Below are positions 1-41,602 of a stretch of DNA of 41,602 bases, in pieces. Origin of the DNA: Halobacteriales archaeon QS_8_69_73 (GTDB lineage Archaea; Halobacteriota; Halobacteria; Halobacteriales; Haloarculaceae); assembly GCA_003022945.1 (NCBI GenBank), contig PXRZ01000071.1:1-41602 (forward strand), in the 5' to 3' direction. Both the position numbers and the translations under genes were made by a program. The notes under the pieces are model-generated. The model was not told where the DNA came from, did not search any database, and saw only the letters and a list, made by a program, of their open reading frames with translations. How positions within the stretch are numbered: the first letter of the stretch is position 1; every line of letters begins with the position of its first letter.

Positions 1-968
1 TCGCGCCGGACCTGAAGCTGACGTTCCACAACGCCGGCCACATCCTCGGGTCGGCGGTGTCGCACTTCCACGTCGGCGACGGCCTCTACAACGTCGCCTT
101 CTCCGGGGACATCCACTACGACGACACCCGGCTGTTCAACGGCGCGGTCAACGACTTCCCGCGGGTGGAGACGCTGGTGATGGAGTCGACCTACGGCGGC
201 CGCAACGACTACCAGACCGACCAGGAGGACTCCGAGCGGAAGCTGAAGGAGGTGATCACCCGGACCATCGACCGCGACGGGAAGGTGCTGATCCCCGCCT
301 TCGCGGTCGGCCGCTCCCAGGAGTTGATGCTCGTCCTCGAGGAGGCGATGCGGAGCGGCGACATCCCGGAGGTGCCGGTCCACCTCGACGGGATGATCTG
401 GGAGGCGACGGCCATCCACACCACCTACCCCGAGTACCTCCGGGACGACCTCCGGGACCGCATCTTCCACGACGACGAGAACCCGTTTCTGGCCGACCAG
501 TTCAACCACATCGACGGCGGCGAGGACGAACGCCAGGAGGTCGCCGACGGCGGGCCGTGTATCGTGCTGTCGACCTCGGGGATGGTCGAGGGTGGACCCA
601 TCATGTCGTGGCTCACCCACCTCGGCGCCGACCCCGACTCGACGCTCACCTTCGTCGGCTACCAGGCCCAGGGGACGCTCGGCCGCCGCATCCAGAACGG
701 CTGGGACGAGATCCCGATGGACGACCGCAGCAACGGCCGCGGGACGCTGACGCTGAACACCGACGTCGAGACGGTCGACGGCTTCTCCGGGCACGCCGAC
801 CGCCAGGGGCTGGAGAACTTCGTTCGGACGATGAGCCCCCGCCCCGAGAAGGTGCTTTGCGTCCACGGCGACGAGTCGTCCGTCCAGGACCTCTCGTCGG
901 CGCTGTACCACGAGTTCAACATGCGGACCTTCGCGCCGAAGAACCTCGAGACGTTCAGGTTCAAGTAG
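1..968 (+). CDS. aCPSF1-type beta-CASP ribonuclease, C-terminal part (5' cut by window edge)
   Basis: This is the C-terminal half of the archaeal CPSF1 homologue (also called FttA), a metallo-beta-lactamase/beta-CASP endoribonuclease that cleaves transcript 3' ends and drives transcription termination. The open frame runs in from the window edge (codons begin at base 3), so the GTG at 57 is internal and not the start. Seen in the sequence: the metal-ligand strand around FHNAGHILGSA, FSGDIHYDDTRLF, the beta-CASP motif IPAFAVGRSQE, LSTSGMVEGGP, and the late histidine motifs GFSGHADRQGL and VCVHGD-like LCVHGDESS, ending in the usual TFRFK. The N-terminal KH domains and first HxHxDH motif lie outside the window. 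No break is seen. The assignment is firm because motif order and the C-terminus are characteristic of the archaeal group 1 enzyme. Confidence 0.95.
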   Translation, partial: APDLKLTFHNAGHILGSAVSHFHVGDGLYNVAFSGDIHYDDTRLFNGAVNDFPRVETLVMESTYGGRNDYQTDQEDSERKLKEVITRTIDRDGKVLIPAFAVGRSQELMLVLEEAMRSGDIPEVPVHLDGMIWEATAIHTTYPEYLRDDLRDRIFHDDENPFLADQFNHIDGGEDERQEVADGGPCIVLSTSGMVEGGPIMSWLTHLGADPDSTLTFVGYQAQGTLGRRIQNGWDEIPMDDRSNGRGTLTLNTDVETVDGFSGHADRQGLENFVRTMSPRPEKVLCVHGDESSVQDLSSALYHEFNMRTFAPKNLETFRFK

Positions 969-1145
969 CGCCGCCCCGAACCGTCGCCCGGATGGGCTAT
1001 CCGCCAACGCCGGCACGCCTCGACTACGGGGTGTGACCGTCGAATGGGCTCGCTCCTCCGCACGGCGGTCCGTGCCGACCGGGCGGGCCGCCGCTGGCTC
1101 CCCGCGAGCGTCGGCGGGGCCCCGGCGACGACCGTCGCCGACCTC

Positions 1146-1655
1146 ATGTACATCGGCGATGAACTGATAGCCCTGGCGACCGGGTGGCCGGGACTCGGCA
1201 TCGTCTTCCTGTATTCGTTTCTCATCGCGTTCGTGCTGCCCGGCCCGAGCGAGATCGTGCTCGCCGCGCCGCTGGAGTTGGGGCTGTCGACCGCGACCAG
1301 GACGGCACTCATCGTCCTCGTGAGTTCGGTCGGCAAGGCCGCCGGCAGCGTCGTCGCCTTCCGGGTCGGCAAGGGCGTGCGGAGTTCGGACCCGGTGGTG
1401 TCGTGGCTCCGCCGCTCGCGGTTCGACGTCATCGAGTGGTCGGAGCGACGAACCGTCGAGATCGCCAGGAGGTACGGCTACGTCGGCCTCGCACTTGCGC
1501 TCTGCGTGCCCTTCTTTCCGGACACCATTTCGGTGTACGCCTTCGCGGTCATCGAGGAGGACGACCTGAAGTTCGCGCTGGCGACGTTCGCCGGCAGCGT
1601 CGGCCGGTTCCTGGTCGTCATCGGCATCGTCGGCGGCGGACTCGCCCTGTTGTGA
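1146..1655 (+). CDS. VTT/DedA-like membrane protein (SNARE-associated family)
   Basis: Predicted integral membrane protein of about 169 residues resembling the VTT (DedA/YqaA-like, SNARE-associated) family. These are thought to act in membrane homeostasis or lipid scrambling; the substrate here is unknown. Seen: a hydrophobic N-terminal segment after the start (GIVFLYSFLIAFVLPGP), the family-like glycine-rich stretch VSSVGKAAGS, a polar loop, then LALALCVPFFPDT and a last hydrophobic helix ending GGGLALL. I prefer the ATG at 1146. A longer reading from the ATG at 1044 adds 34 arginine-rich residues that do not look like halophilic protein. It stands alone between aCPSF1 and the convergent XPB group. 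The family call is moderately sure; the function is not. Confidence 0.7.
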   Translation: MYIGDELIALATGWPGLGIVFLYSFLIAFVLPGPSEIVLAAPLELGLSTATRTALIVLVSSVGKAAGSVVAFRVGKGVRSSDPVVSWLRRSRFDVIEWSERRTVEIARRYGYVGLALALCVPFFPDTISVYAFAVIEEDDLKFALATFAGSVGRFLVVIGIVGGGLALL

Positions 1656-1663
1656 GACGCCGG

Positions 1664-1867
1664 CTACAGCGGCTCCCGCTCGGCGTCGGGGTCGATTCCG
1701 GCCGCCGAGAGGTCCGCCCGGATGCGCTCCCGTAACGGCTCCGGTACCGACGTCCGGTCGACGGGCACCGCCTCGCCGTCGTCGCGGACCCGCCAGTAGA
1801 TCACCCGGTCGGTCGGCTCGTAGTACTCGACGCTGTAGCGGTCGGTCGCCCCCTCGTAGTGCGCCGA
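1664..1867 (-). pseudogene. acidic ORF of 67 codons with no start codon, in frame behind a UAG
   Basis: Reading the minus strand directly after the stop codon of the upstream membrane protein, the same frame stays open for 67 codons to a TAG at 1664-1666. The product looks like real halophilic protein: it begins SAHYEGATDRYSVEYY, continues with YEPTDRVIYWRVRDDG and ends in DAEREPL. I find no ATG or GTG between the stop at 1868 and the conserved-looking stretch; the first GTG lies in DRVIYW, 24 codons in. So either the UAG is read through, or the gene lost its 5' end and was joined to the end of its neighbour, or an unusual start is used. I do not recognise the family. Position and codon style support former coding sequence; whether it is expressed is open. 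Confidence 0.5.
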
Positions 1868-2209
1868 CTACGCCGACGCCGGGCCGTCGAGCAGTTGGGC
1901 GACGACGCCGACGACGTAGGCGCAGACGAAGAAGACCACGTCGCCAGGGGCGAGCAGGACCGCGGGGACCGACGCCGGCGGCAATCCGACGGCGCCGAGA
2001 GCGACGCCGACCGCGAGTGCGAGGAGCGCGGCCGGGGCCGCCGGCACCGCGAGCGGGATCAGAACGACCGGCGGGGCACCGGCCAGCGCCCCGACGACGG
2101 CGGTCGACGCCTCGGGCGACAGCAGCGCCAGCAGCGCCGCGTAGCCGACGAGCTGGATGACGAGGGCAGCGACGACGCGGGCGTTCAGGGGCGACGGCGG
2201 GCTCGACAT
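1868..2209 (-). CDS. small multi-pass membrane protein, uncharacterised
   Basis: Predicted membrane protein of 113 residues. After a short polar start (MSSPPSPLNA) it is almost wholly hydrophobic, with about four membrane segments: around VIQLVGYAALLALL, PPVVLIPLAVPAAPAALLAL, a glycine/alanine-rich third segment, and DVVFFVCAYVVGVVAQLL. It starts 39 nt downstream of the XPB stop codon on the same strand, so the two are probably co-transcribed. It ends at a TAG that is followed in frame by more coding-like sequence, so the true C-terminus may be missing. No known family is recognised and no function can be given. Confidence 0.6.
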   Translation of the reverse strand: MSSPPSPLNARVVAALVIQLVGYAALLALLSPEASTAVVGALAGAPPVVLIPLAVPAAPAALLALAVGVALGAVGLPPASVPAVLLAPGDVVFFVCAYVVGVVAQLLDGPASA

Positions 2210-2248
2210 ATCGGAGCGCAGACGGCGGACCCCGAAAGCCGTGGCGGC

Positions 2249-3628
2249 TTATCGCCGGCGCCGCGACACCCGCTCCTCGGCGGTCTCGGCGGTGACGACC
2301 TCGTACAGCAATGCCCGGCCGGTCGGCGTCGTCGAGTCGGTGGCGTCGACGCCGCCGTCGTCTTTCGGCCGGAGGACGCGCCCGAGCCGCTGGGTGAACT
2401 CCCGCTCGGAGCCCGATCCCGACAGCACGACCGCGACGTTGGCATCGGGGACGTCGACGCCCTCGTCGAGGACGTTCGCCGCCACGACGCGGGAGTAGTC
2501 GCCGCGGCGGAACCGCTCGAGTATCTCCCGGCGCTCGGCGGCGCCCGTCTCGCCGGTCACCGCCGGCACCAGGAACCGCTCGGCGATGTCGTAGACGAGG
2601 TCCGTGTGTGCGGCGAAGACGATGACGCGGTCCTCGCGGTGGCGGTCGAGGAGCTCCGCCAGCGTCTCCAACTTGCCGTCGGCGTTCATCATCACCTCGC
2701 GAGCCCGCTGTTTCGCCAGTAGCGCCTCCCTCGCGCGGGGGTCCGACCCCGAGCGCTTGACGAGTTCCTGGTAGTCGCTGCCGCTCTGCAGCTGCAGGCC
2801 CGACTCCCGGAGGTAGTCGACGAAGGTGCCCTGGAACTCCTCGTAGCGGGCGCGCTCCTCGTCGGTGAGTTCGACCTCGAGGCGCCTGATGTCGTAGTCG
2901 GCGAGGTGGTCGCCGGCGAGGTCGTCGGCGTCGAGCCGGTAGACGACCGATCCGACCAGCTCCGCGACGGCCTCGTGGGCGCCGTCGGGCCGCTCGAAGG
3001 TGGCGGTCAGCCCCAGCCGGGCCGGCGCGGCCGTCAGGCGGGCGACGTCGCGGTAGCCCTCGCCGCCGAGGTGGTGGACCTCGTCGAAGACGAGCAGCCC
3101 GAAGCGGTCGCCCAGCTCGTCGGCCCGGAGGTACGCCGAGTCGTAGGTGGCGACGGTGACGGCCTCGACCCGCTGTTCGCCGCCGCCGAGCCGGCCGATC
3201 GGGCGGTCGAACTCCGCTTCGAGCTCCCGCTCCCACTGCTCCAGCAGGTCGACCGTCGGGACGACCACCAGCGTCGAGGCGCCGCGGTCGACCATCGCGC
3301 CGACGCCGACGACGGTCTTGCCGCTGCCGGTCGGCAGCTCGACGACCCCGCGGTCGCCGGCGTCGTGCCACGCCGACAGCGCCGCCGCCTGGTAGCCGCG
3401 CAGCTCGTACGTCGTCGACAGCCCCTCGACGGTCGGCGCGTCGAGCACCTCGTCCGCGAGCGGGAGCGACCGATCGCGGCAGGTCTCCCGGAGCACCGCG
3501 TACCGGACGGCCGGCGCTCGGTAGCTCTCCGAGCGGTCGTCGCGGCGGACGAACGACAGCGCCTCGAGCGCTTCGGCGCCGTCGCCGTCGACGCGTATCG
3601 TTCCGTTCTCGTACCGGAGTCGGACCAC
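2249..3628 (-). CDS. XPB-type DNA helicase (SF2)
   Basis: Superfamily 2 DNA helicase of the archaeal XPB/Rad25 type, an ATP-driven DNA-opening enzyme linked to nucleotide excision repair. In order: an N-terminal damage-recognition-like region (about residues 1-75), Walker A ELPTGSGKT near residue 100, Walker B FDEVHHLGGEG, motif III GLTATFERPDG, then the second RecA domain with VIVFAAHTDLVY, DEGVDVPDANVAVVLSG and the arginine-finger motif FTQRLGRVLRP. The length of 459 residues suits the family. All helicase motifs are intact. The start ATG follows directly on a divergent promoter region shared with grpE. Archaeal XPB is often paired with a Bax1-type nuclease (DUF790), which is not seen next to it here. 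Confidence 0.93.
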   Translation of the reverse strand: MVRLRYENGTIRVDGDGAEALEALSFVRRDDRSESYRAPAVRYAVLRETCRDRSLPLADEVLDAPTVEGLSTTYELRGYQAAALSAWHDAGDRGVVELPTGSGKTVVGVGAMVDRGASTLVVVPTVDLLEQWERELEAEFDRPIGRLGGGEQRVEAVTVATYDSAYLRADELGDRFGLLVFDEVHHLGGEGYRDVARLTAAPARLGLTATFERPDGAHEAVAELVGSVVYRLDADDLAGDHLADYDIRRLEVELTDEERARYEEFQGTFVDYLRESGLQLQSGSDYQELVKRSGSDPRAREALLAKQRAREVMMNADGKLETLAELLDRHREDRVIVFAAHTDLVYDIAERFLVPAVTGETGAAERREILERFRRGDYSRVVAANVLDEGVDVPDANVAVVLSGSGSEREFTQRLGRVLRPKDDGGVDATDSTTPTGRALLYEVVTAETAEERVSRRRR

Positions 3629-3686
3629 ACCGGTTCTCGCGGCCCCGGCCGCTTAACGGCGACGCCCGGCGCGGCGGTTTCTCAAC

Positions 3687-3694
3687 CCTTATTG
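3687..3694 (+). promoter_or_regulatory. probable TATA box of grpE
   Basis: An AT-rich octamer (CCTTATTG) in otherwise GC-rich DNA, centred about 27 nt upstream of the grpE ATG. This is the spacing expected for an archaeal TATA box with a short or absent leader. No heat-shock operator was recognised. Confidence 0.45.
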
Positions 3695-3717
3695 TCGCGG
3701 GACGGTTTCGTCCGTGC

Positions 3718-4428
3718 ATGAGCGACGAGCGCGGCGAAACCGTCGAGCCCGACGCCGATGCCGACGACGGAACGCCGACCGGAAACGACGTCGACCCCGA
3801 CACCGACACCGACGCCGACGCGGCCGATGTAGAGGCGGACGACGCGGCCGACGGAGCCGACGAGGCCGAGGAGACGGAGGAGACGGCCGAACCCGGGGGA
3901 GGCGAGGAGGCCGTCGCCGACCGGATCGCCGACGAGGACGCCGAGACGGTCGCGGCGGAGATCGTCGAACTCCGAGAGCGGGTCGCGGAGCTGAAGACCG
4001 AGCGCGACGACGCCGAGGAGCGGCTCAGGCGGAAGGCCGCGGAGTTCCAGAACTACAAGAAGCGCCAGGAGAAACGCCGCGAGGAGGTACGCGAGCGGGC
4101 GACGGAGGCGCTCGTCGAGGAGCTGCTGGAGGTCCGCGACAACCTCGACCGCGCCCTCGAGCAGGAGGCCGACGCCGACATCCGCGACGGCGTCGAGGCG
4201 ACGTTCCGCCAGTTCGACGAAGTGTTGGCCGGCGAGGACGTCGAACCCATCGAGCCGTCGTCCGGCGCCGAGGTCGATCCGACGCGACACGAGGTGCTGC
4301 TGAACGTCGAGAGCGACCGGCCGGCCGGCACCGTCGCGGAGGTCCACCGCCCCGGCTACGAGATGGCGGGGAAGGTGCTGCGGCCCGCCCAGGTGACCGT
4401 CGCGGAAGGCGAACCCGAACAGCAGTAG
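3718..4428 (+). CDS. grpE: GrpE, nucleotide exchange factor of DnaK
   Basis: Cytoplasmic co-chaperone that releases ADP from DnaK. The protein has 236 residues. Residues 1-75 are a very acidic, low-complexity tail (long D/E/A runs), typical of halophilic GrpE. Next comes a long coiled coil (ETVAAEIVELRERVAELK through KKRQEKRREEV), which forms the dimer helix. The C-terminal beta domain carries the family signature region HEVLLNVESDRPAGTVAEV and ends with RPGYEMAGKVLRPAQV. It is the first gene of the Hsp70 set; dnaK follows 1.2 kb downstream on the same strand instead of adjacent, with a two-gene minus-strand module in between. It looks intact. Confidence 0.95.
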   Translation: MSDERGETVEPDADADDGTPTGNDVDPDTDTDADAADVEADDAADGADEAEETEETAEPGGGEEAVADRIADEDAETVAAEIVELRERVAELKTERDDAEERLRRKAAEFQNYKKRQEKRREEVRERATEALVEELLEVRDNLDRALEQEADADIRDGVEATFRQFDEVLAGEDVEPIEPSSGAEVDPTRHEVLLNVESDRPAGTVAEVHRPGYEMAGKVLRPAQVTVAEGEPEQQ

Positions 4429-4444
4429 CTGTCACGCGGTTCCG

Positions 4445-4873
4445 CTATTCGGATGACAGTTCGGAAGAAAGCAGTGACATGGTTTCCCAGGGGAGTTGCG
4501 CTGGATTCCGTGCGTGGAACGTATGCGGTTCGTAGGTGTATCCGGCGTCACCGGTACGTTCCTGAAAATGGCCCCACCCGTCGACGTGCTCCTGCTCGTG
4601 GTGGTGCCATCCGAAGTCCGTCTCCCCGTCGCTGTAATGGAACTCGAACGCAGAGCGTGCATCCGGCGTCGCTCCCGCAAACCAGTGGACAGTCAGAGTC
4701 GCACCCTCATGTTCGATACCCCATCGCTCTACCGCCAAGTCTGCCCGTACCTCCGTGAACTGACCGCCCGGGAACCCCTGTACTGCAGTGACTACCGGGT
4801 GCCGTTCGAGCGCTTGCCGGATTGCACGAAGTGCTCGATGAGACGCTTCGGATGAGTCGTACGAGGCAACCAT
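4445..4873 (-). CDS. TumE-like (DUF6516-type) protein, candidate toxin
   Basis: Protein of 142 residues that I tentatively place in the TumE/DUF6516 family, small toxins described from toxin-antitoxin pairs. Seen: FEFHYSDGETDFGWHHHEQE, a histidine-rich central motif, then HVDGWGHFQERTG, YTYEPHTFHARNP and PWETMSLL at the end. This order of an FHY strand, a histidine/tryptophan motif and a late P-x-x-x-W is what I recall of TumE-like proteins. It lies 9 nt downstream of a winged-helix protein on the same strand, the regulator-first order common in such modules. Its stop codon faces that of grpE 16 nt away. The toxin role is inferred; a metabolic accessory role cannot be excluded. Confidence 0.55.
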   Translation of the reverse strand: MVASYDSSEASHRALRAIRQALERHPVVTAVQGFPGGQFTEVRADLAVERWGIEHEGATLTVHWFAGATPDARSAFEFHYSDGETDFGWHHHEQEHVDGWGHFQERTGDAGYTYEPHTFHARNPAQLPWETMSLLSSELSSE

Positions 4874-4882
4874 GTGGCGGCG

Positions 4883-5404
4883 CTACGCGGAGGCCCGGAA
4901 GTCGCTGGTGTACGTTTCGTAGTACTCGATCGCGTCCTCGAGGACCGAAAGGCGATAGCGTGCGAGTTCCCAGTCACCTGCTGTTCTCTTGAGTTCTCGC
5001 GTCCGTGATGCGGTGTCCGTCTCCGCGGCACGGGAACGGAGTTCGTCGGGAGAGTCCACGCTGTAGTCGGTCTCCCAGTCCTCGATTCGGGACTGCAACT
5101 CGATTTTCAGGTCGATCAGCCCGTCGCGGTCGTGCTCTTCGAGAAGGTCCCGAACCGTCCGTATTCGTACGTGGAGCGGGTCGGGTGAATAGAGTGTGCC
5201 GTCGTTGCGTTCCGTCTTCAGCAGTACGCTCAGGTCGACGAGTCGTTCGAGGTGGTCTCGTGCCGTGTTCTCCGCGACGTGGGCTTCATCCGCAATATAC
5301 GATGCTGGGCGAGGTTCGGAGACCGTCGTGCCGACCGACTGAACACGATCGAACGCCGTCGTGTATTCTTTCCATGCTTCGACACCCGGAGGCTGATCGG
5401 TCAT
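4883..5404 (-). CDS. winged-helix DNA-binding protein, candidate antitoxin/repressor
   Basis: Protein of 173 residues with an N-terminal winged helix-turn-helix: the recognition region is ASYIADEAHVAENTARDHLE, followed by a wing (VLLKTERNDGTLYSPDP). The C-terminal half is helical (IDLKIELQSRIEDWE; LSVLEDAIEYYETY) and probably dimerises. It matches a haloarchaeal winged-helix group that I recall as DUF7342. It is the first gene of a two-gene unit with the TumE-like protein. A TATA-like AT-rich stretch and a short palindrome lie directly upstream, consistent with autoregulation. DNA binding is likely; the antitoxin role is inferred from position. Confidence 0.7.
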   Translation of the reverse strand: MTDQPPGVEAWKEYTTAFDRVQSVGTTVSEPRPASYIADEAHVAENTARDHLERLVDLSVLLKTERNDGTLYSPDPLHVRIRTVRDLLEEHDRDGLIDLKIELQSRIEDWETDYSVDSPDELRSRAAETDTASRTRELKRTAGDWELARYRLSVLEDAIEYYETYTSDFRASA

Positions 5405-5422
5405 AGTCCCTCTAACGGATTC

Positions 5423-5448
5423 AGAATAATAAATCTATCTCCAGATAG
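5423..5448 (-). promoter_or_regulatory. TATA-like box with adjoining 6-2-6 palindrome upstream of the winged-helix gene
   Basis: On the minus strand, TATTATT lies about 25 nt before the ATG at 5404. Directly upstream of it is the inverted repeat CTATCT-CC-AGATAG (5435-5448). A palindrome touching the TATA box of a gene for a DNA-binding protein is a plausible autoregulatory operator. This is inference only. Confidence 0.4.
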
Positions 5449-5613
5449 GATAATTGCCTCTATCTTTCTCAGCGCGAAACTTGATAAAGAAATCGTCTCA
5501 CCAGTTACTGATAGCGGTTCTGTTTATACCCCTTGATTGGCGGTTGACGCCGTGTCGAAAACCACCGGAAGAGGCGCCCTCCCGTCGATACGTGGGTCGC
5601 CGTATCTTAGCAA

Positions 5614-5622
5614 CTTTTAACC
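5614..5622 (+). promoter_or_regulatory. dnaK: probable TATA box of dnaK
   Basis: CTTTTAACC lies about 32 nt upstream of the dnaK ATG, in an AT-rich leader that also carries CCGGTTC. It fits an archaeal TATA element. The 240-nt intergenic stretch before dnaK is markedly less GC-rich than its surroundings. Confidence 0.45.
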
Positions 5623-5648
5623 GGTTCAATCCGATACCTACGGACAAC

Positions 5649-7475
5649 ATGGCGAGCAACAAGATTCTCGGTATCGACCTCGGTACCACCAACTCCGCGT
5701 TCGCGGTGATGGAGGGCGGCGACCCCGAAATCATCACCAACGAGGAAGGCGAGCGGACGACGCCGTCGGTCGTCGCGTTCACCGACGAGGGCGAGCGGCT
5801 GGTCGGCAAGCCGGCCAAGAACCAGGCCGTTCAGAACCCCGACCAGACCATCCAGTCGATCAAGCGACACGTGCCGGCGTACTTCAACGACCGCCAGCGG
5901 CAGGCGACGAAGGACGCCGGCGAGGTGGCCGGCTTCGAGGTCGAGCGCATCGTCAACGAGCCGACCGCGGCGGCGATGGCCTACGGACTCGACGACGAGT
6001 CCGACCAGACGGTACTCGTGTACGACCTCGGCGGCGGCACCTTCGACGTCTCCATTCTCGAGCTGGGCGGCGGCGTCTACGAGGTCGTCGCCACCAACGG
6101 CGACAACGACCTCGGCGGCGACGACTGGGACGAGGCCATCATCGGCCACCTCGCCGACGAGTTCGAGGACGAGCACGGTATCGACCTCCGCGAGGACCGC
6201 CAGGCACTGCAGCGGCTGACCGAGGCCGCCGAGGAGGCCAAGGTGGAGCTGTCCTCCCGGAAGGAGACCACGGTCAACCTGCCGTTCATCGCTGCGACCG
6301 ACGAGGGCCCGCTCAACCTCGAGCAGACCATCTCGCGGGCGACGTTCGAGTCGCTGACGAGCGACCTCGTCGAGCGGACCGTCGGCCCGACCGAGCAGGC
6401 GCTGTCGGACGCCGGCTACTCGGAGAGCGACATCGACGAGGTCATCCTCGTCGGTGGGTCGACCCGGATGCCGCAGATTCAGGATCGGGTCGAGGAGCTG
6501 GCCGGCCAGGAGCCGAAGAAAAACGTCAACCCCGACGAGGCGGTCGCGCTGGGCGCGGCCATCCAGGGTGGCATCCTCTCGGGCGACGTCGACGACATCG
6601 TCCTGCTCGACGTGACGCCGCTGTCGCTCGGCATCGAGGTCAAGGGCGGCATCTTCGAGCGGCTCATCGACAAGAACACCACCATCCCGACCGAGGAATC
6701 GAAGATATTCACCACCGCGGCGGACAACCAGACCTCGGTCAACATCCGCGTCTTCCAGGGCGAGCGGGAGATCGCCGAGGAGAACGAGCTGCTCGGGGCG
6801 TTCCAGCTGACCGGCATCCCGCCGGCGCCGGCCGGCACGCCGCAGATCGAGGTGACGTTCAACATCGACGAAAACGGCATCGTCAACGTCCAGGCCGAGG
6901 ACCAAGGCTCCGGCAACGCCGAGGACATCACCATCGAGGGCGGCGTCGGCCTCTCCGACGAGGAGATCGAGGAGATGCAACAGGAGGCCGAAGAGCACGC
7001 CGAGGAGGACCAGAAGCGCCGCGAGTTCGTCGAGGCGCGCAACGAGGCCGAATCGGCCGTCCAGCGCGCCGAAACCCTGCTCGAGGAGAACGAGGAAGAA
7101 CTGGACGCCGACGTCGAGTCCGACGTCGAGGCCGAAATCGACCGCGTCGAGGAAGCCCTCGAGGAGTACGCCGACGTCGACAGCGACGAGCTCGATACGG
7201 CGAGCGACGCCCTGGAGTCGGCCACCGAGAGCCTCTCGGAGGAGCTGCAGGAGATCGGCAAGCAGATGTACCAGCAGCAGGCCCAGGCCGGTGCCGGCGG
7301 TGCCGGTGCGGGCGCCGGCGGCATGGGCGGTATGGGTGGCATGGGCGGCATGGGCGGTGCCGGTCCCGGCCCCGGCGCAGGTGCCGGCGCCGGCGCCGGC
7401 GCCGAGGGCGACGACGAGGAGTTCGTCGACGCCGACTTCGAAGACGTCCAAGAAGACGACGAGGACGAAGCGTAG
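5649..7475 (+). CDS. dnaK: DnaK (Hsp70) with an apparent in-frame loss in the ATPase domain
   Basis: Hsp70 chaperone, 608 residues. The start is the ATG giving [16 protein letters not shown]; upstream in-frame sequence does not resemble Hsp70. Present: phosphate-1 DLGTTNS, phosphate-2 [12 protein letters not shown], adenosine motif [10 protein letters not shown], the interdomain linker [11 protein letters not shown], the full substrate-binding domain, the helical lid, a Gly/Ala/Met-rich tail and the terminal [10 protein letters not shown] motif. Odd: residues 71-79 read IKRH directly into VPAYF. In bacterial and haloarchaeal DnaK about 45 residues stand between these, forming much of subdomain IB and the strand returning to IA. 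The catalytic lysine in IKR and the [11 protein letters not shown] switch are kept on either side. The frame is unbroken. Identity is certain; activity of this form is doubtful. Confidence 0.93.
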
Positions 7476-8030
7476 CGAGTCCGAGTCGTCTTCTTGGGCT
7501 CGAAGGACGAACGAAGTGAGTCCTTCGGTGTTTCGGAAAGTGAGCATCGCGAACTTTCCGAAGTAGACGACGACGACGAGCGAAACGAATCCGAGTCGTC
7601 GTCTTGGGCTTGGAAGACGAGAAGTAGCGAGGCGTGACCGTCAGGGAGCGCCTCGACGACGCGAGTGGCAGCGAGCGTTCCGAAGTGGACGACGAGGACG
7701 AGTAGCGAGGCGCGAGCGGAGCGAGCGCCTCGAAAATGCGAGCGGCGAACAAAGTGAGCCGCGAGCGCGAGTCCGAGTCGTCTTCGTCCGCTCGAAGGAC
7801 GAACGGAGTGAGTCCTTCGGTGTTTCGGAACGCAAGCGGCGGCGAACGTTCCGAAGTAGACGACGAGGACGTAGCGTAGCGAGGCGCAGGAGACGCGACC
7901 GGCGGGGAGCGTCTCCGGAAACGCGAACGGCGAGTGAAGCGAGCCGTGAGCGAAGCGACCGAGGCCTTGGAGAACGCGAGCGGCGAGAGACACGAGCCGC
8001 GAGCACGGGTCCACGGGCGTTTCTGACCGG
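7476..8030 (+). repeat. hairpin and direct-repeat array behind dnaK
   Basis: About 555 nt without a gene. Two copies of a unit of roughly 105 nt (7476-7580 and 7768-7871) share CGAGTCCGAGTCGTCTTC, a hairpin with arms GAAGGAC/GTCCTTC around GAACGAAGTGA, and a second hairpin ending TTCCGAAGT. A more diverged third copy lies between them (about 7589-7705). The second hairpin differs between copies, but its two arms change together (TTCGGAAAGT with ACTTTCCGAA; TTCGGAACG with CGTTCCGAA). Each unit ends in GACGACGA-type DNA like the 3' end of dnaK, and the first hairpin of the array pairs with that 3' end, so it may also act as the dnaK terminator. The rest is rich in GAGCGAAGCGAG-like short palindromes. 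Confidence 0.75.
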
Positions 8031-8047
8031 CCGACGACCGCGCGTCC

Positions 8048-9178
8048 TCAGAAGACGACGGGGGCGTCCTCGGTGATCCGGAGGGTCACCCGCTCGCCGG
8101 TGTCGACGGCGTCCTCGCGGCCCTGGACGATGACCTGTAGCTCCTCGATGTCGGCGGCGGGGTCGACGACGTAGTTGGTCCGGTCGCCCTGGAAGAACCG
8201 CTCGACGATCTCACCGTCGACGGTGTCGGTCGTCGTCTCGTCGGCGCGGGCGGAGCCGCTACCGTCGGCGCGGGCGGCGTCGACGACGCGGAAGTCCTCG
8301 GGGCGGATCGACACCGTCACCGAGCCGCTGCGGCCGTCGGCGGGGACGACGAAGCCGTTCGGGCCGCCGACCTCGGCCACGTGGCGGCCGTCGTGCTCGA
8401 CGATCTCGGCGTCCAGCAGGTTGGTGTCGCCGATGAACTCGGCGACGAACCGCGATGCCGGCTCGCGGTAGATCTCCTCGGGCGGGCCGACCTGCTCGAT
8501 GCGGCCGTCGTTCATCACCGCGATACGGTCGCTCATCGACATCGCGACCTCCTGGTCGTGGGTGACGTAGAAGAACGCCCCTCGGGTCTGGTCGTGGATC
8601 CGGCGGAGCTCGACTTCCATCTGCTTGCGGAGCTTGCGGTCCAGCGACGACAGCGGCTCGTCGAGTAGCAGCACCGCCGGCTCGTTGACGAGGGCGCGGG
8701 CCAGCGCCACGCGCTGCTGTTGACCGCCGGAGAGGTCCGTCGGGTCGCGGTCGACGAATCCCTCGAGATCGACCAGTTCGAGGTACTCGCCGACGCGCTC
8801 GCGGCGGACCTCGCGCTCGCTTCTGCCGTCGGGGACTTCCTCGTCGTCGATGCCGCTCTTCTCGAGCCCGTAGCCGACGTTCTCGCCGACGGTCATGTGC
8901 GGGAACAGCGACAGGTGCTGGAACACGAGGTTGGTGTCGCGGGCCTCCGGTGGGACGGCTTCCATCGGGCGGCCCTCGATGCGGACCGACCCCTCGGTCG
9001 GCTGCTCGAAGCCGCTTATCATCCGCAGCGTCGTCGTCTTGCCGCAGCCCGAGGGCCCGACGAGGGTGAAGAACTCGCCGCGACGAACCGTGAAGTCGAC
9101 GCCGTCGACCGCGGTCACGTCCCCGAACCGCTTGTACACGTCGTCGAGTTCGACCAGCGCGTCACGCTGCGTCGTCAT
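8048..9178 (-). CDS. ABC transporter ATP-binding protein, spermidine/putrescine type
   Basis: ATPase subunit of 376 residues, PotA-like, that powers the importer encoded divergently next to it. Seen: Walker A GPSGCGKTT (near residue 45), Q-loop VFQHLSLFPHMTV, signature LSGGQQQRVALARAL, Walker B AVLLLDEPLSSLD and H-loop FYVTHDQEVAMSMSD. A C-terminal TOBE-like regulatory region follows (SIRPEDFRVV to the end), with an acidic insertion around DGSGSARADETT. All catalytic motifs are intact. The start at 9178 faces the substrate-binding gene across 137 nt with a promoter on each side. The substrate is inferred from family only and could be a polyamine or another small cation. Confidence 0.9.
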   Translation of the reverse strand: MTTQRDALVELDDVYKRFGDVTAVDGVDFTVRRGEFFTLVGPSGCGKTTTLRMISGFEQPTEGSVRIEGRPMEAVPPEARDTNLVFQHLSLFPHMTVGENVGYGLEKSGIDDEEVPDGRSEREVRRERVGEYLELVDLEGFVDRDPTDLSGGQQQRVALARALVNEPAVLLLDEPLSSLDRKLRKQMEVELRRIHDQTRGAFFYVTHDQEVAMSMSDRIAVMNDGRIEQVGPPEEIYREPASRFVAEFIGDTNLLDAEIVEHDGRHVAEVGGPNGFVVPADGRSGSVTVSIRPEDFRVVDAARADGSGSARADETTTDTVDGEIVERFFQGDRTNYVVDPAADIEELQVIVQGREDAVDTGERVTLRITEDAPVVF

Positions 9179-9198
9179 ACTCGCGGTTGTGGAAGCGA

Positions 9199-9291
9199 TG
9201 ATATGTATCTGTTCCCATCCGCCGGTGACGACGCCGGGTAGAGCCGGCGGTCGCGGCCGGCAGGAGCGCCGGGGAACACGATGATTTATTA
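9199..9291. promoter_or_regulatory. divergent promoters of the ABC importer
   Basis: On the minus strand, GATACATATC (9199-9208) lies about 25 nt before the ATPase start. On the plus strand, TTTATTA (9285-9291) lies about 27 nt before the binding-protein ATG. Both spacings suit leaderless or nearly leaderless archaeal transcripts, so both halves of the importer are probably driven from this interval. Confidence 0.5.
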
Positions 9292-9315
9292 CTCGGGTGT
9301 GTAAGTCTGTGCAAC

Positions 9316-10503
9316 ATGCTGCAGGACGACAACGGAACGGGGAGCGGTGTCAGCACCGGGAACGGACGCAGTCGCGGGCGGCGTATCGACCGGCGGACGT
9401 ACCTCGCCGGTGCGGGAGCGGCCGGACTCGCCGCGGCGGCCGGCTGTACCGGAAACGGCGGCGGCGGCGGAACGACGATCAACATCCTCACGTGGGAGGA
9501 GTTCCGCGAAATGGAGGAAAACATCGAGGAGACGCTCGACGTCAGCATCAACATCGAAGCGTCGGCGTCATCGTCGACGATGTTTCAGCGGTGGAACCAG
9601 GGGGCCGACGAGGAGTTCGACGTCGTGGTGCCGAACAACAACCTCGTGCCGCGGTTCCTCGAATCGGAGCTGATCGCCCCGGTGGATACGAACGCCGTCA
9701 CGAACTACGGCGGCATCTACGACAAGTTCCAGCAGTTCGTCGACCAACAGTTCACGCGGGACGGCAACGCCTACGGCGTGCCGATCCGCTGGGGATGGTA
9801 CGGTTACTCCTACGACACCCGCAGCGTGCCGGAACACGACCCCAGCTACCAGGTCGTGTTCGAGGATGACTACGTCGACGCCGACCTGAGCGGGAACATC
9901 GTCATGTACGACGAGGCGAACAAGACGATGCCGGTGGCGGCGCTGTACCTCGCCGAGGCGCGGGACGACCCGTCCTACCGGGAGGCCCTTGAGGGCGAGG
10001 AGATGACGTTCAGCGAGGAACAGATCAACGAGATGCAGGACCTCCTCGTCGAGCAGAAATCTCGGCTCCAGGGGTACATCTCCAAGGACCCGCGGTTCAT
10101 TTCAGGGTTCACACAGGGGAACTTCCTCGTCGGTCACTCCGGGCGCAACGAGACCATCGAGATGCGGACCAGCGGCGAGGACTGGGTGGAGTTCGTCGTC
10201 CCACAGGAGGGGGCAATGGCGTGGTACGAAACGGCGGTCGTCTCGGCGGCGTCGGACGACACGGAAGCCGCCTGGGAGGTCGTCAACGAGTTCATCGCGC
10301 CCGAGAACGGGGCGGCGCTGGCGCGGGCCGGCTTCTCGCCGAGCTGTAATCCGGACGTCGCCGACCAGCTTACCGAGGAGCAGAACGAGCTGTACGGTCG
10401 CATCAGTCCCGAGCGGCTGGAGGAGTTCATCCCACTCAAGGACATCGCCGACGACGTCGAGCGCGAGTACAGCAACGCCTGGAACAACGTCAAGGCGGCA
10501 TAA
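9316..10503 (+). CDS. ABC transporter substrate-binding lipoprotein (PotD-like, Tat-exported)
   Basis: Extracellular solute-binding protein of 395 residues, PotD/PotF type. The N-terminus carries a Tat signal with twin arginines (IDRRTYLAGAGAAGL) and a lipobox ending AAAAGC, followed by a glycine-rich spacer, the usual haloarchaeal arrangement for an anchored binding protein. The mature part begins TTINILTWEEFREMEENIEE, the typical first strand of the family, and contains YGVPIRWGWYGYSYDTRSVP and VPQEGAMAWYETAVV. It ends six bases before the first permease. The ligand is not readable from sequence alone. Confidence 0.9.
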   Translation: MLQDDNGTGSGVSTGNGRSRGRRIDRRTYLAGAGAAGLAAAAGCTGNGGGGGTTINILTWEEFREMEENIEETLDVSINIEASASSSTMFQRWNQGADEEFDVVVPNNNLVPRFLESELIAPVDTNAVTNYGGIYDKFQQFVDQQFTRDGNAYGVPIRWGWYGYSYDTRSVPEHDPSYQVVFEDDYVDADLSGNIVMYDEANKTMPVAALYLAEARDDPSYREALEGEEMTFSEEQINEMQDLLVEQKSRLQGYISKDPRFISGFTQGNFLVGHSGRNETIEMRTSGEDWVEFVVPQEGAMAWYETAVVSAASDDTEAAWEVVNEFIAPENGAALARAGFSPSCNPDVADQLTEEQNELYGRISPERLEEFIPLKDIADDVEREYSNAWNNVKAA

Positions 10504-10508
10504 CGTCG

Positions 10509-11513
10509 ATGGCCACGCCGAACCCCGACGAAATCGAGGACGACGCCGCCCGCGGCGCCGGGACGGTCAGAGCGCGACTCGTCCGGACGCTGAGCCGTCC
10601 CCGGACGGCCCTCGGCGTGACGATGGGACCGGGGACGGTGTGGATCGCCGGGCTGCTGGTGGCGCCGCTCGTGTTCATGTTGGCGGTATCGTTCACCACC
10701 ACCAACCTCACCGACTACAACATCATCTGGGAGCCGACGCTGGCACGGTTCAGGGAGCTGCTCGGCGGCAGCGTCGACGCGGGGCTGCTCGACGGTGGGT
10801 CGGTGGTGCTACTGGAGGTCGGAAGCTTCCAGCTGCGGGCGACCGCCTTCGAAAAGGCGATCCTGCTGTCGTACGCGATCGCGACCGTGACGACGCTGCT
10901 GTGTCTCGCGCTGGCGTTCCCACTTGCGTACCTGCTGGCACGCCGGAGCGGCCCGCTGGTGAAGGCGACCATCTTCCTGATGCTGCTGCCGTTCTTCACG
11001 ATGTACCTCGTCCGGGCGTACTCCTGGGTACTGATGTTCGGCTCGAAGGGGGTCATCAACAGCGCCCTGGGGGCCGTCGGCGTCGGGCCACTGGAGGTGT
11101 TCAACTACGGCGTCCCGGCCACCATCGTCGGGCTCACCCACGCCTACTACCCGTATATGCTGTTGACGCTGTACGCCAGCATGGACGGGCTGGACTTCTC
11201 GCTCGTCGAGGCCGCCCGCGACCTCGGGGCCTCCAGAATCGACGTCATCCGGGACCAGATCATCCCGCTGACGATGCCGGGAATCGTCGGCGGGAGCCTC
11301 TTCGTGTTCGTCCCCAGCGTCGGGGCGTTCATCACGCCGCAGATTCTCGGGCAGGGGAAGGTCCAGATGGTCGGTATCCTCATCGAGAGGTGGGTGTACG
11401 AGAGCAGGTTGTCGCTGGCCAGCGCCGGCTCGATGTTCGTCGTCGTCTCCATCGTCGCCGCGATGGTGCTGGCGTTCAGGTACGTCGAACTCGACGAACT
11501 GGGGGGCGCCTGA
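10509..11513 (+). CDS. ABC transporter permease, PotB-like
   Basis: Inner permease subunit of 334 residues with about six membrane segments. A polar N-terminal tail (residues 1-35) precedes the first helix (VWIAGLLVAPLVFMLAVSF). The family EAA loop is present and complete: LVEAARDLGASRIDVIRDQIIPLTMPGIVGG, quoted here as its two ends EAARDLGAS and PLTMPGIVGG. This loop couples to the ATPase. Its stop codon lies 3 nt before the ATG of the second permease, so the two are translationally close. It is intact and serves as an internal comparison for the second permease, which lacks this loop. Confidence 0.9.
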   Translation: MATPNPDEIEDDAARGAGTVRARLVRTLSRPRTALGVTMGPGTVWIAGLLVAPLVFMLAVSFTTTNLTDYNIIWEPTLARFRELLGGSVDAGLLDGGSVVLLEVGSFQLRATAFEKAILLSYAIATVTTLLCLALAFPLAYLLARRSGPLVKATIFLMLLPFFTMYLVRAYSWVLMFGSKGVINSALGAVGVGPLEVFNYGVPATIVGLTHAYYPYMLLTLYASMDGLDFSLVEAARDLGASRIDVIRDQIIPLTMPGIVGGSLFVFVPSVGAFITPQILGQGKVQMVGILIERWVYESRLSLASAGSMFVVVSIVAAMVLAFRYVELDELGGA

Positions 11514-11516
11514 CCG

Positions 11517-12329
11517 ATGGCCACCGACACCGACACCGACACCGAGCCCGACGTCGCCGACGTCGCGGGAAGCCGGCTCGACCACCGCCTCGTCGACCGC
11601 CTCCTCCGTGGGTCGCTGTACACGGTCGCGGCATTGATCATGCTGTTCCTGTGGGTGCCGCTGTTGATCATGATCGTCCTCTCGTTTGCCGACCCGGCGA
11701 CGACGCTGGCCGGCGTCGAGGAGCTGACCCTCGACAACTACCAGCTCGCCGTCAGCGACGAGAACATGTGGAGCGCGCTGCGCGGGAGCCTCGCCATCGC
11801 CACGGCGTCGGCGACCATCGCGACGGTCCTGGGCGTGCTGGCGAGCTTCGCGCTCACCCGCTTCGGCTATCGGTTCCTGAACGTCTTCCGTACGTTCGGC
11901 ATCCTCCCGATGATCATCCCGGGCGTGATCCTCGGCGTCGGCCTCCGGATCTACTTCCGGGAGGTGTTTGCCCGCGAGTGGCTCGGCCTTGTGGCGCTGC
12001 TGGAGAGTCCGACCGGCTTCGTGCCGGTCGTGCTCGCACACTCGGTGTACGGACTCCCGTTCGTGCTGCTCGTCGTCACCGCCCGGCTGTACACCTTCGA
12101 CGAGTCCCTGGAGTCCTTCGAGGACTTCATCCGGGCGCTGTTTCTGACGAAGTTCAGTACGCCGGTCGTCACGCAGTGGATGTTCCAGCAGATCGAGAAT
12201 CTGAACGCCCCCAAGTTGAACCCGGTTGCGACGATGATCGTCGCCATCATCGCCGTCGCCCTTGCCGTGGCGATGAACGTCGGCAACGTCACCGGCTACG
12301 TCGCCGGCACCGTCGACGACGAGGAGTAG
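11517..12329 (+). CDS. ABC transporter permease, PotC-like, lacking its EAA loop
   Basis: Second permease of the importer, 270 residues. The N-terminal helix (AALIMLFLWVPLLIMIVLSF), the helix pair around FRTFGILPMIIPGVILGVG and the last helix (VAIIAVALAVAMNVGNV) are recognisable. Odd: after LYTFDESLE (about residue 199) the chain goes straight to SFEDFIRALFL. In PotC-type permeases, EAARDLGA-like residues, the rest of the coupling loop and a membrane helix stand here, about 33-36 residues. The reading frame is kept. Without the EAA loop the subunit should not couple to the ATPase, so either the importer is defective or the sequence has lost about 105 nt in assembly. The identity is firm. Confidence 0.85.
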   Translation: MATDTDTDTEPDVADVAGSRLDHRLVDRLLRGSLYTVAALIMLFLWVPLLIMIVLSFADPATTLAGVEELTLDNYQLAVSDENMWSALRGSLAIATASATIATVLGVLASFALTRFGYRFLNVFRTFGILPMIIPGVILGVGLRIYFREVFAREWLGLVALLESPTGFVPVVLAHSVYGLPFVLLVVTARLYTFDESLESFEDFIRALFLTKFSTPVVTQWMFQQIENLNAPKLNPVATMIVAIIAVALAVAMNVGNVTGYVAGTVDDEE

Positions 12330-12344
12330 CGACCGGCCGGGGCC

Positions 12345-14138
12345 TCACTCGGCTTCGTGGAGCCGCTCGCCGCGGTGGAGTCGGGTTGCGATGGAAAAGG
12401 TCTGCTCGTGCTCGCGGCGGGTCGGCGTGTGGGCCGCCAGGTACCGCGCGCCGGCGACGAGCGCCAGCCGGCGTTCGGCCTCGTCGTCGAGGGCGTCGAC
12501 CCGGCGGACGGCCGCCGAGACGTTCTGTAGCGTGTGGAAGTCGGCGTCCTCCCGGAGCAGCCCCCGGCCGAGGGCGGCCGTCAGGTCCGCAGGGTCGCCA
12601 TCGCACTCGAAGTGCTCGACGACAAGCCGGGCCGCGCGGTTGACTTGCCCCTGCTCGTCGAAGCACTCCAGCAGCGCCGACCGCACCGTCTCGGGGTCAC
12701 GACCCGGCTCGGCCTCGGGGACGGGCGCCCGCGGGCTGTTGAGAAAGCGGTCGAGGTAGACGCTCATCGCGCCGTCGAAGCAGGCCCGGTACAGTTCCGT
12801 GGCGTCGGTCCGGCCGGCGAGCTCGTGGGCCGCGACGGCGTAAACGAACGTATGGTGGACGGTGTCCCAGTCGGCGAATTCGTTGTTGGTCGAAAAGTAG
12901 GCCACCCGCCGGGTGGCGGCGCGGGCGACGGCGTCCGTGAGTTCACGTCGAGTGGCGCCGGCGGCGACCGCGTCCCGCAGCGCCCCGACGATGGCCTCGG
13001 GGTCGTCGCCGAGCAGCGTCTCGAGGAAGTCATCGGGTTCGTCCCACGACCGGTCGGCGCCGGCGGCGACCAGCTCCTCGAGGTCGTCGTGGGCGTCGAA
13101 ACACAGCGCGGCGACGTCGACCGGTCCGCGCCACGACGATAGCTCCTCCGAGCGGGTCGCGCCGGTCAGCTGCGGGACCGTCGACGCCAGCACCGGCGCG
13201 GCGTGGTCGTCCCAGCCGAGGTGGTCGAGCGTCGTCAGGGCGCTGTTGACGAAGTCCAGCGTGTGGCTGGCGTTCATGTAGAGGTGGTCGGTCGCGGCCG
13301 CGACCAGCAGCTCGACGACCTCGGCGGGCGGCAGCGTCTCGACGGCCGTCAGCAGCGTCCGCTCGGCGCCGTCCTCGTCGCGGACCTCGCAGTTCTCCCG
13401 GAACCACGACTTCAGCCGGTCGGCCGGCAGCTCGCGGTTGTCGAAGGCGTGCTGTCGGAACCGGGGCGGTTCGCCGGCGGCGGCGTCGGCGACCGCCCGG
13501 ACGCCGGCGAACATCGCCCGCCGTCTGTCGCGGCCGGACAGCGCCGGGTACAGTTCGGCGGCGTACGACAGCGACGTGAGCCCGCGACCCCAGCCGGCGG
13601 CGCGGTACCGCGTGCCGAAGTCGACGGCCGTCTGCAGCGGCGTCCGGAAGCCGTCGGCGTGGTTCTCGCCCGTTCCAGGGACGTCCGGCTCCGCGGCGGC
13701 GTCACCGGCATCGGCGGCGTCGTCGATGCCGATGATGGCCTTCGCCTGCACGAGCGTGAGGTTCTCCTGGAGGCCGTCGGCGAGGCGGTTACGCCACCGC
13801 GTCGCCGGCGGGACCGTCGGCTCCGGGTCGGGGTCGAGGTAAACGGTGTCGTCGTCGACCGCGACGGGGAACGTCTGGACGTCGTCGGCCCACGGGTCGA
13901 AGGTGTCGCCCTCGGCCAGCTCGAAGCGGGCGTGGTGCCAGTGACACGTCAGGACGCCCTCCTCGACGGTGCCCTCGGCGAGCGGGAACCCCATGTGCGG
14001 ACAGCGGTTGTCGACCGCGTGGATCTCCCCCTCGTGGTAGAACAGCGCGATCGCGCGGCCGTCCTGCTGGACGACGGTCCGGCCCTCGGCCTCGAGGTCG
14101 CTCCGGTCACAGACGGGAACGTAGTCGTCGGCAGACAT
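12345..14138 (-). CDS. Rieske [2Fe-2S] domain fused to a long helical domain
   Basis: Protein of 597 residues. Residues 1-105 are a Rieske ferredoxin-like domain. The first Cys-His pair is in NRCPHMGFPL and the second in TCHWHHARFEL, the usual CxH and CxxH spacing for a [2Fe-2S] cluster. The remaining 490 residues are alanine- and acid-rich and mainly helical, without a non-haem iron oxygenase motif that I recognise. Conspicuous stretches are YFSTNNEFADWDTVHHTFV, with several His and Asp, and LYMNASHTLDFVNSAL. Similar Rieske fusions are known in Actinobacteria and haloarchaea, but I know no assigned function. It is convergent with the ABC permease 16 nt away and divergent from dnaJ. The cluster is certain; the role is unknown. 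Confidence 0.8.
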   Translation of the reverse strand: MSADDYVPVCDRSDLEAEGRTVVQQDGRAIALFYHEGEIHAVDNRCPHMGFPLAEGTVEEGVLTCHWHHARFELAEGDTFDPWADDVQTFPVAVDDDTVYLDPDPEPTVPPATRWRNRLADGLQENLTLVQAKAIIGIDDAADAGDAAAEPDVPGTGENHADGFRTPLQTAVDFGTRYRAAGWGRGLTSLSYAAELYPALSGRDRRRAMFAGVRAVADAAAGEPPRFRQHAFDNRELPADRLKSWFRENCEVRDEDGAERTLLTAVETLPPAEVVELLVAAATDHLYMNASHTLDFVNSALTTLDHLGWDDHAAPVLASTVPQLTGATRSEELSSWRGPVDVAALCFDAHDDLEELVAAGADRSWDEPDDFLETLLGDDPEAIVGALRDAVAAGATRRELTDAVARAATRRVAYFSTNNEFADWDTVHHTFVYAVAAHELAGRTDATELYRACFDGAMSVYLDRFLNSPRAPVPEAEPGRDPETVRSALLECFDEQGQVNRAARLVVEHFECDGDPADLTAALGRGLLREDADFHTLQNVSAAVRRVDALDDEAERRLALVAGARYLAAHTPTRREHEQTFSIATRLHRGERLHEAE

Positions 14139-14182
14139 ACACACACGGGAGGGCCACGACGGCATAACCGTTGTCCGAAGCG

Positions 14183-14233
14183 CTTTTTTATCGGCTCGGC
14201 GAGAGGTCCAGGCGCCGACCCGTCTTTTGAAGT
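14183..14233. promoter_or_regulatory. divergent TATA-like elements between the Rieske gene and dnaJ
   Basis: GATAAAAAAGC on the minus strand (14183-14193) is a good TATA box for the Rieske gene, about 50 nt from its ATG. CTTTTGAAGT on the plus strand (14224-14233) lies about 32 nt before the dnaJ ATG and may serve dnaJ. Both are weak single-element calls. Confidence 0.4.
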
Positions 14234-14260
14234 ATCTCAATCGACTACGGACGGTAACTG

Positions 14261-15415
14261 ATGAGCGAGGACTTCTACTCGGTGCTGGGCGTCGACCGCG
14301 ACGCGAGCGAAGACGAGATAAAACGAGCCTTCCGGCAGAAGGCGTCGGAGTATCACCCCGACGTCTCCGACGACCCGAACGCCGAGGAGAAGTTCAAGCG
14401 GATCCAGGAGGCCAAGGAGGTGCTGCTCGACGACGAGAAGCGCCGGATGTACGATCAGATGGGCCACGAGCGCTTCCAGGAGGCCGACAAGCGCGGTGCC
14501 ACCGACGACGGCGGCCGCGGCGGCGGGATGGGCGGCGGCCCGTTCGGCGGAGGCGCCGGCGGCATGAACGATATCTTCGAGCAGTTCTTCGGCGGCGGTG
14601 GCGGCGGTAGCGGCGGCCGTGGCGGCCGCGGCGGTCAGCAGGGCGCCGACCTCAAGACCCGGCTGTCGGTCGACCTGGCGGAGGCCTACGAGGGCGTCAC
14701 GAAGCAGCTGACCGTCACCCGTCCGGAGCGGTGTTCGAAGTGCGACGGCGAGGGCCACCCGCCCGATGCCGACTCCCGGACCTGTTCGGCCTGCAACGGC
14801 CGCGGCCAGCAGCGGACCGTCCGGCAGACGCCGTTGGGTCGCGTCCAGCAGACCCAGACCTGCCCGCAGTGCGACGGCCGCGGGCGGGTGTACGCCGAGA
14901 CGTGCTCGACGTGCCGCGGCGACGGCCAGGTGCGTAACGAGGCGACGCTGCAGGTCGAGGTACCCGCCGGCATCCGGAACGGCCAGACGCTGCGGATGAA
15001 CGGCGAGGGCGCCCCCGGCGAGGACGGCGGCCGGGACGGCGACCTACTCGTCGAGATTTCCGTCGGGGGCCACGACGAGTTCGAGCGCGACGGTGACGAC
15101 CTCCGGCACCGAATGGCGATTTCCTTCCCGCAGGCGGTCTTCGGCGACACCGTCGAGGTGCCGACCCTCGACGGCACGGTCGAGATGGACGTCCCGGCCG
15201 GCACGCAGAGCGGTGAGACGTTCCGGCTCCGCAACAAGGGAATGCCCCGCCTCCAGGGCCGGGGGTACGGCGACCTCTACGTGAAGGTGCAGGTCGTCAC
15301 CCCCGAGCGTCTCAACGAGGAACAGCGGGAGGCGCTGGAGGCGTTCGCCGAAGCCGGCGGCGAGGAAATCGACGTCGATCAAGGGTTCTTCGAGAAGCTG
15401 AAGAACTCCTTCTGA
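14261..15415 (+). CDS. dnaJ: DnaJ (Hsp40), co-chaperone of DnaK
   Basis: Full-length type I J-protein, 384 residues. The J domain (1-70) contains the HPD motif in YHPDVSDDPNAEEKF. A Gly/Phe-rich linker follows (about 80-130, with IFEQFFGGGG). The zinc domain has four repeats: CSKCDGEG, CSACNGRG, CPQCDGRG and CSTCRGDG. Two C-terminal beta domains contain GIRNGQTLRMNGEGAPG and FRLRNKGMPRLQGRG, and the end VDQGFFEKLKNSF is typical. No part is missing. It stimulates DnaK ATPase and delivers substrates. It lies 6.8 kb from dnaK, separated by the hairpin array, the ABC importer and the Rieske gene. Confidence 0.96.
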   Translation: MSEDFYSVLGVDRDASEDEIKRAFRQKASEYHPDVSDDPNAEEKFKRIQEAKEVLLDDEKRRMYDQMGHERFQEADKRGATDDGGRGGGMGGGPFGGGAGGMNDIFEQFFGGGGGGSGGRGGRGGQQGADLKTRLSVDLAEAYEGVTKQLTVTRPERCSKCDGEGHPPDADSRTCSACNGRGQQRTVRQTPLGRVQQTQTCPQCDGRGRVYAETCSTCRGDGQVRNEATLQVEVPAGIRNGQTLRMNGEGAPGEDGGRDGDLLVEISVGGHDEFERDGDDLRHRMAISFPQAVFGDTVEVPTLDGTVEMDVPAGTQSGETFRLRNKGMPRLQGRGYGDLYVKVQVVTPERLNEEQREALEAFAEAGGEEIDVDQGFFEKLKNSF

Positions 15416-15420
15416 CGCCG

Positions 15421-15711
15421 TCAGCGGACGGTGAACGTCGGCTCGGTGACGTTCTCGCTCTTGCACTCCGGACACCGCGACGGCCGGTTGGTCAGGTCGT
15501 CGAACCCTTCGAAGCCGCAGTCTCGACACGCCGGCGGCGCCGCCAGCAGCTGCTCGTCGGTGCCTTCCAGCGACCGCGCGATGTGTTCGACGTGCGACAG
15601 CGCCGCAGCGGTCGTTATCTCGAACTCCTCGGCCAGCCGGCCGGCCGCGGCTGTCTCCGCCCGCAGGAAGTCGGCGATACGCTGCCGGGTGGTCCGCTCT
15701 GCACCCTGCAT
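15421..15711 (-). CDS. small HTH plus zinc-ribbon transcriptional regulator
   Basis: Protein of 96 residues. The N-terminal half is a winged helix-turn-helix (TTRQRIADFLRAETAAAGRL, then EFEITTAAALSHVEHIARSL). The C-terminal half has a zinc ribbon with CRDCGFEGF and CPECKSENV, four cysteines in two CxxC pairs. This architecture is a conserved archaeal group of putative transcription regulators. It is convergent with dnaJ, 5 nt apart. DNA binding is likely; the target is unknown. Confidence 0.8.
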   Translation of the reverse strand: MQGAERTTRQRIADFLRAETAAAGRLAEEFEITTAAALSHVEHIARSLEGTDEQLLAAPPACRDCGFEGFDDLTNRPSRCPECKSENVTEPTFTVR

Positions 15712-15878
15712 ACGCCTCCTGTGGCGGCGAGCGGTAAAACGCTACTGCCGCCGCCCGTACGCGAGGGTTGAAGTGGCATGACGGGACCACGACCGCCGTG
15801 ATGTGAGCACAGCGGCGGTCCGTCCGGGCGGGTGCGCGGGACGCGGGCCGTCGGGCAGGGGATGTCCCGTCTGTTCGC

Positions 15879-16598
15879 CTACTCGCCCAGCCGTGCGTCC
15901 GTGATCTGCAGCGCACCGCGCGTGCCGTCAAATTCGGTCTCGTAGTCGAGTTCGATCGGTCGGTCCATGTGCGGTCCGTCGGTGACGAGCGTCTCGAACT
16001 CGCCGCCCTCGCCGAGGACGTGGACGCCGTACTCCTCGTTGAGCGCCTTCAGCTCCGCGAACGCGTCGGCGTCGAGCGTTCGCCCGAGCCACGATTCGTC
16101 GAGACCGTAGGCGGCCACGCGGACGACGGTAATTTCGAAGCCGGCCGCCAGCATCTCGTCGGCGAGCGCGCGTGGTTCCTTCCGCCACAGCGGCGCGAAT
16201 AGCTCCGCCCCGAGGCGGTCGGACATCGCCTCGATGCGGGTCGTCTGGTAGCTGCTCTCGACGGCACCGGCGGTGACGCCACCGATGCCGCCGAGGTCGT
16301 CGGCCAGGTCGGCGAGGGCTGCCTCCAGCGGCTCCAGCTCCCGATCGCCGCGGGCCGCGGAGTCCTCTCGGTCGTCGGCGTCGGCCTCGAAGTCCCCGGG
16401 TCGGACGTCGACCAGCGGGAGACCGACGCTCTCGGCGGCCAGCGACGCCAGCTCCGTCGCCGGAACGTGGTACATGAACGACTCGCCGGCCGGGTGGACG
16501 GTTACCAGCCGCTCGACCGGCTTGCCGGCCTCGAGGGCGCGGTACAGCGCCCACGAGGAGTCCTTGCCGCCCGAGAAGAGGCTCACCCACGGGTCCAT
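15879..16598 (-). CDS. dph6: diphthine--ammonia ligase (Dph6-type ATP-PPase)
   Basis: Enzyme of 239 residues that performs the last step of diphthamide formation on elongation factor 2, using ATP and ammonia. Seen: the PP-loop SLFSGGKDSSWALYRAL at the N-terminus, the family region GGVTAGAVESSYQTTRIEAM, the motif FAPLWRKEP, and near the end YGVHVLGEGGEFETLVTDGP, all characteristic of the Dph6 family. An acidic insertion (EADADDREDSAARGD) is a halophilic addition. It is complete. It precedes no obvious partner; the DUF373 gene lies upstream on the same strand. Confidence 0.92.
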   Translation of the reverse strand: MDPWVSLFSGGKDSSWALYRALEAGKPVERLVTVHPAGESFMYHVPATELASLAAESVGLPLVDVRPGDFEADADDREDSAARGDRELEPLEAALADLADDLGGIGGVTAGAVESSYQTTRIEAMSDRLGAELFAPLWRKEPRALADEMLAAGFEITVVRVAAYGLDESWLGRTLDADAFAELKALNEEYGVHVLGEGGEFETLVTDGPHMDRPIELDYETEFDGTRGALQITDARLGE

Positions 16599-16640
16599 GA
16601 GTGTGGTACTCGGGCGGCGGGCATATGGCCGTCGGTCCGC

Positions 16641-17768
16641 TCACTCCGGCAGTTCGCCCAGGCCGGTTCCGGCGTCGTTCATACGGGAGGCGAAGGCGAC
16701 GCCGAGAAAGCTCACGAGGATGCCGGCGGCGACGTATGCCGCCAGCCGCGACCAAATCGAGAGGACGAACCCCTCGACGGAAACGGGCCCGACCGCCACC
16801 GGCGGGACCGACAGCGAGGCAAAGACGCCGGCCCGCTCGAGGAAGTAGCCGGTGAAACCGCGGACGACCAGCCCGATCGCGACGACGCCAAAGGGGAGGT
16901 TCAGAAGGGCCGCGGAGACGCCCTGCTCGCCCAGCAGTGCGTCGATGAGACGGCCGGTGGCCGCCGCCAGCGCCGCCGCCGCGAACCAGGGGACACTGTC
17001 GTAGACGAACCGTAGCCCGAGCAGTATCTCGCTCGCCTCTCGCATGCCGTTAACGCTTATGACGCCCGCGAAGACGCCGATCAGCGTCAGCCCCGCGCCG
17101 ACGACGTAGGTGACGATCGATACCTGCCCGGAATAGAAGGCGTTCCGCACCCGACCCGGAAGCGTCGAGACGAAGTCGTCGATGCCGAGCCCCTTGTAGA
17201 GAAGGAAAATGCCGATGACGGCGGCGATTGCCGACAGCGCGACCGTCACACTGTTGGCGAACAGGAGCAGCACCGGGAGCGTCAGCAGGGCCGCGCCGAT
17301 CGGAACCAGCACCGTCCCGCGGAGCTCCTCGTCGCCGAGGAACTGCTTCAGGAGGTAGTACGTCGACTGAATGTCGTGGGACTGGCGAACGACCACCCGG
17401 TCGACGGCGTCGACCTGGATGCGGCTCTCGACGATGGGGACGAGCCGCTCGTCGCTGGCGGAGTCGGTGACGACGACCGCGGCGTCGGGGTCGTACTCGT
17501 CGACCAACCGGTCCGTCTGTCTGGCGACGGCGCGGTCGCTGTTGACCCCGTCGCCGCCGCCGGAGACGACCGCGATGACCGACTCCTCGCCCTCGTCGCG
17601 GAGGTTGCGGGCGACCCGGAGCGTCTCCAGCAGGCAGTTGACCCGGCTGTCCTCCGGGTCGTCGACGCCGACGTCGGTGACGAGAGCCTGGACGGCCTCC
17701 CAGCCGACCACGGGGCCGGCCGGGCCCAGCCCGCCGTCACGGTCGACGTACACCACCAGCGTGCTCAC
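16641..17768 (-). CDS. DUF373 family membrane protein
   Basis: Protein of 375 residues matching the archaeal DUF373 family. The N-terminal half is soluble and nucleotide-binding-like (LVVYVDRDGGLGPAGPVVG, ARNLRDEGEESVIAVVSGGG, RVVVRQSHDIQSTYYLLKQF). The C-terminal half has about seven membrane helices, such as LVPIGAALLTLPVLLLFA and IGIFLLYKGLGIDDF. The length suits the family. Function is unknown. It sits between sppA and dph6 on the same strand with short gaps, so a common transcript is possible. Confidence 0.9.
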   Translation of the reverse strand: MSTLVVYVDRDGGLGPAGPVVGWEAVQALVTDVGVDDPEDSRVNCLLETLRVARNLRDEGEESVIAVVSGGGDGVNSDRAVARQTDRLVDEYDPDAAVVVTDSASDERLVPIVESRIQVDAVDRVVVRQSHDIQSTYYLLKQFLGDEELRGTVLVPIGAALLTLPVLLLFANSVTVALSAIAAVIGIFLLYKGLGIDDFVSTLPGRVRNAFYSGQVSIVTYVVGAGLTLIGVFAGVISVNGMREASEILLGLRFVYDSVPWFAAAALAAATGRLIDALLGEQGVSAALLNLPFGVVAIGLVVRGFTGYFLERAGVFASLSVPPVAVGPVSVEGFVLSIWSRLAAYVAAGILVSFLGVAFASRMNDAGTGLGELPE

Positions 17769-17816
17769 GTCGGAGGGTTCACTCGAGCGGGTAAAAGCTT
17801 TCAGGAGCGACGGCCG

Positions 17817-18824
17817 CTACACCCGGAATCGGAACCGGGACTCGCCGTCGGCGTCGGTGAACCGGCTGGCAACGCCGGCGCCGGCCGCGTAGGCGACCCG
17901 CTCGGCGCCGCCGCGGACCCGCTCGGCGAGGCCGGCGGTCGGCTCCAGTTCCGTCGTCTCGACGGCCTCGTCGAGCAGCTCCCGGAGCCGTGCCTCGACG
18001 TCCTCCCGCGTCCCGAGCTCGTCGACGAGCCCCATCTCGTCGGCGTCGGTCCCGAGGAAGACCTTCGCCTCGGTCGCCCGGAGGTCCGCTTCGTCCATCT
18101 CACGGCCCTCGGCGGCGGTCTCGACGAACTGGTCGTAGTAGCCGTCGATGATGCCCTGCAGGTACTCCCGTTCGTCGTCGTCGAGGTCCGCGAACGGCGA
18201 GCCGGCTTCTTTGTAGTCGCCGGCGGCGAGCTGCTCGTACTCGAGACCGACCCGCTCGAGCAGCTCCGCGGCGGTGACTCGCGAGCCGCGGACGCCGACC
18301 GAGCCGACGATGGAGCCCTCCCGGGCCCACAACTCGTCGCAGCCGCTCGCGATCCAGTAGCCGCCGCTGGCGCAGGTGTCGGTCGCGTAGGCGACCGTCG
18401 GCCCGTCGAACCGCTCGGCCGCCAGCCGGATGTCGTCGCTCGGGACGACCGCACCGCCGGGCGTGTTCAGCCGCAGCAGCAGCGCCTCGGCGGCGTCGTC
18501 GTCGTCGGCCGCCTCGATGAGCTCGACGATGTCGTCGGCGCCGGGTGTACCGGGAGAGGTCGGCGGCACCCCGCCGCCGCCGCCGTCGCGGGTGATCGGT
18601 CCGTCGACGGCCACCTCGGCGACGTTGTACCCCGGCAGGAGGTTCCGCGCGACGTTGCCGCCGATCCGGAGCCCGATGCCGGCGGTGACGACGACGAGCA
18701 GGACGCCGAGCAGTTCGGCCGTCGAGGCCGGCGTCCGGAAGAACAGCACCCAGCCGACGACGGCCGCGACGGCCGCGGCGGCCAGTGCGATCGTTGTGCG
18801 AGCGAGCGTTCTGAGCTGGCTCAT
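17817..18824 (-). CDS. sppA: signal peptide peptidase SppA-type serine protease (S49)
   Basis: Membrane-anchored S49 peptidase of 335 residues that degrades released signal peptides or membrane fragments. Two N-terminal helices (ALAAAAVAAVVGWVLFF and ELLGVLLVVVTAGIGL) are followed by the catalytic domain. The catalytic serine lies in TDTCASGGYWIASG and the general-base lysine in AAGDYKEAGSPFADL, with GSIVGSVGVRG between. The start at 18824 places the anchor directly at the N-terminus. A glycine-rich loop (TRDGGGGGVPP) is a likely flexible insertion. It appears intact. Confidence 0.9.
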   Translation of the reverse strand: MSQLRTLARTTIALAAAAVAAVVGWVLFFRTPASTAELLGVLLVVVTAGIGLRIGGNVARNLLPGYNVAEVAVDGPITRDGGGGGVPPTSPGTPGADDIVELIEAADDDDAAEALLLRLNTPGGAVVPSDDIRLAAERFDGPTVAYATDTCASGGYWIASGCDELWAREGSIVGSVGVRGSRVTAAELLERVGLEYEQLAAGDYKEAGSPFADLDDDEREYLQGIIDGYYDQFVETAAEGREMDEADLRATEAKVFLGTDADEMGLVDELGTREDVEARLRELLDEAVETTELEPTAGLAERVRGGAERVAYAAGAGVASRFTDADGESRFRFRV

Positions 18825-18886
18825 ACGACGAACTGACGGCCGGCTGGCTGTTAAAGGAGGCGACCGCGGTGGGCGTCTCCCGGACG

Positions 18887-19069
18887 TCAGGCGGGGGTAC
18901 CCTCGCCGGAGGTTCCGACGAGGAGCGACCCGGCCGCCAGCCCGAGGATGGCGACACCGGCGACGAGCTTCGGGAGCGGGGCGTTCGTCGTCCCGGACAG
19001 GAGGATACCGACGCTGCCGGCCAGCAGGAGCGCCGCACCCAATCCGAGTCTGCGGACGTCTGTTGCCAT
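18887..19069 (-). CDS. small two-helix membrane protein
   Basis: Protein of 60 residues with two predicted membrane helices ([18 protein letters not shown] and [18 protein letters not shown]) and short polar ends. It looks like one of the many small haloarchaeal membrane proteins; I do not recognise the family. The reading frame, start ATG and stop are clean. It lies 63 nt upstream of sppA on the same strand and faces away from the PUA gene. Confidence 0.6.
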
Positions 19070-19161
19070 ACTTCGAATCTCGTCCGTTTCGGCAGTTAAA
19101 TCCGACGGAATAGACCGCCAGCGTTCGAAAGGCGTATGCCTGACTCGCGTCTCCCGTGGAC

Positions 19162-19623
19162 ATGAACCGCGGGCTCGAGGCGCTGGAGACGGTCGCCGAC
19201 TACCAGTTCGGGGCGGGCGCCGGGGCGGCGCTGTTCGGCGGGTCGGTCTCGGTGCGGCGGACCTCCTCCGGCCGGCCGCAGCAGGTGCTGGTCGACGGCG
19301 AACGGGTCATCTCCTACGGCACCGACGGCCGCGTCACGCTCGGGATCGCCGGCGGCCGGCGGCTGCAGGCGGCACTGGAGCCGCCGGCCTACCGGGTCGT
19401 CGTCGGCGACGACAGCGAGCCGTTCGTCCGCAACGGGCGGAACGTCTTCGCCAAGTTCGTCCGCGAGGTCGACCCGGCCGTGCGGCCCCGCGACGAGGTG
19501 CTCGTCGAACACTACGACGGCGGCCTGCTGGCGGTCGGACGAGCGGAGCTGTCTGCGGCGGCCATGCGCGACTTCGACACCGGCATGGCCGTCTCCGTGC
19601 GCGAGAGCATCGCCGAGGAGTAA
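19162..19623 (+). CDS. PUA-domain RNA-binding protein
   Basis: Protein of about 153 residues made of a pre-PUA region ([20 protein letters not shown]) and a C-terminal PUA domain ([20 protein letters not shown], then [21 protein letters not shown]). The latter is an RNA-binding fold shared with archaeosine transglycosylases and pseudouridine synthases. No catalytic domain is present, so it probably binds tRNA or rRNA as an accessory. A GTG two codons upstream (19156) is an alternative start. It lies 38 nt upstream of nac and may share its transcript. Confidence 0.85.
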
Positions 19624-19661
19624 CGTCAGGGTTTTTCAAGTCGCATCCCCTCTACGGTGGT

Positions 19662-20060
19662 ATGTTCGGAGGAGGCGGCGGGATGAACCCGCGCAAGATG
19701 CGACAGATGATGGACCAGATGGGCATCGACGTCACCGAGATCGACGCCGAGGAGGTCATCATCCGCACGGACGACACGGAGCACGTCTTCCACGACGCCG
19801 ACGTCCAGCGGATGGACGCCCAGGGTCAGCAGACCTACCAGATCGTCGGCGAACCCGACGAGCGGCCGCGCGGCGACGAGGACGACGCCAATGTTGATGC
19901 CGATGATAGCGATACCCATGCCGACGACGGCGCCGACGTCGCCGACCAGGACGTCGAGATCGTCGCACAGCGGGCCGGTGTCCCGGAGAGCGAGGCCCGC
20001 GAGGCGCTGGCCGAAACCGGCGACCTCGCGGCGGCGGTCCAGCGCCTCCAGGAGGAGTGA
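19662..20060 (+). CDS. nac: nascent polypeptide-associated complex protein (archaeal NAC)
   Basis: Ribosome-associated chaperone of 132 residues that binds emerging nascent chains. Seen: the N-terminal [17 protein letters not shown], the NAC core ([20 protein letters not shown], with YQIVGEP), an acidic insertion rich in D, and a C-terminal UBA domain ([19 protein letters not shown]). The sequence upstream in the same frame is the shadow of the PUA gene, so the start is the ATG at 19662, after a TATA-like GTTTTTCAA. The stop codon overlaps the start of trmI in the form GTGA. Confidence 0.93.
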
Positions 20061-20800
20061 CGGACCGACCGGTGCTCGTCGTCCGGGACGGCCGGGAGTT
20101 CCTGCTGGAGCCGGGCGAGACCCTGGAGACCGACCTCGGTGTCCTCGAACTGCCGGCGGACGTCGAGACGGGGACGACCGTCGAGACGCACCTCGGCGAG
20201 CCGTTCGAGGTGCGCCGGCTCCGGGGGCCGGAGCTGTTCGACCACCTCGAGCGGACCGGCGCACCGATGATGCCGCGGGACATCGGCCTCGTCGTCGGCC
20301 ATACCGGCGTCGCGTCGGGCGAACGGGTGCTCGATGCCGGCACCGGCACGGGCGTGCTGGCGGCGTACCTCGGCCGGCTCGGCGCCGAGGTCACCACCTA
20401 CGAGCGGGACGCCGACTTCGCCGACGTCGCCCGCGAGAACATGCGGCTGGCCGGCGTCGACGACCGCGTGGAGGTTCGGACCGGCGACCTGCTGGAGGCC
20501 GTCGACGACCTCGGGGGTTTCGACATCGTGACGCTGGACACCGCCGACGCGGCGGCGGTCGTCGAGCGAGCGCCCGACCTGCTGGCGTCGGGCGGCCACG
20601 TCGCGGCGTACACGCCGTTCGTCGAGACGGCCCGCGACTGCGTGGAAGCGGCCCGCGACGCCGGGCTGTCGGCCGTTGAGTGCGTCGAGACCATCCAGCG
20701 AGAACTCAAGGTCGACGACCGCGGCAGCCGGCCGGCGACGGCCGGCGTCGGCCACACCGGCTACCTGACGTTCGGCCGGCTCACGCCACGGCTCGGATGA
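20057..20800 (+). CDS. trmI: tRNA (adenine-N1)-methyltransferase TrmI-like
   Basis: SAM-dependent methyltransferase of 247 residues that methylates adenine in tRNA (positions 57/58 in archaea). Seen: a small N-terminal beta domain, the substrate region [23 protein letters not shown] motif [17 protein letters not shown], motif II VTTYERD, and [10 protein letters not shown] as the motif IV region. The GTG start overlaps the nac stop codon, which implies coupled translation of two translation-linked genes. The C-terminus overlaps the convergent neighbour's end by 20 nt. It is complete. Confidence 0.92.
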
Positions 20801-21341
20801 GTTCCAGGAGTTCGGTCTCGTAGGCGTCGCCGTCCACGTCGACCAGCGGCTCCAGCCCCGAGACGGGGTAGGCACCGCCGGCGACGTGGAAGTCACCGTC
20901 GTGCCACACCACGACCGCGCCGAGCACCTCCACGTCGCGGTCCGCCGTCGAGAGCCGCGCCCGGTGAGGCGTCATCCGTCCCCGGCGGCCGCCCAGTTCG
21001 ACCGTCTCGGTGTCGCCGTCGGCGACGTCCTCGAACCCGCGCTCGCGGAGTTCCTCGACGAACGTCTTCTTCGACTCCCGGACCACGTACGGCCGGGCCG
21101 CCGACGCCATCCCGAATCCCGGCGACGGCGTGATGTCGAGTCGTGAGGCAAAGAAGAACCGCCAGACGCGGTCCTCGCCGCCCGCCTCGACGATGCGCTC
21201 TCGGAGGCCGGCGTCCTCGTAGACGGCCGTGTGGGCGGTGACGGAGACGCCCAGACTCTCGTACACTGTCTCGGCCTCCTCGCGCGAGAGGGTCCACCCG
21301 CCCTCCGAGAGCCGGGTCGAGTCGGGCGTCGGCGGGTCCAT
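20781..21341 (-). CDS. uncharacterised haloarchaeal protein, 186 residues
   Basis: Acidic soluble protein of 186 residues without membrane segments. Seen: an N-terminal helix-rich part (WTLSREEAETVYESLGVSV), VWRFFFASRLDITPSPG in the centre and a beta-rich C-terminal half (LGAVVVWHDGDFHVAGGAYP). Codon use and acidity match the neighbours, so it is a real gene. I do not recognise a named family and cannot give a function. It overlaps the 3' end of trmI by 20 nt in convergent orientation. Confidence 0.75.
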   Translation of the reverse strand: MDPPTPDSTRLSEGGWTLSREEAETVYESLGVSVTAHTAVYEDAGLRERIVEAGGEDRVWRFFFASRLDITPSPGFGMASAARPYVVRESKKTFVEELRERGFEDVADGDTETVELGGRRGRMTPHRARLSTADRDVEVLGAVVVWHDGDFHVAGGAYPVSGLEPLVDVDGDAYETELLELIRAVA

Positions 21342-21792
21342 ACCCGTGGTTCCGGCGCGAGGGTATTCAAACCCAGCGAGGCGGAATCCCGTCGCTGGAC
21401 GGCCCGGTTACATCGGCTGGCCGATGTCGGACCGAGTTACGACCAGGGGCCGAGGCGAATCCCACGCCGCTCGGTGCTCCATTGGTTTGGATGCTATCGG
21501 CTGGTGTGGTTGGTGGTCGTTGGGCTTGCGTATCGGCCGCCTGCGATCCTACCAATTCTAATAGATGTTCTGTATAGCGGGCCAAGACGGAGGGCGCCTC
21601 TTTTGCACAATGTGAATCGGACTTATTGCCTGGGAACTATACCAATCAACGTTGTCATCCTAACCGACCGCCTGTTCATGTTTCTTCTCGCCGCCCGGCT
21701 CGGGGCTTTTGCTCGCCAAGATTCGGTCGCAATTTTCGCCCTCAGTAGTTCGCCCACTCGGCAACCGGCAGAGGCGAACTCCCTCTCGTCAA
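21342..21792. other. gene-free, AT-richer stretch
   Basis: About 450 nt in which I see no convincing gene on either strand. Composition falls noticeably below the surrounding GC level from about 21550 onward (for example CAATTCTAATAG and CAATTATTGATG). No tRNA, rRNA or transposase motif was recognised. Together with the following low-GC gene it looks like acquired or decaying DNA. Confidence 0.5.
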
Positions 21793-22233
21793 TTATTGAT
21801 GATTGTTGGAGTCCACTTTCATTTTCGCAGAGTTGAGGAGATCTGACGGATCTCCGGAGATTCCAATATCAGTTAATTCTTGAACGTCCCAACCTGCTTG
21901 ATTGAGAGCAAGCACCTCAGCTTCTTGATCGTCTAAACTATATTGTTCTTTGAGAATTTTAGCGTATTCCGTGTGGGCGATGACTTCTGTTTCTCCTGTT
22001 GGCAGGATATATTTCGCGATGACGGTTTCTGGCGTGTTAGGAGACTGGTTGGTTCGCTCGCAGGTCACCGCCCCGTCCGTTTCCAAATACCGTTCAGTAG
22101 GTATTATTGATTCATCGATTGAGTAAGGATTTCGTATGCCGACGGTTTCCGCTACTTCTATTCGAGATGGCCGTTTCGGCGAGGGATTACGGCGATACTT
22201 ATCAAGTATCGCACTGAGTATTTCCAATACCAT
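21793..22233 (-). CDS. low-GC hypothetical protein with a possible HTH
   Basis: Protein of 146 residues encoded in DNA clearly less GC-rich than the rest of the window and with fewer acidic residues. It starts MVLEILSAILDKYRRNP, has a lysine/arginine-rich segment and ends with a stretch (LDDQEAEVLALNQAGWDVQE) that resembles a helix-turn-helix of the sigma-region-4/LuxR type, though the match is loose. Codon use and composition suggest horizontal transfer. It stands alone between a gene-free patch and a hairpin cluster. No function can be assigned. Confidence 0.55.
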   Translation of the reverse strand: MVLEILSAILDKYRRNPSPKRPSRIEVAETVGIRNPYSIDESIIPTERYLETDGAVTCERTNQSPNTPETVIAKYILPTGETEVIAHTEYAKILKEQYSLDDQEAEVLALNQAGWDVQELTDIGISGDPSDLLNSAKMKVDSNNHQ

Positions 22234-22336
22234 TTAACCAGCACTTTGATCGATACTTGAAATTAGTGTTGGCACCAGTTTACACACCCCGTCTGTATCG
22301 AACGATCCATCGACCAGACCCCGGCATCCGTCGAGT

Positions 22337-22497
22337 GGGGCGTTCGAAGAACGCCCCTGAGGCGGTTCCCGGCGACGAGGCCGGAGGCCGAGTCGCCGTA
22401 GCGCGCGCGGACTGGAGTGGCGCCGAAGGCGCCATGGGAGGAGCACGCGCGCATATTTTCCCCACGTTTTTGCCAACCCTCTCGCGTCGCGAGAGGG
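22337..22497. repeat. cluster of three perfect triloop hairpins
   Basis: Three perfect inverted repeats with exactly three loop bases: GGGGCGTTC around GAA (22337-22357), TGGCGCC around GAA (22418-22434) and CCCTCTCGC around GTC (22477-22497). The last lies 19 nt past the tfs stop codon and could serve as its terminator; T-rich DNA stands next to it. No gene is seen in this interval. Confidence 0.7.
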
Positions 22498-22515
22498 TCG
22501 TGTAAAAAGTGGGTG

Positions 22516-22839
22516 TTAGTGATCGTCCTCGCGCCACTTGTGCTCGCACTCGGTGCAGGTGAAAAAGCGGGTCTCGGACTCGTCGGCCGCCCGGATCTGC
22601 TTCATCTCGTAGCGGGCCCGGTCGTTGCCGCACTCCGGACAGCGGACCTCCGTCGTCGGGCCGATGGCCTCGTCGTCGACCTCGGACATGTCGACCGGGC
22701 CGCTGTCGGTGTCCTGCCCCTCCGTCGTCGTCATCGCCTCGGCGCCGCCGTCGCGAGCCGTCTCGAAGCCGCAGGAGCGACAGACCCACCCGTCGTCCTC
22801 GCCGTGCATCATCGAGCCGCACTCGTCGCAGAATTCCAT
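22516..22839 (-). CDS. tfs: transcription factor S (TFS/TFIIS-like)
   Basis: Transcript-cleavage factor of the archaeal RNA polymerase, 107 residues. The N-terminal zinc ribbon shows CDECGSMM and CRSCGFET; an acidic linker follows; the C-terminal ribbon has CPECGNDRARY and CTECEHKWRED. The catalytic acidic pair is replaced by or shifted within SETRFFTC: the classic RSADEP-type loop reads RAADESETRFF, which keeps D-E. The length is standard. It is complete, monocistronic by position, and probably ends at the hairpin just downstream. Confidence 0.93.
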   Translation of the reverse strand: MEFCDECGSMMHGEDDGWVCRSCGFETARDGGAEAMTTTEGQDTDSGPVDMSEVDDEAIGPTTEVRCPECGNDRARYEMKQIRAADESETRFFTCTECEHKWREDDH

Positions 22840-22976
22840 GTCGCCCGTGAGACAGCCGCGTACTTAAGTGATGCTGACGGGATCGACGACCCCATTGCGG
22901 GTTCCGCCGACGTTTGCGGCGGTGGCAGCGGCGCCCGGAGAAAGAGCTTTACCGGGATGGACGGACCGCACGATCG

Positions 22977-23363
22977 ATGTTGCCCTCTGATTGCCGCCCG
23001 ACTGCCGCCGGGATGTGGTGTCTCTTTGTACTGTTCGTCTCGGCGTCCGGCTGTGCGGGCCCGAACGGCGACGTATCGGACGAGACGGCAACGGACCGGG
23101 CGCTCGCCGCCGAGGAGGAGTACATCGAGACGCGGCTCGAAGGCGCCGCCTGCGTCGACGGCTGGGGGTTCGAGGACTACGGAGGGTGGGGCGAGACGGC
23201 GACGGCACTGAACCGGTCCGACGGAGGGGTGTACGTCGCCGTCAGACACCCGTTCTGGTACTCGACGGTGGAGCTGGACGCCGACATCGGAACGGAGGCG
23301 ACGTACCTCGTCACGGCCGACGACGCACGGCGGGTCGGTGGCACCGAGGTATCGCCCTGCTGA
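22977..23363 (+). CDS. small secreted lipoprotein, uncharacterised
   Basis: Protein of 128 residues with an N-terminal hydrophobic signal (MWCLFVLFVSASGC) whose end ASGC is a lipobox, so the mature protein probably begins with a lipid-modified cysteine outside the membrane. The mature part is acidic and contains GWGFEDYGGWGETATAL and VYVAVRHPFWYSTVELD, suggesting a small beta domain. The ATG at 22977 is chosen because the upstream in-frame part is arginine-rich and a TATA-like CTTTA lies about 27 nt before it. No family is recognised. Confidence 0.65.
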   Translation: MLPSDCRPTAAGMWCLFVLFVSASGCAGPNGDVSDETATDRALAAEEEYIETRLEGAACVDGWGFEDYGGWGETATALNRSDGGVYVAVRHPFWYSTVELDADIGTEATYLVTADDARRVGGTEVSPC

Positions 23364-23456
23364 GAGCGGCCGGCCGGCCCCGCGGTGGGGCCGGGCGTGC
23401 CTACTTCGGAAGCGTGATACGCGCGCCACCCCTCCCATCGGGTACGTAGCTCCGAG

Positions 23457-24743
23457 ATGCTGGGAATGGACAGACGAGTCGTCGTGCTGGCGCTGGCCCG
23501 GATGGCCGACGCCGTCGCGAACTCGTTTCTCATCATCGTGCTACCGCTGTACATCGCCAGTGGTGAACTCGCCGTGCCGACGGTCGAGGGCGCGACCGTC
23601 GCCGGCTACCCGCTGACGACCGAGTTACTCATCGGCGTCGCGCTGTCGCTGTTCGGCTTCCTCAACAGCTCCCTGCAGCCGTTCACCGGCCGGCTGTCCG
23701 ACCGGACGGGCAGACGGAAGGTGCTGATCCTGTTCGGACTGGCCGTCCTGGCGGTCACGTCGGTCGCCTACGCCCTCGTCGATAGCTACTGGGCGCTGGT
23801 CGTAATCCGGGCGATTCAGGGGCTAGGCGGCGCCTTCGTCATCCCAACGACCATCGCGCTGGTGGACGACCTGGCGCAGGGCGACGACGAGCGAGGCGGC
23901 AACTTCGGCGTCTTCAACGCCTTCCGGCTGCTAGGCTTCGGGTTCGGCCCGATCGTCGCCGGCTCGGTCGTCAGAGCCGGGCCCTACAGCGTCGCCGGCG
24001 CCGAACTCTCGGGGTTCGACGCCGCCTTCGGCGTCGCCGTCGTCGGCGCGCTGGTCAGCTTCGCGCTCGTGTCGCTACTCATCGAGGAGCCGGACGTGGC
24101 GACGAGCGACGCCGGCGACGACTTCTTGGTGTCGATCCGGGCCGACGCCGCCGGCCGGCTGCTCGACCCGGTGTTCGTCCTCGGAATCGGGACGTTCTTC
24201 ATGGCGGTCAGCATCGCGCTGTACGCCACGCTCCAGGACCCGGTCAACGCCAGACTCGGCCAGGGACCGCTGTGGTTCGGCGTCCAGTTCGCCGCCGTCG
24301 TCATCGCCAACGTCGTGCTACAGGGGCCCATCGGCTGGCTGTCGGACCGCATCGGCCGCAAGCCGCTCATCGTCGGCGGACTGGTCGTGCTGGCGCCGTC
24401 GGTGCTCGCACAGGGGCTGGTTACCTCCTCGTGGACGATGCTGTTCGCGCGGGCCTTCCACGGCGTGGCGGTGGCGATGGTGTTCGCGCCGGCACTTGCG
24501 GCCGCCGGCGACCTCGCCGCGGAGGGCCAGTCCGGGACGACGCTGTCGGTGCTGACGATGGCGTTCGGCTTCGGGACGGCCATCGGGCCACTGGCGTCGG
24601 GCGTGCTGTTCGGCTACGGCTTCGTCGCCCCCTTCGCCTTCGGCGCGGTGCTGGCGGTCGTCGCGCTGGCGCTCGTCGTCACGCAGGTCGAGGAGACGCT
24701 GGAGACCGCCGCCGGCGAGACGGCCGTCCCCGGCGACGACTGA
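23457..24743 (+). CDS. major facilitator superfamily transporter
   Basis: Transporter of 428 residues with about twelve membrane segments. The MFS motif A-type loop is visible twice: GRLSDRTGRRKVLILFG after helix 2 and GWLSDRIGRKPLIVGG in the second half, the typical pseudo-repeat. RAIQGLGGAFVIPTTIALV matches the helix-4 motif. This suggests a drug/sugar-type proton antiporter, but the substrate cannot be read. An alternative start is the ATG at 23466. Complete, with no break seen. Confidence 0.88.
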   Translation: MLGMDRRVVVLALARMADAVANSFLIIVLPLYIASGELAVPTVEGATVAGYPLTTELLIGVALSLFGFLNSSLQPFTGRLSDRTGRRKVLILFGLAVLAVTSVAYALVDSYWALVVIRAIQGLGGAFVIPTTIALVDDLAQGDDERGGNFGVFNAFRLLGFGFGPIVAGSVVRAGPYSVAGAELSGFDAAFGVAVVGALVSFALVSLLIEEPDVATSDAGDDFLVSIRADAAGRLLDPVFVLGIGTFFMAVSIALYATLQDPVNARLGQGPLWFGVQFAAVVIANVVLQGPIGWLSDRIGRKPLIVGGLVVLAPSVLAQGLVTSSWTMLFARAFHGVAVAMVFAPALAAAGDLAAEGQSGTTLSVLTMAFGFGTAIGPLASGVLFGYGFVAPFAFGAVLAVVALALVVTQVEETLETAAGETAVPGDD

Positions 24744-24872
24744 TAGTGATTATTGCGATAGTTTTCAGCACGGGGAACGAAATGAGGCTGGTTCGGCTCT
24801 CCACGGCTGATCCGCCCGACCCTCGGCGGTAACGACTCGCGTTGATCACTACGACGCCCGAGGCCCGAACCG

Positions 24873-24880
24873 CTATATTC
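24873..24880 (+). promoter_or_regulatory. TATA box of the S9 peptidase gene
   Basis: CTATATTC lies about 24 nt before the GTG at 24901, the usual distance for a leaderless haloarchaeal transcript. Confidence 0.45.
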
Positions 24881-24900
24881 CGCCCGCCCTACCACCGCGT

Positions 24901-26657
24901 GTGCACGAGTACGACATCGAGCGCTACCTGAGCGTGCGGAGCGCCTACGGGGCCGACTTCGGCCCGGACGGGACGGTTTCGTTCCGCATCGACACGACCG
25001 AGACGCCGCAGGTGTGGACGCTGTCGGAGCCGGGCGCGTGGCCGACCCAGCGGACCTTCGGCGACGATCGGGTCACCTTCGCCTCGTGGTCGCCGGAGCG
25101 GCCGGAGCTGGCGTTCGGCATGGACGAGGGCGGCAACGAGCGCCAGCAGCTCTACCGGCTGGCCGACGACGGAACCGTCGAGAACCTCACGCGGACGGAC
25201 GCGAAGCACCGGTGGGGCGGCTGGAGCAGGGCGACGGCTGGCTCTCGCTGGGTGGCTGGAGCCCCGGCGACGACCGGCTGCTGGTCCACGAGGCCCACTC
25301 CAGCTTCGACCACGACGTCCATGTCCTCGACCTCGAGTCGGGAGAGCTGACCCGGCTCACGGACGGCGACGGCGGCGACGAGGTCCGGTACTCGAGTCTC
25401 TCGTGGGCGCCCGACGGCGACGGCGTCTACTGCTGTACCGACCGCGACGCCGACACGCTGTATCTCGCCCGGCTGGACGCCGCGAGCGGCGCCCTCGAGA
25501 CGGTCGTCGAGGGGGGCGGTGAGCGCGAGGAAGCGCGAACGCCGTCGGGCGCGTCGCCGCCCGACGGAAAGTGGAACGTCGACGGGGTCGCCATCGACGA
25601 CGAGACGGGGCGGCTGGTCTACTCCCGGAACGTCGACGGCTACACCGACCTGACCGTCGGCACGCTGGCCGGCGAGACGACGATCGAGACGTTCCCGGAG
25701 CCGGACCTCCCGGCCGGCGTCGCCGGCGGCGTGAGCTTCGACGACGACGCCGAGCGGGTCGCCCTGACGGTCACCGTCGACACCGAGAACACCAACGTCT
25801 ACGTCGTCGACGTCGAGACCGGCGCCGCCGAGCGGTGGACCTGCGCCTCGACGGCCGGCATCCCGCCGGAGACGTTCGTCGCCTCGGAGTCCGTGGCCTA
25901 CGAGACGTTCGACGGCCGCGAGATACCGGGCTACTACGCGACGCCGCCGAAGGCGCCGGCCGGCGAGACGCCAGTGGTCGTCGACATCCACGGCGGCCCC
26001 GAGAGCCAGCGGCGGCCCTCCTTCTCGCCGGTCAAGCAGTACCTCCTGTCGCACGGCTACGCGGTCTTCGAGCCGAACGTCCGGGGGTCGACCGGCTACG
26101 GCCGGGCCTACACCCATCTGGACGACGTCGAGCGGCGGATGGACTCGGTGGCCGACCTGGAGGCCGCCGTCGGGTGGCTGACCGACCGCCCGGAGGTCGA
26201 TTCCGACCGGATCGTCGCCAAGGGCGGCTCCTACGGCGGGTTCATGGTGCTGGCGGCGCTCACCGAGTACCCCGAGCTGTGGGCCGCCGGCGTCGACATC
26301 GTCGGCATCGCCAACTTCGTGACGTTTCTTGAAAATACCGGATCGTGGCGCCGGGAACTCCGAGAGGCCGAGTACGGCTCCCTCGAGGACGATCGGGAGT
26401 TCCTCGAGTCAGTCTCGCCGGTCAACAACATCGACAGCATCGAGGCGCCGCTGTTCGTCCTGCACGGCGCCAACGATCCGCGAGTGCCGGTCGACGAGGC
26501 CGAACAGGTCGCCGCGGCGGCCGCCGAGCAGGGCGTCCCCGTCCGAAAACTGATCTTCGACGACGAGGGCCACGGCATCACGAAGCTGGAAAACCGCATC
26601 GAGGCCTACCGCGAGATCGTCGGGTTCCTCGACGAACACGTCGGCTCGGGCGTCTGA
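24901..26657 (+). pseudogene. S9 family peptidase (acyl-aminoacyl-peptidase type), frameshifted by a small internal loss
   Basis: Prolyl-oligopeptidase-family serine peptidase: an N-terminal beta-propeller and a C-terminal alpha/beta hydrolase. The start (HEYDIERYLSVRSAYGADFG) is in one frame as far as DAKHRWGGWS. The rest continues in another frame from GDGWLSLGGWSPGDDRLL at about 25225. In relatives about 30-40 residues with an ASNRR-type propeller strand stand between, so about 100 nt seem lost, out of frame, near 25221-25228. The hydrolase domain is intact: the nucleophile serine in KGGSYGGFMVLA, the aspartate in GANDPRVPVDE and the histidine in DDEGHGITK. An extra stretch (GEREEARTPSGASPPDG) after VVEGG looks inserted. 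As given, the gene cannot make the full protein. Confidence 0.85.
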
Positions 26658-27165
26658 GTCGACGATGTTCTAGTTATGAGGGGTAGCGTGCCTCGGCTGT
26701 GATGACGACGTGTCCGAACGTCCCCTTTTTCGCCTCCCGCTCGTGAAGCGAGTCAACACACGCACACAGGCCGCATGTAGCGAGGCCGAGCGAGCGCAGC
26801 GAGAGCGGTCTCGTAAAGCAGCGAGCGGGAGAAGCGACGGGGGAGCGACGACACGCCGTGGTTCGAACGACGGCTCCGCGAGCCATCGTTCGTCATCTCG
26901 ACCGTCGCTGATTGCCGGAGACAGCAAGACGCAGCCCGCGAGCGGTCGACTTCGTTCGAGCTCCCGGCCGATCGGCCGGCTCTCATTACCTAAGCGCATC
27001 CTCCGTGGCCATAAGATTCTTTCCATGCCACAACATATCACGGTATATCGGAGGTGGTGACCGACGGCACCGAGCACCCAAGCGGCCGAGTCGTATCGTC
27101 AGTCACTGTAGCACCCCATCCCCTGCGTCACGTGCCGACCCGCTGCCCCCGGGTCGGCTCCGCTT
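26658..27165. other. gene-free interval with a large triloop hairpin
   Basis: About 500 nt without a convincing gene. It holds a 13-bp hairpin with one mismatch and a three-base loop (CGAACGACGGCTC around CGC, 26864-26892), the 16-nt palindrome CCGGCCGATCGGCCGG near 26964, and GAGCGAAGCGAG-type repeats at 26740-26830. A short AT-rich spot (about 27000-27050) follows. It resembles the other repeat clusters of the window. Confidence 0.55.
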
Positions 27166-29142
27166 TCAGCGCGCGTTCGCGACTTCCTCGAGCGCGCCCG
27201 GATTCTCTATCGACGACATGTCGCCCAGCTCCCCGCCCGTGTACGTCGTCGCGATCGCCCGCCGGATGATCTTGCCAGACTGCGTCTTCGGGAACTCGTC
27301 GACGAACAGCACCTCCCGGGGTCGGAACGGCTTGCCGTGCTCCTCGCCGACCTTCCCCCGGAGTTCCTCGCGCAGGTCGTCGGTTTCCTCGACGCCCGGC
27401 TCGAGGACGACGTAGGTGACGGTGGCCGTGCCGGTGGTGTCGTCGGGGACGCCGACGGCGGCGGCCTGGTTGACCGCTTCGTGTTCGATGAGCGCGCCCT
27501 CGATCTCGGCCGGACCGACCTTGCGGCCGGCGACGTTCAGCGCGTCGTCGGCCCGGCCGTGGAGGTACCAGAAGCCGTCGTCGTCCTTCTGGGCCCAGTC
27601 GCCGTGGTCCCACATCGGCGGCGTCTCGAACGACGACCAGTACTCGTGGAGATAGCGGTCGTCGCCGCTCCACAGCGACTTCGTCATCGACGGACAGGAA
27701 TCGCGCGCCACGAGGTAGCCCCGCTCGTTGTCCTCCCGCACCGAGATGCCCGTCTCGTCGACGACGTCGATGTCCATCCCGAGGCCGGGGCCGCCGAGCG
27801 TGCACGGCTTCAGCGGCTGGCCGGGCAGTGGCATCAGGAAGCAGCCGAAGATCTCGGTACCGCCGGAGATGTTGATGACCGGCGTCTCGCCGCCGCCGAC
27901 CTCCTCGTAGAACCACATCCACGACTCGGGGTCCCAGGGCTCGCCGGTCGAGCCGAGCAGCCGCAGCGAGGAGAGGTCGTGGCCCTCGACCCACTCATCA
28001 CCCTGTTTGCGGAGCGCGCGGATGGCGGTCGGCGAGATGCCGAACTGGGTGACGTCGTGGCGGTCGATGAGCCGCCAGAAGCGGTCGGGCTCGGGGTGGT
28101 CCGGCGCGCCCTCGTACATCACCATCGTCCCGCCGAAGGTGTGGACGCCGATCAGCGTCCACGGCCCCATCATCCAGCCGATGTCCGACACCCAGAAGAA
28201 CCGATCGGAGGGCCGCAGGTCGAACCCGAAGTACACCTCCTTCGCGGCCTGCATCTGAGCGCCGGCGTGGGTGTGGACGATGCCCTTCGGCCGGCCGGTC
28301 GTCCCCGAGGAGTACAGCAGCATCGACTCGTCGGCGGCGTCCATCGCCCGCGTGTCGAAGTCGTCGTCGGCCGCCCCGACCGTCTCCGACCAGAAGCCGT
28401 CCCGGCCGTCGGTCATCGGTGGGTCCGATTCCTCGAACCGCCGGTAGACGACCACATCGGTCACGTCGTGGTCGGCCTCGGCGATGGCCTCGTCGGCGGT
28501 GTCCTTCAGCGTCACCCGGTCGCCGCGGCGGTAGAAGCCGTCGGCGGTGAAGAGGACATCCGCCTCGGGGTCCTCGATCCGGGTCGCCGTCGCGTCGACG
28601 CCGAAGCCGGAGAAGATGGGCACCGCGACGGCGCCGATCTTGAAACAGCCGTAGAGGATGGAGATGACCTCCGGCACCATCGGCATGTACAGCGCGACGG
28701 TGTCGCCCGCCTCGACGCCGACGGAGTCGAGGTAGTCGGCCACCTGGTTGGAGGTCCGCTTCAGCTCGTGGTATGTGACGTTCCGGACCTCGCCGCCCTC
28801 GCCCTCCCAGATGCAGGCGGCCTCGTTGCGGCGCTCGGAACCGCGGGCGGCGTGGCGGTCGACGGTGTTGTGGGCGACGTTCAACTCGCCGCCGGGGTAC
28901 CAGTCCGCGAACTGCGGGCCGTCGGCGTCGTTACGGACCGCGTCGTAGTCGTCGTACCACTCGATTCCGAGGTACTCCGGCAGCTCGTCCCAGAACCACT
29001 CCACCTCCGTCGTCGACCGCTCGATCAGTTCCTCGTGGTCGTCGATGCCATATTCCTGCATGAACGCGTGGACGTTGGTGGACTCGACGAACGCCTCGTC
29101 GGGCTCGTATACCACCTCGTCGAACTCCTCGAGGGATTCCAT
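27166..29142 (-). CDS. acetyl/propionyl-CoA synthetase-like acyl-CoA ligase
   Basis: AMP-forming acyl-CoA synthetase of 658 residues, activating a short-chain acid through an acyl-adenylate. Seen: an N-terminal ACS domain (VEWFWDELPEYLGIEWY), the P-loop-like LLYSSGTTGRPKGIVHTH, the motif FFWVSDIGWMMGP, the GGTE core motif INISGGTEIFGCFL, the hinge WYLHGRADDALNVAGRKVGP and the C-terminal catalytic lysine region DEFPKTQSGKIIRR. All motifs are complete. The ATG at 29142 is chosen; an upstream GTG (VRKLLADG) would add 13 residues. Near mcmA and mce it could feed propionyl-CoA, but the substrate is not readable. Confidence 0.88.
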   Translation of the reverse strand: MESLEEFDEVVYEPDEAFVESTNVHAFMQEYGIDDHEELIERSTTEVEWFWDELPEYLGIEWYDDYDAVRNDADGPQFADWYPGGELNVAHNTVDRHAARGSERRNEAACIWEGEGGEVRNVTYHELKRTSNQVADYLDSVGVEAGDTVALYMPMVPEVISILYGCFKIGAVAVPIFSGFGVDATATRIEDPEADVLFTADGFYRRGDRVTLKDTADEAIAEADHDVTDVVVYRRFEESDPPMTDGRDGFWSETVGAADDDFDTRAMDAADESMLLYSSGTTGRPKGIVHTHAGAQMQAAKEVYFGFDLRPSDRFFWVSDIGWMMGPWTLIGVHTFGGTMVMYEGAPDHPEPDRFWRLIDRHDVTQFGISPTAIRALRKQGDEWVEGHDLSSLRLLGSTGEPWDPESWMWFYEEVGGGETPVINISGGTEIFGCFLMPLPGQPLKPCTLGGPGLGMDIDVVDETGISVREDNERGYLVARDSCPSMTKSLWSGDDRYLHEYWSSFETPPMWDHGDWAQKDDDGFWYLHGRADDALNVAGRKVGPAEIEGALIEHEAVNQAAAVGVPDDTTGTATVTYVVLEPGVEETDDLREELRGKVGEEHGKPFRPREVLFVDEFPKTQSGKIIRRAIATTYTGGELGDMSSIENPGALEEVANAR

Positions 29143-29245
29143 GTCCGGGTGTTCGGAGCCGTCGGCAAGTAGTTTTCTCACGGCCGGGGCCGGGGGGTGC
29201 GGCCGAGGGGGAACGGTTTTGCGTCGCCTTCCCGTACGTGGCCGC

Positions 29246-29827
29246 ATGTACGTCCGGGACGCACGCAACCGCGATGAGGCCTGGCTGCTGGACCACATCG
29301 AGGCGATGGGCCTGGACGAGACGTCGTTCCGGTCGCGGGACTACGTCATCGCGGTCGACGAGGAGTCCAACGCCCGGGCCGGCTTCGGCCGGACCCGACG
29401 GCACGCGACCGACGACGGCGAGGTCTGCGAGCTGACGAGTATCGGCGTCCTCGACGGCTGGCGCCGCCAGGGGGTCGGCGCCCACGTCGTCGAGCGGCTG
29501 GTCGACGACGCCGGAACCGACGCCCTCGACGTCGTCTACGCCCTGACGAGCAGCCACGACTACCTCTCGCAGTTCGGCTTCGAGGGACTGTCGGCCGACG
29601 ACCTCCCCGAGCGGCTGCAGGACCGCCTGGAGGAAAAGCGGGCGTCGATCGAACCCGAGGCCGTCCCGATGTACGTCGAGTCGGACCGCTTCCGGATGCC
29701 CGACCGCCTCCGCGAGCGGTTCAAAACCGCCGCCGAGACCGAACCCGAGACCGAACCCGAGGAGTCCCCCGAGGACTTCGGCATCGACCCCGACGACGCC
29801 ACCTACAAGTACGACACCGGGGACTGA
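29246..29827 (+). CDS. GNAT family N-acetyltransferase
   Basis: Acetyltransferase of 193 residues. The GNAT core lies in residues 1-125, with the acetyl-CoA loop GWRRQGVGAHVVERLV preceded by the strand CELTSIGVLDG and followed by DVVYALTSSHDYLSQFGFE. The last 60 residues form an acidic, repetitive tail (ETEPETEPEESPED) typical of halophiles and probably disordered. The ATG at 29246 fits the domain start; longer in-frame readings are shadow sequence of the divergent acyl-CoA synthetase. The acceptor substrate is unknown. Confidence 0.85.
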   Translation: MYVRDARNRDEAWLLDHIEAMGLDETSFRSRDYVIAVDEESNARAGFGRTRRHATDDGEVCELTSIGVLDGWRRQGVGAHVVERLVDDAGTDALDVVYALTSSHDYLSQFGFEGLSADDLPERLQDRLEEKRASIEPEAVPMYVESDRFRMPDRLRERFKTAAETEPETEPEESPEDFGIDPDDATYKYDTGD

Positions 29828-29840
29828 CCGGAATCGCCGG

Positions 29841-30020
29841 TCAGCCGTCGTCCGAGCCGTCCGGGTCGTCCGGGTCGTCCGGGTCGTCGTCGCCGGTCGC
29901 CTCACCCGGCCGGTCGTCGGCACCGCCGGCTTCCGCCTCGCCCGTCCGGTCGTCGTCGCCGAAATCGCCGTCGTGCGACCGGCCGCGACCCGGCGAGCGG
30001 GTCACCCATCCGACGTCCAC
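29841..30020 (-). CDS. possible small acidic protein (59 residues)
   Basis: An open frame starting at a GTG (30018-30020) and ending at 29841. It begins MDVGWVTRSPGRG and becomes extremely acidic, ending in a repeated DPDDPDDPDG element. The acidity and repeat style look like a halophilic protein tail, so this may be either a small gene or the end of a larger lost one; a stop codon closes the frame 12 codons upstream of the GTG. An AT-rich TTATTTGAC lies about 25-30 nt upstream. No family is recognised, so the call is weak. Confidence 0.35.
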   Translation of the reverse strand: MDVGWVTRSPGRGRSHDGDFGDDDRTGEAEAGGADDRPGEATGDDDPDDPDDPDGSDDG

Positions 30021-30079
30021 GACGAAGGTAGTGTTCAGACACAGTCAAATAATCGCTCAGTTTTGGCTGGCGCGTCACC

Positions 30080-30192
30080 GACCTCCTGGTAGACCCGAAG
30101 GGCGAGGCACGCCGGCGTTCGTATAGTCGCTACCCTGGCTCTATCCAAGCTGCGAAGCGTCGAGCGAAGCGAGAGTATCTAAGGGTAGCGAC
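30080..30192. repeat. repeat fragment and spaced inverted repeat upstream of mcmA
   Basis: The stretch 30080-30115 (around CTCCTGGTAGACCCGAAGGG) closely resembles 32356-32387 inside the mobile-element-like unit downstream. It is followed by an 11-bp inverted repeat, GTCGCTACCCT at 30126-30136 and AGGGTAGCGAC at 30182-30192, with GAGCGAAGCGAG DNA between. A TATA-like GCTTAAGCC at about 30282-30290 is the likely mcmA promoter element. Confidence 0.5.
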
Positions 30193-30312
30193 CGCCAGCG
30201 GGTCGGGGGCTTTCGGGGTCGCTGCCGGCCGCATCGAGGGACACCCACTTATTCGAACACCGCCACGGCGAACCAGCCAACGCTTAAGCCCCGGCCGCCC
30301 TCTCTTCCGGTA

Positions 30313-31910
30313 ATGTTCGACCCCGACGACCTCGAGGCGATCCGCGAGGGGCGCGAGCGGTGGGAGGCGGAGACGTACGGCCCCACCCTCGACCGCTTCG
30401 GGGAGCGCGAGGAGCGGTTCACCACGGACACCGGCGGACAGGCGGTCGACCAACTGTACACGCCGGAAGACGTCGCCGACCTCGACCACGACGGGGACCT
30501 CGGCTACCCGGGCGAGCCACCGTACACCCGCGGCGTCTACTCGACGATGTACCGCGGCCGGCTGTGGACGATGCGGCAGTACGCCGGGATGGGTTCCGCC
30601 GCCGAGACGAACGAGCGGTACCACTACCTGATGGACGAGGGCCAGACCGGGCTGTCGATGGCGTTCGACCTGCCGACACAGATGGGATACGACTCCGACT
30701 CGGCGATGGCCGAAGGCGAGGTCGGCAAGGCCGGCGTCGCCATCGACTCCCTGCGGGACATGGAGACGGTCTTCGACGGCATCCCGCTGGACGAGGTGTC
30801 GACATCGATGACCATCAACGCGCCCGCTTCGGTACTGCTCGCGATGTACGTCGCCGTCGGCGACCGCCAGGGCGTCGACCGCGAACGGTTGCGCGGCACC
30901 ATCCAAAACGACATCCTCAAGGAGTACATCGCGCGCAACACGTTCATCTACCCGCCGGCGCCGTCGATGCGGATCATCACGGACATCTTCGAGTTCTGCG
31001 CCGAGGAGGTGCCGAGCTTCAACACTATCTCCATCTCCGGCTACCACATCCGCGAGGCCGGCGCCACCGCCGCCCAGGAGGTCGCCTTCACGCTCGGCAA
31101 CGGCATCGAGTACGTCGAGGCCGCCCTTGAGGCCGGGCTCGACGTCGACGACTTCGCGCCGCAGCTGTCTTTTTTCTTCGCCTCCCACAACAACATCCTC
31201 GAGGAGGTCGCGAAGTTCCGGGCGGCCCGCCGGCTGTGGTACCGCATCATGGACGAGCGGTTCGACGCCGAGGACGCCGGCTCCAAGCAGCTGAAGTTCC
31301 ACACCCAGACTGCCGGGTCGACGCTGACCGCCCAGCAGGTCGAGAACAACGTCGTCCGGGTGGCCTACCAGGCGCTGGCGGCGGTGCTGGGCGGCACGCA
31401 GTCGCTGCACACCAACGGCAAGGACGAGGCGCTGAGCCTCCCGACCGAGCAGTCGGTCCGGACCGCGCTGCGGACCCAGCAGATTCTCGCCGAGGAGTCC
31501 GGCGCCGCCGACACCATCGACCCGCTGGCGGGGTCGTACTACGTCGAGTCGCTGACCGACGATCTCGAGAGCGAGGCGTTCGACATCATCGAGGAGGTCG
31601 ACGACCGCAGCGGGATGCGGCGGGCCGTCGAGAGCGGCTGGGTCCAAGACCAGATCCAGAACGTCGCCTTCGAGCGCCAGCGGGAGATCGAGACCGGCGA
31701 GCGGGTCATCGTCGGCGTCAACGAGTACACCGTCGACGAGGACCCCGAAGAGGACATCGAGGAGGTCTCGGAGGCGGAGCAGCGACAGCAGCGCGAGCGC
31801 GTCCCAACCTCATGCCATACATCGTCGACGCCGTGAAGGCCTACGCGACCACCGGCGAGATCTGCGACGCCATGCGAGACGTTTTCGGCGAGTACCACGC
31901 CGGAGTGTGA
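30313..31910 (+). pseudogene. mcmA: methylmalonyl-CoA mutase large subunit, frameshifted near the C-terminus
   Basis: Catalytic (substrate-binding) subunit of B12-dependent methylmalonyl-CoA mutase, which converts methylmalonyl-CoA to succinyl-CoA. The TIM-barrel part is complete: [76 protein letters not shown] and [17 protein letters not shown]. The B12 domain is on a separate subunit in archaea and is not seen here. The frame runs to [11 protein letters not shown] and then ends in a shifted tail at 31836. The genuine C-terminus ([19 protein letters not shown] to a stop at 31910) is in another frame. About 25-30 residues seem missing at 31800-31806. mce follows downstream and fits the same pathway. 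Confidence 0.88.
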
Positions 31911-31951
31911 GCACGACACGGGGTACCACGCCGGGGTGCGAGCGCGACACG
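31890..31951 (+). repeat. tandem 31-nt duplication at the end of mcmA
   Basis: Two adjacent 31-nt copies (31890-31920 and 31921-31951) share GTACCACGCCGG, GTG and GACACG with five differences. The first copy contains the end and stop codon of mcmA; the second repeats it without a stop. It looks like a slippage or unequal-exchange duplication with later drift. Confidence 0.7.
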
Positions 31952-32045
31952 GATCACGTCCCCCCGCCCGCACCCGGCACGAGTATTGTTGCTACGGAGG
32001 GTCTGGATAGAGTGATTCTGGTAGCTCATGCTTGCCTCGACATTG

Positions 32046-32528
32046 ACACCTCGAAAGCCCTCGCGGCGGTCGACCCTCCGGGACTCGCTGTCGTTCGAGA
32101 GAGCTCCGCTCTCTCGTGATGTTGCCAGAATCCGACGGATTCTGGCCGCTTGCCGGACGTCGTCCGGCACTGTCGTCAGAACGCGGAGCGTCCTGACTGC
32201 AAGCGGGAAATCTCCGATTTCCCGCAATGACGAAAGACGCGTCGCGTCTCGTCTTTCGAACCATGCTCCTCACTTCGTTGCGGTGCTTGCGTCGTCTGGG
32301 AGGGGTCGACCGCCCCTCGCCCTTTCGCCCACCAGGGACAGCCCGTTGGAAAGCCGATCTCCTGGTGGACTGAAAGGGCGAGGCCGGCTTCCGGGAACCT
32401 GGACGTTCGCGGCGCCATGCGCCGCGAGCTCGGGAGAGCTCTGCTCTCCCGGTGACGCAAGCACGCGAGCGAAGCGAGCGCGCGCAGCGAGTCCCGGGAC
32501 CGAAGCCGGCCGAGGGCTTTCGAGGTGT
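32046..32528. mobile_element. MITE-like unit with inverted ends filled by triloop hairpins
   Basis: The ends are perfect 18-nt inverted repeats: ACACCTCGAAAGCCCTCG at 32046-32063 and its complement at 32511-32528. Similarity continues inward to about 45 nt, where CGGGACTCGCTG stands at nearly the same distance from both ends. Inside are eight hairpins with three-base loops: CGAGAGAGC/TCC (32096), GCCAGAATCC/GAC (32124), TGCCGGAC/GTC (32151), GTCAGAACGC/GGA with one mismatch (32175), GCGGGAAATC/TCC (32203), AGACGC/GTC (32235), CGCGGCGC/CAT (32408) and CGGGAGAGC/TCT (32431). A larger inverted repeat lies at 32316-32336 and 32361-32382. No transposase and no target duplication were seen. Confidence 0.55.
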
Positions 32529-32663
32529 TGGAAGGTTCGTTCCACGAGAAAACAGGTAGACCACCCGCGTAACGAGCAGCCCCGTTCCAACGCTACAGGG
32601 AGTACAGTCCGAGGAAGCGAGCCCTTCCCGCGCGTTTTAGTTCGTCCATGTCGACGGCCAGAC

Positions 32664-33047
32664 ATGCGCTTCGACCACGCCGGCGTCGCAACCAAGAACG
32701 CTGAAAGCCTCGCTTTCCGCTACGAGGACATCTTCGGCTGCGAGATCGCCCACGAGGAGCGATTTGGCGACCTGAAGGTCATCTTCCTCGGGCTGGAGAA
32801 CGGCTATTTCGAGTTGCTGGAGCCCCGCGAGGAGGGGACCGTCGCCGAATACCTCGAGAACCACGGCCCCGGTCTCCACCACGTCGCGCTGGCGACCGAC
32901 GACATCGAGGCCGCACTCGACGACGCCGTCGACGCCGGCGCCGATCTGGTGGACGAAGAGCCCCGGCCGGGCGCCTGGGGCCACGAGGTCGCCTTCCTCC
33001 ACCCGGAATCGACAGGCGGCGTCCTCGTGGAGTTCGTCGAGCACTGA
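32664..33047 (+). CDS. mce: methylmalonyl-CoA epimerase
   Basis: Vicinal-oxygen-chelate enzyme of 127 residues that interconverts the two methylmalonyl-CoA epimers before the mutase. Seen: the N-terminal metal-ligand histidine in MRFDHAGVAT, the motif GNGYFELLEP-like ENGYFELLEP, the second histidine in GPGLHHVALATDDI and the terminal motif GGVLVEFVEH with the last glutamate ligand. The length is typical and nothing is missing. It lies 750 nt downstream of mcmA, separated by the repeat unit, where the two would normally be close neighbours. Confidence 0.94.
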   Translation: MRFDHAGVATKNAESLAFRYEDIFGCEIAHEERFGDLKVIFLGLENGYFELLEPREEGTVAEYLENHGPGLHHVALATDDIEAALDDAVDAGADLVDEEPRPGAWGHEVAFLHPESTGGVLVEFVEH

Positions 33048-33110
33048 CGGCAACGCGGCCGGCGCGGGTCACCGGGCGTCAGCCCGCGGGGGACACCCGG
33101 AAGCCGTCCG

Positions 33111-33758
33111 TCAGCCGAAGCTCTCGATCTTCGCGGCGTCGGGGTCGCCGCCGGCGGCCTCGATGGCGGTCTCGGCGTCGGCGACGAGGTCCTCGAAGCC
33201 GTAGACGAACGTCTGCTCGCCGTCGGCGCCGGTGTGTGCGGCGGCGACGGCGTCGGTCAGCGGTTCGTCCTCGCCGAGCAGGAAGACGTCGGCGCCGGCG
33301 GCGGCGACGGCCGACAGCCGGTCCTCGTGGACGACGGCGTCGTCGCGGTAGACGACGGCCGCCCGGCCGTCGTCGGCGAGGGCGCGCTCGGCGATGGCGA
33401 CGGCGGGGCCGACGCCCGGCCCGCCGGCCACCACGACCACCCGGGGTTCGGCCTCGTAGTGGTGGTTGCCGAAGGGGCCGGCGACGGTGACGGCGTCGCC
33501 GGCCTCGATGCCGCGGAGGTAGTCGCTGAACGGGCCGGCCTCCTCGGGGTCGAAACCGACGGTGAACTCGAACGTACCGACGGTGTTCGGCGAGGAGACC
33601 GTGTAGAAGCGGCTCTCGGTCGTCTCGCCGACGGGGGCGGTGAGCCTGACGAACTGCCCCGGTTCGGCCTCGAACCCCCCAGGCGTCTCAAGATCGATCG
33701 CGAGGGCGTTCTCGCCGGCCTCGCGGACCGCGGCGACCGTCGTCTCGGTGGCGTCCAT
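33111..33758 (-). CDS. FAD/NAD(P)-binding oxidoreductase (ferredoxin-reductase type)
   Basis: Flavoprotein of 215 residues of the ferredoxin-NADP reductase superfamily. The FAD-binding barrel includes the flavin motif ESRFYTVSSPN, followed by GPFSDYLRGIEAGD and AGPFGNHHYEAE. The pyridine-nucleotide domain starts with VVVVAGGPGVGPAVAIAE, a glycine-rich loop, and ends with FVYGFEDLVADAE. It has no fused iron-sulfur domain. It is divergent from korA across 156 nt, and may move electrons between NAD(P)H and a ferredoxin used or made by KorAB; that link is inferred from position. Confidence 0.85.
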   Translation of the reverse strand: MDATETTVAAVREAGENALAIDLETPGGFEAEPGQFVRLTAPVGETTESRFYTVSSPNTVGTFEFTVGFDPEEAGPFSDYLRGIEAGDAVTVAGPFGNHHYEAEPRVVVVAGGPGVGPAVAIAERALADDGRAAVVYRDDAVVHEDRLSAVAAAGADVFLLGEDEPLTDAVAAAHTGADGEQTFVYGFEDLVADAETAIEAAGGDPDAAKIESFG

Positions 33759-33914
33759 GTGCGATGATCGGCGCTCGGCGGCAAGGCGCTTTCGAAGCCG
33801 GTCGGTCGTGTCGCGGTTCTCTACGGGAAATCCGACGGCTCGCGACCGGCGAGAGCCCCGAACAGCGCACCATTCAGAAGGCTTAACGTTCGCCGAGAAG
33901 AACCCCGACGTAGC

Positions 33915-35687
33915 ATGCCAGACGACCTCAACTGGGCCATCGGCGGGGAAGCCGGCGATGGGATCAACTCCACCGGCAAGATATTCGCCCAGGCGCTCTC
34001 GCGAGCGGGCAGGCACGTCTTTACCTCGAAGGACTTCGCCTCCCGCATCCGCGGCGGTTACACCGCCTACAAGGTGCGATCCTCGATCGACGCCGTCGAG
34101 AGCGTCGTCGACCGGCTGGACATCCTCATCGCGCTGACACAGCGGACCGTCGATGAGAACCTCGACGAGCTCCACGACGGGTCGGTCATCATCTACGACG
34201 GCGAGCGGACGATGATGAGCGACTTCGAGGCGCCCGGCGAGATGACAGGGCTGGACGTACCGTTGAAGCGGCTCGCCGAGGAGGCCGGCGGCGCCATCAT
34301 GCGCAACATCGTCGCGCTGGGGGCCGCCTGCGAGGTCACCGGCTTCGACATCGCGTTCCTCGACGAATCCCTCGAAAAGCGGTTCGGCGGCAAGGGCCAG
34401 GCCATCGTCGACAACAACAAGGAGGCCGCCCGGCTCGGCGCCGAGTACGTCCGCGAGGAGATGGTCGTCGAGACCGACTACGACATCGACACCACCGACA
34501 ACGATCTCGTCCTGCTGAACGGCGACGAGGCCATCGGGATGGGTGCCCTCGCCGTCGGCTGTCGGTTCTACGCGGGCTACCCCATCACGCCCGCCACGGA
34601 CGTGATGGAGTACCTGAAGGGCCGCATCGAGGACTACGGCGGCATCGTCGTCCAGGCCGAAGACGAGCTGTCGGCCGTCAACATGGCGCTGGGGGCCGCC
34701 CGGGCCGGCGCCCGTTCGATGACCGCCACCTCCGGGCCCGGTATCGACCTGATGACCGAGACGTTCGGCCTCGTCGCCACCTCGGAGACGCCGCTGGTCA
34801 TCTGCAACGTGATGCGGTCGGGACCGTCGACCGGGATGCCGACCAAACAGGAGCAGGGTGACCTCGAGGCGATGCTGTACGGCGGCCACGGCGAGGTGCC
34901 GCGGTTCGTCCTGGCGCCGACGACCATCTCCGAGTGCTTCCACAAGACCGTCGAGGCGTTCAACCTCGCCGAGAAGTACCAGCTGCCGGTGTACCTGACG
35001 GCCGACCTGGCGCTTGCGGTCACCGAACAGACCTTCGAGCCCAAGGAGTTCGACATGGACGACGTCGAGATCGACCGCGGGAAGGTCGTCGACGAGGAAT
35101 CAATCGAGGAGTGGACCAACGGGGAGGGCCAGTTCCGGCCGCACGCGGTCACCGACGACGGCATCAGTCCGCGTGCCCTTCCCGGGACGGCCGACGGCGC
35201 CCACATGTCGACCGGCCTCGAGCACGACGAGCTCGGCCGACGGACTGAAGAACAGGAGATGCGCGTCCAACAGGTGGACAAGCGCGACCGGAAGGTCGAG
35301 ACGGCCGTCGAGCGCGAGGACTGGAGCTACCGGGAGTTCGGCGACCCCGACGCCGACACGCTCGTCGTCTCGTGGGGCTCCAACGAGGGCGCCATGCGGG
35401 ACGCCATCGAGCTGCTGGCAGCCGACGGCATCGACGTCCGCTTCCTGTCGGTACCGTACGTCTTCCCTCGGCCGGACATGACCGAGGACATCGAGGCCGC
35501 CGATGACGTCATCGTCGTCGAGTGCAACGCGACCGGGCAGTTCGCCGCCCTCGTCGAACGCGACGCGCTGACGCGGGTCGAACGCATCAACAAGTACAAC
35601 GGCGTCCGCTTCAAGGCCGATGAACTCGCCGAGGAGGTCAAGGCCGTCCTCGGCGAGCCGGCCGACGCGGAGGTGGAGGCACGATGA
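33915..35687 (+). CDS. korA: 2-oxoacid:ferredoxin oxidoreductase, alpha/gamma fused subunit (KorA-like)
   Basis: Fused gamma-alpha subunit of 590 residues of a haloarchaeal 2-oxoacid:ferredoxin oxidoreductase, which decarboxylates 2-oxoglutarate (or pyruvate) with CoA and ferredoxin. The gamma domain is at the front (IGGEAGDGINSTGKIFAQAL, SRIRGGYTAYKVR). The alpha part has FYAGYPITPATDVMEYL, AEDELSAVNMALGAARAGA, TSGPGIDLMTE and the late TIM-like region VSWGSNEGAMRDAIELL. The stop codon overlaps the korB start by 4 nt (ATGA), so translation is coupled. 2-oxoglutarate is preferred over pyruvate from family resemblance, with moderate certainty. Confidence 0.9.
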   Translation: MPDDLNWAIGGEAGDGINSTGKIFAQALSRAGRHVFTSKDFASRIRGGYTAYKVRSSIDAVESVVDRLDILIALTQRTVDENLDELHDGSVIIYDGERTMMSDFEAPGEMTGLDVPLKRLAEEAGGAIMRNIVALGAACEVTGFDIAFLDESLEKRFGGKGQAIVDNNKEAARLGAEYVREEMVVETDYDIDTTDNDLVLLNGDEAIGMGALAVGCRFYAGYPITPATDVMEYLKGRIEDYGGIVVQAEDELSAVNMALGAARAGARSMTATSGPGIDLMTETFGLVATSETPLVICNVMRSGPSTGMPTKQEQGDLEAMLYGGHGEVPRFVLAPTTISECFHKTVEAFNLAEKYQLPVYLTADLALAVTEQTFEPKEFDMDDVEIDRGKVVDEESIEEWTNGEGQFRPHAVTDDGISPRALPGTADGAHMSTGLEHDELGRRTEEQEMRVQQVDKRDRKVETAVEREDWSYREFGDPDADTLVVSWGSNEGAMRDAIELLAADGIDVRFLSVPYVFPRPDMTEDIEAADDVIVVECNATGQFAALVERDALTRVERINKYNGVRFKADELAEEVKAVLGEPADAEVEAR

Positions 35688-36553
35688 GCTCCGACATCAG
35701 ATTCACCGACTTCAAATCAGACGAACAGCCCACCTGGTGTCCCGGGTGCGGCGACTTCGGCACGATGAACGGCATGATGAAGGCGCTGGCCCAGACGGGC
35801 AACGATCCCGACAACACGTTCGTGGTCGCCGGCATCGGCTGTTCCGGCAAGATCGGGACCTATATGCACAGCTACGCGCTGCACGGCGTCCACGGCCGGG
35901 CGCTGCCGGTCGGCACCGGCGTCAAGATCGCCAACCCCGAACTCGAGGTGATGGTCGCCGGCGGCGACGGCGACGGCTACTCCATCGGAGCCGGCCACTT
36001 CGTCCACGCCGTCCGCCGGAACGTCGACATGACGTACGTCGTCATGGACAACCGCATCTACGGGCTGACGAAGGGCCAGTTCTCTCCCACCTCGCGCGAG
36101 GACTTCGAGACCTCCACGAGCCCGGACGGCACCAACCAGCAACCGGTCAACCCACTGGCGCTGGCGCTCGCCGCCGGCGGCACCTTCATCGCTCAGTCCT
36201 TTTCCTCGGACTCCCAGCGCCACACAGAGATCGTCCAAGAAGCGATCGAACACGACGGCTTCGGCTTCGTCAACGTATATTCGCCCTGCGTGACGTTCAA
36301 CGACGTCGACACCTACGACTACTTCCGGGACGCCATCGTCGACGTCGCCGACGAGGAGTTCGATCACGACCGCACGGACTACGACGCCGCAAAGGATCTC
36401 ATCATGGACCGCGACAAGGAGTACCAGGGCGTCATCTACCAGAACGAGAGCTCGGTCGGCTTCGAGACCCGCGAGGGCGTCACCGAGCCGATGACCGACA
36501 TCCCCGACGGCGCCCCCGACGACGCGATGGACCTGGTTCGAGAGTTCTACTGA
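35684..36553 (+). CDS. korB: 2-oxoacid:ferredoxin oxidoreductase, beta subunit (KorB-like)
   Basis: Thiamine-diphosphate and [4Fe-4S]-binding beta subunit of 289 residues. Seen: the cluster/active-site motif TWCPGCGDFGTMNGMM, GIGCSGKIGTYMHSY, the ThDP-magnesium motif GDGDGYSIGAGHF followed by the asparagine region VVMDNRIYGLTKGQ, and the third conserved cysteine in NVYSPCVTFND. It is complete and ends in DLVREFY as its relatives do. It starts inside the last codons of korA and forms one operon with it. A triloop-hairpin array begins 16 nt after its stop codon and may contribute to termination. Confidence 0.93.
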   Translation: MSSDIRFTDFKSDEQPTWCPGCGDFGTMNGMMKALAQTGNDPDNTFVVAGIGCSGKIGTYMHSYALHGVHGRALPVGTGVKIANPELEVMVAGGDGDGYSIGAGHFVHAVRRNVDMTYVVMDNRIYGLTKGQFSPTSREDFETSTSPDGTNQQPVNPLALALAAGGTFIAQSFSSDSQRHTEIVQEAIEHDGFGFVNVYSPCVTFNDVDTYDYFRDAIVDVADEEFDHDRTDYDAAKDLIMDRDKEYQGVIYQNESSVGFETREGVTEPMTDIPDGAPDDAMDLVREFY

Positions 36554-36568
36554 ACCTTTTGCACGTTC

Positions 36569-36875
36569 GGCGCGCCTGCGGCGCGCCTCACGGTCATCAG
36601 ATTCCGTTGGAATCTGATGGGCAATCAGACCGCGGAGCGGTCTGATGACGGCAAAAACGTCCTCAGAAGCGCGAAGCGCTTCTGATGGGCTGCGAAAGAC
36701 GCCACAGGCGTCTTTCGAACGTTCATGAAAAAGACACTGCGGGCCTCCAGCCGTGGTTCGAGAGAGCGAAGCTCTCTCGTCATCTGCTCACGGGCGGCGG
36801 AGCCGCCCGTTCGCATGGTCCGCGGGACTCGACGAGTCCCGCGTATATCCCGAAAGGCTCTCGCTGCCTTTCGGG
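36569..36875. repeat. array of hairpins with three-base loops behind korB
   Basis: Nine perfect or near-perfect hairpins in about 300 nt, with no gene. Arm/loop: GGCGCGCC/TGC (36569), ATCAGATTCC/GTT (36596), ATCAGACCGC/GGA (36624), TCAGAAGCGC/GAA (36663), CGAAAGACGCC/ACA (36693), CGAGAGAGC/GAA (36759), ACGGGCGGC/GGA (36790), CGCGGGACTC/GAC (36821) and CCGAAAGGC with a seven-base loop (36850). Arms are 8-11 bp and unrelated in sequence to each other, while the loop length is constant. Further short palindromes continue to about 36950. The arm CGAGAGAGC also occurs at 32096 with a different loop. Confidence 0.8.
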
Positions 36876-37001
36876 CGACGGCGCTGCGCGCCGCGTTAGT
36901 CGGCCCTTGGTCCGGCGACTCGACGGCTCCGCCGTTTCGTCGCCGTGAACCGCTCGCTCACTCGTTCGCTCGCGGATGCCTGTGGCCCCCTTCTCGACTC
37001 G

Positions 37002-37139
37002 CTATTTTGTACGTCCGGAGAGGTGGTCGATCCGTGCTTCGGTCTCCGCGACCAGTTCTTCGAGCACCGCGGCGGCCGGCCACACCTCCTCGGTGAGGCC
37101 GCTACTCTGGCCGGCGTACAGCGCGAGCGCCTCGGGCCG
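37002..37139 (-). pseudogene. C-terminal remnant of a nitronate monooxygenase-like flavoprotein
   Basis: About 45 codons resembling the C-terminus of the 2-nitropropane dioxygenase/FabK-like flavin-dependent family: ALALYAGQSSGLTEEVWPA followed by a terminal helix (AVLEELVAETEARID). The tens of kilodaltons that should precede it, with the FMN-binding barrel, are absent. Upstream on the minus strand the frame runs at once into hairpin DNA (37153-37196) translating as arginine/proline-rich nonsense. It is a tail without a gene, left by a large deletion or by replacement with repeat DNA. The family call rests on a short stretch and is moderately sure. Confidence 0.6.
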
Positions 37140-37152
37140 TGCGAGCGGGCGG

Positions 37153-37270
37153 CGAGGCGGCGAAACCGCCTCGAATTCGCGGCGCGGAGCGCCGCGCATG
37201 GCCCGCGAGCAAAAGTCGAGAGCGCCGAGGGCTTTCTCCCGCGTTCTGTTCTCTCGGTCTCTTACATGAC
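37153..37270. repeat. hairpin DNA abutting the oxygenase remnant
   Basis: CGAGGCGG around CGAAA (37153-37173) and CGCGGCGC around the triloop GGA (37178-37196), the same arm as the hairpin at 32408 but with another loop. Further along, GCCGAGGGCTTTC (about 37225-37237) matches the inner part of the inverted end of the unit at 32511. So this looks like part of a second, degraded copy of that unit. Confidence 0.55.
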
Positions 37271-37425
37271 ATTACCCGAGCGAACGTCCGGAGATTTATT
37301 AATGGGAACGGGACCAGACGGCCCGTGACCTGAACGTCGCCGGCGGCCCGCCGGGGCTGGTGTGCGGAACACGGGCCGTCGACTCCCATCCGGCCGGACG
37401 ACCGGATGAGCGTTCCGCCTGCTCG

Positions 37426-37731
37426 CTACTCGTCGCTTCCTGCGCGTCCCGACTCGGCGAGGCGGTCCTCGTACTTCGAGAGCGACGTCTCGAGGGCGGC
37501 CTCGGCGTCGACGTCGAGTTCCGCACAGAGCGCCAGCAGCGCGAACAGCGCGTCGCCGAGTTCGTCCTCCGGAACGTCGACCGACCCGGGGTCGGCGCCG
37601 TATGCCGTCGAGGTGCAGACCGCCTTGGCGACCTCGCCGAGTTCCGAGACGGTGTCGAGCAGCCGATACGCCGCCGGCGCGTCGAGGTCGTGCTCCGCGA
37701 CGAAGCCCGCGACCCGTGACTGTGCGTCCAT
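37426..37731 (-). CDS. MazG-like nucleotide pyrophosphohydrolase
   Basis: All-alpha NTP pyrophosphohydrolase of 101 residues, MazG/MazG-like fold, probably cleaving non-canonical or surplus NTPs. Seen: the first helix with the acidic EExxE-like motif region (DTVSELGEVAKAV) and the second motif DELGDALFALLALCAEL, whose E-L-x-D arrangement binds magnesium. The C-terminus is the helix AALETSLSKYEDRLAE. It is complete and short, as single-domain archaeal versions are. It is divergent from the AMP-binding-like gene, and the two share one central TATA-like element. Confidence 0.85.
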   Translation of the reverse strand: MDAQSRVAGFVAEHDLDAPAAYRLLDTVSELGEVAKAVCTSTAYGADPGSVDVPEDELGDALFALLALCAELDVDAEAALETSLSKYEDRLAESGRAGSDE

Positions 37732-37754
37732 ATCTGTGAGCCGGGTCGCTCGGG

Positions 37755-37761
37755 TATAAAC
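37755..37761. promoter_or_regulatory. shared central TATA element between divergent genes
   Basis: TATAAAC lies 26 nt before the ATG at 37784 on the plus strand and, read from the other strand as GTTTATA, 27 nt before the ATG at 37731. Only 52 nt separate the two start codons and no other AT-rich element is present, so one element may serve both leaderless genes. Confidence 0.5.
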
Positions 37762-37783
37762 GTCCGGCGGCCCAACGACGGAT

Positions 37784-38491
37784 ATGGACGTCCTCGGGGA
37801 CCTGATCGGACGGGACCGGCGCTCGGAGGCGGCGGCGCTCCGGGCGTCGGCCGTCGACCGGGAGTACGACTACCGGCGGTTCTGCACGAGCGCCTGGAAG
37901 GCCGGGAACTTCCTCCGACACCTCGGCGTCCGGGGCGGCGACGGCGTCGCAGTTGCGGACGACCCGCTGCCGGAGCCCGTGTTGACGCTGTACGGCGCCG
38001 CGCTGCTGGGCGGCGTCGTCCGTTTCGACCCGCCGGCAGCACCGAACGACGACATCCGAGCGGTCGTCGTCCCCGAACCGACGCTCGACGACCACGACCT
38101 CGACGCCGGCACGAAGCCGGTCGTGTACGGCGATCAGCATCCGGACCCGTCGGTGGCGTACTTCGAGCGGGACGTCTGGAGCGAGAACCCGTCGATGCCG
38201 CCGGACATCGTCGCTCCGGGGGACCCGCTGCTTCGGAGCGACGGGGTGACGCACAATCACGGCGAAGTACTCGGGGCGGCCGAGGCGGTCGTCGAGCGGG
38301 CGGAGATCGACGTCGGCGACGAGGTTGGCGTCGCCGCCGGCGCGCCGTTCGCCGACCCGGGCGTCGTCGCCGCGGGGCTGGTCGCACCGATCGTCGCCGG
38401 CGGCACGGTCGCCGTCGGGTCGGCGGCTCGTAGCGACGTCGTCGTCGGTCCCGACGGCGATGTCGACCCCGAGACGGTACTCCGGCCGTAG
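37784..38491 (+). CDS. AMP-binding-like protein without adenylation motifs
   Basis: Acidic protein of 235 residues resembling the N-terminal domain of AMP-forming acyl-CoA synthetases: YDYRRFCTSAWKAGNFLRHL and GVRGGDGVAVADDP, then VLTLYGAALLGGVVRFDPP. At the place of the SSGTTGxPKG loop it has only LLRSDGVTHNHGEVLGAAE, and the C-terminal catalytic domain is absent. I recall comparable short versions in other haloarchaea, so it may be a natural degenerate paralogue and not a recent truncation. An active ligase is unlikely; it could bind an acyl group or nucleotide. Confidence 0.6.
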   Translation: MDVLGDLIGRDRRSEAAALRASAVDREYDYRRFCTSAWKAGNFLRHLGVRGGDGVAVADDPLPEPVLTLYGAALLGGVVRFDPPAAPNDDIRAVVVPEPTLDDHDLDAGTKPVVYGDQHPDPSVAYFERDVWSENPSMPPDIVAPGDPLLRSDGVTHNHGEVLGAAEAVVERAEIDVGDEVGVAAGAPFADPGVVAAGLVAPIVAGGTVAVGSAARSDVVVGPDGDVDPETVLRP

Positions 38492-38522
38492 GCGGCGGTC
38501 GTCGCACGCCGTCCGCGTCCCC

Positions 38523-39263
38523 TCAGTAGCAGCGCTCCTCGACGCGCTCGTCGTAGAGCCGACGGAGCAGCGATGTCATCGGGCCGTCGCCGACAGCGAT
38601 GCCGTCGACCCGCTCGACGGGCCGGAGTTCCCACGTCGAGTTCGTCAGGAACGCCTCGTCTGCCTCCCGAACGTCGTCGAGTGAGTACCGGCCGGTCTCG
38701 ACGGGGAACCCCTCGGCCTCCGCGAACTCGACGACCAGCTCTCGGGTGATGCCCGGTAGGAGCGACCCCGCAGCCGGCGTCTTCAACACGCCGTCGTCGA
38801 CGAAGAAGAGGTTGCTCGTGGCGCCCTCGGCGACGTTGCCGTCGACGTCCCGCATCAGGGCCTCGTCCGGCCGGTAGGAGTCGGTAACGGGCTCGCCGTC
38901 GACGCCGCCCCGCGGTAGCGGCTTGACGTAGACGACGACCGTCGGATCGACGTCCGGCTGTGGCGTCAGCTTGCCCGGCTGAACGCCGCGGCTGACCGAG
39001 ATCCGGACGTAGGCGTCCGCGAGGTCGTTGGCGTCGAGTGTCTCGGCGACCCGGACGGCGATGTCGTCAGGGGCCGCCTCGGCCATGCCGAGCGTCTCGC
39101 AGCCCTCCCGGAGCCGGTCGACGTGGCGGTCCCAGGCGTACACCTCGCCGCCGTAGGCCCGACACGTCTCGAAGACCGCGTCGCCGTAGCGGAACCCCCG
39201 GTCGTCGACGCTGACGGTCGCCTCCTCGCGGGGCACCAGCTCGCCGTTCAGGTGGTACTGCAT
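38523..39263 (-). CDS. pabC: 4-amino-4-deoxychorismate lyase-like aminotransferase class IV, lacking the lysine segment
   Basis: PLP fold-type IV enzyme of 246 residues that would release p-aminobenzoate in folate/pterin synthesis. Seen: MQYHLNGELVPREEATVSVD and RGFRYGDAVFETCRAYGG at the start, AYVRISVSRGVQPGKLTP, and the C-terminal VAEGATSNLFFVDDGVL, LPGITRELVVEF and EAFLTNSTWELRPV. Odd: after GGVDGEPVTDS (residue about 128) the chain joins YRPDEALMRDVDG directly. About 45 residues are missing there, in frame, including the AKTHNYL-type segment that carries the PLP-binding lysine. The enzyme should be inactive as given. It follows the broken pabB/pabA fusion on the same strand. Confidence 0.85.
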   Translation of the reverse strand: MQYHLNGELVPREEATVSVDDRGFRYGDAVFETCRAYGGEVYAWDRHVDRLREGCETLGMAEAAPDDIAVRVAETLDANDLADAYVRISVSRGVQPGKLTPQPDVDPTVVVYVKPLPRGGVDGEPVTDSYRPDEALMRDVDGNVAEGATSNLFFVDDGVLKTPAAGSLLPGITRELVVEFAEAEGFPVETGRYSLDDVREADEAFLTNSTWELRPVERVDGIAVGDGPMTSLLRRLYDERVEERCY

Positions 39264-39669
39264 CGCTGACAGAAGCGCTCATCATGCGCTCACCGACGTC
39301 GGTGAGGATGCTCTCGGGGTGGAACTGGACGCTGACGTTCGGCTTCCGGCGGTGTCGGACGCCCACCAGGACGTCCCGTTCGTCGTCGAGAACGCCAGCC
39401 AGCGCGTCCAGCGACGGCGAGCCGTCCCCGCGGGAGACGGCGTCCGCCGAGACGGTCGCCCGGTCGACGGCGTCGGTCGCGAAGTAGCCCCGGCCGGACT
39501 GGCCGCCGGTCGTCTCGAGGAACACGCCGTCGCCGTCGCCGCTGCGGGCCCGGCGGTAGGCCTCGAACGGGTCGGCAACGTCGACGTGGAACTCGACCGG
39601 CACCCGCGCGTCGGGCGGGGCCGTGACGGCCGCCTCGCGGAAGGCGGTCCTGTCGGTGACCACACGCAT
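39264..39669 (-). pseudogene. fusion of pabB N-terminus with pabA C-terminus
   Basis: From the ATG at 39669 the product follows the N-terminal region of aminodeoxychorismate/anthranilate synthase component I: MRVVTDRTAFREAAV, VEFHVDVADPFEAYRRARSG and FLETTGGQSGRGYFATDAVD. Around residue 100 (39358-39375) it switches, in frame, to the C-terminal motif of the glutamine amidotransferase partner: RHRRKPNVSVQFHPESILTD with the catalytic H and E, followed by VGERMM. About 400 codons of pabB and 160 of pabA are absent. The amidotransferase end then runs past the pabC start in another frame, without a proper stop. The usual order pabB-pabA-pabC explains the fusion as one deletion of well over 1.5 kb. 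Confidence 0.8.
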
Positions 39670-39708
39670 CACTACGACGTGGCGGCCGACCGGTAACGGT
39701 CTTGCGGT

Positions 39709-40128
39709 TCAGGACCCCTCCGCGCGGTCCTGCCAGCGGCCGATCCGCTTGGTGGAGATGTCCGTGCTGTCGCCGATCTCCTCGGGGTCGGCCGCCAGCA
39801 GGTCGCCGACGGTGTCGACGCCCGCCGTCGACAGCCGCTCGGCGTATGCGGGGCCGATGCCGCTGACCTCCTCGACGGGGACGACCTCGTCGCCGCCGGT
39901 CGGCCCGGCGGCCTCGGCCGGCTCGGCGGCGCCGGTCTTCGGCGGCTCCTTGGTCATCGAGCCGGTCGAGGCGGCGGCGTCGGTGCCCGCGGCGGCGGCC
40001 TCCTCGTGGGCGTCGTCATCGGTGCCCGCGGCGCCGTCGTTCGGCTTCCGCTCGACCGTCACGTCGGTCTCGCCGGTCGAGTCGGAACTCCCCAGCCCCA
40101 GGACCGTTCGGAGCAGTTCGAACACCAT
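39709..40128 (-). CDS. helix-hairpin-helix domain protein with acidic linker
   Basis: Protein of 139 residues. The first 15 residues are hydrophobic (MVFELLRTVLGLG), then a long acidic, alanine- and threonine-rich linker (about 20-80) leads to a C-terminal helix-hairpin-helix: EEVSGIGPAYAERLSTAGVD with the GIGPAYAERL hairpin, then VGDLLAADPEEIG and RIGRWQDRAEG. Such domains bind DNA non-specifically or mediate protein contacts. Many haloarchaea have such short HhH proteins. Complete; it stands between aroE and the pab genes on the same strand. Its specific role is unknown. Confidence 0.8.
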   Translation of the reverse strand: MVFELLRTVLGLGSSDSTGETDVTVERKPNDGAAGTDDDAHEEAAAAGTDAAASTGSMTKEPPKTGAAEPAEAAGPTGGDEVVPVEEVSGIGPAYAERLSTAGVDTVGDLLAADPEEIGDSTDISTKRIGRWQDRAEGS

Positions 40129-40175
40129 ACGCGGAACCAGCGGCGGGTCGTACTTAACGCCGGTGGCTGTCGCGG

Positions 40176-40896
40176 CTACAGCGCCGCCCGCAGCGCCCGG
40201 TTCATCGCCTCGACGGGCGCCGACCGGCCGGTCCACAGCTCGAACGCCTCGATTCCCTGGAACAGCAGCATCCACGCCCCGTCGATGGCCGTGGCGCCGG
40301 CCGCCGCCGCCTCCCGGAGCAGTCGCGTCTCCAGCGGCGTGTACACCGCATCCAGCACCGCGAGGTCGCCGTGGAGCGCCGCCGCGGGGACGGGCGTCTC
40401 GTCGGCCTCCATCCCGACGCTGGTGGCGTTGACCAGCAGGTCGGCGTCCGCGAGCAGTTCCTCGAGGCCGTCGAGCCCGTGGGCATCGGCGCCCGACACC
40501 GCCTCGGCCAGCGCCTCGGCCCGCGGGACGGTCCGGTTGGCGATCCGGACGTCGGCGCCGGCGTCGGCCAGCGCGAACGCCGCCGCCCGGCCCGCCCCGC
40601 CGGCGCCGACGACCACCGCCGTCCCCGACGGCGAGACATCGTGGTGTTCGAACGCCCGCGTGACGCCCGCAGCATCGGTGTTGTGGCCCGTCGGCTCGCC
40701 CGATAGGTCGACGGTGTTGACCGCGCCGATGCGCTCGGCCAGCGGGTCCGGCTCCACGAGCGGCAGCACCGACTCCTTGAACGGGATGGTGACGTTCAGC
40801 CCGGCGACGCCGAGCGCGCTCGCGCCGTCGAGCCTCGTGCATCTGCGGCGACACGGAGTGCTCGACGGGGCTACCGATGAGACCGAAGACGTCCAT
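40176..40896 (-). pseudogene. aroE: shikimate dehydrogenase, frameshifted by a small N-terminal loss
   Basis: Shikimate 5-dehydrogenase, fourth step common to aromatic amino acid synthesis. The genuine start is the ATG at 40896, giving [20 protein letters not shown] with the substrate-binding SVSPxMH. The frame is then lost at about 40828-40833. The rest is in another frame: [15 protein letters not shown] with the catalytic lysine, [13 protein letters not shown], the NADP loop [30 protein letters not shown] and the end [17 protein letters not shown]. About 25 residues seem missing between QMHEA and SALGV. The total open length of 721 nt is not a multiple of three, as this requires. As given, no complete enzyme can be made. 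Confidence 0.88.
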
Positions 40897-41038
40897 ACCG
40901 GGTGTGGTTCGGCCGCGGGCATAACGCTCCCGGCCCGGGGACCGTCGGCCAACGCGGGACGGCTCAACGACCCGCTGGCGTCGGCCAGGAGTCGGTCGGC
41001 GTCGGAAGCTACAGAAACCCCGACGCCGACCTACCGGC

Positions 41039-41500
41039 ATGCGCGACCCGGCCATCGACGACGTCGACAGGGCCATCCTGTACGCCCTGCAGGACGACGC
41101 ACGGAACACGTCGTCGGGGGATATCGCCGAGCGAACTGGCACCTCCGACAGCACCGTCCGCAAGCGCATCCGGCGGCTCGAGGACGACGGCGTCATCAAG
41201 GGGTACGGCGCCCGGGTCGACTACCAGAAGTCGGGGCAGCCGCTCAGGATGCTCCTGTTCTGCACCGCCTCGATTCCGGAGCGGGGTGACCGCGTCGAGG
41301 AGATCCTCGAGATCGACGGGGTGGTGTCGGTCCAGGAGCTCGTCACCGGCGACCGAAATCTACTGGTGACGGCCGTCGGGGAGTCCGACGAGGACATCAC
41401 CCCCGTCGCACAGGAACTGCTGGAAATGGGGCTGACCGTCGCCGACGAAGTGCTCGTCCGGAGCCACGAAACGACGCCGTTCAGCGGCTTCGACCCTTAG
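41039..41500 (+). CDS. Lrp/AsnC family transcriptional regulator
   Basis: DNA-binding regulator of 153 residues, Lrp type. The N-terminal winged helix-turn-helix is IDDVDRAILYALQDDARNTS through SDSTVRKRIRRLEDDGVIKG. A RAM-type ligand-binding domain follows (MLLFCTASIPERGDR, VVSVQELVTGDRNLLVTAVG). The family usually senses amino acids and forms octamers. It is complete and starts 143 nt from the aroE start in divergent orientation, so control of neighbouring aromatic or PABA genes is possible but not shown. The stop codon overlaps the stop of the gene on the other strand. Confidence 0.9.
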   Translation: MRDPAIDDVDRAILYALQDDARNTSSGDIAERTGTSDSTVRKRIRRLEDDGVIKGYGARVDYQKSGQPLRMLLFCTASIPERGDRVEEILEIDGVVSVQELVTGDRNLLVTAVGESDEDITPVAQELLEMGLTVADEVLVRSHETTPFSGFDP

Positions 41501-41602
41501 AGTAGGACGCGGTCGACGTCGGCGGCGGTCGCCCGCCGGACGACCGCCCGAACCGGGTCGACCGAGCCGGCCAGGTTGTCCGAGTCGCCGTCGAGGACGA
41601 CC
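41497..41602 (-). CDS. C-terminal end of an unidentified gene, cut by the window edge
   Basis: Minus-strand open frame entering from the window edge and ending at a TAA (41497-41499) that overlaps the Lrp gene's stop codon. The 34 visible residues (VVLDGDSDNLAGSVDPVRAV and onward to DVDRVLL) look like halophilic protein. Too little is visible to name a family; a link to the Lrp regulator cannot be judged. Confidence 0.5.
   Translation of the reverse strand, partial: VVLDGDSDNLAGSVDPVRAVVRRATAADVDRVLL

Follow-up and report, generated by a model that had tools for sequence, protein, structure and literature searches.

The hairpin arrays analysed here probably represent clustered copies of a haloarchaeal mobile DNA element that is very small and non-autonomous; its mobility is suggested by the comparison of copies. 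The element is a discrete unit with defined ends that is present or missing in the same context, lies mostly at a G^C junction with no duplication, and accommodates extra central hairpins. The DNA studied, referred to below as the window, is the whole of contig C71 (41,602 nucleotides) of a 2.63 Mb host genome, which comprises 79 contigs and is 76% complete. The korB-like protein encoded in the window had its best named matches in Haloarculaceae/Halobacteriales and Natronomonas records. A second genome was fetched in stretches; counting blocks no shorter than 300 bp with an identity higher than 85%, the shared sequence totalled 77 kb.

Hairpin Arrays of the Window

The following features were distinguished in the window (HP, hairpin):

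22337..22498, no strand assigned: triloop hairpins GGGGCGTTC with loop GAA, TGGCGCC with loop GAA and ACCCTCTCGC with loop GTC; similar modules occur elsewhere
26858..26897, plus strand: decayed half-element, with element flanks GTGGTTCG..CGTCATC around an imperfect stem
32046..32528, no strand assigned: foldback host repeat bearing hairpin insertions, with terminal inverted repeats ACACCTCGAAAGCCCTCG / CGAGGGCTTTCGAGGTGT; the related locus L014 has a shorter version without the insertions
32091..32263, plus strand: six-hairpin nested element, TCGTT-HP-TGATGTT-HP-CGC-HP-..-HP-TGCAA-HP-AATGA-HP-AACCA
32406..32454, plus strand: 49-bp two-hairpin insertion, not of the TCGTY type, with TCGCGGCGC and CGGGAGAGC hairpins; absent at the orthologous site of L014, the flanks being otherwise collinear
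36557..36652, no strand assigned: module A, a TTTTGC..GCAAAA stem around hairpins 36569-36587, 36595-36619 and 36624-36646, as seen in a DNA fold
36656..36723, plus strand: doublet module B, AACGTCC-HP(36663-36685)-TGGGCTG-HP(36693-36717)-AACGTT, with inverted ends AACGT/ACGTT
36754..36879, minus strand: putative four-hairpin element with the inner hairpins at the doublet centre; on the reverse strand it reads GTCG-HP(36849-36875)-..-HP(36821-36843)-GACCATGCGA-HP(36790-36810)-GAGCAGATGA-HP(36759-36779)-AACCA
36879..36983, no strand assigned: module D, a dispersed repeat but not a triloop doublet, with motif GAACCGCTCGC..GCTCGCGGATGC and matches of 75-97% in related genomes
37153..37196, no strand assigned: hairpin pair CGAGGCGG with loop CGAAA and CGCGGCGC with loop GGA, which recurs in the own genome with other loops

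The assignment of 36754-36879 to a minus-strand four-hairpin form follows from its linkers, which by reading are those of the four-hairpin copies L089 and L229-L234; the parse that listed hairpin numbers between common ends did not itself detect this copy. Parts of it matched the own genome and relatives at 73-98% identity, and its boundary near 36879 is approximate because the end there is degenerate. Whole-module copies of module B were found elsewhere, as were partial copies of module A in other genomes. The hairpins at 22337..22498 adjoin a putative TFS-like gene (22516-22839, minus strand, named by reading).

A number of other observations were made in the window. The 18-bp terminal inverted repeats of the 32046-32528 foldback flank the 32 kb array, and pieces of this region gave 122 matches in the relative G146. 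A second hairpin family, TTTTTGC-hairpin-TGCAAAAA or similar, with GCA, GGA, GAA or GAC loops between T and A tracts, was noted at L097 (8781 and 9893), L093 (7313), L094 (16499) and window position 22476. A remnant at 36995-37150 is similar to the 3' terminus of the gene that faces korB convergently in Natronomonas gomsonensis (L018); this gene, by reading a putative nitronate monooxygenase, seems to have been lost in the window. At 31805 the window is without 79 bp that L014 has near the end of a conserved gene, perhaps owing to an assembly gap or a real deletion. Other differences from L014 in coding regions lie at 36286 (57 bp extra in the window) and at 38884 and 40832 (missing in the window).

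Hairpin Excess and Loop Length

The hairpin arrays are real. Within 1,082 bp of array DNA, 16 hairpins with arms of at least 8 bp and loops of 1 or 3 nt were counted. When this DNA was dinucleotide-shuffled 200 times, the mean count was 0.12 and the highest 2. The excess was also seen for three-base loops with arms of at least 9 bp, for which five shuffles were made per set: 12 vs. 0.6 in the window, 73 vs. 1.6 in stretches of the own genome picked by array hits, and 19 vs. 1.2 in own stretches picked blind to hits.

The sequence-only reading had described loops of nearly always three bases. Three was the loop length with the greatest over-representation against shuffles; in absolute numbers, however, the window contained more one-base than three-base loops when arms down to 7 bp were counted (21 vs. 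19). In the unselected own stretches the peak at three was slight at arms of at least 9 bp (19 hairpins with loop 3, 17 with loop 1, 14 with loop 0), and at arms of at least 8 bp loop 1 (60) exceeded loop 3 (55), although the excess of loop 1 over shuffles was smaller than that of loop 3, and likewise for loop 0. Just over half of the 1-nt loops (26 of 51) are C(GAC)G or C(GTC)G, for which a triloop reading is also possible. Across 80 loci (1.54 Mb) of related haloarchaea, loop 3 was represented by 54 hairpins, compared with 12-39 at each other length from 0 to 12.

The remaining descriptive claims of that reading held to a varying extent. Perfect hairpins occur at most of the places it named; however, 26864-26892 is without any perfect hairpin of at least 7 bp, and in the range 36569-36875 the hairpin at 36849-36875 has a loop of 7 nt, not three. 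The recurrence of two arms with different loops was confirmed in the window for both arms. The arms of neighbouring hairpins are not all unrelated, as had been proposed, since three hairpins at 36595-36685 share the ends ATCAGA/TCTGAT or TCAGA/TCTGA.

Unit and Distribution of the Element

When the fetched copies were read together, the basic unit emerged as a doublet of two hairpins, TCGTY-HPa-TGATSA-HPb-RACSA, with a length of 52-68 bp. Copies of the array modules differ in arms and loops but not in linkers. Throughout the order, the linker and end sequences (TCGTY, TGATSA, RACSA) are conserved, and the arrays are therefore dispersed repeats with a recognisable sequence. Thus, the proposal that the architecture and not the sequence is conserved is appropriate for arms and loops but not for these short segments.

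The doublet signature was detected in 266 of the 392 genomes of the host order (own genome included), representing 75 of 95 genera, with no match to a reversed-pattern control in any of the 392. In a sample drawn from the phylum, 29 of the 33 members of the order had it, compared with none of the 163 genomes from outside. With an E limit of 10, pieces of the 36.5 kb array matched the own genome 69 times, a count that contains the array itself and its palindromic self-matches; with a limit of 0.001, they matched 117 of 146 genomes, the own one among them. The doublet query matched 26 plasmid records, all 20 among the matches listed being haloarchaeal, and no phage record. The comparison with other haloarchaea, which had been suggested as a check, assigned the array hairpins to a dispersed element.

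Spread of this kind bears on the view that the palindromes arise in place by template switching, as a result of local mutation and with no mobile unit. Perfect arms and loops in either orientation are the marks of template switching described in two reports (PMC8604942; PMC8794818), but the same ends, centres and arms recur across the 75 genera and on plasmids, and the segments that are present or absent between copies have defined ends. Local mutation as the only process is therefore highly improbable.

Internal Rules of the Doublet

The internal rules were derived from 121 places among the matches listed, the reverse readings of symmetric elements having been dropped. After removal of six within-genome repeats of an identical element, 115 distinct elements with 230 hairpins from 47 genomes were retained; a match in G182 with 7 mismatches in each stem, evidently due to chance, was kept among them. 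The stems were perfect in 198 of the 230 hairpins, and a control in which arms of different hairpins of equal length were paired gave 0.279; in each, both outer pairs were fixed by the search pattern. Three-base loops were present in 204 hairpins. The loops were balanced in orientation, with GAA and TTC at 37:37 and GGA and TCC at 21:21. Among directional units only (TGATCA units are directionless and were read on one strand only), 38 GNA and 44 TNC loops were counted.

The same arm never occurred twice in one doublet (0 of 115, vs. 9.9 expected), and none of 10,000 shuffles reached 0, within-genome copies not being independent in this statistic. The smaller set of fetched loci agreed, with 0 of 27 against 1.6 expected, but was not significant alone (P 0.20).

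The preference for particular loops was assessed in the own genome (the window and 40 stretches) on 118 distinct arm-plus-loop combinations. GGA/TCC accounted for 23 and GAA/TTC for 22 of them, compared with 3.9% and 3.2% in the CNNNG-context background, which corresponds to an about five- to six-fold enrichment of GAA and GGA. The AAA loop also stood out (6 of 118 vs. a background of 0.3%). GAC/GTC loops were considered as preferred and rejected, since their 15 of 118 (12.7%) were not above the background of 17.1%.

Stem Covariation and Loop Orientation

Stems were also examined in hairpins chosen by their flanks. The second hairpin of module B was found in 18 places in 12 of the 392 genomes, with 9 different arms and all 18 stems perfect, two bases of one arm being fixed by the flank pattern too; its loops were GNA in 4 and TNC in 11 cases, in what is a small sample. 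The first hairpin of module C was found in 36 places in 16 of the 392 genomes, with 14 different arms and 27 of 36 stems perfect; GNA and TNC loops were equally frequent (13 each), and the mismatches were G.T 5, A.C 5, C.T 2 and C.A 1. Mismatch counts were taken from such flank-chosen samples, an earlier mismatch test having been confounded by the stem ends. In the 230 hairpins of the doublets, 12 of the 49 internal mismatches were G.T or T.G, and 12 were A.C or C.A.

Covariation was calculated on the stem-9 strings of the module B and module C hairpins (16 and 8) with 500 shuffles and slid controls. The score was 0.411 in the first set (0.172 shuffled, slid at most 0.161) and 0.286 in the second (0.066 shuffled, slid at most 0.071). 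In both sets the score and the share of paired cells were above all 500 shuffles and all slid controls, although, as the tool warns, related sequences may inflate such scores. The pairs changed on both sides and the further pair types were not above shuffles (185 and 208 of 500 shuffles reached the first set, 236 and 77 of 500 the second).

Among 325 pairs of copies with the same flanks and the same arm, the loop was inverted in 34, the same in 84 and otherwise different in 207; these flips are differences between copies, not within a pedigree. Inverted loops are rarer than other loop changes, and ordinary loop mutation is therefore common too.

These data weigh on the idea that the hairpins belong to structured RNA, such as terminators, 3' UTR elements or non-coding RNA. 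Some arrays do lie directly 3' of korB, after T-rich stretches, and stem covariation would be expected of an RNA. Nevertheless, GNA and TNC loops are equally frequent against fixed flanks apart from the small module B sample, there is no wobble excess, and in the gaps between tandem genes GNA loops on the coding strand numbered 20:14 and 11:12. An Rfam scan of the window at gathering scores gave no match. Given the symmetry of loop orientation and the lack of any G.T excess over A.C among the mismatches, structured RNA is unsupported and appears very unlikely; the same symmetries favour DNA over RNA. Of the earlier suggestion that selection or a copying mechanism acts on the folded form, the part on a folded-DNA process is supported by the covarying, mostly perfect stems and the either-way loops, whereas the part on structured RNA is not.

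Presence, Absence, and Placement of Copies

The closely related locus L014 aligned with the window in blocks of 92.6-96.8% identity, with one block at 84.4%. At the 32 kb locus the window contains a hairpin cluster and, separately, the 49-bp two-hairpin segment, neither of which is present in L014; the 49-bp difference is clean, whereas the alignment around the larger 32091..32263 cluster is not base-clean. The 36.5 kb array is also missing from L014. A precise 51-bp two-hairpin difference was found between L103 and L182, which are possibly paralogous. In L247 an IS200-type tnpA gene contains a 54-bp doublet, whereas L246, another copy of this IS in the same genome, has the gene without an interruption; doublets related to that of L247 are multicopy in several genomes of the group. 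These comparisons between filled and empty sites are unpolarised for gain vs. loss at every site.

The placement of hairpins relative to genes was determined with a simple, rough gene caller based on codon usage, which, by reading, misassigned the strand of at least one gene (32637-33053). With this caller, 74 of the 81 C(GNA)G/C(TNC)G hairpins in own stretches were intergenic, 5 genic and 2 at edges, and in the relative G146 44 of 61 were intergenic, 10 genic and 7 at edges.

Such a bias would suit host DNA structures kept by selection, e.g., sites for gyrase, a chromatin protein or a cruciform-binding protein, as would the strong upkeep of the structure and the free loop orientation that a cruciform would predict. 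This explanation is nonetheless unlikely: copy number is very uneven across the order, from 0 to 25 on one strand, one copy lies within the tnpA reading frame and others within other repeats, and the arrays are absent from the orthologous sites of L014.

Probable Insertion Sites and Nesting

The junction was G^C in 57 of 65 distinct contexts. No target duplication was found at the compared filled and empty sites, which were few and mostly paralogous copies. Inverted repeats of at least 7 bp flanked the junction in 15 of the 65 contexts, compared with 12 of 1,026 nearby control positions. Divided by genus, they were found in 12 of 20 contexts in the genus g4, from which many loci were fetched for this very element, and in 3 of 45 elsewhere (p 0.02). 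As 12 of the 15 palindrome-tip contexts come from g4, the tendency to lie at palindrome tips is strong there but weak elsewhere.

One such host site is provided by IS200/IS605-type elements and their solo derivatives, whose palindromic end reads CTACAGGCGGAGCAGGCCGAGTGCCTCGGGG-CTTGA-CCCCGAGG. Eighteen distinct copies of it were among those listed; five had bare loops (L040, L102, L138, L246, and L250), and in the other 13 the loop contained at least two hairpins, placed at about GGGG^CTTGA. Solo or IS-linked PATE-like palindrome ends in g4 genomes, with the CTACAGGCGGAGCAGG motif or close variants, contained two or more nested hairpins in L229, L230, L240, L263, L278, L280, L283, and L298. On contig C21 of the own genome (L095, 10172-10641), an apparently frameshifted IS200-type tnpA is immediately followed by a filled palindrome end with a hairpin module.

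Besides bare doublets, larger forms were present. The sequences with 2, 3, 4, 5, 6, and 8 hairpins between the common ends numbered 43, 4, 13, 2, 1, and 1, respectively; symmetric elements were counted in both readings, 26 of the 43 two-hairpin sequences were among those listed, and the single 8, L254 (5) and L022 (4) seem to be accidental spans. One of the two sequences with five hairpins is window 32091..32263, parsed so because two of its six stems are imperfect. The nested forms listed were 109-173 bp long. The outer pair TCGT-HP-TGA...TGA-HP-RACCA was kept in 11 of the 13 four-hairpin sequences, the exceptions being L022 and L106, and the extra hairpins are therefore located at the centre, TGA^TGA. 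Outer and inner hairpins are in common between L107, a bare doublet, the four-hairpin forms L103 and L108, and the six-hairpin forms L182 and window 32091..32263. The forms L103 and L108 could be deletions from the six-hairpin form or steps up to it.

Comparison With Known Repeats

In the open-licence literature searched, no account was found of how the hairpin pairs are built, of their nesting, of the symmetry of their loops or of their spread across the order. The closest description is that of the SMR-A repeats (HqIRS42/43/55) of Haloquadratum walsbyi (Dyall-Smith et al., 2011; PMC3119063). These were reported to be about 110 bp long with inverted ends, to produce no duplication of the target and to sit in near-terminal palindromes of PATEs and IS605 elements, and their mobilisation was termed enigmatic. 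The present element is likewise short, non-coding and dispersed, and shows no target duplication at the compared sites. Placement in palindromes was observed at 13 of the 18 listed IS/PATE-like ends and in 12 of 20 contexts of g4, but in only 3 of 45 elsewhere. The ends TCGTY and RACGA match for only 4-6 bp, and directional copies end in ACCA. Unlike SMR-A, the element is 52-68 bp long and built of unlike triloop hairpin pairs. By description, rather than by the sequence of HqIRS42/43/55, the element may work like SMR-A and is perhaps of that kind.

PATEs, described as palindrome-associated elements derived from IS605 (PMC3119063), share a neighbourhood with the doublets, which are hosted by the PATE-like or IS end given above; however, the doublets occupy the loop of that end and are not its terminal palindrome. 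The target duplication used as a criterion for MITEs was not seen at the compared sites.

REP/REPIN sequences of the GTAG and CGTC families were characterized as intergenic palindromes with short loops, complementary stem changes and dimers, with heterodimers outnumbering homodimers in most but not all families (PMC3733652). The element resembles them as a palindromic, intergenic repeat often found in inverted pairs. It differs in that the stem feet in the listed copies are TCGTY, TGATSA and RACSA with no GTAG or CGTC tag, 72 of 266 element-bearing genomes have no Y1 domain that could represent a linked RAYT (TnpA-REP) gene, it has extra central hairpins, and it was found in haloarchaea only.

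This resemblance raises the question of whether the repeats are of the REP/REPIN type, with an IS200-like Y1 transposase mobilising them in trans, the role proposed for RAYTs with regard to bacterial REPs. The largely intergenic hairpin pairs, located in and beside IS200-type tnpA without visible target duplication, are in accordance with such a mover. Y1 (IS200) domains were present in 260 of the 392 genomes, in 194 of the element-bearing genomes and not in 72, compared with 66 and 60 of the element-free ones; the odds ratio of the association was 2.4 (p 9e-5, phylogeny uncorrected). Y1 transposases and element copy number were weakly correlated (Spearman 0.25, uncorrected for phylogeny and genome quality). 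Against this explanation stand the missing stem-foot tag and the 72 bearers without a Y1 domain, among them G183, G127, and G090; G183 is 99% complete and has 11 copies on one strand. In addition, solely the IS200 subclass of Y1 proteins appears in the account of archaea given by a 2018 survey (PMC6006769). In the light of both points, the data allow for a RAYT-like mover but lend it no support, and we regard this explanation as rather unlikely. The Y1 transposase as the sole mover was rejected after a search of the own genome, relatives and the 392 genomes, in view of the weak association. CRISPR-, integron- and TnpB-guide-like readings suggested by motifs were dropped, as the arrays are mosaics of dispersed units.

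Proposed Mechanism and Implications

For the mobile element that we favour, movement would take place as folded single-stranded DNA. The folded element might be captured where other hairpins expose their loops, either through the action of an enzyme or in the course of replication. By switching template between the arms, the polymerase would copy one arm onto the other and might invert the 3-nt spacer. Homogenisation of arms with inversion of a 3-nt spacer (tcc/gga and ttc/gaa, arms of 10-11 bp) was reported for yeast (PMC8604942), and template switching was argued to create and maintain hairpins (PMC8794818). The perfect arms, the multi-base compensatory changes and the tcc/gga and ttc/gaa inversions are as here; those two reports, however, deal with yeast genes and RNA genes, whereas here the process would act on a dispersed repeat family. 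Since template switching would copy an arm and invert the spacer, both the perfect arms and the GNA or TNC loops would follow from it, and upkeep of the stems by this process is likely.

GNA triloops with a C-G closing pair form unusually stable DNA mini-hairpins. The prevalence of GAA and GGA loops with a C-G closing pair might be explained by this stability. The extraordinary stability of short DNA hairpins is noted in general terms in the literature (PMC10527192). The ViennaRNA DNA parameters assign one energy to every triloop and are thus unfit to test the GNA preference.

A more far-reaching and tentative proposal is that of an order-wide, RAYT-independent mobile system which would recognise and copy a folded pair of unlike hairpins and insert it in exposed loops, including that of its own centre, giving recursively nested arrays, with template switching keeping the fold and erasing the sequence. 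If this is true, the rule against identical arms marks a constraint that the two hairpins of a doublet must not pair with each other. With the present analysis, the unexplained small mobile repeats reported from one species in 2011 become what seems to be an order-wide element whose unit, junction and internal rules are defined, so that its mobilisation can be put to the test. Its numerous natural copies also allow arm homogenisation and loop inversion to be traced, with a bearing on the question of how genomes may keep perfect hairpins without selection on RNA.
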